From positions 1 through 44,692 of the forward strand of contig JAOTXT010000034.1 in assembly GCA_029862205.1 (NCBI GenBank): 44,692 bases of DNA. Direction: 5' to 3'. How positions within the stretch are numbered: the first letter of the stretch is position 1; every line of letters starts with the position of its first letter. Below the pieces are notes generated by a model, which saw only the letters and a program-made list of their open reading frames with translations, did not search any database and was not told the DNA's origin. This document shows positions 1-44,692 of the stretch, piece after piece. Origin of the DNA: Paracoccaceae bacterium. GTDB taxonomy: Bacteria; Pseudomonadota; Alphaproteobacteria; Rhodobacterales; Rhodobacteraceae. The position numbers were made by a program, and so were the translations under genes.

Positions 1-7
1 TCGACCA

Positions 8-460
8 CTAAACACTGATCAAATCGCAATGTCCGAAGCCCTTCCGATAGTCGAGCAAAGAGATGATCGATAGGTCAATCCGAAAGAACGCAAGGTCCTC
101 GGTGGAGGTTTCTGCAGGAAAGTATTCCGCAAGCTGTGGGAACTTCGCGAATATGAGATTGCCGATCTTCTGCTTCTCCTGTTCATCCACAACAAGCGAC
201 GCGGCGCCCGAAGCAGAAATTCCCTCGATTTCCCCCCAACTGTCATAGCTTCGGTTGACTGTAAGTGAGACTTTGTTGTTTGCGGCGATGTTTTGAGCCT
301 TCTGAGCGTCTGCAGCGGTTCCAAAGTAGATTTTGAGCCCGTCGTTGACGAAGCTCACCGTTGTGGCTTGCGGCCATCCATCCTCACGCACAGTTGCGAT
401 TGTCAGATCATTCACGTCCTCCAGAATGGATATGACCTGCGCCTTAACCGCTTCGTCCAT
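8..460 (-). CDS. Pyridoxamine 5'-phosphate oxidase-fold (general stress protein 26-like) protein
   Basis: A 150-residue cytosolic split-barrel flavin- or pyridoxal-binding protein. The N-terminus holds the family signature: a short helix, then LTIATVREDGWPQATTVSF, then a strand KIYFGTAADAQKAQNI, as in stress-related PNPOx-like proteins. It is much shorter than true PdxH and lacks its C-terminal region, so vitamin B6 oxidase activity is unlikely; substrate and cofactor are unknown. A TTG lies two codons upstream at 466, but ATG at 460 is nine bases behind GAGGG and fits the family start better. A perfect FNR/FixK-type palindrome (TTGAT-CGAC-ATCAA) lies about 100 bases upstream, suggesting oxygen-responsive expression. 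The stop is seven bases from the window edge, so the next gene downstream is not visible. The family call is firm; the role is not. Confidence 0.85.
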   Translation of the reverse strand: MDEAVKAQVISILEDVNDLTIATVREDGWPQATTVSFVNDGLKIYFGTAADAQKAQNIAANNKVSLTVNRSYDSWGEIEGISASGAASLVVDEQEKQKIGNLIFAKFPQLAEYFPAETSTEDLAFFRIDLSIISLLDYRKGFGHCDLISV

Positions 461-561
461 GTCCAAACGCCCTCAAACTTCCGCCCACGCCCGCATTCGG
501 CCGTCTGGCATTGGCCCTTTCAAGTTTTTTTACTGCTTTGCAGATGCGGTGTTGCTGGGCG

Positions 562-575
562 TTGATCGACATCAA
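562..575 (-). promoter_or_regulatory. FNR/FixK-type operator
   Basis: TTGAT-CGAC-ATCAA is a perfect match to the consensus shared by FNR, FnrL, FixK and Anr. The only gene it can plausibly serve is the leftward PNPOx-fold gene, whose ATG is about 100 bases away. I see no convincing -10 element at the class II distance, so the promoter geometry is unresolved. Confidence 0.6.
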
Positions 576-733
576 CAAGGCAATCGCCTGCAATCTTTGA
601 AAGCATCAGGTCAGCGATGCTGGACGCTGACGTCCTCTATGGCACATACTGGGCCTTCCGATTATCGGCGTCGAGTTTCTCCTTTTATAAGATAAGCAGA
701 CGTCGCTCGTGCAAGTCCGAAGGCCGTAACTGG

Positions 734-1468
734 TTAATGCTGCCACGACCTTGGCCAGGCCCACCAATCGGCGACCTCGAAGCGCTGTCGCATGATTGGA
801 GAAAGCCCGATCGCCAAAATGCCGATCGAAAACAGGCACCAGATTGCTGGAGCTTCGTTGGGATTTCCGGTCAGAAATCCAGCCAATATCGGACCGACCA
901 AAGCGTGAAATACCACGAAGCGCCAGGCTCCGTAGAGTAGAGGCAACAGAAACACCGCAAAAATATAGCTCGGGAAGCCAGGATGGAGCCCGATGAAATC
1001 CTCGAAGGGGAGCGTCAGGCCATTATATGGGACGTTCCAAGCGATGTGCCATTCGCCCGAAACGAGACAGAGGGTCTCCGCGCACAAGGGTGTCCCCGCT
1101 TTGCAGGCGCCGGCCCATTCCGCCGGGATCAGCTGGCCAAGCATGACCGCGGCCGAGAGCGCGCAAAGACCGTAGACGGCCTTGCTGATCCGCCTCTTCA
1201 CCTTAACCGGAACAAGCTCCAGCATGAAAGCATTCACGAAGAACGGCTGAAGAACGATGTGCAAGAAGGAAGCTAGAGTAATGGCGCGATTTTCTAGTGT
1301 GCCGCACTCGTTAACGACGCCGTAGCCGCCTGCTTGCAAGGCCTCCATCAGGGTGAAATATCCCATCGGGATCCAGATGCCGCGTGGATGTGCGCGCGCA
1401 GCGACGATGCCGGTTGCCGCGGCGCCCGCTCCGACCATCGCTATCGACGCTGTGGCGCTCCAGCACAT
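734..1468 (-). CDS. DUF5765-like polytopic membrane protein
   Basis: A 244-residue inner-membrane protein that starts MCWSATASIAM, the characteristic N-terminus of DUF5765 proteins, and runs through about seven hydrophobic segments. Several conserved cysteines and histidines (NECGTLENR, ETLCLVSGEWHIAWN) sit in loops and could bind metal or form disulfides; this is inference. ATG at 1468 is preceded by AGGAA about six bases upstream. It is divergent from the universal stress protein gene, sharing a 261-base intergenic region. The 3' side faces the PNPOx-fold gene and its operator, with no clear terminator between. Function unknown; the domain label is from memory of the N-terminal signature, so moderately sure. 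Confidence 0.75.
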   Translation of the reverse strand: MCWSATASIAMVGAGAAATGIVAARAHPRGIWIPMGYFTLMEALQAGGYGVVNECGTLENRAITLASFLHIVLQPFFVNAFMLELVPVKVKRRISKAVYGLCALSAAVMLGQLIPAEWAGACKAGTPLCAETLCLVSGEWHIAWNVPYNGLTLPFEDFIGLHPGFPSYIFAVFLLPLLYGAWRFVVFHALVGPILAGFLTGNPNEAPAIWCLFSIGILAIGLSPIMRQRFEVADWWAWPRSWQH

Positions 1469-1729
1469 TCCCTATTCCTATCTCCCTTATTCCTATTTCG
1501 GCGCGATAGATCGTCCATCGAGGATCAAATGGGCACTGAATCTCCACTCAATTGCACAAAGCGGATCTTGCGATCTGGCTCAGTGTTCGTCGTTGATCTG
1601 CCACAATTCCGCTTCGGTGCCTTCGAGTAGATTTAATTGCCTGACGACAACTACAGGTATGGCGAGCGCTCTATGGCCCTGTTTTGGCCTCGGGGGCAAT
1701 CTACCCGGCGCGAATGTAGGAGGGCAAAG

Positions 1730-2185
1730 ATGACCAAGACATTCCTAGTTGCAATCGATGGATCTGACCAAGCCTGGAAGGCACTCGACCTAGCGATCGA
1801 CATCGCCAGACTTTCGGATGCCGAATTAGCCATATTGCATGTGGTTCCCTACGAAGTGTTTCCGGAGGGGCTCAAGGAATTCGCGAAGGGCGAAGGCATC
1901 CAAATCGAAGAAGAGCGCGCCCGCTTTCACGAAGGCAGAACGCTTGCCGATGCGATCACTGCCGAAGCGGCGGCGCGCGCAGCCAAACATGGGCTTCAGT
2001 GCGTCAAAACGCACACCGCCGAAGGTAACGCCGCGAAGGAGATTATTGCGATGGCGAAGTCGAAAGCTGTGGACATGCTGTTCATGGGGAGCCGCGGCCT
2101 CGGCGAGGTCAGGGGACTTCTATTGGGGAGCGTGTCGCACAAGGTCATGAATATGGCGCCTTGCACTTGCGTTACTGTGAAGTGA
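1730..2185 (+). CDS. Universal stress protein UspA family
   Basis: A 151-residue single-domain Usp protein. The N-terminus has the strand-loop FLVAIDGSDQAWKALDLAI with the nucleotide-contacting Asp, and the C-terminus has the ATP-binding motif G-x2-G-x9-G-S as GSRGLGEVRGLLLGSV. It is therefore probably of the ATP-binding class that dimerises in the cytosol under starvation, redox or oxygen stress. An in-frame ATG exists at 1637, but 1730 has an ideal AGGAGGG at 1718-1724 and gives the normal family length. The intergenic region shared with the divergent membrane protein gene holds only a degenerate FNR-like half site near 1593 (two mismatches), so oxygen control is possible but not shown. Confidence 0.93.
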   Translation: MTKTFLVAIDGSDQAWKALDLAIDIARLSDAELAILHVVPYEVFPEGLKEFAKGEGIQIEEERARFHEGRTLADAITAEAAARAAKHGLQCVKTHTAEGNAAKEIIAMAKSKAVDMLFMGSRGLGEVRGLLLGSVSHKVMNMAPCTCVTVK

Positions 2186-2326
2186 ACACGCTGTGATCGC
2201 CGCACGAAGCCGACGTTGCTTGGTGAATGCGTCAGCGGCGTTTCGGCCCAATTTCGACAGTCGACTTTGAAACGTCAGACGTCCATCGGGGAAATCGCTG
2301 CGAAGCCTGGTTGAAAAGCAGCCAAG

Positions 2327-2689
2327 TTAAGCATCTATCCATGCCAATGCGCCGACCTCGTTGTCACCATTGAAATGCTTCACCTCCGCGGCGACGAAAT
2401 GGCCCGCGATTTTCGGCAAGAGCGCTAGCACATTTGAATCGCTCACCAACGCTACTTTCGAGATCTTGCGGTGATGATCACGGACAAATTTGAAATGCGA
2501 GACGAAGCCGCCAAACCCATCCCAACCCGGGAAAGCCTCTGCACAAATCATCAAGCCGTTTAGCACGCCGTGAACCTCGATATACGCATCCGCATCAGCT
2601 GAGAGTGCGGAGAAATCATCGCCTGTAAGCGGCCCTTTGGGTCGGGCTATGAGAATGCCCTTTTCAGTGAGAACTTCGTGCTCAAGCAT
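2327..2689 (-). CDS. SpoIIAA-like (STAS-related) protein
   Basis: A 120-residue cytosolic protein of the SpoIIAA-like fold: N-terminal strands LIARPKGPLTGDDFSAL, a central FPGWDGFGGFVSHFKFVRDHHRKISKVALVSD block that is typical of the family, and a C-terminal FNGDNEVGALAWI tail. In proteobacteria these proteins are usually hypothetical and lack the phosphorylatable serine context of true anti-sigma antagonists. The frame is open upstream to 2815, but those 42 residues are low-quality and the family starts at MLEHEVLTEKG, so ATG at 2689 (behind GGAG) was chosen. It lies among small stress genes and is followed downstream by the convergent uspA. Confidence 0.85.
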   Translation of the reverse strand: MLEHEVLTEKGILIARPKGPLTGDDFSALSADADAYIEVHGVLNGLMICAEAFPGWDGFGGFVSHFKFVRDHHRKISKVALVSDSNVLALLPKIAGHFVAAEVKHFNGDNEVGALAWIDA

Positions 2690-2851
2690 TGCTCCGGCCT
2701 CTTCGTTCGTTTTCGGGTTCGGGATGCCAGGTGATTGAGATGAGCCGTGGCCCTGAGTTTGCATTTGATGAAAGCGGGCGACCGGGGCTTTCGCGGGACT
2801 ATAGACAAAAGCCACAAACGACGGCGCCCTGTTAAAGCTAAATTGCCCTCG

Positions 2852-3190
2852 TCATTTAAGACTTAGGATATAGGCGATTACGTCGTCGGTCTGCTCCTCG
2901 GTTAGCTTGAAATCCGGCATGTCGATGTGGGGCGTACGAAGGAAAACCCTCAGGCTCAATGCTGTCATTTTCGGATCGGCAGCGACTTTAATAAAGGATT
3001 TTCCTGCTGGGATAACTGCCGGTGCTTCTCCCGGTTCGACCTGATGGCAATCGGCACAATGATCTCGCGCGAACCTCAGTCCTTCCGTGGCGTTGCCCAG
3101 CATCTGCTCAGCTGCGACGGTCCTCGTTACGCTATTGGGCTGGGCCAATGACGCCAGCAATAGAATCGCGGAAATGATCAGGTTTCGCAT
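2852..3190 (-). CDS. Small class I cytochrome c, exported
   Basis: A 112-residue monohaem cytochrome. Residues 1-27 form a signal peptide (hydrophobic IISAILLLASLA, then cleavage near VAA-EQ). The haem site is CADCH at residues 45-49, and a likely methionine ligand is in HIDMPDFKLTEEQ, the usual class I C-terminal pattern followed by the helix QTDDVIAYILSL. It would act in the periplasm as an electron carrier, partner unknown. The gene is divergent from the exported isoaspartyl methyltransferase, with a one-mismatch FNR-like site in the shared 196-base region. The family is certain; the redox partner is not. Confidence 0.92.
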   Translation of the reverse strand: MRNLIISAILLLASLAQPNSVTRTVAAEQMLGNATEGLRFARDHCADCHQVEPGEAPAVIPAGKSFIKVAADPKMTALSLRVFLRTPHIDMPDFKLTEEQTDDVIAYILSLK

Positions 3191-3268
3191 TTTCTGCCTT
3201 GCGCCTGCGGGGGTCTCAATGTTCGCACTTGACTCAAATCATTGTGCCGCAGCCGCTGGAGTTCTTTT

Positions 3269-3282
3269 TTGACCTGGAGCAA
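3269..3282. promoter_or_regulatory. Imperfect FNR/FixK-like site between cytochrome c and pcm genes
   Basis: TTGAC-CTGG-AGCAA differs at one position from TTGAY-N4-RTCAA. It lies about 80 bases upstream of the cytochrome c start on the minus strand and about 105 bases upstream of the methyltransferase on the plus strand. One mismatch makes this weak on its own. Confidence 0.3.
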
Positions 3283-3386
3283 TTCGCGTCGTTCCGACTC
3301 CAAAGCAGACGATTTCATTCAATCTGTGCATCCACGAGACCGGATACTCGACCATCCTTTCGCGCAATGAGATAGAGGTATCGCGC

Positions 3387-4160
3387 TTGATAATGGATCA
3401 CCTGGCGATCGTTGTTCGGATCACAAGAATCCTCTTGTGTACTCTGCTCGCCTGCCTCGGCGCATCGGCTCTACCCGGCGCCGCCAGTGCTGCTGATTGG
3501 GAAGCAGAGCGCCTCGAGATGGTCGAGACCATCGAGAACTACCGGGCGCATGCCGGGAACATCCTCGCGGCTTATGGGGGATTCTCTCCGCGTGTGCTCG
3601 AAGCGATGCGGATAGTCGAGCGGCACAAGTTCGTGCCCGACCGAATGGTGCCGATGGCCTATGACGACATGCCGCTGCCGATCGGATTCGGACAGACGAT
3701 TTCGCAGCCGTTCATCGTGGCGCTGATGACGCACCTCCTCGAGCCCGAGCCGGATCACACCGTGCTCGAGATTGGGACTGGGTCAGGCTACCAAGCTGCC
3801 GTGCTGTCGCCGCTGGTGAAGACGGTCTGCACAATCGAGATCATCACCGGGCTCGGCGAAATCGCCGCCAAGCGCCTTTCGCAACTCGGCTACGACAACG
3901 TCCAGACAAAGATAGCTGACGGGTATTTCGGCTGGCCCGAATGCGGTCCCTTCGACGGCATCGTGGTCACCGCCGCATCGGATCATGTCCCGCCGCCGCT
4001 TCTTGAGCAACTTAATCCGGGCGGCCGCATGGTTATCCCTGTCGGCGGCAGGTTCTCGATCCAGCATCTGACGCTGATCGAAAAAGACAAAGCGGGTGCG
4101 GTGACGACCTATCAGCTTCTTCCCGTGCGATTTGTGCCCTTCACCCGCGGCGTGCGATGA
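3387..4160 (+). CDS. pcm: Protein-L-isoaspartate O-methyltransferase with signal peptide
   Basis: PIMT repairs damaged L-isoaspartyl and D-aspartyl residues by SAM-dependent methylation. The SAM motif is VLEIGTGSGYQAAVLSPL near residue 126, followed by the acidic strand VCTIEI, and the substrate motif GFGQTISQPFIVALMT near residue 103 is canonical. Unusually, residues 1-36 form a clear export signal (hydrophobic ILLCTLLACLGASALP, then ASA-AD), so the enzyme is predicted to be periplasmic, where SAM supply is a puzzle. The start is either TTG 3387, eight bases after GAGG, or ATG 3393. The stop overlaps the next gene by four bases (ATGA), so the two are translationally coupled. Confidence 0.92.
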   Translation: MIMDHLAIVVRITRILLCTLLACLGASALPGAASAADWEAERLEMVETIENYRAHAGNILAAYGGFSPRVLEAMRIVERHKFVPDRMVPMAYDDMPLPIGFGQTISQPFIVALMTHLLEPEPDHTVLEIGTGSGYQAAVLSPLVKTVCTIEIITGLGEIAAKRLSQLGYDNVQTKIADGYFGWPECGPFDGIVVTAASDHVPPPLLEQLNPGGRMVIPVGGRFSIQHLTLIEKDKAGAVTTYQLLPVRFVPFTRGVR

Positions 4161-6571
4161 TCTCGCGCCCAGCACTGGCCATCATCTCAGCCTCGATCCT
4201 GGCCTACGAGGTTCTACTGGTTCGATTATTCGCGATCGTGCAGTGGCACCATTTCGCGTTCATGGCGATCAGCGTCGCTCTGCTTGGCTTCGGTATCAGC
4301 GGCGCGCTGTTGGCGGTCTGGAAATCTTGGGCCGAACGCCACAGCGCGCGAATCTTCAACGTTTCCGCTGTGGTTTTCGGTATCACTGCGCCCGCTGCTT
4401 TCCTTCTGGCACAAAGCCTCCCTTTCAACGCCCTCGCTGTCATCTGGAGGCCGTCGCAGCTCCTCTATCTCGGGATCATCTACATCCTGCTGGCGGTTCC
4501 GTTTACCGCGGGTGCGGCCTGTATCGGGTTGGCTTTTCTCGAAGGCAAGGCAGAGCCCGGGCGCGTATATCTCTGGAATTTGTTAGGATCTGGGGCCGGA
4601 GCGCTCGGCGTCCTTGCACCGTTGTCGGTCTTGCCACCAATGATCTGCCTGGCACTTACCGGCGGGTTGGGATTTGCCGCCTCCGCGGTAAATACCGCCA
4701 GGCATGGCGACCTTCGGAGTTTGGTGTTGGTCGCCGCGTTGGCCGGCGCGGCCGGGGGGGCATGGACCGTGTCGCCGTCGACGTGGACGTCGCTGCGCAT
4801 CTCCGAGTTCAAGGGGCAAAGCCAATCGCTTGGCGTTCACGACGCAAGACTCGTGGCCGAGCGCTCCGGACCGCTCGCGCTTCTTTCCGTCATCGAGAGC
4901 CCTAGCGTTCCCTTTCGTTTTGCACCCGGTCTCAGCCTGCAATCTCCTGCTCTGCCGCCGGAGCAGCTCGGCGTCTTTGCCGACGGAGAGTTTACGGATG
5001 CGATCGATGTCTGGGACGGGCGCCCCGAAAGCCTCGCTTATCTCGATCAATCCACCGACGCGTTGGCCTATTCTCTCACTCAATTGCCGGAAGTACTCGT
5101 GCTTGGGGCGGGCGGCGGCCGGGCGGTCAGGCAAGCGATTGCCCATGGCGCGGCGCGGATCGACGCGGTCGAACGTAACCCGGACCTCCACCGGCTCGTT
5201 GCCGAGGATTTTGCCGAGAGGGCGGGGAATGTCTTTGCTAGGCCCGATGTGACGTCCCACATAGCCGATGCGCGGCATTTTCTTACCGCGAGCGCGCGGG
5301 ACTGGGACCTCATCGTCTACCCATTTATCGCGGGTGATCCGGGAGGCTCTCTTGCCCTCACCGAAAGCTACCTGCACACGGTCGAAGCTTTTCGGTCCGC
5401 GTATCGCCGTTTGCGCCCGGATGGCTGGCTGAGCATCACCAGCCGAATGGAGCTGCCGCCCAGAATCGTGCCGAAATTGCTATCGACACTCAGACGCGCC
5501 CTCGATCAGGAACGGATGCGTGAGCCTCGCACGGGTCTGATCGTCATACGCGGCATCACGACGGTCACGGTGCTGGTGAAACGTGGCGCCGTGTCGGCAA
5601 GCGACATTGCCGCCACGAAAGCGTTTGCCGAGTCTCGCGCATTTGACCTGGTCCACTATCCTGGTATGGCCGCCGAGGAGGCGAACCGCAGAAACGTCCT
5701 GGAAAGCCCGGATTATTTTGAGATCGCATCCGCGCTCACGGGCGAACAACACCTCGACCTCGTCGGCTCTTATAAGTTCGACATCACCCCAGCGACGGAC
5801 GACAAGCCCTATTTCTTCGACTTTTTCCGTTGGGCAACGCTGCCGGAGCTGCTGGCGCTGGGACCGGCCGGAGGCGCGGCCCTGCTCGAACTCGGCAAAC
5901 TTATTGTGTTGGCCACGCTCGTCCAGGCGATGGCGATCAGTCTGCTGCTGGTCCTGTTGCCGTTGCGCGCGGGGCACTTCCGCCCCAAGTCGAAGCGGAC
6001 GGTCCTGCGTTTCGGAGCGTATTTCCTGGCGCTGGGCCTCGCCTTCATGTTCATCGAGATCGCCTGGATACAGAAGTTCGTGCTGTTCGTCGGCCACCCG
6101 CTCTACGCGGTTTCCGTCGCCCTCGCGGGGTTTCTTGTATTTGCTGGCATCGGCGCAGCGCTGTCGGCTCGGTTGGAGCGAAATCTGCCAAGCGCCGGAA
6201 ACGTGGCAATCGGCGTCGCTGTCGTCGCCATCGCTTTGACGGCGCTCGGCTACCTCGCGATTTTGCCACCGCTCTTCAACGCGCTCGCCACGTTGTCGGA
6301 TGCAATGCGGATTGTCATTACCTTCGCGCTGATCGCGCCGCTCGCCTTCTTCATGGGCATGCCATTCCCGCTTGGTCTTGCGCTTGTTGCGCGCAGCGAT
6401 CCTGACTTCGTTCCCTGGGCCTGGGGTCTCAACGGATGTGCTTCAGTCGTCGGTGTTACGGCAGCGACTTTGGTGACGATGCATTTCGGCTTCCAGACCG
6501 CGGTCGCCGTCGCCGTCGCGACTTACCTGGTAGGATGGTTATCCCTGCGCATTCGTACCGCAGATTCTTGA
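4157..6571 (+). CDS. Polytopic membrane protein with spermidine-synthase-like SAM domain
   Basis: An 804-residue three-part protein. Residues 1-215 are about six membrane helices beginning with the EVLLVRLFAIVQWHHFAFMAIS pattern seen in membrane-embedded spermidine-synthase homologues. Residues about 300-480 form a Rossmann methyltransferase-like domain with VLVLGAGGGRAVRQA near residue 314 and the acidic IDAVERN. Residues 570-800 add about seven helices, including GMPFPLGLALV. True aminopropyltransferase residues are not evident, so SAM or decarboxylated-SAM use and the product are unknown. It is coupled by ATGA overlap to the exported isoaspartyl methyltransferase, so it may supply or transfer methyl groups across the membrane; that is speculation. 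Confidence 0.85.
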   Translation: MISRPALAIISASILAYEVLLVRLFAIVQWHHFAFMAISVALLGFGISGALLAVWKSWAERHSARIFNVSAVVFGITAPAAFLLAQSLPFNALAVIWRPSQLLYLGIIYILLAVPFTAGAACIGLAFLEGKAEPGRVYLWNLLGSGAGALGVLAPLSVLPPMICLALTGGLGFAASAVNTARHGDLRSLVLVAALAGAAGGAWTVSPSTWTSLRISEFKGQSQSLGVHDARLVAERSGPLALLSVIESPSVPFRFAPGLSLQSPALPPEQLGVFADGEFTDAIDVWDGRPESLAYLDQSTDALAYSLTQLPEVLVLGAGGGRAVRQAIAHGAARIDAVERNPDLHRLVAEDFAERAGNVFARPDVTSHIADARHFLTASARDWDLIVYPFIAGDPGGSLALTESYLHTVEAFRSAYRRLRPDGWLSITSRMELPPRIVPKLLSTLRRALDQERMREPRTGLIVIRGITTVTVLVKRGAVSASDIAATKAFAESRAFDLVHYPGMAAEEANRRNVLESPDYFEIASALTGEQHLDLVGSYKFDITPATDDKPYFFDFFRWATLPELLALGPAGGAALLELGKLIVLATLVQAMAISLLLVLLPLRAGHFRPKSKRTVLRFGAYFLALGLAFMFIEIAWIQKFVLFVGHPLYAVSVALAGFLVFAGIGAALSARLERNLPSAGNVAIGVAVVAIALTALGYLAILPPLFNALATLSDAMRIVITFALIAPLAFFMGMPFPLGLALVARSDPDFVPWAWGLNGCASVVGVTAATLVTMHFGFQTAVAVAVATYLVGWLSLRIRTADS

Positions 6572-7001
6572 TTCGAGCTGGACCCGGGATGCAACATCCA
6601 CTGAGGAGTTCCGCGTGCTCCTGATCGGACGACGGCGGATACCCGTTGTTGGCACAACCCGGACCTTCAGCGCCGAGCGCTTCCAGGTCCGCACTCCGCC
6701 GGATCGCCGACCGTCGAGCCTTAACGTCGGTTGCGCGCCTGAGAGAGCGCCCCTGCAAGCCCCTCTGAGGGCCACGCCCGCTCAGGGCCACCTGGACCCC
6801 CTGAAACCCGAAGCCGAGTTCCGGGGCGTTTTTGGCGACAGATACGTCCGGCCAAGACGATCCAAGAGGCTTTAGCGCTGGTTGGGAACCGCCCCGCCCG
6901 CCCTAACTTGCCGGACGGGCGCAGTCAAAGATGCTCCTAGGCGGCGTCGACGAGTTGGATCATGATGAAGACGGCGGCAAGCGTACGAAGGGTGAGGAGA
7001 A
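6572..7001. other. Intergenic region without a supported gene
   Basis: This 430-base gap has short open frames on both strands (for example 6615-6875 plus) with arginine- and proline-rich, unfamily-like translations. A GC-rich inverted repeat (CGCCCG near 6896, CGGGCG near 6915) might be a weak terminator. No operator or promoter was convincing. Confidence 0.5.
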
Positions 7002-8357
7002 ATGACCGGATACGCCGATAGTCGTGGTCGCTGGGGCTGGATGCTGTTCGACTGGGCCAGCCAACCCTATCACACGCTGATCATCACCTTTATCTTTGCC
7101 CCCTATTTCGCCTCAACCGTCGTGCCTGACCCGGTGATCGGGCAGGAGATGTGGGGCTGGGCCGCCGCCGTGGGCGGCGGTGTCGTCGCGGTGCTGGCCC
7201 CGGTGCTGGGGGCCATGGCCGACGTGACCGGGCCGCGCAAGCCGTGGATCGCGTTCTTCTCGCTTTTCTACATCCTCGGCGCCTGGTTGCTCTGGAGCGC
7301 GACGCCGGGCGCGGAGGACGTGGTCTTCATACTCGGCGCGTTCGTCATCGGTTTGATCGGGGTCGAGTGTGCCACCGTCTTCACTAACGCCATGATGCCC
7401 GGCCTCGTCCCGAGGGAGAACCTGGGCCGCCTCTCCGGCTCCGGCTGGGCGATCGGTTATGTGGGTGGCGTAATTGCGCTGTTCATTGTGCTGGCGCTGT
7501 TGGCCGAGAATGAAGAGACCGGCAAGACCCTGATTGGCATGGACCCGATCTTTGGCCTCGACGCGGCGGCGCGCGAGGGAACGCGGGCGGTCGGGCCGCT
7601 GACGGCGATATGGTACGCGGTTTTTATCATCCCGCTGTTTCTCTGGACCCCCGACGCCCCGCGCCGGGCGGAGATGAAGGGCTCTGTCCGGCGCGGGCTG
7701 GCGGAATTGCTACAGGCGATCCGCGACCTGTGGGAGCGGCCGAGCCTCGGCTGGTTCCTCGCATCCAGCATGTTCTATCGCGACGCGCTGAACGGTTTCT
7801 ACGTATTCGGCGGCATCTATGCGGCAGGCGTCCTGGGCTGGAGCATCGTTGATATTGGCGTCTTCGGCATCATCGCCGCGTCTGTGGGGGCACTGGGCGC
7901 ATGGCTCGGCGGACGAGCCGACGCGCGGTTTGGCCCAAAGCCGGTGGCCTTTTATTGCATCCTGGCGCTGATCGCAGGCTCGATCGCCGGCATCTCGGCC
8001 AGCCGCGAGGCGGTATTTTTCGTCATCCAGGTGGAGCCGGATTCGCGCTTGCCTGATATCCTCTTCTACTTTGTCGGCGCGGTGATTGGCGCGGCGGGCG
8101 GGGCCTTGCTGGCGGCCTCGCGCAACCTTCTGGTACGCCAGGCCGATGAACGCCGGATCACGGCGGAATTCGGCATGTACGCGCTGGCCGGCAAGGCCAC
8201 CGCATTCCTGGCCCCGGCTTCCATCGCGCTGGTGACGGGCCTGTCGGGCAGTCAGCGCATCGGCGTTTCGCCGGTGGTGGCGTTGTTCGTGCTGGGGCTT
8301 GTGCTGCTGATGTTCGTGCGGGACGGTGAGGGCGAAAAACATCAGGCACTCGCTTAA
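7002..8357 (+). CDS. UMF1-family MFS transporter (Atg22-like)
   Basis: A 451-residue 12-helix inner-membrane transporter. It begins with the UMF1 signature WGWMLFDWASQPYHTLIITFIFAPYF, then the MFS loop LGAMADVTGPRKPWI after helix 2, and has FTNAMMPGLVPRENLGRLSGSGWAIGYVGG, typical of the Atg22/UMF1 clade. Yeast Atg22 exports amino acids from the vacuole; bacterial substrates are not established. The ATG is two bases after GAGGAG, with AAGGGTGAGG also usable. It appears monocistronic, with no clear terminator in the following 70 bases. Confidence 0.92.
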   Translation: MTGYADSRGRWGWMLFDWASQPYHTLIITFIFAPYFASTVVPDPVIGQEMWGWAAAVGGGVVAVLAPVLGAMADVTGPRKPWIAFFSLFYILGAWLLWSATPGAEDVVFILGAFVIGLIGVECATVFTNAMMPGLVPRENLGRLSGSGWAIGYVGGVIALFIVLALLAENEETGKTLIGMDPIFGLDAAAREGTRAVGPLTAIWYAVFIIPLFLWTPDAPRRAEMKGSVRRGLAELLQAIRDLWERPSLGWFLASSMFYRDALNGFYVFGGIYAAGVLGWSIVDIGVFGIIAASVGALGAWLGGRADARFGPKPVAFYCILALIAGSIAGISASREAVFFVIQVEPDSRLPDILFYFVGAVIGAAGGALLAASRNLLVRQADERRITAEFGMYALAGKATAFLAPASIALVTGLSGSQRIGVSPVVALFVLGLVLLMFVRDGEGEKHQALA

Positions 8358-8429
8358 AGCGATTTCATACATGCGGGCCGAGGCCATCCAAGGGGCTGTT
8401 GCACTTGTCGGATATCCCGAGGTGAACGT

Positions 8430-8675
8430 CTAAGATTGGATGTGTCGGGACACGTCGCCCATCTTGATCATGAAGATGGCGAAGATCAGCAGCAGGACTC
8501 CCATGGCAATGGATGCCAGCGCGATGAACCAGACGAGCAGCGCGGGAACCATGAAAATCAGCGCGCCGACTGCAATCATTAACAGGCCCGGCAGCGGCAG
8601 CAGGAACTTCGGCAGCGAATTTTTAGACATCCCCTTGCAGGTCTCGGCAGGCGAACACGGTGATTGCGGCGTCAT
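8430..8675 (-). CDS. Small two-helix membrane protein
   Basis: An 81-residue protein with a short polar N-terminus and two adjacent hydrophobic segments (LPGLLMIAVGALIFMV and LLVWFIALASIAMGVLLLIFAIFM), ending in a short charged tail. ATG at 8675 is preceded by AGAGGTGA five bases upstream; an internal ATG at 8630 would remove 15 residues. It follows the frameshifted AhpD-like gene by only 33 bases in the same direction, so the two are probably one unit. I do not recognise a named family; the length and helices suggest a small membrane stress or envelope protein. Confidence 0.6.
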   Translation of the reverse strand: MTPQSPCSPAETCKGMSKNSLPKFLLPLPGLLMIAVGALIFMVPALLVWFIALASIAMGVLLLIFAIFMIKMGDVSRHIQS

Positions 8676-8707
8676 TGCTTCACCTCTGGTTGCTGAGTTG
8701 GGTCTTG

Positions 8708-8988
8708 TCAGGTCGCGATTTCCGTGGCGATCTCGCCCACTAACTTGTCTGCATGCTTGCGGATCACGTGCGCGGCGCCGTGGTTGACCATCAGGCCAAC
8801 CCGGACGGCCGCAAGCACCTCGTCACACGGAATGCCCAGCTCGTCGCATTCGGCAAGGTGGTGTCCCATGCAAGAATGGCAGTTGACGACCGCCGAGGGC
8901 CCAGGGCCGCCAGTTCTTCTCCCGGACGAGGAGCCAAGGAATCAAACGCATAGGCGCACTTGCCCAGGGCCGCATTGATGTGTGTCAT
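8708..8988 (-). pseudogene. AhpD-like carboxymuconolactone decarboxylase family gene, frameshifted
   Basis: Translation from ATG 8988 gives MTHINAALGKCAYAFDSLAP and then GEELAALGP before the frame is lost. A minus-one shift at the GGGCCC run (about 8896-8902) restores SAVVNCHSCMGHHLAECDEL and then a helix with VGLMVNHGAAHVIRKHADKL to a stop at 8708. The joined product is about 93 residues with the AhpD CxxC redox motif (CHSC) and following His, as in alkylhydroperoxidase-like proteins. The rest of the gene is intact, so either the frameshift is recent or one base is missing from this sequence. It heads a likely two-gene unit with the small membrane protein downstream. Confidence 0.85.
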
Positions 8989-9387
8989 TTCTAAGCTTCC
9001 AGTTGTCGGGTGCCTTTTGACGTCTGGGGTTGGCAAAATCTGCTGAATAAATTCTCTCTTCTCCCGAGATCGAAAGATTTCCCGGCCGTACAGGAACGGA
9101 TGCAATTCTTGACCGAGGGGGGAGCCAAAAACCGGCTCCTGCCGTGTCGAGCGCGTTGATGCAGTACAGCGATCAATCCAGTTCGAATTCTTTGCAGTTT
9201 GCGTTTCTCGCGGAGAATTCCGAGCGCTCGGTTTTCGACATTCTCAACAGAATAGGCACAACCATGCCGGTCCGGGTCATGACCGGCTCGTTCCACAACT
9301 TCAGCGAAATCCGGGAAGCTCTAGGCGCACTTTCTACCGGTCACCGGCTGCTTTGTCTCGCTTCCGAGGCGGTGCTAGTGTGTCGCC
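8989..9387. other. Intergenic region without a supported gene
   Basis: A plus-strand frame from GTG 9144 runs into the lipoprotein gene out of frame. Its first 80 residues have fairly normal composition but no recognised motif or ribosome binding site. No FNR-type palindrome or hairpin was found here. Confidence 0.4.
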
Positions 9388-10062
9388 ATGAGGTGCCCGA
9401 TCGCTGGTCTGGCTGGGCTGGTCTGCGCCGCGTGGCTGGCTGCCTGTACCGCGGCGCCCCTGTTGCCGCCGACCGACAGCGGACCACGCGTCCACGACAT
9501 ACGCGTGGTCAGCAACGGCTGGCACACGGCGATTGTCGTGCCAGGTTCCGAACTCGCCGCGACCGGCCTGTTGCCTGAAGCTGACCAGTTTCCCGGTGCA
9601 GCGTTCCTCGAATTCGGCTGGGGCGACCGCGTTTACTACCCGGCCCGGGAGAAGACGCTCGGTATGACGCTCAGCGCCGTATTGATCAAAACGCCGGCTG
9701 TCATGCATATCGCCGGCCGCGCCCGTGCGCCAGGACGAACCGATGCGGACTCCGAGGTCGCGCGCGTGGCGCTGACGGAGGGCGGGTTTCGGCATCTGGT
9801 CCGCGCTATCGCAGGCGAGTTTGAGCGGCTGGAGGGCGACAGCGCGGAGCCCATTTCGCCCGGCCTTTACCCGGACAGCCATTTCTACAACGCGCGCGGC
9901 ACGTTCCACTTGCTCAACACCTGCAACACTTGGACCGCACGCATGTTGCGCGCTGGCGGTGTGAAGCTTTCACCTTCCGGCATTATCACCGCCGATGAGC
10001 TGATGGCGCGCCTACGCGTGGCAATTGGCGCAGATGAGCTTTCAGGCGGCCATATCCAGTGA
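9388..10062 (+). CDS. DUF2459 (TIGR02117-type) lipoprotein
   Basis: A 224-residue envelope protein. Residues 1-20 form a lipoprotein signal ending in the lipobox LAAC with Cys20 as the lipidation site. The mature part carries the DUF2459 hallmarks: VVSNGWHTAIVVPG near residue 37, FLEFGWGDRVYYPA near residue 75, and HLLNTCNTWTARMLRAGGV near residue 172. The conserved His and Cys could form a catalytic pair, but no activity is established. The ribosome binding site is weak (GAGGCGG, 15 bases upstream). A GC-rich hairpin follows the stop directly, so the gene is probably monocistronic. Confidence 0.88.
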   Translation: MRCPIAGLAGLVCAAWLAACTAAPLLPPTDSGPRVHDIRVVSNGWHTAIVVPGSELAATGLLPEADQFPGAAFLEFGWGDRVYYPAREKTLGMTLSAVLIKTPAVMHIAGRARAPGRTDADSEVARVALTEGGFRHLVRAIAGEFERLEGDSAEPISPGLYPDSHFYNARGTFHLLNTCNTWTARMLRAGGVKLSPSGIITADELMARLRVAIGADELSGGHIQ

Positions 10063-10065
10063 TTG

Positions 10066-10100
10066 GGCCCGGCCATCCCTCGAGCTTCCGCTCGCGGGCC
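10066..10100 (+). terminator. Hairpin after DUF2459 lipoprotein
   Basis: An outer stem GGCCCG/CGGGCC (10066-10071 with 10095-10100) encloses an inner stem CGAGC-TTCC-GCTCG, four bases after the stop codon. The following bases are only weakly T-rich, so the terminator call is tentative. Confidence 0.35.
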
Positions 10101-10256
10101 TTCAGCAATCATCTAACGGCGCCGCGCAGATTGATTGACAAAGGTGTCCAGCCCCGAGCGGTCGGCAGGCCTTCATAGGCTCGATAATGCTTCATGCGGC
10201 AAGACCGGTACCTGGTTCGCCGTAACTCCGGGCGGACAAGGTCAACGCTGCGCCTA

Positions 10257-10270
10257 TTGATACGCATCAA
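10257..10270 (+). promoter_or_regulatory. FNR/FixK-type operator with class II promoter spacing
   Basis: TTGAT-ACGC-ATCAA is a perfect palindromic match to the FNR/FixK consensus. A possible -10 (TAACAT, 10292-10297) puts the transcription start near 10304, about 41 bases from the box centre, the class II activator geometry. The leader to the GTG start of the ACP-ligase-acyltransferase gene would be about 60 bases. Confidence 0.65.
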
Positions 10271-10364
10271 AGCGTATATCCGGTGCACACATAACATTGT
10301 TCATTGGAAAGAGCTCACGAGCCCACGATGGTTCCGCCCAAACCATCAAGTGAAGCGGTCGCCG

Positions 10365-13196
10365 GTGAACAAATCAAATGCCAAGATTCGCGAAGACCTC
10401 TCGGGGCAGCTTCTCGATATCATCAAAGACCTTGCGATTGAGGTGCGTCCCCACCTGCGTCGCGGCCTTGAGGTCGAACTCGACAGCGATCTGGACGCCG
10501 ACATCGGCCTCGACAGCCTTACCCGCGCCGAGTTGCTTCTGCGTCTCGATCGGGCCTTCAAGGTCCGTCTGCCCGACAGATTGATTGCCGACGCGGCAAC
10601 ACCCCGCGATCTTCTCGAAGCGGTTGCGGCCGCCGCACCCCAGGATGCGTTGGATCGCTATCGCCGCGCAAAGAGGAAAGCTCCTCTTGTGAAAGTTGCG
10701 GTGCCCGAAAAGGCGGCCACGCTTCCCGAGGTTCTCGCAGCGCATATTAAGAACAATCCAGAGCGTCCACACATATGGCTTTGGCGGAGCGACGAAGAGG
10801 AGGAACGTATCACCTATGCGGACCTGGACAGGGCCGCCCGGACCGTCGCAGGAGGATTGCTCGAACGGGGACTTCAGCCCGGTGATCGGGTTGCGATTAT
10901 GCTACCCACCGAATCCGGCTTCTTCGAGGCGTTCTTTGGCGTCATCCTGGCGGGAGGAGTGCCGGTTCCGATCTATCCGCCATTCAGGCCTTCCCAAATC
11001 GAGGAGCATCTGAGAAGGCAGGCCGGAATCCTACGCAACGCGCAGGCAAGCGTTCTTGTCACCGACGCCGAGATTCACCGGGTGGGCGTCTTGCTATCCT
11101 CCCTTACCGACAGCCTGTGCGGCGTCGAAATGATCGGCGAGCTGAGGAAATCCACTCCGATTTCTGCTCCCATCGAAGCGCATGGCGATGCAACGGCGCT
11201 CATTCAGTATACTTCCGGCAGCACCGGCGATCCGAAAGGTGTCGTTCTGGACCATGCGAATTTGTTGGCGAACATCCGCGCGATGGGCACAGCAATGGAA
11301 GCCAGTTCATCCGACGTCTTCGTGAGCTGGCTACCTCTCTATCATGACATGGGGCTGATCGGCGCCTGGCTCGGCTGCCTCTATTATGGCGCACCAACAG
11401 CCATCATGCCGCCGCTCGGCTTTCTTGCCGACCCGGCGCGGTGGCTTTGGTCGATTCACCGCCACAGAGCGACGCTTTCCGTTGCGCCTAATTTCGCCTT
11501 TGAACTGTGCCTGAAGAACGTCCGCGACGATGACATCAAGAACCTCGATTTGAGTTCGCTGCGCATGCTGGTCAACGGTGCCGAGCCGGTAAGTCCTTCT
11601 ACGATTGACCGCTTCGCAAGTAGATTTGGAGAATACGGTTTTCGGCCGGAGGTGATGGCGCCGGTCTACGGGCTGGCCGAGAGCTCAGTCGGCTTGGCCT
11701 TTCCACCCGTCGGCCGGCCGCCGATCGTCGACCGCGTGGAGAGAGAGGCCATTTCCCGTGAAGGTGTCGCAAGGCCGGCAAAAGAGAAGGACAAAGCCTC
11801 GGTTGAATTCGTTGCCTGCGGCCGGCCCTTGCCAGGCCACCAGATCCGGATCATTGACCAGTCGGGCCGGGAGCTGCCCGAACGGCGGGAGGGAAGGCTC
11901 CAGTTCAAGGGGCCGTCGGCAACAAAGGGCTACTTCCGCGACGAAGAAAAAACCCGTGCACTTTTTGACGGCGAATGGCTTGAAAGTGGCGATCTGGGAT
12001 ACATCGCCGGCGGCGACGTGTTCATCACCGGCCGGACCAAGGACGTCATCATTCGTGCCGGCAGGAACATCTATCCGCATGAACTTGAGGAGTTCGTCGG
12101 CAACATGGAAGGGGTGCGCAAGGGATGCGTGGCAGCATTTGCAAGCAGCGATCCCGATATGGGAACCGAGCGCCTCATCATCCTGGCGGAGACCCGGATA
12201 AAGGATCTTGAACATCTGGACGCGTTGCGGGCTCGAATTTCAGCTGCTGCCACAGAGCTGCTCGAACTGCCGCCAGACGAGGTTGTGCTGGTCCCGCCAA
12301 GAACGGTTCCGAAGACCTCAAGTGGCAAGATCCGGCGCTCTCAGTCGCGCTTCCTGTTTGAAAGTGGTCTTATCGGTAAACGACCCCGCGCCCTTTGGTG
12401 GCAGATCACCCGCCTCACCGTGAATGGCGTATTGCACCGCTTCCGGCGAGGCATGCAAAATCTTGCGGAACTCGCCTATGCGGTATGGTGGTGGTTTTCG
12501 CTTTGCCTTGTGGCCTCTTTAGCTTGGCCGCTGGTGATCCTCCTGCCGCGACGTGCATGGCGCCACGCTGTGGTCAGCAGGCTTGCAAAGGTGTTTTTCC
12601 GCCTGGCAGCGCTTCCGGTCGCTGTGCAAAGAGAAACCAAGATCCCGACGGAACGCGTCATACTGGTGGTTAACCACGCCAGTTATCTGGATGGCGCAGT
12701 CATTTCGGCGGCGGTGCCGGGCCAGCTTTCCTTCGTGGCGAAGGAGGAACTGGCGCGGCAGTTCGTTGCGGGTAATTTCCTTCGGCGGCTTGGAACCATC
12801 TTTGTCAGCCGCACCGATGTCGGCATTGGTTTGGAAGACACGGCGCGACTGGAAGAAACCACAAGGGCCGGGGAGCGGACCGTGTTTTTCCCGGAAGGCA
12901 CCCTGACCCGAATGCCCGGCCTTCTGGAATTTCATATCGGTGCCTTTCTGGTGGCGGCGAGGACCGGTACACCGGTTCTGCCCGTTGCGATCCGGGGAAC
13001 GCGATCTGTATTGCGCGGCGAGCAATGGTTTCCAAGACACGGACGGATTTCGGTGCATAGCGGAAAGCTGCACCTGCCCGACGGTGATGATTTCGAGGCG
13101 GCCTTGCGCTTGCGCGATCGGGTCCGGCGGTCGATCCTCGAATACAGCGGCGAACCAGATCTCGCGCATGAGAAAGTCACCCTGACGCAGACCTGA
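10365..13196 (+). CDS. Fused acyl carrier protein - fatty acyl-AMP ligase - PlsC acyltransferase
   Basis: A 943-residue three-domain protein. Residues 10-85 are an acyl carrier domain whose phosphopantetheine serine is Ser51 in GLDSLTRAE. Residues 120-670 are an acyl-AMP ligase of the FAAL type, with YTSGSTGDPKGVVL near 280, WLPLYHDMGLIG, and TVPKTSSGKIRRSQ near the end. After one or two membrane segments (about 705-730) comes a PlsC domain with NHASYLDG near 769 and FFPEGTLTR near 840. It could activate a fatty acid, hold it on its own ACP and transfer it to a lysophospholipid at the membrane. The frame is open back to 10194, but that segment contains the promoter, so GTG 10365 (or GTG 10350) is preferred. 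E. coli Aas has the domains in the opposite order and no ACP. Confidence 0.9.
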   Translation: MNKSNAKIREDLSGQLLDIIKDLAIEVRPHLRRGLEVELDSDLDADIGLDSLTRAELLLRLDRAFKVRLPDRLIADAATPRDLLEAVAAAAPQDALDRYRRAKRKAPLVKVAVPEKAATLPEVLAAHIKNNPERPHIWLWRSDEEEERITYADLDRAARTVAGGLLERGLQPGDRVAIMLPTESGFFEAFFGVILAGGVPVPIYPPFRPSQIEEHLRRQAGILRNAQASVLVTDAEIHRVGVLLSSLTDSLCGVEMIGELRKSTPISAPIEAHGDATALIQYTSGSTGDPKGVVLDHANLLANIRAMGTAMEASSSDVFVSWLPLYHDMGLIGAWLGCLYYGAPTAIMPPLGFLADPARWLWSIHRHRATLSVAPNFAFELCLKNVRDDDIKNLDLSSLRMLVNGAEPVSPSTIDRFASRFGEYGFRPEVMAPVYGLAESSVGLAFPPVGRPPIVDRVEREAISREGVARPAKEKDKASVEFVACGRPLPGHQIRIIDQSGRELPERREGRLQFKGPSATKGYFRDEEKTRALFDGEWLESGDLGYIAGGDVFITGRTKDVIIRAGRNIYPHELEEFVGNMEGVRKGCVAAFASSDPDMGTERLIILAETRIKDLEHLDALRARISAAATELLELPPDEVVLVPPRTVPKTSSGKIRRSQSRFLFESGLIGKRPRALWWQITRLTVNGVLHRFRRGMQNLAELAYAVWWWFSLCLVASLAWPLVILLPRRAWRHAVVSRLAKVFFRLAALPVAVQRETKIPTERVILVVNHASYLDGAVISAAVPGQLSFVAKEELARQFVAGNFLRRLGTIFVSRTDVGIGLEDTARLEETTRAGERTVFFPEGTLTRMPGLLEFHIGAFLVAARTGTPVLPVAIRGTRSVLRGEQWFPRHGRISVHSGKLHLPDGDDFEAALRLRDRVRRSILEYSGEPDLAHEKVTLTQT

Positions 13197-14184
13197 CGGG
13201 GGCAAAACCTGCCGGCATGTGTCAAAAAGGCAAGGCTCAGACAGCTGCACAATCAAATCGGGCGGGCAATTGCAGCGCCCGCGAGGGGGTGTCCGAGAAA
13301 GCAATGCAGGGGTGGATATCCAGAACCGGCAAATTCTTGGCGGTCCCTGATCGTTGTATGGGCCATCATTTGTCTAAAATGGCACTATCCGGACGCTCTG
13401 GCACGATCCTGGCAATGTCCGCTTACCGTCGAAGTGCCGTCGATCGCCAAGCGCCCCGGCTAGCGAAAATAGACAGCGGAGATTTCGATACCGGGGGGTC
13501 ACAGTTTCTAGTTCTGTTTTGGGCGAGGAGCACCCCGCGAAGGTGCGCGAAGGTTGAAAAATCTTCGGAGAAGAGAAAATTGATCTGAATTTGAAACGAA
13601 CCCCGTTCTGAAGGGTTGTTTGCATGATCGGCGCCCAAAGATGGGGCGATGGTTGCGATAGGGGGTTTTGCAATGCGTGGACGGATCGCCGATTGGCACG
13701 ATCACCGTGTATTGATCACAGCGCCAGCGGATGCGCAATTTGTGACGGTGAAAGTCATCCTAATAGTCTTGTTCGGCACTCTAGGTGTAATCGGCGTCCA
13801 GATTTAAAGCCGTCGACCGCAGAGAGCCCCGACGGGCCAATTTAGACAGAACAGACCGCGATCTAGAGGTTCTGGGTGGTTGACCTATCAGGAGCACGAT
13901 GGCGCTCTGTGACTGTTTAGATCGCGCTCAACGACCCCAGGGATCCCAGGAAGCCGAATTCTCAAGCCGGCGGGGCGATGCGGTCATGGATGAGGCTAGA
14001 TCCGATCTCTGGCCAATACCAGACATGCGCACCGCGTAAGGTAAGGGTCCGTTTCTGACCCAAAGCCGACATAATTTCCGTTAGCGTATTTCACCGAGGC
14101 TGGGCCTCTCAGTGCTGTCCAAATCGTCGCGGCGAAGCCAAAGAATACCTCGTTTCACGACCTGTTGGTTGCCCACATGGCTTC
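13197..14184. other. Long intergenic region, mostly without genes
   Basis: Nearly 1 kb with frames of poor coding quality on both strands. A short candidate ORF at 13673-13807 is listed separately. A 9-base inverted repeat (CGCGATCTA near 13858 with TAGATCGCG near 13917) flanks about 50 bases. I see no transposase fragment or structured RNA that I can name. Confidence 0.5.
13673..13807 (+). CDS. Candidate 44-residue protein with one membrane segment
   Basis: ATG at 13673 follows GGGGG by seven bases. The product has a polar N-terminus (MRGRIADWHDHR) and one hydrophobic segment at residues 23-44 (VTVKVILIVLFGTLGVIGVQI). The N-terminus faintly resembles the start of cold-shock-domain/DUF1294 proteins (GRIxDWxDxRGFGFI), so it could instead be a decayed fragment. 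Coding status is unproven. Confidence 0.3.
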   Translation: MRGRIADWHDHRVLITAPADAQFVTVKVILIVLFGTLGVIGVQI

Positions 14185-14198
14185 TTGATTGGGGTCAA
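14185..14198 (+). promoter_or_regulatory. FNR/FixK-type operator of the GTPase gene
   Basis: TTGAT-TGGG-GTCAA is a perfect TTGAY-N4-RTCAA match. A good -10 (TATATT, 14219-14224) predicts a transcription start near 14231, about 40 bases from the box centre, matching class II FNR activation. The leader to the GTPase start would be about 85 bases. Confidence 0.7.
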
Positions 14199-14316
14199 TA
14201 TATAAGTCTGAACGGCATTATATTATTTTAATATGGGCGAAATTCGAAATCCGAACGTAGTAAGCGCTATCCGCCTTGGCGCTGTTCTGGCGCGGCGCGA
14301 GTGATAACGTCTGGCG

Positions 14317-15681
14317 GTGGCGCGGATGACCAGCACTAATGGGCGCAGACGAATCGTGATCATGGGCGCGGCGGGCCGCGACTTTCACGATTTCAACACC
14401 CTCTACCGCGATGACCCGGCAATCGAGGTGGTCGCCTTCACCGCGGCCCAGATACCCGGCATCGCGGGCCGACGGTATCCGCCCTCGCTGGCGGGACCGC
14501 TCTACCCGGAGGGTATCCCGATCGAGGACGAGGCGTGCCTGGCCGAAATATGCCGGGCGCACAACATTGAACAGGTCGTCTTCGCCTATAGCGACGTAAG
14601 CTACGAGCATGTGATGCACCTGGCCTCGGAGGCCATCGCCGCCGAAGCCGACTTCGTTCTGCCGGGGGCTGGGGCGACCATGCTTCAGGCCGCAGTTCCG
14701 GTGATCGCCATCTGCGCGGTCCGCACCGGGTGCGGCAAGTCACAGACGGCTCGGCACTTGTCACGGCATCTGCGTGCGCGTGGCCGCACGGTCGCGATCC
14801 TGCGCCACCCGATGCCCTATGGGGTGCTCGAGCGCCAGGCGGTTCAACGCTTCGCCACGCTGGACGATCTTGCCGCGGCCGACTGCACCGTCGAGGAGCG
14901 CGAGGAATACGAGCCGCATATCGCGGCCGGGAACGTCGTTTTCGCCGGCATCGACTATGCCAGGATCGCCGAAGCGGCCGCGACGGAGGCGGATATCATC
15001 CTTTGGGACGGCGGCAACAACGATCTGCCGTTCCTGCGGCCTGATCTGATGATCGTGCTGGTCGATCCGCTGCGCCCGGGTCACGAAGCCACACACCACC
15101 CGGGCGAGGCGGCGCTGCGCGTGGCGGACGCCATCTTGATTGCCAAGTGCAATGCCGCCGCCAGCGCCGATATCGCCCGCACGGCGGAAGGTGCGAGGGC
15201 AGTCAACCCTGCCGCGCCGGTCATCCGTGGCGCCTCGGTGGTGACGCTCGACAACCCCTCGGTGGTTGCGGGCAAACGGGTGCTGGTGGTCGAGGACGGT
15301 CCGACACTGACCCATGGCGGAATGGCCTATGGCGCGGGATATGTCGCCGCCACCGAGGCCGGAGCGGTTGGGTTCGCAGACCCGCGCACGAGCGAAGTGG
15401 CCGAGACCGCCCGGGTTTTCGAACTTTATCCGCATATCGGCCCCGTCTTGCCCGCGGTCGGCTACAGTCCGGCGCAGCTGAAGGCACTGGAGATGACCAT
15501 AGACGGGGTGGACGCCGATGCCGTTGTCATCGCGACACCCTGCGACCTAGCGGCGCTGATCGACATTCGCAAACCGGTGGTCCGGGCGCGCTACGAGTAC
15601 GAGGCGTTGGGAGAGCCCTCGCTGACCGGTCTCGTTGACGGATTTCTTGCACGTCTGGCGGCTGGTCAGGCCGGGTCCTGA
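14317..15681 (+). CDS. COG2403-like GTPase, cyclic-2,3-diphosphoglycerate-synthetase-like
   Basis: A 454-residue cytosolic protein. The N-terminal half has a dinucleotide-like strand-loop IVIMGAAGRDFHDFNTLYR (residues 13-31), and the centre has a P-loop variant CAVRTGCGKSQTARHL with GKS at 140-142 and a Walker B-like ILWDGGNNDLPF. This is the layout of the predicted GTPase group related to archaeal cyclic 2,3-diphosphoglycerate synthetase; in bacteria its reaction is unknown. GTG 14317 or ATG 14326 may start it; neither has a strong ribosome site. It is driven by an FNR-type promoter and its last 16 bases overlap the convergent carbamate kinase gene, so the two ends are tightly packed. Confidence 0.8.
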   Translation: MARMTSTNGRRRIVIMGAAGRDFHDFNTLYRDDPAIEVVAFTAAQIPGIAGRRYPPSLAGPLYPEGIPIEDEACLAEICRAHNIEQVVFAYSDVSYEHVMHLASEAIAAEADFVLPGAGATMLQAAVPVIAICAVRTGCGKSQTARHLSRHLRARGRTVAILRHPMPYGVLERQAVQRFATLDDLAAADCTVEEREEYEPHIAAGNVVFAGIDYARIAEAAATEADIILWDGGNNDLPFLRPDLMIVLVDPLRPGHEATHHPGEAALRVADAILIAKCNAAASADIARTAEGARAVNPAAPVIRGASVVTLDNPSVVAGKRVLVVEDGPTLTHGGMAYGAGYVAATEAGAVGFADPRTSEVAETARVFELYPHIGPVLPAVGYSPAQLKALEMTIDGVDADAVVIATPCDLAALIDIRKPVVRARYEYEALGEPSLTGLVDGFLARLAAGQAGS

Positions 15682-16583
15682 GAAATCATCGTTCCTGCCT
15701 CGCCGCGCAGGATGGTGGGAGCGTCAGCCAACGCACCAATCGCGGCAATACGTCCGCCCGCCAGGGTGAACCGGCAGGCGGCCTCGGCCTTAGGCCCCAT
15801 CGAGCCATCGGGCAGATCCAGCGTGACGGCTTCTTCCGGGGCCATCCGCCGTATTGGCGCTTCGTCTGGACCACCCCAGTCGCGGTAAACCGCATCAACA
15901 TCGGTCAACAGAAGCAATGCATCCGCGCCCAGCTCGGCCGCGAGCAAGGCGCTTGCACGGTCCTTGTCGATGACTGCCTCGACGCCCTGCAGCGCGCCGT
16001 CTGGCCGCTCGGCAACGGGAATGCCGCCCCCGCCGGTGCAAATGACAACCACACCGCGCTCGACCAGTATCCGCAGCACGCCGATATCGGGGATACGTTT
16101 CGGTTCGGGCGACGCCACGACACGGCGCCAATGATCGCCGTCCTGCGCGATGCTCCATCCAAGCGCGGCACCCAGGGCTCGCGCCTCGTCCTCTCCATAG
16201 AGGGGGCCGATGAACTTCTTTGGGCGTGTGAAGGCCGGATCGTCCGGGTCGACCTCGACCTGCGTGAGCAACGTCGCGACAGGAACCGAATGACCAAGCG
16301 CGTTTTCCAGTTCCTGCTCGATCAGGTAGCCGATCATCCCTTCTGTTTCGGCGCCGAGAACGTCCAGAGGATAGACGCCGCCTGTTGCCGTCCGGTCCTG
16401 CTGCAGCGCCAGGAGCCCGATCTGCGGTCCGTTGCCATGGGTTACGATCAGGCGATGCCCAGCACGGACAATCCCGGCGAGCGCCGTGGCCGCTTCGCGC
16501 ACGTTCGCGCGCTGAGCGGCCGCTGTCATCGGGCTGCCGCGCCGCAAGAGCGCGTTGCCGCCAAGGGCCGCGACGACGAGCAT
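15666..16583 (-). CDS. arcC: Carbamate kinase
   Basis: Catalyses reversible phosphoryl transfer between carbamoyl phosphate and ADP, giving ATP, ammonia and CO2. Family motifs are complete: VVAALGGNALL at the N-terminus, VTHGNGPQIG, ATLLTQVEVD, CTGGGGIPV, AVIDKDRASALLA, LLLLTDVDAVY and DGSMGPKAEAAC. The ATG at 16583 gives the usual family start and length (305 residues); the frame continues seven codons to a TTG at 16604. It is the last gene of a five-gene minus-strand unit, 136 bases after gcvPB, and its 3' end overlaps that of the GTPase gene. No ornithine carbamoyltransferase or arginine deiminase is nearby, so the carbamoyl phosphate source is unclear. Confidence 0.95.
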   Translation of the reverse strand: MLVVAALGGNALLRRGSPMTAAAQRANVREAATALAGIVRAGHRLIVTHGNGPQIGLLALQQDRTATGGVYPLDVLGAETEGMIGYLIEQELENALGHSVPVATLLTQVEVDPDDPAFTRPKKFIGPLYGEDEARALGAALGWSIAQDGDHWRRVVASPEPKRIPDIGVLRILVERGVVVICTGGGGIPVAERPDGALQGVEAVIDKDRASALLAAELGADALLLLTDVDAVYRDWGGPDEAPIRRMAPEEAVTLDLPDGSMGPKAEAACRFTLAGGRIAAIGALADAPTILRGEAGTMISQDPA

Positions 16584-16719
16584 TCCTTGGTCAATTTCCT
16601 GCAAGACTCAGCCTTTCGGGCCGCCGGTCCGCCAGAAGCAATCGGCACCTCTGGATGCGGCCACCCCGTTCTTGAAGCCGGGCGGCGCACCTGGGAGAGG
16701 CGGGCGATATCTTCTCGAT

Positions 16720-18213
16720 CTAGCCAATTTCCCCATCGCTGCCGCGCGCGGCGCGGTCGGTGACGATACGCTCGCGCGCAGCCTTGACTTCGTCGAGACG
16801 GGAAACGGGTGTCGCATGGGGCGCTTCACGCAGCTTTTCGGGCGCATCTCTCGCCTCTGCCGCGATCTGCAGCATCGCCTCGGCAAAGGCATCGAGCGTT
16901 TCCTTCGTTTCGGTCTCGGTCGGCTCGATCATCAAGGCTTCGCGCACGATCAGCGGAAAATAGTTGGTGGGCGGATGAAACCCGAAGTCCATCAGCCGCT
17001 TGCTGATATCGATGGCGCGGGCGCTGGAGCCTTCAGGGCGCCCTTCGCTGACGAATTCATGCATACAGAGCCGATCAAAGGGAACCGGATACTCGGACTT
17101 CAGGCGACCGCGGAGGTAGTTGGCGTTGAGCACCGCGTCGGCCGCGTTCGTGCGGAGACCCGCCGCGCCGAGCGCACGAATATAAGCGAAAGCGCGCACC
17201 AGCATCCCGAAATTGCCGTGGAAGGCGGTCATGCGGCCGATCGAGCGCTCCGGCCTCGCGAAGCGGTAGCGCGGGTCAGCGGCCGGATCATGCTCGACGA
17301 CCGGACCGGGCAGATATTCAGCCAGCCTAGCGCCCGCGCCGAGAGGGCCTGAGCCAGGCCCGCCACCACCATGCGGGGTCGCAAACGTCTTGTGAAGATT
17401 GAAGTGCATCACGTCGATGCCCAACTCTCCGGGCCTGACGACCGCCGTCAGCGCGTTCATGTTAGCGCCGTCGCCATAGACGAAGCCACCGGCGGCGTGG
17501 ACGAGTTCGACGATATCCCCGATCCGCTCCTCGAACAGGCCAAGCGTATTGGGATTGGTCAGCATGATCCCGGCAAGCCGGTCGTCGCAGGCAGCGCGGA
17601 CAGCGTCGATGTCAACATTGCCGCGCGCGTCCGAGGGGATTTCGACGGCGAGGAATCCAGCCATTCTTGCCGAAGCCGGGTTGGTCCCATGCGCCGTGTC
17701 CGGGACAAGGATCCGGTCCCGGTGCGCTTGACCGCGATCCGCATGGCAGGCACGGATCATCAGGAGCGCGGTCAACTCTCCCTGTGCTCCGGCGACGGGC
17801 TGGAGGGAGGCAGCAGCAAATCCGCCGATCTCTTTCAACGCTTCCTGAAGCCCGTGCATGATCTCAAGCGCGCCCTGAACCGTCGCCGCGTCCTGAAGCG
17901 GGTGGATCGAGGCGAAGCCCGGCAGCCGGGCAAGCTGTTCATTGATCTTGGGGTTGTGCTTCATCGTGCACGACCCGAGCGGATAAAAGCCGCTATCGAC
18001 GCCGAAATTCATCTGTGACAGGCGGAGGTAATGCCGCACGATCTGTGACTCGGAAAGCTCCGGCAGCCCGTTATCGGCTCTGAGCTGGGCGTCTGGCAGG
18101 GGCGCATCCGGCACGTCCGCTTTGGGCAGGGTGATCGCCCGGCGGCCCGCCACGCTCTGCTCGTAGAGCGTCCGTTCGAGCGGCTCCGTGTGCTTTGGTG
18201 ACGTATTGGTCAC
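16720..18213 (-). CDS. gcvPB: Glycine dehydrogenase (decarboxylating) subunit 2
   Basis: The PLP-carrying half of two-subunit glycine dehydrogenase (P-protein), which decarboxylates glycine and loads the aminomethyl group on lipoyl-GcvH. The PLP lysine is about residue 274 in NLHKTFATPHGGGGPGSGP, and the N-terminus has the family's SQMNFGVDSGFYPLGSCTMK. Length (497) is normal. The GTG start overlaps the gcvPA stop by four bases (GTGA), so subunits 1 and 2 are co-translated. The C-terminal tail (RETAPHATPVSRLDEVKA-like region, last 40 residues) is typical. No gcvT or gcvH is in the window, so the H-protein partner must be encoded elsewhere. Confidence 0.96.
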   Translation of the reverse strand: MTNTSPKHTEPLERTLYEQSVAGRRAITLPKADVPDAPLPDAQLRADNGLPELSESQIVRHYLRLSQMNFGVDSGFYPLGSCTMKHNPKINEQLARLPGFASIHPLQDAATVQGALEIMHGLQEALKEIGGFAAASLQPVAGAQGELTALLMIRACHADRGQAHRDRILVPDTAHGTNPASARMAGFLAVEIPSDARGNVDIDAVRAACDDRLAGIMLTNPNTLGLFEERIGDIVELVHAAGGFVYGDGANMNALTAVVRPGELGIDVMHFNLHKTFATPHGGGGPGSGPLGAGARLAEYLPGPVVEHDPAADPRYRFARPERSIGRMTAFHGNFGMLVRAFAYIRALGAAGLRTNAADAVLNANYLRGRLKSEYPVPFDRLCMHEFVSEGRPEGSSARAIDISKRLMDFGFHPPTNYFPLIVREALMIEPTETETKETLDAFAEAMLQIAAEARDAPEKLREAPHATPVSRLDEVKAARERIVTDRAARGSDGEIG

Positions 18214-19625
18214 GAGACCACTCCTGCGAGGGCATGGACCAGATTGTCGATCTCTGCCCGTGTATTGAGCTCGGTCACCGCGAGCAGCATCTGGTTCTCG
18301 TGGCCAGGGAATGACCCTCCAAGGTCATAACCGCCGATAATTTCATGATCCTCGAGCAGGATGGCGTTCACGTCCCTCGCGGGCCGCGTGAGTTCGATGA
18401 CAAACTCCTTGAAGAAATCACGGCCCTGCGCGTTTGCGTTCACCTTCACCTTGGGAATGGCCGAAATCTGCTTGGCTGCGTAATGGCTCTTGTTGAAGCA
18501 GAGCTCCGCCACCTCCCGCAAACCCGGCTTTCCCAGCGTTGCCAGATACACTGCGGCGGCCAGGGCACCGAGGGCCGAGTTGGTGCAGATGTTGCTGGTC
18601 GCCCGCTCGCGGCGGATATGCTGCTCGCGGGTTGCCAGTGTGAGCACATAGCCGCGCCGTCCCTCGGTGTCGGCGGTCTCGCCAACGACACGGCCGACGA
18701 GACGGCGGATATGCTCGCGCCGGGTCGCAAAGATGCCGAGCGACGGGCCTCCGAAATTGGGCGGCAGGCCCAACGGCTGGCCATCGGCGACCACCACATC
18801 GGCGCCATAGGCACCCGGTGGTTGGAAGAGGCCAAGAGCAATTGGATCGGAGACGACGATCAGCAGCGCCCCAAGCCCGTGCACGACCTGCGCGAGCCCG
18901 TCGATTTGTTCCGAGAGGCCGAAGAAGTTCGGATTCTGGACCACAACGGCCGCAGTGCTGGAATCGACGAATGGCAGGAGCCCGGAAGCGGCGATCGCCG
19001 GATCGTCGGGAACTAGAATCTCCGCATTGGTTCCCTGGAGGTAGGTTGTGGCAACTTCGCGGTAGTGGGGATGGACCGCAGGGGACATGACAATCCGGTC
19101 GCGTGCATCCCCGGTTGCGTCGAGGGCCAGCAGAATAGCCTCGGCGAGTGACGTCGCTCCGTCGTAATGGCTGGCGTTGCTGACCTCCATTCCGGTCAGT
19201 TGGCAGATCATGCTCTGATACTCGAACATCGCTTGCAGCATCCCCTGGCTCAGTTCGGGCTGATAGGGGGTATAGGCGGTGTAAAACTCGCCCCGCTGCA
19301 GCACATAGTCGACGGTCGCCGGAATGAAGTGGCGGTAGCTGCCGGCGCCCAGAAAACAGGGCCGGTCCTCGATGGGAGTGTTGCGTCGGGCCTGCCCCCG
19401 TAGTTCGCGGGCAAGATCAGCCTCGGCCAACGGTTCCGGCAGGTCGAGGGACGGGAAACGCAGGGGCTTGGGCACGTCGGCGAAAAGCTGCTCGGCCGAA
19501 GCGATACCGATTGTGCGGATCATTTCCGCATGCTCGGTTTCGGAATGTCGGGACTCAATCATTCCGCGATTGACCATGGTGGAAACATCCACGTCGGCAG
19601 CGGTCCGGGCCTTGACGTGCGTCAA
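18210..19625 (-). CDS. gcvPA: Glycine dehydrogenase (decarboxylating) subunit 1
   Basis: The non-PLP half of the two-subunit P-protein; with GcvPB it forms the active heterotetramer. Recognisable blocks are CFLGAGSYRHFIPATVDYVL, FYTAYTPYQPELSQGMLQAM, TGMEVSNASHYDGATSLAEA and, near the C-terminus, GGYDLGGSFPGHENQMLLAVTE. The TTG at 19625 overlaps the NAD-kinase-like stop (TTGA); an ATG at codon 17 or 22 is also possible and would match the family start (HSETEHAEMIRTIG) better. Length 450-471 is normal. It is followed by gcvPB with a four-base overlap. Confidence 0.95.
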   Translation of the reverse strand: MTHVKARTAADVDVSTMVNRGMIESRHSETEHAEMIRTIGIASAEQLFADVPKPLRFPSLDLPEPLAEADLARELRGQARRNTPIEDRPCFLGAGSYRHFIPATVDYVLQRGEFYTAYTPYQPELSQGMLQAMFEYQSMICQLTGMEVSNASHYDGATSLAEAILLALDATGDARDRIVMSPAVHPHYREVATTYLQGTNAEILVPDDPAIAASGLLPFVDSSTAAVVVQNPNFFGLSEQIDGLAQVVHGLGALLIVVSDPIALGLFQPPGAYGADVVVADGQPLGLPPNFGGPSLGIFATRREHIRRLVGRVVGETADTEGRRGYVLTLATREQHIRRERATSNICTNSALGALAAAVYLATLGKPGLREVAELCFNKSHYAAKQISAIPKVKVNANAQGRDFFKEFVIELTRPARDVNAILLEDHEIIGGYDLGGSFPGHENQMLLAVTELNTRAEIDNLVHALAGVVS

Positions 19626-20767
19626 CCGACGGGAACCATCCGCCGCAAGTGATAGCCGATGACAACGGAAAGGTAGCCGTTCCGACCGAGCTCCCGGTCG
19701 AGAGCAGCGTCCCCGGTGTCGAAGTGAAGCACTGGCGTCCGCTGCAGCTTCGCCGGAGTCGCCACGACAACAATATTTCCCGTGCCAATCCTGCGGATGA
19801 CCTCGGGACTCAGCTGAAGGTTCCCACGGCCCAGAACAAATCCCTGAGCGCCAATCGGGCTGAGGACGAGCACCGCGTTCTTCTTGTCGCCGAGCAGCCT
19901 GAGGATGGCGCGCTCATTCAGATCCCGCTCCACCAATCGACCGTTCAAGAACGCGTCGATCCCCAGCAGCGTCTTCTCGACGCCAACATGTTCTGCGACT
20001 GACTGTACGGTCGTTCCGGGGCCGAACAGGAAAACCGTGTCCCGACAAGCGCTGATCTGGTCGCGGAGATCATCAGCGATTTCTGCTTTCGCCTGGGCTT
20101 CGCTGGCCTCGACGGCGAAGGCCTTCGCGGTTTGCGTCAAGGTTGGCTCGAAGGGCGTCAGCGCCGAACCGACGGGTCGGATGACCCACTCGCCACAGCG
20201 GTAGCGCTCCTCATCGAGATCCAGGAGATCGGCCTCCGCCGCCTGAACCCGGCCTTCCAGAAATGCAAAGACAACCTTTGCTACGCGCTCAGGCGTGATG
20301 CCGAATACTCCCGAATACATTTTCACGCCGGACGGTATGCCAAGGATCGGGACAGTTTTCGCGGTCGCGGTCGCGATGTCGCGCGCCGTCCCATCACCAC
20401 CGCAAAAGAGGATCAGGTCAACCCCGGCCTCAAGAAAGCTCTGCACGGCCTGAACGGTGTCGTCGACGGTGGTGGGTGACGACGCTTGGTGGACAATCTC
20501 GATACTCTCGAAACTGGTGATCCGCAGCGCGTCACCACCCATCGCGCCTGAACAGGTTACCCAATCGAGATCCCGCTCCATCCGGCGCCCCGAAATCAGT
20601 GCCTTTAACGGTTTCAGCGACGCCAGCGCACGGTCCGCGGCAATCGGCGTTGCCCCCAACCTCACGGCCTCATCGGCGAGCCCATCAGTCCCCTTGAGGC
20701 CGATCTTTCCGCCCATGCCGGCGACTGGATTTATCAAAAAGCCAATCTTCACAATGGTTGCAGACAA
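19622..20767 (-). CDS. ATP-NAD kinase family protein (COG3199-like)
   Basis: A 381-residue cytosolic kinase-fold protein. The N-terminal IGFLINPVAGMGGKIGLKGTDG and GGDGTARD at residues 123-130 are hallmarks of the NAD/diacylglycerol kinase superfamily, and the long C-terminal part with LGIDAFLNGRLVERDLNE matches COG3199, distinct from housekeeping NAD kinase. The substrate may be NAD or another nucleotide-linked or acetoin-related molecule. Start is TTG 20767; no ATG is near. It sits between the SHMT-like gene (about 95 bases upstream) and gcvPA (four-base overlap), which suggests a link to the redox state of the glycine reaction. Confidence 0.85.
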   Translation of the reverse strand: MSATIVKIGFLINPVAGMGGKIGLKGTDGLADEAVRLGATPIAADRALASLKPLKALISGRRMERDLDWVTCSGAMGGDALRITSFESIEIVHQASSPTTVDDTVQAVQSFLEAGVDLILFCGGDGTARDIATATAKTVPILGIPSGVKMYSGVFGITPERVAKVVFAFLEGRVQAAEADLLDLDEERYRCGEWVIRPVGSALTPFEPTLTQTAKAFAVEASEAQAKAEIADDLRDQISACRDTVFLFGPGTTVQSVAEHVGVEKTLLGIDAFLNGRLVERDLNERAILRLLGDKKNAVLVLSPIGAQGFVLGRGNLQLSPEVIRRIGTGNIVVVATPAKLQRTPVLHFDTGDAALDRELGRNGYLSVVIGYHLRRMVPVG

Positions 20768-20863
20768 GCGCCTGTGGCCGTTTCGCGCATCGATTCAGAT
20801 CAATTCCAAGGTGCGAGGCAAGGTTTGCCTCAGTGCGTCCTTTGCCCCGCGGCCAGAAACAAT

Positions 20864-22210
20864 TCAGAAGCAATATTGCATCGAGGTGAACCGCTTACGA
20901 AAGCGTGTGACGTCCTCGCGCCATGCATCCTCGGCTCCATCCCCACCGCCAACGATTGCGGCCAGCAACGCGGCAAGTTCGCGAAAATCGTCCGGTCTCA
21001 TGCCGCATCGGGTCATCTCCTGAGTGCCCATCCGGACCCCGCTCGCGGCGGCGAAGCCGGGGTCGTCGTAGAAGGCCTGGGGGTTGGTGATGACGTTGTT
21101 GGCCTCCAGCCGTGTGGCGACCTCCTCGCCCTTACCCTTCGGTGTGCGCAGCAGAACCTGGTGGGTATCGGTATAATCATTCCCAGGATCGCCCTCGATC
21201 GTCAGCCCCTGATCAGCCAGCGCCCGGGCAAAGGCCTTGGCGTTGGCGATCACCTGCCCGGGATACTCGGAGCGGAAGCGCAGCATTTCGTAAGTTGCAC
21301 CAAGCAGCCCCAGCATAGTGCCCAAGTGATGGTTGCTTACATGGCCTGGGAAGGTGCGCCGCTCGATCAGATGCCAGAACGGATCGAAGGCGGAGCCCGG
21401 CGCGATGTTACTCAGAATGACCCCGCGCTGGGGTCCGAAAAAGGTTTTGTGCGTCGAGCCGGTGACGATGTCCGCTCCCTCCGCCAACGGAGACTGAAAC
21501 GCGGGACCGAGCAATCCCAGAACATGGGCTCCATCATACATGATCAGCGGGCGCCCAGGATTGTCGGCGCCGAATTCAGCGTGGACGAACTCCGCAATTT
21601 CGCGAACCGGCTCGGTTTCGATGATCACACTGCGGCCGAACACCAACAGTTCCGGCCGGGCGCGGAGAATTAGTTCCTTGGTTGCCGCAACATCGATCCG
21701 GTAGGGATTGTCCGCTTCTGCCGGGAAATGATCGGCAGCCGGACGGCCGGTCTCCGGGTCTGTCGCCAGGTAGTTCTTCAGCGCCCCCATCGGCTGGGCG
21801 CTCAGATGCCCGCCCCGGATCAGATCATGAACCAGAACGCGCGAGATCAGGCGCCGCTGGCCACCCGCCTTGCCGCTCCGGAATGCCTTGAACGCATCGT
21901 AGACCGTGTCGTTGGCCATCTGGCCACTGATGACCCGGGGCTCGATCCGGGTGCAGTCGAAGAACTTGCGCAACGCCTCCTTGAGCCGTTCCTCCACCTC
22001 CATGATGAAGCTGGTGCCCTTGTAGTAGCAAGTGGCGCCGATGTGCTCGTTGTAGCGTCCCGCGGGGTCGGCCGTGACGAGGGCGTCAATGTAGGCGGAG
22101 CACGGCTGCTCCGAGGGGATCAGATTAATGCATTCAGCACGGCGCCAACGGGAATTCGCTTGGGCTTCCCCTGCCAGCGCCGCGGCCAGAGTCTCCACGT
22201 CCTTTAACAA
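20864..22210 (-). CDS. Serine hydroxymethyltransferase-like PLP enzyme, divergent
   Basis: A 448-residue fold-type I PLP enzyme that heads the glycine unit. SHMT-like features are INLIPSEQPCSAYIDAL near residue 29 (compare LIASEN), DGAHVLGLL for PLP-binding Asp, and the PLP lysine near residue 254 in TGSTHKTFFGPQRGVIL. It departs from GlyA by replacing TTTHKTLRGPRGG and by lacking several folate-site residues, so the substrate may be another beta-hydroxy amino acid or a modified glycine acceptor. The start is TTG 22210 behind GGAGG (five-base spacer). It is directly downstream of a decayed cyclase fragment. Confidence 0.88.
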   Translation of the reverse strand: MLKDVETLAAALAGEAQANSRWRRAECINLIPSEQPCSAYIDALVTADPAGRYNEHIGATCYYKGTSFIMEVEERLKEALRKFFDCTRIEPRVISGQMANDTVYDAFKAFRSGKAGGQRRLISRVLVHDLIRGGHLSAQPMGALKNYLATDPETGRPAADHFPAEADNPYRIDVAATKELILRARPELLVFGRSVIIETEPVREIAEFVHAEFGADNPGRPLIMYDGAHVLGLLGPAFQSPLAEGADIVTGSTHKTFFGPQRGVILSNIAPGSAFDPFWHLIERRTFPGHVSNHHLGTMLGLLGATYEMLRFRSEYPGQVIANAKAFARALADQGLTIEGDPGNDYTDTHQVLLRTPKGKGEEVATRLEANNVITNPQAFYDDPGFAAASGVRMGTQEMTRCGMRPDDFRELAALLAAIVGGGDGAEDAWREDVTRFRKRFTSMQYCF

Positions 22211-22252
22211 TCGAACCTCCCTAGTCCCTTGCGGCCGCGTTTGTGCGGCGGC

Positions 22253-22437
22253 TCAGCAAATCCTGCTTGGGCCGGCAGAGACCACCGGCGAGCCATCGCC
22301 CATCATCTTGAAGATCCTACCGTCGTGTCTTGCCGTTTCAGGGTCAAACACTTCGGTCCGAAAATGCTTCAGCGCGGAAAGCGTGCCGCTACCTCCTCTT
22401 CCATGCGGACTGAATAAAGGCTAGCCAGCCGCCATAC
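22253..22437 (-). pseudogene. Remnant of a class III nucleotidyl cyclase
   Basis: Minus-strand translation gives YSVRMEEE and then, after a frame change near 22388, LSALKHFRTEVFDPE and GRIFKMMGDGS before a stop at 22253. These match the start of class III cyclase catalytic domains (GYSRLMxxDE-GTL-LKxxRxEVIDP-GRIVKTTGDG). Less than a third of the domain remains, with a shift, so it is not functional. It lies in the 5' region of the SHMT-like operon, whose promoter may have been set by this event. Confidence 0.7.
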
Positions 22438-22440
22438 GTC

Positions 22441-22893
22441 AGGAGCAACCAACAATGTTGGTGTCCGAAATCGCGGCTAGGCGGCGCTCCACTGGACGTC
22501 TCCCGTAGGAGAAAGATTGGCGGCATGGGCTGGTGGAATCAATCGCAGTCGCGCTGCAACGGAATGTCGGCCTCTGTCACAATCGAGACCTTCGACCGGC
22601 TGTGCCAAACGTCAATCATCGAGCGAACTACGGACACTCTGTGCATAAGGTCTCATTCGGCCCGCAGCCGCCGTTCACTCGCTCGATCAGATGACCCTCC
22701 ACTGTTCTGAAAGCGGCCATCCGTATCCGTTGCAGCAAATCCATGGCAGCGAAGGTCGAATCATTGGCACATTTCAGACCTGGATCAGGCGCAAGCTGAA
22801 TGCGTACTCATGACCCTAAGATGCCTTATGACCGCGTCCGGCTCGCAATGATCGTTCGCCTCCACCGTCTGTCATCCTAGCCAACTGAGTGAG
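22441..22893. other. Intergenic region with no supported gene
   Basis: No coding frame of good quality. Short phrases such as AATGTCGGCC (22562) and ATGACCC recur on the other side of the repeat-protein gene (23718, 23776), hinting at degenerate copies of one interspersed sequence. No riboswitch-like fold was recognised upstream of the glycine unit. Confidence 0.4.
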
Positions 22894-22923
22894 CGGCGTT
22901 GGTTGAGGAGGCTCAACGCCAAA

Positions 22924-22954
22924 CCGCCCAGCCATTCCCCAAATGGCTGGGCGG
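22924..22954 (-). terminator. Strong hairpin after the Pro/Glu repeat gene
   Basis: A perfect 13-base stem (CCGCCCAGCCATT with AATGGCTGGGCGG) and a five-base loop, about 70 bases past the stop of the leftward repeat-protein gene. Leftward it is followed by a short TTT tract, so a rho-independent terminator is plausible. Confidence 0.6.
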
Positions 22955-23024
22955 CATGTTAGAGCCTGATTACCGAAAGGTTTGCGCGCTCCCGTTGCGC
23001 ATCAGGACTCTCGCCTTTGGCGCG

Positions 23025-23429
23025 TCAGATCCAGATATCAAAAACGTCTGGTAGGTCCGCGGCAGGAATCTCCGGTAGATCGGCTTGAGCGGCCGCGGTT
23101 GCTTCCGGCAGGCTCAGCTCGGGGAACTCCGGCGCAGAGAACTCTGGCACTTCCGCGGGCGTGTCCGGACGGTCCGGTAACTCCGGCAGGTCCATCGAAG
23201 GCAGCTCCGGTGCGTGCTCTTCCGGAGTGTTGCTGGTGGCCGCCTCCGGCAGGCTTACCTCGGGGAACTGCTGTGCAGTTGGTTCCGGTAACTCCGTCGG
23301 CACTTCCGGACGATCCGGAAGACTAGGCAGTTCTTTCGATGGCAGTTCCGGTGCGTGTTCTTCCGGTACGTTGTTGGCAATTGCCTCTACTGCCTGGCTC
23401 GGCGGAGCGATGTTGGTTGGTCTGATCAT
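23025..23429 (-). CDS. Pro/Glu-rich tandem-repeat protein
   Basis: A 134-residue acidic, proline-rich protein with no predicted signal peptide or membrane segment. After a short N-terminus (MIRPTNIAPPSQAV) it contains two consecutive 47-residue units, each built of PEEHAPELPS, LPDRP and FPE[VL]SLPEA, then a partial third unit ending in DLPDVFDIWI. Composition predicts an extended or disordered chain with repeated short acidic-proline motifs, perhaps a binding or scaffolding surface. The frame is open 23 codons further, but ATG 23429 has GGGGGTGG upstream. A 24-base palindrome lies 53-76 bases upstream, and a strong hairpin follows the stop. I do not recognise the family. Confidence 0.7.
   Translation of the reverse strand: MIRPTNIAPPSQAVEAIANNVPEEHAPELPSKELPSLPDRPEVPTELPEPTAQQFPEVSLPEAATSNTPEEHAPELPSMDLPELPDRPDTPAEVPEFSAPEFPELSLPEATAAAQADLPEIPAADLPDVFDIWI
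23091..23372 (-). repeat. Two direct 141-base repeats inside the Pro/Glu protein gene
   Basis: Units at 23372-23232 and 23231-23091 encode 47 residues each, with the same PEEHAPELPS start and SLPEA end. Most differences keep the charge and proline pattern. Confidence 0.8.
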
Positions 23430-23481
23430 ATCCACCCCCTTATCTTGAATGCAAAAATTACCAAACGGCCCAGAACTGAAC

Positions 23482-23505
23482 AATCGCTTTTGATTCAAAA
23501 CGATT
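23482..23505 (-). promoter_or_regulatory. Near-perfect palindrome upstream of the Pro/Glu repeat gene
   Basis: AATCGCTTTTGA and TCAAAACGATT form an inverted repeat around one base, with one extra base in one arm. It lies 53-76 bases upstream of the ATG, where an operator would be expected. No -10 is clear, and the regulator is unknown. Confidence 0.45.
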
Positions 23506-24001
23506 TTTTCAACCTACAAGTGTATCGCTTTCAGCTGCCCAAATATTTACGACTCGCGCCCGCGCGCATCTCCATCGATGACCCAATCGGGTAAACTGCC
23601 GATCTGCTAAATCGCCCATCGGCAGAAGAACGCCGATGTCCGGAAGTGGCAAAACAGGACGTTCCGCGACGGCCGGGCGAAGGTCCGTTGATCGGCACAT
23701 AGTTGACGCTGGAGGCGAATGTCGGCCTTCCGGCGCATTTGAGGCCTAACCGGCAGCCGCCCTGGATGTCGCCCTATGACCCAAACCAGACGAAGCGTCG
23801 ATCGCCGGACATTGAGCGATAGGCACGAAATTATTCCTCACTCGCTAACCGGAACGGAAAGGTCTCGGCTGCTCTTGAAGTGATGAAACCATGTTGAACG
23901 TCGTCCGATCTGCCTCCAATTTTGAGACCTCACCAACGCCTGATGGCGGTTCTTATTTGGAGCCAAAGAACATTGCTAAGCTTCGAATTCCGCTAATCGA
24001 A
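23506..24001. other. Intergenic region with no supported gene
   Basis: Only short, compositionally odd frames (for example 23509-23700 minus). Phrases shared with 22.5-22.8 kb suggest degenerate interspersed sequence. Nothing else seen. Confidence 0.4.
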
Positions 24002-24015
24002 TTGACTGCGCTCAA
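24002..24015 (+). promoter_or_regulatory. Imperfect FNR/FixK-like site upstream of lipoprotein
   Basis: TTGAC-TGCG-CTCAA has one mismatch from TTGAY-N4-RTCAA and lies 64-77 bases upstream of the lipoprotein ATG. No strong -10 was seen at the class II distance. Confidence 0.3.
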
Positions 24016-24078
24016 ACGTGTGTGAGAGACTTAGAAGCTGCTTCGCGCGCTTTCAAACGAAACCGCAGGAGGCGGAAA

Positions 24079-24996
24079 ATGATTACCGGAAAATCGAAAT
24101 GTCTTTTGGCGTTGGCGTTGTCGCTGACCATTGCCGCATGCACCTCTGGGGCAGAGGTGCCTGTGATGATGATGCAATCGCCCTCCAATGGAATTGAGTC
24201 GAACGAACTTGTCGTCGATGGAAATCGCGGCACAATCGCGCTGTCGAACATCGGTGCAATTCGGAAAACGCTGTCAGAGTATAGCAGCGTTGCCGGCCAC
24301 GGTAGCCTCGGCCATCGTATCCAGCACATCCGCACGGCGAACCTCGACTCAGCAGAAAGTGTTCCGGGCCTGACCGGTCTGGGCGGCGTTCTTGGGCACG
24401 CTTTCCTCGACCTGACCGAGCAAGGGCTACAGGGTAACAATTTCAACGGTCAGGCCCGTGTCGTCGTCTCGATGAGCGGCCAGATTCTTGATTACGAGTA
24501 CGACTCGAGCGATGGCAGCGGGCTGATCGAGGCGGTCACCTATATCTCGCGCAGCGTCGTCACACCGGGCCTGGGTGTGCCACCGGCGCGCGTGACTGCC
24601 TACAAATATAAGGTCGAAGTCGATCCCGGCGGCTTCACCGTCGTGCCCCACAGCAACAACCGCGATGATCCCTTCCCGGGAACCCTGGCCTTCAGCCCCG
24701 AGATGCTCGACCGTGTCGAGAGCCTAGGCTTCATGTATAAGCTTTGGGCCAACGGGACCGCGATCGGGGTCACGGATGTCTGGCGTGACGATAATTTCCA
24801 ATGGGGCAGTCCGGCGAATTTCACGCTGCTCGATCCGTCCGATCCTGAGTATGCGCGGCTTTATCAGACCGATGCCGACAGCTGCATCGACATGATGTTC
24901 GTCGATCAGCCGCCTGCGACTTACGCCGACCTCCAAGGTCCACCTTTCTACTGCTTGGGCCGGTGCGCGGATCCGTTGCTGATCAACACCCGCTGA
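24079..24996 (+). CDS. Uncharacterised lipoprotein
   Basis: A 305-residue secreted protein. A short charged N-terminus (MITGKSK), hydrophobic stretch and lipobox IAAC give lipidation at Cys21. The rest has no motif I can name; it has two cysteine clusters near the C-terminus (DSCIDMMF and FYCLGRCADP) that may form disulfides, plus Gly/Ser-rich beta-type sequence in the middle (VVVSMSGQILDYEYDSSDGSG). ATG 24079 follows AGGAGG by six bases, decisive against an upstream in-frame start at 24022. It is convergent with the large cyclase gene with a 21-base gap. Confidence 0.7.
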   Translation: MITGKSKCLLALALSLTIAACTSGAEVPVMMMQSPSNGIESNELVVDGNRGTIALSNIGAIRKTLSEYSSVAGHGSLGHRIQHIRTANLDSAESVPGLTGLGGVLGHAFLDLTEQGLQGNNFNGQARVVVSMSGQILDYEYDSSDGSGLIEAVTYISRSVVTPGLGVPPARVTAYKYKVEVDPGGFTVVPHSNNRDDPFPGTLAFSPEMLDRVESLGFMYKLWANGTAIGVTDVWRDDNFQWGSPANFTLLDPSDPEYARLYQTDADSCIDMMFVDQPPATYADLQGPPFYCLGRCADPLLINTR

Positions 24997-25017
24997 CGAT
25001 AAAGCACCTGCGTGGCG

Positions 25018-28000
25018 TCACGGCTTCACTGCCGTGCCGCCGCCATCTGCCTCCTCCAGGCGCTCTCGCAATCTCATGATGCGAGAGTCATAGAAGTGGA
25101 CGCTCTGGCCCGCGCTTGCCTCTTCGATCTCCTCCAGAGCAACGAGACCATCTCTAATGCGGCCAGAGGTTAGGCAAGCCTCCGCCAGCAACGCGTTCGC
25201 GTAAGGCACAATCTGGCGCGAGCCGGTCTTGACATACATCTCCAACCCGTCGCGCAGCCTGGCAATCCCGTGATCTGTCTTCCCGGTCATGGCAGTGGCC
25301 CAGCCGAGGAGAATCTGCGACCAGGCCTCCCAATAGGTGAAGTTGTCCCGGCGGCTTAGCTGACGCGCCCGACGCGCCAAATCGAGCGTTGCCTCGGCGT
25401 CGCCCCGCGCCTGGCACGCCGAAGCGAGAATTGACAATCCATACGCTCGCGTGAAGTCATGCTGTGCAGCTTCGGTCAGCTTAAGGGCGCGGTTTAGCGT
25501 CTTGTCGCTACGCTCCACGCAATCGACATTGATCAGCGCTCTTGCCCAGGCTTGCATGCATCGGCCGACTACTTCCGGATCGGCAACGTAATATTTTTGT
25601 AGCGCAGAGTCCGCGACGTTTGCGCGTCGATCGATCGCCCGCTCGAAGCACTTGATTGCCTCATCAAACAGGCCAAGGAAGAAGGACACCATTCCAAGGG
25701 CGTGATGCCCGAGGACGATAAACGTCTGGTCATTGTTGCTCTCGGCGATCTCGATCAATTTCAAAGCGTCTTTGCGTGCGAGTTCGATGTTGCCGCTTAT
25801 GATGTGCGTCCCGCAGAGACCGTGCAGGATCGTGAAAAGTCTTGCCGAGTCACCCAGACCGGCAACCAGATCGTGCAATCGGTTGAGGTTTTCGGCGATG
25901 TCGTCGGAACCCCAGCTACGTGCCTCCAAGGGAACGCATAGCATCTCGCGAAGGCGAATTTCCTTGCGATCACTAGCGGCACGATCTGTCTCGTGAGCCA
26001 GTTCCTGCAGCGCCGCCTCGATATGTGACACCGCCTCACTGTTGGCTGACCGCGCGATCGCCTTTTCCGCCGCCATTTCCCAATAGTACAGCGCCCGTTC
26101 ATGTTGATGCGCGCGCGTGAGGTGGCGGGCAGCAACCTCTGGGCGGCTTTCGATGATTTGCGGAAAGCGTTCCTCGATTGTCGCTGCGATGCGCGCATGT
26201 AGGTTGCGCATGCGGCTTTTCAGCACGCTCTCGTATGCGACGTCCTGCACTAGAGCATGCTTGAAGGTATAGGTTGCGTCAGGCGGCTCTCCGCGTTGGA
26301 AAAGGAGCTCGGCATCGACGAGTTGCCTCAGAGCCGGTGCCAAAACGGTGTCGTCAAGCCCTGTGACCGCCGCCAAGATCTGATGTGAGAAGCGCCTGCC
26401 AATCGCTGCGCCTACCGGCATCACCTTCTCGGCCAGCGGCAGGCGATCAAGCCGTGACATAAGAGAATCCTTAAGTGTCGACGGTAGCGCGAGGGGATCG
26501 GTGAGCGGGCTCCGACCTTGCGGCTCCGCCGCCGCCTCAATCGCCGCCTTGGTGAGTTCTTCGATGAATAGCGGCACACCGTCGGTCTTCGCGACAATGG
26601 CGTCTACCGCGGCGACGAGGTCATCCTTATTCTCGGTGAGCTGGCTCACGATCGTTGCCGACTCCTGTCGGCTTAAGCGGTTTACATCGAGCCGAGTGAC
26701 ATGCGCGAGCCCTGTCCAAGGCGGGGAATATTCGTGACGAAATGTGCAGACGAGCAAAATCCGCTTTCCAGCGAGCCGTTCGATGAACAGGTCCAATAGC
26801 TCTTGCGACGTCGGGTCGATCCAATGCAGATCCTCGAAGATGACGAGAAGGGGGTTGCTCACTGCCAACCTCAGCAATCGGTCGATCAGCGCTTTCATCA
26901 TCTCTTCCCGGCGGCGGCGATTGGCTGCGCCTGGGGCGAACTCCTGCTCGTCGTCGCCGACCGATAAGAGGCGGGCGAAGTGATACAGATTTTTCGAATC
27001 CTCCGGCGAGTTTGAAAGTAGCTCGGTGATCTTCTGCAGCTTTTCGTCTGGCGGGTCGTCCGAATTGATCCGTGCTGCATGTTCGAGATGTGCGACCACC
27101 GGGTATAGAGCGCTCTGCGTGTGGTGCGCCGAACATTGAAATTGCAAGCGCATCGAGGCTTCACTGCCCGCTTCACCGGCAAGTTCGCGTGCAAGGCGCG
27201 ACTTTCCGATCCCAGGTTCGCCCGAGAGCAGAACGACATTGCCTTTACCGCCGCACGCCTGCTCCCAACGGCGGCCGAGCAGATTGCGCTCCTCCTCTCG
27301 GTTCACGAACGGTGTCCAGCTACCGCGCTGATGCGCCTCAAAGCGCGAGACCGAACGCATGATTTCGCGCACTCTGAAAACCTGAAGTTTTTCTTTGAAC
27401 CCTTTGATATCTTGAGACCCTACGTCGTCACATACAAACTCGTTTCCCAACAAACGCCTGGTTGTCGAACTGATCAGGACCTGACCCGGCTCCGCGAGCG
27501 CTTGGAGCCTGGCAGCAAGATTCGGAATTTCCCCCATGGCGGATCGAACGGTCTCGACACCCTCGTACACCAAGCCATCGATCACGACCTGACCGGTAGC
27601 AATACCAACACGCGCGGCAAGGCTCCGCGGTAGCCCGGTCGGCGTCGCCGAGACCTCTTTGACCACGGCAAGACCAGCAACGACGGCCCGCTCCGGGTCA
27701 TCCTCTTGCGCGCGCGGGTAGCCGAAATAGGCCATCACACCGTCACCGGCGTATTGGGAAACGAAACCTCCATGGGCTGTGACCACGCGAGTGCAGGCGA
27801 CATGATAGCCACGGATCAGATCCTTGTAGGTCTCTAGATCAAGACGCTCGGAGAGTTCGGTTGATCCGACGAGGTCGATGAAGACGACTGTGATCTGGCG
27901 GAGCTGCACCGGTTCAGGAATTTCTTCAGAAGGATCTTTAAGTCGGTGCTCACTTGCTGCCTCTTCGTTCGCATCCTCCGGGGTCTCTGCGAGCGACGCA

Positions 28001-28164
28001 ATTGCGCGCAAAATGCGCTTCCGGTCGCCGAGTGGTATCTCGAGCTTCTCGAGATCATCTTCCGTTAGATCCGGAAGCAAATCGGTGCTGATCCGTGCGT
28101 CAAGGAACCGCTCCGAATACTCTTCGAGCTCAATCGATTTTAACCATTCCTGGATTGACGACAT
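25018..28164 (-). CDS. SAM-domain class III nucleotidyl cyclase with AAA-type ATPase and TPR-like region
   Basis: A 1048-residue signalling protein. Residues 1-60 are a sterile alpha motif domain (IQEWLKSIELEEYSERFLD). Residues 90-265 form a class III cyclase with metal aspartates Asp97 (VVFIDLVGS) and Asp141 (YAGDGVMAYFG) and transition-state Asn215 and Arg219 (GEIPNLAARL). The substrate-determining lysine position holds Gln137, so adenylate specificity is doubtful. Residues 286-600 are an AAA-like ATPase with P-loop GEPGIGKS at 315-322; the remainder is helical repeats resembling TPR. It probably senses or scaffolds partners and makes a cyclic nucleotide, or is a degenerate regulator. Monocistronic; start ATG 28164. 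Confidence 0.92.
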   Translation of the reverse strand: MSSIQEWLKSIELEEYSERFLDARISTDLLPDLTEDDLEKLEIPLGDRKRILRAIASLAETPEDANEEAASEHRLKDPSEEIPEPVQLRQITVVFIDLVGSTELSERLDLETYKDLIRGYHVACTRVVTAHGGFVSQYAGDGVMAYFGYPRAQEDDPERAVVAGLAVVKEVSATPTGLPRSLAARVGIATGQVVIDGLVYEGVETVRSAMGEIPNLAARLQALAEPGQVLISSTTRRLLGNEFVCDDVGSQDIKGFKEKLQVFRVREIMRSVSRFEAHQRGSWTPFVNREEERNLLGRRWEQACGGKGNVVLLSGEPGIGKSRLARELAGEAGSEASMRLQFQCSAHHTQSALYPVVAHLEHAARINSDDPPDEKLQKITELLSNSPEDSKNLYHFARLLSVGDDEQEFAPGAANRRRREEMMKALIDRLLRLAVSNPLLVIFEDLHWIDPTSQELLDLFIERLAGKRILLVCTFRHEYSPPWTGLAHVTRLDVNRLSRQESATIVSQLTENKDDLVAAVDAIVAKTDGVPLFIEELTKAAIEAAAEPQGRSPLTDPLALPSTLKDSLMSRLDRLPLAEKVMPVGAAIGRRFSHQILAAVTGLDDTVLAPALRQLVDAELLFQRGEPPDATYTFKHALVQDVAYESVLKSRMRNLHARIAATIEERFPQIIESRPEVAARHLTRAHQHERALYYWEMAAEKAIARSANSEAVSHIEAALQELAHETDRAASDRKEIRLREMLCVPLEARSWGSDDIAENLNRLHDLVAGLGDSARLFTILHGLCGTHIISGNIELARKDALKLIEIAESNNDQTFIVLGHHALGMVSFFLGLFDEAIKCFERAIDRRANVADSALQKYYVADPEVVGRCMQAWARALINVDCVERSDKTLNRALKLTEAAQHDFTRAYGLSILASACQARGDAEATLDLARRARQLSRRDNFTYWEAWSQILLGWATAMTGKTDHGIARLRDGLEMYVKTGSRQIVPYANALLAEACLTSGRIRDGLVALEEIEEASAGQSVHFYDSRIMRLRERLEEADGGGTAVKP

Positions 28165-28250
28165 TGCCGGCTGAGCCCCGAAGTTTCTCTTTCATGAATT
28201 TCTATCTTACTCGAACTGGTGGACGCATTTCCGCTTCAATCATTGATCTT

Positions 28251-28424
28251 CTATCGCTTTGCTCCGACCTCAATGACATCGTCCTCACGGCCGCGGAATA
28301 CGGCAAAGTCGGGGTTGAAGACGCGAACCGCATCGTCGGTAAAGCGATCAAGCGTATCGTCATCATGGGATGGGTCGTGATGAAATGGAACGAACTTTTT
28401 TGCACCAATGGAGCAGCCCCATTG
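28251..28424 (-). pseudogene. Fragment of an MBL-fold metallohydrolase
   Basis: Minus-strand frame encodes GAKKFVPFHHDPSHDDDTLD and a short tail to a stop at 28251, matching the C-terminus of a family of metallo-beta-lactamase-fold hydrolases (LVLFHHDPxHDDDxLD). The N-terminal metal motif HxHxDH is absent, so only the end survives. In other proteobacteria such genes often stand beside this type of cyclase, which would explain the fragment here; that context is recalled, not tested. Confidence 0.65.
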
Positions 28425-28491
28425 AAGTGGTCCGCTTGGAGGGTTCGGATGAGCCCAATTCAGGAGAGCCGGAGAGGGGCCGCACAGCATC

Positions 28492-28505
28492 TTGATTTCG
28501 GTCAA
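28492..28505 (+). promoter_or_regulatory. FNR/FixK-type palindrome upstream of XRE gene
   Basis: TTGAT-TTCG-GTCAA is a perfect match, 176 bases before the XRE regulator ATG. The -10 at class II distance is poor (CGAAAT). It could be a relic of the decayed hydrolase gene or a real site for the regulator. Confidence 0.4.
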
Positions 28506-28680
28506 CAACGTTCGGCGCGGCGCTTGCGAAATGTGGCTGAAGATCGCTCTGGCTTGTCAAAAAACCGCCCGAAAGTAGGGTCTAGATGCTCCTGCTGCTC
28601 GCGTATTCTAGATTTTGCGTTTCAGTTTTATGTGGGATTTGCTCAATCGGCTTGAAACGAATGGGGGTGGGGGTTCTCAG

Positions 28681-28920
28681 ATGAAGCATCCGTTTGATGT
28701 CCATGTCGGAGAAAAAATCCGGCAGAGCCGGCGCAATCTAAAGCTTTCCGAGGCAGAGCTTGCAGTGATGCTCGGTGTCTCGCCGTCACAGATTCAAGCG
28801 TTTGAGGCGGGCATGGTACGCGTCGACCCGGAGTTAATGCGGCAGGTCGTCAACGTCCTCGACGTTCCGGCAACCTTCTACTTCGAAGGCCTCGCGACCG
28901 CACTTCGAACGGCCGCCTAA
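28681..28920 (+). CDS. Small XRE-type helix-turn-helix regulator
   Basis: A 79-residue protein that is almost only a Cro/C1-type HTH: KIRQSRRNLKLSEAELAVMLGVSPSQIQAFEAG, then the fifth-helix region DPELMRQVVNVLDVPATFYFEG. There is no separate ligand domain, so it would bind DNA as a dimer, perhaps autoregulating. ATG 28681 matches the family start; an upstream in-frame start at 28615 adds low-quality residues. It is a lone gene, about 270 bases from the ParB-like gene. Confidence 0.85.
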   Translation: MKHPFDVHVGEKIRQSRRNLKLSEAELAVMLGVSPSQIQAFEAGMVRVDPELMRQVVNVLDVPATFYFEGLATALRTAA

Positions 28921-29186
28921 ACGCCGGAAAGCTCGCCTCCGAAGGCAATTCGGATTGCGCACTAGCCGGGCCATAGGCAATGCAACCAGATTGCTCGGAG
29001 CCCGGCTGCGGAACAAAGGCCCAATGCTGCCCGTTTACGGTCCCGGCGATCGCGCAGATGCATCGGCCAATATCTGACGAGAGACAGGCGATCCGGGGTT
29101 GTGAGCCTAAGCCGCTTTCTGTCGACATGCGTGGATCATTCCGTAGACTGACCCCGCCCGGCCTTCCAGCGCGTGGGAGAAGTCAG

Positions 29187-29435
29187 ATGATGAAAAAAGA
29201 AACGTTCGTGGTCGCAAATATTTATGTCCCCGCGAAGCGTCGGGGAACACTCGAACCATCCAGGGTCGCGCAGCTCGCTGAGAGTATGCTTGAGGATGGC
29301 CAAACCACGCCGATCCAGGTGCGCGCTGACGGCGATCGCTTTGTTCTGGTCGAAGGTCTGCATCGATTAGAAGCCGCAAAAGCCCTCGGCGAAGACACCA
29401 TCGAAGGGTATCTAGTACAGGCCCGCAGACATTGA
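29187..29435 (+). CDS. Small ParB/Srx-domain protein
   Basis: An 82-residue protein with the core of a ParB N-terminal (sulfiredoxin-like) domain: RVAQLAESMLEDGQTTPIQVRADGDR and GLHRLEAAKALGEDTIEGYLV (the GxxRxxA-like ParB box). It lacks the HTH and dimer domain of chromosome-partitioning ParB, so it may be a lone nuclease or CTPase-like module. ATG 29187 follows GGAGA; an adjacent ATG at 29190 is also possible. No parA or partner gene is near. Confidence 0.75.
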   Translation: MMKKETFVVANIYVPAKRRGTLEPSRVAQLAESMLEDGQTTPIQVRADGDRFVLVEGLHRLEAAKALGEDTIEGYLVQARRH

Positions 29436-29654
29436 TGGAGCGCTAAGCCGCCGAAATAGGCGAATACCTGCCGTCCAACCGTGACACGGAACTCGCAGGC
29501 GCAGAGGCACACCTATCGTGGAGCCGTCCCCCATCGGTTAGTTGGCGCCGCGTTTGCTGCGAAGAACGTCACCCGGCTTAGCGTCCTTCCGACCGCTCCG
29601 AGTTGTTCTGTCGGTATCGTGACCAACGTCGGCATAGCGGATTGCCGGGCAGCC

Positions 29655-30032
29655 TCACCCGCGCGCGGCGGCGAAAGTCAGCGACGCCCAATGGCTTTGC
29701 CACACCACAGGTGGTTTGTCTGCGGGCTCGAGGCGCACTGCGTTCAGAAGATAGGACCGGCCAGACACGAGCGCGATCGAGGCGCGACCCGTCGCGTCGG
29801 TCATCACCCTGTGGCGCCGGACCGTTTCGCCGTCCTCGGAAATCACGGTGATTTGGTGATTCGCGACCGGCCTGCCCCGCCAAAGCAGCGTGACCTGCAG
29901 CGCCCGGGTGGCGGCGTCGAATGGATTGCCGCCGGCCACCAATTCGAGGGCCAGGCCCAACGCCTGGTCCCGATCGCCAGGCCGCACCGGGAAGGCGGGT
30001 GGCTTGCTGCCGGCCAGCGCCTTACGGTCGAG
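29655..30032 (-). pseudogene. C-terminal fragment of a DUF4198 protein
   Basis: The minus-strand frame encodes LGLALELVAGGNPF, VTLLWRGRPVANHQITV, TDATGRASIALVSGRSYLLNAV and a WQSHWASLTF end, the hallmark of DUF4198 (linked to nickel/cobalt uptake and cbiK-type loci). An in-frame TAG at 30033-30035 cuts the frame and the usual 150-residue N-terminus and signal peptide are missing. A GTG at 29987 could only make a fragment, so it is called a pseudogene. Confidence 0.75.
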
Positions 30033-30190
30033 CTAGTCCGGCACCGCTGACGCGGCGGAGGAAGATTCAAAATCGAGCAACATTCTTACGTTTCCATGCT
30101 CCGAAATCCCAAGGTCTGGAAACGATTTTCGAAAGGGCCAGGGTAAGGGCGTGGGCGCGACCCGTGCCCCAAAGACATTGGGAGGATCAA

Positions 30191-31252
30191 TTGCCTATTT
30201 CGATGCTCATGCTGGGGGCGTCCTACGGATCATTGCTTGCGACAAAGCTGGTTCTCGCCGGACACGACGTCACATTGGTTTGCCTGCCCGAGGAGGTCGC
30301 GCTCTTCAACGCCGATGGCGCGCGGGTGCGCATCAAACCTCGTGGGCATGACGATTTCGTCGAGCTGGACAGCCGGGACGGCCCGGGCCGTTTGTCCGCC
30401 GCCGGACCCACCGAGGTCGATCCAAAGTCCTTCGACATTGTCGGCCTGGCTATGCAGGAGCCGCAATACCGCGCGCCCGAGGTCAAGGATCTGATCGCGC
30501 GCATCGCCCGGTCCGCGCGCCCGACCATGTCGATCATGAACATGCCGCCGCCACCGTTCCTGGCGCGTATCGCGGCGATCGATCCCGACGGCCTCGCCAG
30601 CGCCTACACCGACTATAGCGTCTGGCGCGGCTTTGCGCCCGGCCTGATGACGCTGGCCAGCCCCGACCCCCAGGCGATGCGCCCCCCGGGCGAGCCGCTC
30701 AACGTCCTGCAGGTGAACCTGCCAACGAACTTCAAGGTAGCCCCGTTCGCCGATGACGCCCACACGGATCTGCTGCGCCGGATGGAGGCCAATATCGAGG
30801 CGCTGCGCTTCGGTTCCGGCCAAATCGAGTTGCCCGTCAAGCTGCGCGTCCACGACTCGCTCTTCGTGCCGCTGGCGAAATGGGCGATGCTGGTCACCGG
30901 CAACTACCGCTGCGTGACATCTGGCGCGCCGATCTCGATCCGCGATGCGGTGCACGGCGATCTGGAGCTCTCGCGCCGGATCTACGCCGCGGTCGGCACG
31001 CTCTGCGAGAGGTTGGGCGCAAAGCCCGGAGATCTGGTTCCGTTCGAGAAATATGCGAAAGCGGCCGAGAGCCTGATCCGGCCCTCCTCCGCCGCACGGG
31101 CCTTGGATGCGGGCGCGCCGGCAATCGAGCGGCTGGACAAGTTGGTCCAGCTCCTGTCGCGGCAGACCGGCGTGGGGGTCCCCGCCGTGGATGAGATCGC
31201 CGCCCTGGTCGACGCCAAGCTGCTGGAGAACGCGGCCCCGATGCCGGCCTGA
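30191..31252 (+). CDS. ApbA/PanE-like ketopantoate reductase family protein
   Basis: A 353-residue NAD(P)-binding oxidoreductase. The N-terminal Rossmann fold is [29 protein letters not shown], close to the ketopantoate reductase GxGxxG (here GASYGS, an altered glycine motif). The C-terminal helical domain has [22 protein letters not shown] in the usual place of the catalytic lysine and asparagine region. Sequence divergence makes PanE activity unlikely; a 2-oxo or beta-hydroxy acid is the probable substrate. TTG 30191 has an ideal GGAGG (five-base spacer), far better than the 29921 opening. First gene of the catabolic plus-strand unit; AcdS follows 107 bases later. Confidence 0.8.
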
Positions 31253-31359
31253 GGGCAGACGCCAGGGCGCCACTGGGCGCAGGCGGTGCGGCTTTCGCCC
31301 TCGACCGGGCCCTCGCACCGACATTATGGTTGGGGCTCCGAGAACCAGGATCCCGCCAA

Positions 31360-32376
31360 ATGAACCTTGCCAAGTTTGAACGCTATCCCCTGACCTTCGG
31401 CCCGACCCCGGTCGAGTTCCTGCCCCGCATGACCGATGCCTTGGGCGGCAAGGTCGAGATCTGGGCAAAGCGCGACGATTGCAATTCCGGGCTTGCTCTC
31501 GGCGGCAACAAGCTGAGGAAGCTCGAATACATCGTGCCCGATGCGATCGCCTCGAACGCCGATACGCTGGTCTCGATCGGCGGGGTTCAGTCGAACCACA
31601 CCCGCATGGTCGCGGCAGTCGCCGCCAAGCTGGGGATGAAATGCGTCGTCGTCCAAGAAAGCTGGGTGCCCCACGAGGATGCGGTCTACGACCGGGTCGG
31701 CAACATCATGCTGACCCGGCTGATGGGCGCCGACAGCCGCATCGTCGAGGACGGGTTCGATATCGGCATCCGCAAAAGCTGGGAGGAAGCGATCCAATCG
31801 GTCAGGGATGCCGGCGGCAAGCCCTACGGCATTCCGGCGGGCGCCTCGGTCCACAAGCTGGGCGGGCTCGGCTATGTGGGCTTCGCCGAGGAGGTCCGCG
31901 CACAGGAAAAGGACCTCGGCCTCACCTTTGACTACATCATTGTCTGCGTCGTCACTGGTTCGACGCAATCGGGCATGATCGTCGGCTTCGCGGCGGATGA
32001 CCGGGCCGACCGGGTGATCGGGATCGACGCCTCGGGCACGCTCGATCAGACCCGCGCCCAGGTGCGCCAGATCGTCGACAACACGGCGGACCTGGTCGAG
32101 CTCGGCCGCGCTGTCCGCGACGGCGAGATCGTCATCCTGCCGGACTACGCCTATCCCGCCTATGGCGTGCCAAGCGCCGAGACCAGCGAGGCGATCCGGT
32201 TCGCCGCCCGGACCGAAGCGATGATCACCGACCCGGTCTACGAGGGAAAATCCATGCAAGGCATGATCGATTTGGTGAAAAAGGGTTACTTCCCGGAAGG
32301 CGCGCGCGTCCTCTACGCCCATCTGGGCGGGGCGCCGGCCTTGAACGGCTATGCCTATACCTATCGCAACGGCTGA
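31360..32376 (+). CDS. acdS: 1-aminocyclopropane-1-carboxylate deaminase
   Basis: A 338-residue PLP enzyme, the exact length of classic ACC deaminase, which converts ACC to 2-oxobutyrate and ammonia. The PLP lysine is Lys51 ([14 protein letters not shown]), and the nucleophile-related Ser78 is in GGVQSNHTR. Residues that distinguish it from D-cysteine desulfhydrase are present: Tyr294-Glu295 (VYEGKS) and Leu322 (AHLGGAPAL). So it should open the cyclopropane ring, although D-serine-like side activity cannot be excluded. ATG 31360 gives the family start [19 protein letters not shown]. It sits inside an acid-catabolic unit, which suggests use of its product 2-oxobutyrate or of plant-derived ACC. 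Confidence 0.95.
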
Positions 32377-32437
32377 GCGATTGCCCAGGCCCCGTGATCG
32401 GGCTACCCAATTGGCCTGAGCATTTGCTGGGGGAAAT

Positions 32438-34159
32438 ATGGGCGACGACGCATCCGACAAGCCGCATGGATTCGCGCGCGGGCTGACCAATTACGGTGAC
32501 CGGGATTTCTCGATCTACCTGCGCCGGTCGTTTGCCAGCTCGATGGGCTATTCCCGCGAGATGCTGGCGAAGAAGATCGTCGGCATCGCCTATACCGGGT
32601 CCGGTTTCAACAATTGCCACCGCCACTTCCCAGAGCTGCTGGAAGCGATCAAGCGAGGGGTGCTGGCCGCTGGCGCCCTGCCGGTGGAGTTTCCGACCGT
32701 CTCGCTGGGCGAAGTGTTCCTGAACCCGACCAGCCTCAAGTTCCGCAATCTGATGGCGATGGACACCGAGGAGATGATCCGCGCCCAGCCGATGGACGCG
32801 GTTGTGCTGATGGGGGGCTGCGACAAGACCGTGCCGGCGCAGTTGATGGGGGCGGCGTCGGCCGATCTGCCGGCGATTCAGCTGGTCGCGGGACCGATGA
32901 TGACCTCGCGGCACGGAATGGAACGTCTGGGCGCCTGCACCGATTGCCGCCGCTACTGGGGCAAGTTCCGCGCCGGTGAGGTGGATGCCGACGAAATATC
33001 CAAGGTCGAAATGCGGCTGGCCACCACCGCCGGCACCTGCGCGGTGATGGGCACTGCCTCGACCATGGCCTGCATCGCCGAGGCTTTGGGCATGTCGCTG
33101 CCCGGCACTGCGGCGATCCCGGCGGTCCACGCCGACCGGCTGCGGGCGGCGGAGGCAACCGGCGCGGCTGCGGCGCGGCTTCTGGAGAACCCGGTCCGGC
33201 CGAGCCAGGTGATCACGCAGGCCTCGGTCGGGAACGCGCTGCGGGTGCTGCTGGCCCTCGGCGGCTCGACCAACGCCATCATCCATCTGACCGCGATCGC
33301 CCGGCGGGTGGGGGTCGAGGTTGCGCTCGACTGGCTGAACGAACTCTCCGGGACGACGCAGGTTCTGGTGAACCTCAAGCCCGTCGGCACCGGCTACATG
33401 GAGGATTTCTTCTACGCGGGCGGCCTCGGCGCGGTGCTGCGCGAGCTGAGGCCGCTCCTGAACCTCGATGCCCTGACCGTGACCGGCGAAACCCTGGGCG
33501 ACCGGCTGGACGCGCCCGCCGAGCCAGTTGACCGGACCATCATCGCCAGCGCGGCCGAGCCGGTCGAGCCCGTCGGCGGGCTGGTGGCGCTTTTCGGCTC
33601 GCTGGCGCCCCGTGGCGCGATCCTGAAGCGTTCGGCGGCGACCAAGGAGCTGTTCGAGCGCGAGGGCCGCGCCGTCATCTTCGCCTCGCTCGAGGACCTG
33701 GCGGCGCGGATCGACGACCCGGACCTGGACGTGGAGCCGGACGATTTCCTGGTCTTGCAGAACGCCGGGCCGACCAGTCCGTCGGGAATGCCCGAGGCGG
33801 GTTACCTGCCGATCCCGAAGAAGCTGTCGGCCAGGGGCGTCAAGGACATGGTGCGGATATCGGACGCCCGCATGTCCGGCACCGCCTTCGGCACCATCGT
33901 GCTGCATGTGACGCCCGAGGCGGCGGCGGCGGGGCCACTTGCGCTGGTGCGCGACGGCGACCGCATCCGCCTTTCGGTCAGCGATCGGCGATTGGACCTG
34001 CTGGTCGACGAGGCGGAACTGGCGCGCCGGCGCGAGGAGCTGGTAACCGCCGCCCGCGACCCGGCGGCGCTGCGCGGCTATGACCGGCTCTATGCGACAG
34101 AGGTGCTGCAGGCCGATCAGGGCTGCGATTTCGGCTTTATGGGGCCGGTGAAGCCATGA
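32438..34159 (+). CDS. IlvD/Edd-family dehydratase
   Basis: A 573-residue iron-sulfur dehydratase that removes water from dihydroxy or sugar acids to give 2-oxo acids. Cluster-ligating cysteines are Cys60 (GFNNCHRH), Cys128 (MGGCDKTVPA) and Cys201 (TAGTCAVMGTAS), and the C-terminus has AGPTSPSGMPEAGYLPIP and ISDARMSGTAFGTIVLHV. The three-cysteine pattern fits the [2Fe-2S] sugar-acid dehydratase branch rather than biosynthetic IlvD, though substrate is not certain. GGGGGAA precedes the ATG. Its stop overlaps the next start by four bases (ATGA). Confidence 0.92.
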   Translation: MGDDASDKPHGFARGLTNYGDRDFSIYLRRSFASSMGYSREMLAKKIVGIAYTGSGFNNCHRHFPELLEAIKRGVLAAGALPVEFPTVSLGEVFLNPTSLKFRNLMAMDTEEMIRAQPMDAVVLMGGCDKTVPAQLMGAASADLPAIQLVAGPMMTSRHGMERLGACTDCRRYWGKFRAGEVDADEISKVEMRLATTAGTCAVMGTASTMACIAEALGMSLPGTAAIPAVHADRLRAAEATGAAAARLLENPVRPSQVITQASVGNALRVLLALGGSTNAIIHLTAIARRVGVEVALDWLNELSGTTQVLVNLKPVGTGYMEDFFYAGGLGAVLRELRPLLNLDALTVTGETLGDRLDAPAEPVDRTIIASAAEPVEPVGGLVALFGSLAPRGAILKRSAATKELFEREGRAVIFASLEDLAARIDDPDLDVEPDDFLVLQNAGPTSPSGMPEAGYLPIPKKLSARGVKDMVRISDARMSGTAFGTIVLHVTPEAAAAGPLALVRDGDRIRLSVSDRRLDLLVDEAELARRREELVTAARDPAALRGYDRLYATEVLQADQGCDFGFMGPVKP

Positions 34160-35529
34160 CAAACGCCCTCCATATCGGCTGCGGTGCGGGTTTCGCCGGT
34201 GACCGCTACGACGCGGCCGTGCCGGTGGTGCGGCACCTGAGCGAGCAGGACGACCCGCGCTATCTGATCTACGAATGCCTGGGCGAGCGGACCCTCGCGC
34301 TCGCACAGCTTGACCGGTCCCGCGATCCCGAGCGGGGCTATTCGCCGTTTCTTGGCCGCTATCTGGAGCTGGTGCTGAAGGACACGCTGGCCCATGGGGT
34401 GCGCATCGTTTCCAATCTGGGCGCCGCCAACCCGGTGGCGGGCGCCCGGCGGGTGCAGGCGCTGGCCCGCGAGCTGGGTCTGACCCCGCCGCGCGTTGCC
34501 GTCGTGCTGGGCGATGATCTGCGAGAGACCATCCAGGACGACACGCTTCGGACCTATCCCCGGCTCGACGGCGCGGCGCTGTTGGACCGCCAAATCACCG
34601 CCGCCAATGTCTATCTGGGCGCCGTTCCGGTCCGCGACGCGCTGGCGACCGGGGCCGATGTTGTGCTGGTCGGCCGCACCACCGACAGCGCCCTGGTGCT
34701 GGGGCCGCTCATGCACGAATTCGGCTGGGACGAGGACCAGCTCGACCACATGGCCGCCGGCACGATCTGCGGCCATCTGCTCGAATGCGGTGCTCAAATG
34801 ACCGGCGCATATTTCGCCGATCCAGGCTTCAAGGACGTGCCGGATCTGGCCCATGTGGGCTTTCCGGTGGCCGAGGCCGCGCCCGACGGCAGCTTCACGG
34901 TCTCGAAGCCCAGCGGCACCGGCGGGGTGGTCAGCCGGGCGACCGTGACCGAACAGGTGCTCTACGAGATGCACGACCCGGCCGCCTATCTGGTGCCCGA
35001 GGCGGCCTGCGACATCACCCAAATGACGCTGACCGAAACAGGGCCCGATCGGGTCACGGTCGAGGGCGTGCGCGGCCATGCCCGGCCAGAGATGCTCAAA
35101 GCCACGATCTGTGTCGAGAACGGCTGGATGGCCGAGGCCGAGCTTTCCTATTCCGGCCCGAACGCTCTGGCGCGTGCCGAGCTCGCCGGCCGCATCGTCG
35201 AGACCCGGCTGCGCGAACAGGGGCTGAACGCCCCCATCGCCATCGACCTGATCGGCGGCGGCGCGGGGCTGGACCGGGGGAACCTGGCCGAGACCCTGGG
35301 GCGCGGACTGCCGGCGGACGGCGATTACCGGGTGCGGCTCGCCATGATCCGCGACGACAAGGCGCAGGCGAACGTGCTGATCGAGGAATTGCAGGCGCTC
35401 TATTGCTCGGGCCCCGCGGGCGGGGGCGGGTTCCGCAGTTCGCTGACCGCCCAGCTTGCGACCGGCTCGATCCTGATCCCCCGCGCCGAGGTCGAGCCGA
35501 ATATCCGGGTCGAGGTCGTATCCCCATGA
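34156..35529 (+). CDS. AtuA-like (DUF1446) protein, large subunit
   Basis: A 457-residue cytosolic protein. The N-terminus (LHIGCGAGFAGDRYDAAVPVV), the LERTLALAQL-like region and the central ANVYLGAVPVRDALATGADVVLVGRTTDSALVLGPL block define AtuA/DUF1446. The family is linked to acyclic terpene and to other hydroxy-acid catabolism, and many members pair with a small AtuA-like protein, as here (ATGA overlap to the next gene). Its actual reaction is unknown; an acyl or hydroxy-acid hydratase-type role has been suggested for such pairs. Confidence 0.88.
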   Translation: MTNALHIGCGAGFAGDRYDAAVPVVRHLSEQDDPRYLIYECLGERTLALAQLDRSRDPERGYSPFLGRYLELVLKDTLAHGVRIVSNLGAANPVAGARRVQALARELGLTPPRVAVVLGDDLRETIQDDTLRTYPRLDGAALLDRQITAANVYLGAVPVRDALATGADVVLVGRTTDSALVLGPLMHEFGWDEDQLDHMAAGTICGHLLECGAQMTGAYFADPGFKDVPDLAHVGFPVAEAAPDGSFTVSKPSGTGGVVSRATVTEQVLYEMHDPAAYLVPEAACDITQMTLTETGPDRVTVEGVRGHARPEMLKATICVENGWMAEAELSYSGPNALARAELAGRIVETRLREQGLNAPIAIDLIGGGAGLDRGNLAETLGRGLPADGDYRVRLAMIRDDKAQANVLIEELQALYCSGPAGGGGFRSSLTAQLATGSILIPRAEVEPNIRVEVVSP

Positions 35530-35903
35530 TCGAGCGGCCGAACACGTTGCGCGTGCCGCTCCACGCCATCGCCCATGGACGCGCGGGCGACAAGGGCGAC
35601 ACGTCGAATATCTCGGTCATCGCCTACCGGGCGGAGGCCTGGCCATTGATCCGGGACGAGGTCACCGAGGCCCGCGTGCACCAGGTCTTCGCGCCGCTCG
35701 GAGCCACCAGCGTCAAACGCTATATGCTCGAGAACCTGCGCGCGCTCAACTTCGTCATCGAGGACACGCTGGGCGGCGGGGTGAACGCCTCGCTGGCGAT
35801 CGACCGCCACGGCAAGGCGCTGTCGTTCCGGCTGCTGGGCGCGATCGAGCTCAAGGTGATGCGGGACATGCTACCCGACGGGTCGCCGTATTTGAGCCAA
35901 TAA
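35526..35903 (+). CDS. AtuA-like small subunit (ferredoxin-fold-like domain)
   Basis: A 125-residue partner of the AtuA protein. The N-terminal VPLHAIAHGRAGDKGDTSNISVIAYR motif is the signature of the short AtuA-associated domain, which in other bacteria is the C-terminal part of one fused polypeptide. ATG 35526 overlaps the AtuA stop by four bases, showing stoichiometric coupling. It ends in a convergent intergenic region with paired REP-like hairpins. Function depends on the unknown AtuA reaction. Confidence 0.88.
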   Translation: MIERPNTLRVPLHAIAHGRAGDKGDTSNISVIAYRAEAWPLIRDEVTEARVHQVFAPLGATSVKRYMLENLRALNFVIEDTLGGGVNASLAIDRHGKALSFRLLGAIELKVMRDMLPDGSPYLSQ

Positions 35904-35910
35904 GACCAAT

Positions 35911-35978
35911 GTCCCGGCCTCGAGCCGGGACCTCGATGATTTCCGATGATCGTCGAGGCCCCGGATCAAGTCCGGGGC
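35911..35978. repeat. REP-like paired palindromes
   Basis: Two hairpins lie in the convergent gap: GTCCCGGC-CTCGA-GCCGGGAC (35911-35931) and GCCCCGGA-TCAAG-TCCGGGGC (35958-35978), joined by CCTCGA near 35931 and TCGAGG near 35953. The second resembles widely seen alphaproteobacterial extragenic palindromes. They may also terminate transcription from both sides. Confidence 0.75.
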
Positions 35979-35991
35979 AGCGGGCGTGGCT

Positions 35992-36948
35992 CTATCCCCC
36001 GAACACGAACTCCGGCGCCAACTGGCCTTCGAAATGGTCCAGGATGTTCCGGGCCGCCCGGTAGGCCATCCGCCGCACCGCCTCCTCGCTGAGCGCCGCG
36101 GAATGTGGCGTCAGCAGCGAGGGATTGTCCGCAAGCAGCGGGTTCCCCGGCTCGATCGGCTCGGCCGAGAAGACATCCGAGGCGAAACCGCCCAGATGAC
36201 CCGAAGCGGTCAGCTCGGCCAACGCCGCCTCGTCGACAATGCCGCCGCGCGCGCAGTTGACGACAAAGCTGCCGGGTTTCATCGAGGCCAACTCCGCGCG
36301 CCCGATGATCCCGCGCGTCAAGTCGGTCAGCGGCACATGCACGGTCAGGAAATCCGCCTGCGCCAGGCCCTCGGCCAGGCTGGGCGCCACGGCAAACCCG
36401 TCGCAGGCCGTGCCCGGTTCCAGCAGCAGGTCGTGCAGCAGCACCTCCATGCCGAACGCCCGGCACAAGGGCGCGACCAGCTTGCCGATCCGGCCATAGC
36501 CCAGCACCAGCACGCGCTTGTCCGCGACATCGACCACGCGAGTCTGCATCCGCCGCGAATAATCCTGGCGCACGGCCCGGTCCATGTGGCCCAGGTTCTT
36601 CGCCAGTCCCAGGATGAACATCAGCGTGTGCTCGGCGACCGAGCGGGCATTGGCGTCCGCCGCGACCGCGAGCGTGACGCCGCGTGCGCGCGCCTCCGCC
36701 TGGTCGATGTTGTCGCATCCGACCCCGTGTTTCGCGATGACGCGAAGCTTCGGCGCTGCCTCGATCATCCCGCTCGGCACCCGGGCGATGCGCACCAGGA
36801 TCGCCTCGATCCCGGCCAGGGCGTCGGCCATCCCGGCATCGTCCAGGGTCCACCCTTCGATCACCGCGCAGCCACCGGCTTCCAGCGTCTCGGCGGCAAT
36901 CGGATGGACCGGCTCGGTCAGCAGGACCTTCCGTCGTTCAGTGGACAT
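35992..36948 (-). CDS. D-2-hydroxyacid dehydrogenase (PGDH-like)
   Basis: A 318-residue NAD-dependent dehydrogenase of the D-isomer-specific family. It has IAKHGVGCDNID in the substrate domain, the NAD motif VLVLGYGRIGKLVA near residue 150, and catalytic Arg (NCARGGIVDEAAL), Glu (DVFSAEP) and His (LTPHSAALS). No ACT domain is present, so it is not the regulated biosynthetic SerA type. ATG 36948 overlaps the RraA-like stop by 11 bases; TTG 36963 is a poorer start. As the last gene of the minus-strand unit it could reduce or oxidise the 2-oxo product of the aldolase step. Confidence 0.93.
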   Translation of the reverse strand: MSTERRKVLLTEPVHPIAAETLEAGGCAVIEGWTLDDAGMADALAGIEAILVRIARVPSGMIEAAPKLRVIAKHGVGCDNIDQAEARARGVTLAVAADANARSVAEHTLMFILGLAKNLGHMDRAVRQDYSRRMQTRVVDVADKRVLVLGYGRIGKLVAPLCRAFGMEVLLHDLLLEPGTACDGFAVAPSLAEGLAQADFLTVHVPLTDLTRGIIGRAELASMKPGSFVVNCARGGIVDEAALAELTASGHLGGFASDVFSAEPIEPGNPLLADNPSLLTPHSAALSEEAVRRMAYRAARNILDHFEGQLAPEFVFGG

Positions 36949-37636
36949 CTTGCGCCTTGCCAATCGCCGCCTTCAGCTTTTCGATGTCGAAATCCGGTGC
37001 ACGCGCCGCCCCCAGGATCACTGCCTCGCGCCGGGCGATGCGCTCGACCGCTTCCGGGATGGCGGCGACCGCGTTAGCGGGGATCACCACCGCGCCGTGG
37101 CAATCGGCATGAATGACGTCATCGTGCTGGACCTCCATCCCGTGCACCGTGACCGGTTCTCCGAACCCCGCCGGGCGCACATAGGCATGGCTGGGGGCCA
37201 GCATCCCGCCCAGCACCTGGAAGCCGGGCGCGCTGTCCGCCACGTCGCGGTAGGAGCCGTTCGTCACGACGCCCAGCGCACCGAGGCCCTTGTGAACGGC
37301 GGTGTGCACCTCGCCCCAGAAGGCGCCGGTGCCCGGGACCGGGTCGATATCCTCGATCACCATCACCTTCGGCATCTCGCCGGAGGCGGCATATTCGTAA
37401 TAGGCGACCCGGTCGGGCAACGACCCCTTGCCCTCCATGTCCGGCTCGGCGGCACGGATCTGAACGGTGCGGGCCAGCCCGACGATGGGAGCCATTTCGG
37501 GATAGAGGCACGAGAACGGCGCCTTGGTGAAGCCGTGACCCCGGCGCTCGGGGCAAACCACTTCCAGCGCGTTGCAGATGGTCGGCGTGTCCCAGCGCGC
37601 CAACGCCGCCAGGGCTTGCGTCGTGATCCCGGTCAT
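36938..37636 (-). CDS. RraA-family protein (HMG/CHA-type aldolase-like)
   Basis: A 232-residue protein of the RraA fold, which includes 4-hydroxy-4-methyl-2-oxoglutarate and 4-carboxy-4-hydroxy-2-oxoadipate aldolases. The catalytic-region signature is present as LGVVTNGSYRDV (Arg-Asp pair), and the C-terminal HADCHGAVVIPANAV fits the DxxG metal-binding pattern. An aldolase or oxaloacetate decarboxylase activity is more likely than RNase E regulation given its catabolic neighbours. The ATG overlaps the aldolase stop by four bases and the next start by 11. Confidence 0.9.
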   Translation of the reverse strand: MTGITTQALAALARWDTPTICNALEVVCPERRGHGFTKAPFSCLYPEMAPIVGLARTVQIRAAEPDMEGKGSLPDRVAYYEYAASGEMPKVMVIEDIDPVPGTGAFWGEVHTAVHKGLGALGVVTNGSYRDVADSAPGFQVLGGMLAPSHAYVRPAGFGEPVTVHGMEVQHDDVIHADCHGAVVIPANAVAAIPEAVERIARREAVILGAARAPDFDIEKLKAAIGKAQDVH

Positions 37637-38403
37637 CGCCCCTCCTCCGGCAGTTCGTGCAGATCGGCGGCCACTTGGCGCGCGCCAGCCAGCATGAAGG
37701 CGTGCTCGGAGGCGATGAAGAACATGGTGACGCCGATGGCGCTCAGCTCACGCGCGCTCGCCGTGTTGGGGGCGAAGGTCACATAGGCCGCGCCTTTTGC
37801 ATTGGCCGCCGCGCCCACCCTGCGCATGGCGTCCTTGAGGTCCGGCGAATTCATGTCGGTTGCCCCGTAGCAGACCGAGAGGTCAGCCGGGCCGATAAAG
37901 ACCCCGTCGATCCCTTCGGTTCCGGCAATGGCATCGATCGCCGCCACCCCCTCGGGTTCCTCGATCTGGGCGATGACCACGGTATCTTCCGTCAACTTCA
38001 GCACCTCCGCCATCGGCTTGCTGGCGAACCCGGCCCAGCGGGTCGAGCCGGCGAAGCCGCGTCCCCCGTGGCCGAACCGGCTCCAGCGGGCCACGTTGGC
38101 CGCCTTCTCGGCGGAATCCACGTGGGGCACCACGACGCCCGTGGCGCCGCTGTCGAGGGCTTTCAGGATCTCATCCGGCGTGCCCGCCGGCACCCGGACC
38201 AACGTTGGGAAGTCGAGCGCCCGGGCGACCGCCAGGCAGGCATCGAGCCGCCCCCGGTCGAAGGGCGCGTGCTCGGCATCCAGCGCAATGAAATCGAGCC
38301 CGGACATCGCCAGCACCTCGACCATCTCGTGCGCCGGGGTCTTGACGAAGGTACCGGCCAGGATGTCGCCGCGGCGCATCCGCGCGCGCAAGGTCTCGGT
38401 CAT
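37633..38403 (-). CDS. HpcH/HpaI-family class II aldolase
   Basis: A 256-residue metal-dependent aldolase that splits 4-hydroxy-2-oxo acids or 2-keto-3-deoxy sugar acids to pyruvate and an aldehyde. Visible features are [25 protein letters not shown], metal-ligating Glu in [12 protein letters not shown] and Asp in [13 protein letters not shown], with a catalytic Arg in the DRG... region. GGAGGAG precedes the ATG. It heads a three-gene minus-strand unit and is divergent from the HisD-like gene, 115 bases apart. Fits as the step after the IlvD/Edd dehydratase. Confidence 0.93.
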
Positions 38404-38518
38404 GTCGTTCTCCTCCCCCAGTTCGTTCGCCGGTTCGTTTGCATTCGCTTTGCGTTTTTGCTCTGGTCAGCGGGTCAGCAGCAAGGGGCGAGCCTCGTCA
38501 ATCAGGGGAGCGGGCGCA
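38404..38518. promoter_or_regulatory. Divergent promoter region of aldolase and HisD-like units
   Basis: A 115-base region between divergent units with repeated GTTCG/TTGCG phrases (GTTCGTTCGCC, GTTCGTTTGC, TTCGCTTTGCG). They might be regulator half-sites; no consensus -35/-10 pair is clear. Confidence 0.35.
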
Positions 38519-39826
38519 ATGATCACCTATCTGAAACGGGGCAAGCCCGACGCCGCCAAGGCCGAGGACGATGCCAAGGTCCGAAAGACCGTCGAGCGGA
38601 CACTGGCCCAGATTGAGGCCGAGGGCGACGCGGCCGTGCGCGCGCTCTCCGAGCAGTTCGACGGCTATACGCCGGAGCGCTTCCGCCTGAGCGAGGCCGA
38701 GATCGCCGATTTGATCGCCCAAGTGCCTAAGCGCGACATCGAGGATATCAAATTCGCCCAAACTCAGATCCGGGCGTTCGCCGAGGCGCAGAAGGCCTCG
38801 ATGACGGATATCGAGGTTGAGACCTTGCCGGGCGTGATCCTGGGCCACAGAAACCTGCCGGTGCAGTCGGTCGGCTGCTACGTGCCGGGCGGCAAGTTCC
38901 CCATGGTCGCCTCGGCCCATATGTCGGTCCTGACCGCCGCGGTGGCGGGCGTGCCCAGGATCGCCGCGGCAACACCGCCCTTCAAGGGCAAACCCAATCC
39001 AGGCGTCATCGCGGCGATGCATATGGGCGGCGCCCACGAGATCTACGTGCTGGGCGGCATCCAGGCGGTCGGTGCCCTCGCGCTCGGGACCGCGACCATC
39101 GAACCCGTCCACATGCTGGTCGGCCCCGGCAATGCCTTCGTGGCGGAAGCCAAGCGTCAACTCTTCGGCCGGGTCGGGATCGACTTGCTTGCAGGCCCGA
39201 CCGAGACCATGGTGATCGCTGATGAGACCGTGGACGCCGAGATGTGCGCGACCGATCTCTTGGGCCAGGCCGAGCACGGCTACAATTCGCCCGCCGTGCT
39301 GGTGACGAACTCCCGGAAGCTGGCCGACGGGACCCTGGCCGAGATCGACCGCATCCTGGCGATCCTGCCGACCGCCGAGACCGCCAGCGCGTCCTGGCGC
39401 GACTATGGCGAAGTGGTCCTGTGCGACAGCTACGACGAGATGCTGGCGGCCGCAAACGACATCGCGTCCGAGCATGTCCAGGTCATGACCGACCGCGACG
39501 ACTGGTTCCTGGAGCATATGACCGCTTACGGGGCGCTGTTCTTGGGCCCCCGGACCAATGTGGCCAACGGCGACAAGGTGATCGGCACCAACCACACCTT
39601 GCCGACGCGCCGGGCCGGGCGCTATACGGGAGGGCTCTGGGTCGGTAAGTTCCTGAAAACCCACAGCTATCAGAAGGTGCTGACAGACGAGGCCGCGGCC
39701 GAGATCGGCGCCTATTGCTCGCGGCTCTGCATGTTGGAGGGTTTCGTCGGCCATGCGGAGCAGGCCAATCTGCGCGTGCGCCGCTATGGCGGGCGGAATG
39801 TTCCTTACGGGGAGGCGGCGGAGTGA
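38519..39826 (+). CDS. Histidinol dehydrogenase-like oxidoreductase
   Basis: A 435-residue zinc and NAD-dependent alcohol-to-acid dehydrogenase fold. HisD motifs remain: [52 protein letters not shown] (zinc Gln and His), [14 protein letters not shown] (zinc Asp) and [16 protein letters not shown] (zinc His). It is not with histidine genes hisBHA and diverges in the loops, resembling paralogues such as sulfopropanediol 3-dehydrogenase (HpsN). An open frame begins at 37928 but ATG 38519, behind GGGGAG, gives the family length. It is coupled to the following SDR by GTGA overlap. Confidence 0.9.
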
Positions 39827-40590
39827 GCGCGCTGCCGAAGACCCCGTCTTTCCGGCTGGACGGCAAGCGGGCGCTGATCGCCGGCGCCTCGTCCGGAATC
39901 GGGCTCGGCTGCGCCGCTGCGCTCGCCGAGGCCGGTGCCCATGTGGTGATGGCGGCGCGCCGCGAGGCGCCGCTGCACGAGGCGGTGGCGGCCGTGGCGC
40001 AGGCGGGCGGCAGCGCCGAGGCGCTGATCCTCGACATCGCAGACGTGGCTGCAACGGGCGCGGCGGTGGCCCAACACGGCCCCTTCGACATTCTGGTCAA
40101 CAGCGCCGGCCTGGCGCGGCATAGTCCTGCCGCGGAGACAACGCCCGAGGACTATGACGCGGTCATGGGGGTCAACCTGCGCGGCGCCTATTTCCTGGCC
40201 CAAGCGGTGGCAAAGGGGCTGCTCGCGGCCGCGCGGCCCGGCTCGATCATCACCATCTCGTCCCAGATGGGCCTGGTCGGCGGCATCGACCGGGCGGTCT
40301 ATTGCGCGTCGAAGCATGGCCTCGAAGGCATGACCAAGGCGATGGCGATCGAATGGGGGCCGAAAGGCATCCGGGTCAACACCATCTGCCCAACCTTCAT
40401 CCGCACGCCACTGGCCGCCGTGACGCTGGAGAACCCGGAGCGGCTGGCCTGGGTGACCTCGAAGATCCAGCTCGGCCGGGTCGGCGAGATCGAGGACATC
40501 ATGGGCGCCGTCGTCTACCTCGCCTCGGACGCCTCGGCGCTCGTCACCGGCACCGGGCTGGTGGTCGATGGCGGCTGGACGGCGGATTAA
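39823..40590 (+). CDS. Short-chain dehydrogenase/reductase (FabG-like)
   Basis: A 255-residue classical SDR. The cofactor motif is GASSGIGLG near residue 19, the catalytic Ser is in ITISSQMG, and Tyr-Lys in [17 protein letters not shown] is the usual end. The Arg after the first strand (AARREAP) favours NADP over NAD. The GTG start overlaps the HisD-like stop by four bases, so it probably acts on the same substrate or its product, for instance opposite-enantiomer oxidation. An upstream frame from 39715 is ruled out by GGAGG seven bases before GTG 39823. Confidence 0.92.
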
Positions 40591-41034
40591 TTACTCGGCA
40601 GCGATCGCCTTGCCGGTCAGCTTGTCCAACGCCCCGGCGGCCTTCATCAGCGCCGGGCTCGACGCGCCGTGATCGGCGGCGACCGCGTCCATCTTGCGGT
40701 AGAAGACCCGGGTCTTGCCGTCCTCGCCCCGGTAGACCTGCACCTTCAGCGGCAGGTCCAGCCCCATGGTCGGCGCCGACTGCATCATGGGCGTGCCGAG
40801 CTTCGGATTGCCGAAGATCAGCAGCTGGTTCGGCGCCAGATCCTGACCCACATTGGCCGCCCCCGCCGCATGGTCGATTCGGGCGAAAACCGTGGCCCCG
40901 GCCCCCTCGACGGCGGCCTGCAGCCGGTCCATCGTCGTCGCCACATCATGCGGGCTGACCTTCGAGACAAAGGTCTGGGCGCCTGCCACGGCAGGAACCA
41001 GCACCAATGTGAGAACAAAGATGAAAGCGCGCAT
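40591..41034 (-). CDS. DUF302-domain exported protein
   Basis: A 147-residue protein with a signal peptide (RAFIFVLTLVLVPAVAGA, cleavage near AGA-QT) followed by a DUF302 domain: SPHDVATTMDRLQAAVEGAGATVFARIDHAAGA and LLIFGNPKLGTPMMQSAPTMGLDLPLKVQVYR. The domain is common in envelope or thiol- and metal-related proteins, with no established reaction. The conserved Met-rich loop might bind copper or a radical; inference. Convergent with the SDR and divergent from hisF. Stop and SDR stop abut without overlap. Confidence 0.9.
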   Translation of the reverse strand: MRAFIFVLTLVLVPAVAGAQTFVSKVSPHDVATTMDRLQAAVEGAGATVFARIDHAAGAANVGQDLAPNQLLIFGNPKLGTPMMQSAPTMGLDLPLKVQVYRGEDGKTRVFYRKMDAVAADHGASSPALMKAAGALDKLTGKAIAAE

Positions 41035-41136
41035 CGAATTTCCTCCTGGTCATCTGTTCCGGCGGAAACGTTCCGCCTTGTTCTAGGCTCCCGCGCAGCT
41101 TACTAGGTCCACCAGCAAGCCGGAAGAGCCGATCCC

Positions 41137-41901
41137 ATGCTAAAGACCCGCATCATCCCCTGCCTCGACGTGAAAGACGGGCGCGTGGTCAAGGGCGTCA
41201 ACTTCGTCGACCTGATCGATGCGGGCGACCCGGTGGAGCAGGCGAAGGTCTATGACGCGGCCGGGGCCGACGAGCTTTGCTTTCTCGACATCACCGCCAG
41301 CCACGAGAACCGGGGCACGATCCTGGACGTGGCGCGCCGCACCGCCGAGCAATGTTTCATGCCGCTGACCATCGGCGGCGGGGTGCGGACGCTCGAGGAT
41401 ATCCGCAACCTGCTGCTGGCGGGCGCCGACAAGGTCTCGATCAACACGGCCGCCGTGAAGGATCCGGATTTCGTCGCCCGGGCGGCCGAGAAATTCGGCT
41501 CGCAATGCATTGTGGCCGCGATCGACGCTAAGTCAGGGGGCGCGACGCCCTCGGGCTTCGAGATATTCACCCATGGGGGCCGCCGGGCGACCGGGATCGA
41601 CGCGGTGGATTTCGCGCGCCTGGTCGAGGCCAAGGGCGCGGGCGAGATCCTGCTGACTTCGATGGACCGGGACGGCACCCGCGCGGGGTTCAATTTGGCC
41701 CTCACCCGGGCGATCGCCGACGCAGTCTCGATCCCGGTCATCGCGTCCGGCGGGGTCGGCACGCTGGACCACCTGGTCGAAGGGGTCACGCAAGGCCATG
41801 CCTCCGCCGTGCTTGCCGCGTCGATCTTCCATTTCGGCGAGCACACCATCGCCGAGGCCAAGCGGCATATGGCAAAGGCCGGCGTGGCGGTCAGGCTATG
41901 A
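41137..41901 (+). CDS. hisF: Imidazole glycerol phosphate synthase cyclase subunit
   Basis: Cyclase half of IGP synthase: it joins ammonia from HisH to PRFAR to give imidazole-glycerol phosphate and AICAR. The 254-residue (beta-alpha)8 barrel has catalytic Asp11 ([13 protein letters not shown]) and Asp130 (VAAIDAKSG), and phosphate-binding IGGGVR and SGGVGT loops. The stop overlaps hisE by four bases. hisH, hisA and hisB, often upstream in alphaproteobacteria, are absent here, so this is a short isolated unit. Confidence 0.98.
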
Positions 41902-42224
41902 GCGATATCCTCCACCGCCTGGCCGCGACCATCGCGGCCCGCCGGGGCAACGACCCGGCCACGTCGCACACGGCGGCGATGCTGGCCAAGGGCCCGGCCA
42001 AATGCGCCGGGAAATTCGGCGAGGAGGCGGTCGAGGCCATCATCGAGGCGGTGCGTCTAAACGATGTCGGCGGCGACCGGGCCGCCCTGACCCGCGAGGC
42101 GGCGGACGTGCTCTACCACTTGATGGTGATGCTGGAAGCCTCCGGCGTGACGCTGGAGGATGTGCTGGCCGAGCTCGAACGCCGCGAGGGCACCTCCGGC
42201 ATCGCGGAGAAGGCGTCGCGATAG
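41898..42224 (+). CDS. hisE: Phosphoribosyl-ATP pyrophosphatase
   Basis: Second histidine biosynthesis step, hydrolysing PR-ATP to PR-AMP and pyrophosphate. The 108-residue all-alpha protein has the MazG-like metal motif [15 protein letters not shown] and [10 protein letters not shown]. It is a stand-alone enzyme, as usual in alphaproteobacteria, unlike the HisIE fusion of enterics. The ATGA overlap with hisF indicates co-translation. A terminator-like hairpin follows at 42363. Confidence 0.97.
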
Positions 42225-42362
42225 GTCGGGCGAAAAGGTCGGCGCCGCGGGACATTCCAGACATTCACACTGCCCGCTGCAAAGGTCGTCTTCTGTCCCA
42301 TTCCGGAATTTCCGCATTGCCCTCATAGAGCGTTCGCCGGGCAGGCATCTGCCGGAATGAAA

Positions 42363-42396
42363 CCGCCCGGCACGCATAGTCGGGCGGATTGTTGTC
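42363..42396 (+). terminator. Terminator after hisE
   Basis: CCGCCCG (42363-42369) pairs with CGGGCGG (42381-42387) across an 11-base loop and is followed by ATTGTTGT. It lies 140 bases after hisE, with no gene between. Confidence 0.5.
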
Positions 42397-42510
42397 TGAG
42401 TGCCCGCGATGGCATTGGTAGCAATCCGCAACCCGTTACAATCCGGTCATATTTTCGCACTACCGCAGGTTGTAAAAGCGTCAATTCACACTACGTTGGG
42501 AGCGATTTAT

Positions 42511-42654
42511 ATGCAGTCACGATTTTTTCCGAAAACCGTTCGCGAACTCCCTGAACAATGCGCTGCCTTCGCACGGGCAACGAACGCGGCGGAGAACCCG
42601 GCCATGGTGATTTCGCGGATGAAACGGGCTGCGATACGGAGGGCGTTCGTGTGA
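42511..42654 (+). CDS. Candidate 47-residue basic protein coupled to the FemAB-like gene
   Basis: ATG 42511 follows GGGAG by eight bases. The product is hydrophilic and basic at its end (ISRMKRAAIRRAFV), without a membrane segment or known motif. Its TGA overlaps the GTG of the next gene (GTGA), the pattern of translational coupling seen throughout this window, which is the main evidence that it is real. Confidence 0.45.
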   Translation: MQSRFFPKTVRELPEQCAAFARATNAAENPAMVISRMKRAAIRRAFV

Positions 42655-43802
42655 GATCGATGATGTCCGGCATGCGAAGGACCCTTCGCATCCACTTTCC
42701 CTTTCCCCGGATTACCGGGTTTTCCGGGGAAGACGGCGAGCTTTGGTTCGCCGGCTCGCAAGAACGTGCCGCGAGCGTGGCCGAGGTGTTTTGCGGCGGG
42801 AACTGCCACACCACCGACCGAAGACGCATCCATCGGTCGCGTCTCCTGTCCCGAAGCGCCGATCTAGCCGCGGGCGGGGCCGTGTCCGTCTTCTGTGCGC
42901 ATCGCGGTGCGCCCGGCCTTCACGATCCCGCCGGCCGGGCCATCGAGGCACCCCTGCTGGTGGCCCTGACCAGGGAGCTCCCCCCCACCGTGACCGCGCT
43001 CATGGAGGGGCTCGGGAATTCCTCGGTCCGGGAAGATATCCGGCGCATGCGGAAGGCCGGATTCACCTACCGCGTCACCACCGATCCCGGGGCGGTCCGG
43101 GAATTCTACGGCCACCATTATGAGCCCCTCGTTCGCGAGCGCTTCCCGGAAGATGGGGCCGTGATGTCCCTCGATCGCATGCTCGCCAGGCTCGGACAGG
43201 GCGGCGAACTCCTGTGCGCAGATCTCGACGGGGACTGGGTCGCGGGAATATTCAACTCGGCGCAGGCGGACATCTACGCCATGGGCAATCTCGGAATCAG
43301 GGACGCGAACGAGAGCGTGCGGCAGAAGCGCGTAGCCTCCGCCCTTATCCTCCGGAGCCTGCAGCGCGCCGTGGAACTCGGCCGGCCCGCCGCCGCCATG
43401 GGGGCGTCCCTGCCCTTTCTCGGCAAGGGATCGATCTGGTTCAAGGCGAAGTGGGGCTGCACGCTCCGGGCCGACGGCGATGTGCCAAGGATGCTGGCCT
43501 TCCTCGACCTGCGGCACGAGACGGTGCGCAGGGCCCTGACCGAAAGCCCGGTCGTTCATTTCCACGATGACGAACTGGCAGCTGTGGCATGGCTTCCACC
43601 CGAGGAAGCGGCCGCCAGAGCCATCGTGCGAGAGGCTGGACGCTATCCCGGCATCTCGAAATGGTATGTCCTGGGAACGCAGGACACGCTGACGACCGCG
43701 GAAGAAACGCTGCAAAGGAACGGCAGGGTTGTCCCGATCCCGGTCGAGGTTCGTGCCGATGCGCCGCTCTGGTTGGGGCAGATCTTGAGAGGTCACACCT
43801 AG
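42651..43802 (+). CDS. FemAB/BioF2-like GNAT-fold acyltransferase
   Basis: A 383-residue protein. The middle has the GNAT-like region SSVREDIRRMRKAGFTYRV, then FYGHHYEPLVRERF, and the second half has ADLDGDWVAGIFNSAQADIYAMGNLG and SALILRSLQRAVELG, typical of double-GNAT FemAB or BioF2-like proteins. Possible roles are peptide, lipid or polysaccharide acylation in the envelope. GTG 42651 lies seven bases after GGAGGG and overlaps the small upstream ORF; ATG 42660 would be nine bases later. No gene of a polysaccharide cluster is next to it. Confidence 0.75.
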   Translation: MRSMMSGMRRTLRIHFPFPRITGFSGEDGELWFAGSQERAASVAEVFCGGNCHTTDRRRIHRSRLLSRSADLAAGGAVSVFCAHRGAPGLHDPAGRAIEAPLLVALTRELPPTVTALMEGLGNSSVREDIRRMRKAGFTYRVTTDPGAVREFYGHHYEPLVRERFPEDGAVMSLDRMLARLGQGGELLCADLDGDWVAGIFNSAQADIYAMGNLGIRDANESVRQKRVASALILRSLQRAVELGRPAAAMGASLPFLGKGSIWFKAKWGCTLRADGDVPRMLAFLDLRHETVRRALTESPVVHFHDDELAAVAWLPPEEAAARAIVREAGRYPGISKWYVLGTQDTLTTAEETLQRNGRVVPIPVEVRADAPLWLGQILRGHT

Positions 43803-43960
43803 ACGCTGTTTCGCGCGCAAAACGATCCTGGCGCGGCTCAGCAGTCCCGGTGAAGGGCGCGGGCGAGTTGCGACCCCCAAGACCGGGACCGATCATAGAG
43901 ATGGCCACGCGCGCCAAGCGTCGCTGCGCGCATACTCATGGCAGATCCCAAATAGACAAG

Positions 43961-44023
43961 GGCGGGGTTTACCCCGCCAAATTGGCCATACGAGGACCGG
44001 CCAATGGCGGGATGGATCCCGCC
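43961..44023. repeat. REP-like triple hairpin (BIME-like)
   Basis: Three palindromes follow one another: GGCGGGGT-TT-ACCCCGCC (43961-43978), ATTGGCC with GGCCAAT (43981-43987 and 43999-44005), and GGCGGGAT-GG-ATCCCGCC (44006-44023). The outer two are inverted relative to each other, the arrangement of bacterial interspersed mosaic elements. Confidence 0.75.
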
Positions 44024-44058
44024 CTACCGCACTGCGCGCACCGTTTGGGAGTCAATGA

Positions 44059-44075
44059 TGGGTGCAAAGCACCCA
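44059..44075. repeat. Fourth hairpin next to the REP-like cluster
   Basis: TGGGTGC-AAA-GCACCCA is a perfect seven-base stem 36 bases after the triple hairpin, in the same gene-free gap. It may belong to the same repeat family or act as a terminator. Confidence 0.5.
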
Positions 44076-44202
44076 CCCCATAGCCCGTTGCGCGTGGCAG
44101 GGCAGTAGCGCGCGCCATCCGTAAACAACGGGTAAATCATGAAAAATCATTGTTTTAAGTCAGCCACTTAATCGGAGTCTCACATGTGAGACACCACCCC
44201 TC

Positions 44203-44692
44203 TCACACCCCATCACCCAGATGCCGGGCAATGAACCGCCCCGCCCGGACCACCGTCTGGTCCGCCTCGCGGATCAGGCCGGCGAAGAACGGCCAGGCAT
44301 GGGGCATGTCCTTCCACAGCTCCAGCGTCACGTCGCCGCCGCCCGCGCGCAGGACCTCGGCCAGCGCGACCGCGTCGTCGCGCAGAATCTCGGATTTCGA
44401 GGCGGTGATCAGCGCCGGCGGGGGCGCCTCGAAGCGGCCGAGGACCGGCGAGGCCAGCGGTTCGGCCGGCGGCGTCCCGCCCAGATAATACTCCGCCACC
44501 TCGCGGAACCGGCTGATCGGCAGCATCACGTCGCGCCGCGCATTGCGGCTGAGGCTGTCGCTTGCCATGGTCATGTCCACCCAGGGCGAGAACCCGGCCA
44601 GGCAGGCGGGCGGCTCGAGCCCCAATTCCACCAGCTTGAGATAGAGCGCAAAGACCAGCCCGCCCCCAGCGGAATCCCCGGCCAGCGCGATC
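44203..44692 (-). CDS. Alpha/beta hydrolase (HSL/arylesterase-like), 5' part missing
   Basis: The C-terminal 160 or so residues of an esterase; the gene continues past the right window edge. The nucleophile elbow GDSAGGGL lies at 44660-44690, the acid residue in LITASKSEILRDDA, and His in DMPHAWPFF, all in the hormone-sensitive lipase (hydrolase_3) order. Substrate unknown, probably a small ester. The stop at 44203 faces the REP-like hairpins. Partial by truncation of the window only; no damage is seen. Confidence 0.9.
   Translation of the reverse strand, partial: IALAGDSAGGGLVFALYLKLVELGLEPPACLAGFSPWVDMTMASDSLSRNARRDVMLPISRFREVAEYYLGGTPPAEPLASPVLGRFEAPPPALITASKSEILRDDAVALAEVLRAGGGDVTLELWKDMPHAWPFFAGLIREADQTVVRAGRFIARHLGDGV

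Follow-up and report, generated by a model that had tools for sequence, protein, structure and literature searches.

Do the six genes packed between positions 14,185 and 22,210 encode one coupled pathway, or do two independent units simply lie side by side here? In a first-pass annotation of the window (the whole stretch of DNA analysed, 44,692 nucleotides), this locus was described as a single glycine-carbamate module under anaerobic control, with an overall reaction that could not be named. The genes, their order and their strands have proved to be as described there; they are listed below with their assignment to two putative modules, A and B.

14185-14198, plus strand: FNR/FixK-like palindrome TTGATTGGGGTCAA, with one mismatch
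14317-15681, plus strand: COG2403-like protein (module A), a P-loop enzyme predicted to share the two-domain fold of cyclic 2,3-diphosphoglycerate synthetase
15666-16604, minus strand: arcC, carbamate kinase (NCBIfam equivalog), assigned to module A from its neighbourhoods, though transcription with the minus-strand unit is possible
16720-18213, minus strand: gcvPB, glycine decarboxylase P-protein subunit 2 (module B), PLP lysine motif NLHKTF kept
18210-19625, minus strand: gcvPA, glycine decarboxylase P-protein subunit 1 (module B), NCBIfam equivalog
19622-20767, minus strand: COG3199-type NAD-kinase-like protein (module B), with the motif GGDGTARD
20864-22210, minus strand: SHMT-like PLP enzyme (module B), whose relatives in genome G220 and in Vescimonas are fused behind GcvT

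None of the six frames is interrupted, and the catalytic motifs examined have been kept. There are 4-bp overlaps between gcvPB and gcvPA and between gcvPA and the NAD-kinase-like gene, while gaps of 96 bp and 115 bp separate the latter from the SHMT-like gene and arcC from gcvPB; the COG2403-like gene and arcC share 16 bp at their 3' ends. With gcvPB 115 bp ahead of it on the minus strand, arcC may be co-transcribed with that gene. The COG2403 and COG3199 numbers serve here as family labels and do not come from a search.

Most of the gene names originally given are good ones. ArcC (369 bits against TIGR00746, cut-off 358; best PDB match 8crv), GcvPA (576 bits against NF001696, cut-off 364) and GcvPB (699 bits against NF003346, cut-off 441) all exceed their NCBIfam cut-offs, and GcvPA and GcvPB align over nearly their full lengths with the Thermus thermophilus P-protein (382 and 499 bits). 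The other two minus-strand proteins exceed Pfam's cut-offs only. The SHMT-like protein scores 105 against PF00464 (cut-off 27) and 224 bits against the best NCBIfam SHMT model, below the cut-off of 335; the NAD-kinase-like protein carries both NAD-kinase domains, N-terminal PF01513 and C-terminal PF20143, as well as a GGDGT motif, and reaches 22 bits against the NCBIfam NAD kinase cut-off of 316. No close PDB relative of the latter was found by sequence. The closest structures to the SHMT-like protein are 4bhd and 4uqv (E 1.2e-50), which we take to be SHMT structures of Methanocaldococcus origin. When it is aligned with the genome's own glyA product and two fused relatives -- the other own SHMT compared, which has no THKT string, being left out -- the THKT lysine, the YxE motif near the N-terminus and the GVRMG arginine are all present, presumably in the roles that they have in E. 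coli SHMT. The COG2403-like protein had no Pfam or NCBIfam match. It had been called a GTPase, and it is indeed a P-loop protein; its structural model, however, predicts an N-terminal domain followed by a P-loop kinase domain, as in cyclic 2,3-diphosphoglycerate synthetase. A signalling GTPase is not favoured, since the model matches this two-domain ATP enzyme over its length and HypB, UreG, MeaB and SRP GTPases mainly in the P-loop domain.

Searches of the whole window for gcvT, gcvH and lpd gave nothing better than E 0.04, and neither ornithine carbamoyltransferase nor arginine deiminase is encoded among the genes of 14185-22210, in agreement with the original description. The unknown reaction that had been deduced from the missing gcvT and gcvH is another matter: the host genome (4.44 Mb in 160 contigs) has a gcvT-gcvH-gcvP run on another contig, C149, so their lack at this locus implies no new reaction. 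The GcvH of that run is the only match in the genome, and its gcvP is fused, encoding about 970 residues, which makes the window pair a second P-protein. GcvT domains occur at 25 places in the genome, two further SHMT genes lie on contig C1, and arcC is single-copy (E<=1e-20). Eight partial matches to PF02274, over Pfam's cut-off and spread over five contigs, indicate that amidinotransferase-family proteins exist in this genome. Between 13000 and 24000, neither a glycine riboswitch nor any other Rfam element was detected at gathering thresholds. As two relatives of the SHMT-like protein are GcvT fusions, a gcvT remnant was sought in front of its gene; none was found.

Split GcvPB (E<=1e-100) is present in 200 of 385 genomes of the class, yet in none of 36 others of the same family (four of them congeneric), as against 15 of 24 elsewhere in the class. 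This distribution suggests that the window's copy was acquired horizontally; the family-wide absence could instead be due to loss. The genes ahead of the pair are patchily distributed, with the SHMT-like gene found in two (E<=1e-80) and the NAD-kinase-like gene in nine (E<=1e-30) of the 385 class genomes, the host's own included in both counts.

A search of gene neighbourhoods for COG2403 with gcvPA, gcvPB and arcC, which the first-pass annotation had proposed, separates the two halves of the locus. At least 586 stretches with COG2403 relatives were confirmed, and the 80 loci kept from them (3 to 21 kb each, 52-68% identity) come from Thermococcus and other archaea, cyanobacteria, Chloroflexi and Proteobacteria. 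Within 36 of these 80 there is an arcC gene, at a distance of 400 bp or less in 29 (24 codirectional and 5 convergent, as in the window). The remaining 44 show no arcC in the stretch covered; just 5 of the 80 loci end less than 1.2 kb downstream, so few of these absences can be put down to contig ends. In contrast, gcvPA, gcvPB, gcvH, gcvT and the NAD-kinase-like gene occur in 0 of the 80, and SHMT is represented by one weak match (26%). Amino-acid kinases (AA_kinase) are the commonest among 137 immediate COG2403 neighbours scanned, with 28, followed by aldehyde dehydrogenases with 7 and others with no more than 3 each; OTC-like and sucC-like genes, so named from our reading of clustered sequences, occur in 8 loci each. 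In the haloarchaeon Salinirubellus, the COG2403-arcC pair has universal stress protein genes around it. Closer to the window, COG2403 is found in one of four same-genus genomes, none of 32 others of the family and one of 24 others of the class; the same-genus gene (70% identity) lies beside a phosphoribosyltransferase/erythromycin-esterase-like fusion rather than arcC, and the arcC of that genome, 46% identical, is on another contig. Across 55 archaeal and bacterial orthologues, 74 columns of the COG2403-like protein are invariant. By these neighbourhoods, the COG2403-like gene and arcC most likely form a separate and very widespread pair.

The three genes NAD-kinase-like, gcvPA and gcvPB, for their part, form a triad that recurs on its own. 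gcvPB adjoins the NAD-kinase-like gene in seven of the eight other class genomes that have the latter, the eighth being cut by a contig end, and gcvPA is also there in all five of the seven where the contig reaches; the 10 to 17 kb around these five triads gave no match to gcvT or gcvH. Thirteen plasmid records match the NAD-kinase-like protein, and of the 11 regions examined, seven carry the triad (Sphingomonas, Gemmobacter, Paracoccus, Rhodococcus twice, Antarctobacter and Roseicitreum), and neither gcvT nor gcvH was seen next to it there; the triad is absent from the other four (Natronosalvus, Natronorubrum (by annotation only), Aeromonas and Peptoclostridium). In a sample of the phylum, 38 of 398 genomes, the host's own included, have the NAD-kinase-like gene. 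The surroundings of 29 of the 37 others were compared (the eight left out include one genome of the window's own family), and in 0 of these 29 is there a gcvP match within about 1.5 kb on either side. COG3199 as a general gcv partner was rejected on these counts, and the gene evidently also has other settings.

The closest relative of the triad, in genome G123, has the order SDR, Kbl-like, NAD-kinase-like, gcvPA, gcvPB, with a broken frame in gcvPB. It adjoins a fusion whose AMP-ligase, ACP and acyltransferase domains are those also found at 10194-13196 of the window. No COG2403, arcC or SHMT-like gene was found in 17 kb around it, and the genome has no arcC at E<=1e-20. With gcvPA and gcvPB also missing from all 80 COG2403 loci, the single glycine-carbamate module is not supported; the separate occurrence of its parts in relatives comes close to the scattering of the same genes that had been named beforehand as telling against it. 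Directly ahead of the G123 triad, where the window has its SHMT-like gene, are genes of the NAD-dependent epimerase and Kbl/BioF families. Kbl and a short-chain threonine dehydrogenase together convert threonine to glycine, and both this pair and the window's SHMT-like enzyme would, on such a reading, feed glycine to the P-protein; the threonine part is a guess for G123, as its SDR and Kbl-like proteins are below the NCBIfam equivalog cut-offs.

Of 156 columns near-invariant in 17 canonical or fused rows, window GcvPB keeps 138 and differs at 18; GcvPA keeps 87 of 101 near-invariant columns and differs at 14. In a tree of 30 GcvPB sequences, the window and G123 proteins are sisters (support 100/95) and group with canonical and fused P-proteins, although the long fused row is placed with little certainty. 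A separate clade unites the other 11 triads, on a branch of length 2.1 with support of 100/100. GcvPB of that clade retains the LHKTF lysine motif, but at 63 of the 156 columns no more than two of the 11 rows have the canonical residue, and its GcvPA has lost 47 of the 101 canonical columns as against 14 in the window. COG3199-GcvPA-GcvPB without adjoining T or H genes is seen with P-proteins of two widely separated lineages, and plasmids carry it. From its canonical-side grouping and few column changes, the window pair appears fit to be an ordinary glycine decarboxylase.

The anaerobic control ascribed to the locus goes back to the box at 14185, which differs at one position from the FNR class II consensus TTGATNNNNATCAA near -41.5; the class II placing and the -10-like TATATT at 14219-14224 were both read by eye. 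No promoter at this box was picked in a sigma-70 scan. FNR-like sites are common in the window, with 28 having two mismatches or fewer where 10.3 are expected, and the two perfect ones lie elsewhere (562 and 10257). A site with at most one mismatch within 300 bp upstream is found for 1 of 80 COG2403 orthologues and for 39 of 734 control genes taken from those loci, and with at most two mismatches for 15 of 80 as against 155 of 734 control genes. The box is a real string, well placed by eye but not shared by the orthologues, and it may or may not serve oxygen control.

We consider it probable that two modules lie side by side: an acquired second glycine decarboxylase unit that borrows the housekeeping H, T and L proteins, and an independent COG2403-carbamate kinase pair. 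Module B would be a horizontally acquired second P-protein (GcvPA plus GcvPB) with a COG3199 kinase as a putative helper and a glycine-releasing PLP enzyme. The SHMT-like protein would form glycine from serine or allo-threonine, and GcvPA/GcvPB would decarboxylate it, relying on the T and lipoyl H proteins of the C149 gene set and on a presumed dihydrolipoyl dehydrogenase of the cell, for a net conversion of serine or threonine via glycine to CO2, NH3 and methylene-THF. In module A, carbamate kinase would work with the cyclic-diphosphoglycerate-synthetase-like P-loop enzyme, on whatever substrate COG2403 may have. The possible co-transcription of arcC with gcvPB, the same-genus COG2403 gene with no arcC near it and the 44 loci lacking arcC all weigh against this two-module reading.

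The one-pathway alternative, in which NH3 and CO2 from glycine yield carbamate, ArcC interconverts this with carbamoyl phosphate and ATP, and COG2403 uses or makes a phosphorylated product under low oxygen, appears very improbable. The position of arcC directly after gcvPB on the same strand, its single copy in the genome and the FNR-like box ahead of COG2403 all speak for it; but the 80 COG2403 loci without gcvPA/gcvPB, the G123 triad with no COG2403 or arcC beside it in a genome without arcC, and the unconserved box speak against it. Carbamate kinase moreover favours ATP synthesis from carbamoyl phosphate, so that making carbamoyl phosphate from NH3 and CO2 costs ATP, which also counts against this pathway; a glycine-carbamate coupling is possible but unsupported. 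It is unlikely, to a lesser degree, that the window pair has some substrate besides glycine as its own, or works with no lipoyl-H protein, the COG3199 kinase replacing the GcvT/GcvH step, as may hold for the diverged plasmid triads: the recurrence of the triad with no T or H gene nearby would fit this, as would the 11-member clade with its long branch, lost columns and retained LHKTF, but window GcvPB is outside that clade, with G123 on the canonical side of the 100/100 branch, and keeps most near-invariant columns. An import that has fallen silent or is decaying, so that the minus-strand unit does nothing at present, would agree with the patchy spread of its SHMT-like and NAD-kinase-like genes, and is rendered rather improbable by the open frames and kept motifs.

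Preferring two adjacent modules removes a tempting one-pathway reading and leaves two better defined questions: why a COG3199 kinase travels with P-proteins without adjoining T or H genes, and what the extremely conserved COG2403 enzyme does beside carbamate kinase. For the first, we offer as a tentative suggestion that COG3199 kinases might work together with glycine-decarboxylase-type P-proteins in a partnership so far overlooked; the diverged triads would then be a new PLP enzyme with a substrate other than glycine, and in the window lineage a second glycine decarboxylase would be tuned or fed. Among the open-access papers listed by a literature search, none concerned this gene set by its title.

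Among known systems, the arginine deiminase pathway (ArcA, ArcB, ArcC) resembles the window in an ArcC over its cut-off, and OTC-like genes accompany COG2403 in some relatives, with ornithine-racemase-like and basic amino acid antiporter-like genes, below NCBIfam cut-offs, near it in single loci; unlike that pathway, the window has no OTC or ADI among the 19 of its proteins scanned with Pfam. In the cyclic 2,3-diphosphoglycerate synthetase of Methanothermus fervidus (PDB 8ORK/8ORU), P-loop residues K145 and R146 bind 2,3-DPG (PMC10690619). The COG2403-like protein is 15% identical to that enzyme; its RTGCGKS aligns with GKRVGKT of 9sxb, and by our own transfer of residue numbers from 9sxb to 8ORU, T137 and G138, both invariant in the 55 orthologues, face K145 and R146. 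With these substrate-site residues differing, this synthetase function was rejected for the COG2403-like protein.

The GcvT-SHMT fusion of Vescimonas fastidiosa has an SHMT-like half 50% identical to the window protein and shares an operon with gcvPA and gcvPB; unlike the window, its gene is fused to gcvT in a complete gcv operon with gcvH and lpd alongside, and no COG3199-like, arcC or COG2403 match was found in the 13 kb compared. The split-P glycine cleavage system (GcvT, GcvH, GcvPA, GcvPB, Lpd) is like the window in having P subunits over their cut-offs and a conserved lysine motif; unlike it, the window pair is adjoined by no gcvT, gcvH or lpd, its companions being a COG3199 kinase gene and the SHMT-like one, in a genome that already has a fused gcvP with its own gcvT and gcvH.

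Three further proteins lie in the window outside the triad formed by the COG3199 NAD-kinase-like gene, gcvPA and gcvPB:

10194-13196, a 1000 aa fusion of AMP-binding, phosphopantetheine and acyltransferase domains
23025-23498, a small predicted protein with imperfect proline/glutamate/leucine-rich repeats, PELPSKELPSLPDRPE-like
25018-28164, a protein that combines a SAM domain with nucleotide cyclase, AAA and TPR regions

The closest relative of this triad (locus L118, genome G123) is also adjoined by a protein with AMP-binding, phosphopantetheine and acyltransferase domains (L118:891-3833). No DNA tandem array was called for the repeat protein, and the cyclase protein scores under the cut-off of the TOMM kinase/cyclase fusion model. 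In the same-genus genome G002, the COG2403 gene adjoins a phosphoribosyltransferase/erythromycin-esterase-like fusion (L100:11917-14568).

GcvT-SHMT fusion proteins are encoded at L101:9379-12156 and L092:4696-7341; in the 20 kb around the fusion of genome G220, the queries used found no match to gcvH or gcvP. The whole source genome has 25 GcvT-domain places; many lie within open frames some 800 aa long, which suggests numerous dimethylglycine/sarcosine dehydrogenase-like paralogues. It also holds eight partial, family-level matches to PF02274 (arginine deiminase family), in frames of 273-356 aa on five contigs (C156, C21, C49, C48 and C106).

Strongly diverged COG3199-GcvPA-GcvPB triads were seen at 11 loci (L119, L120, L121, L124, L127-L130, L132, L133 and L163), seven of them plasmid-borne. 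Several have SDR, APC permease, AMP-ligase, amine oxidase, DapA-family or ornithine-cyclodeaminase-family genes as neighbours; these triads perhaps encode a catabolic PLP enzyme acting on a substrate other than glycine.
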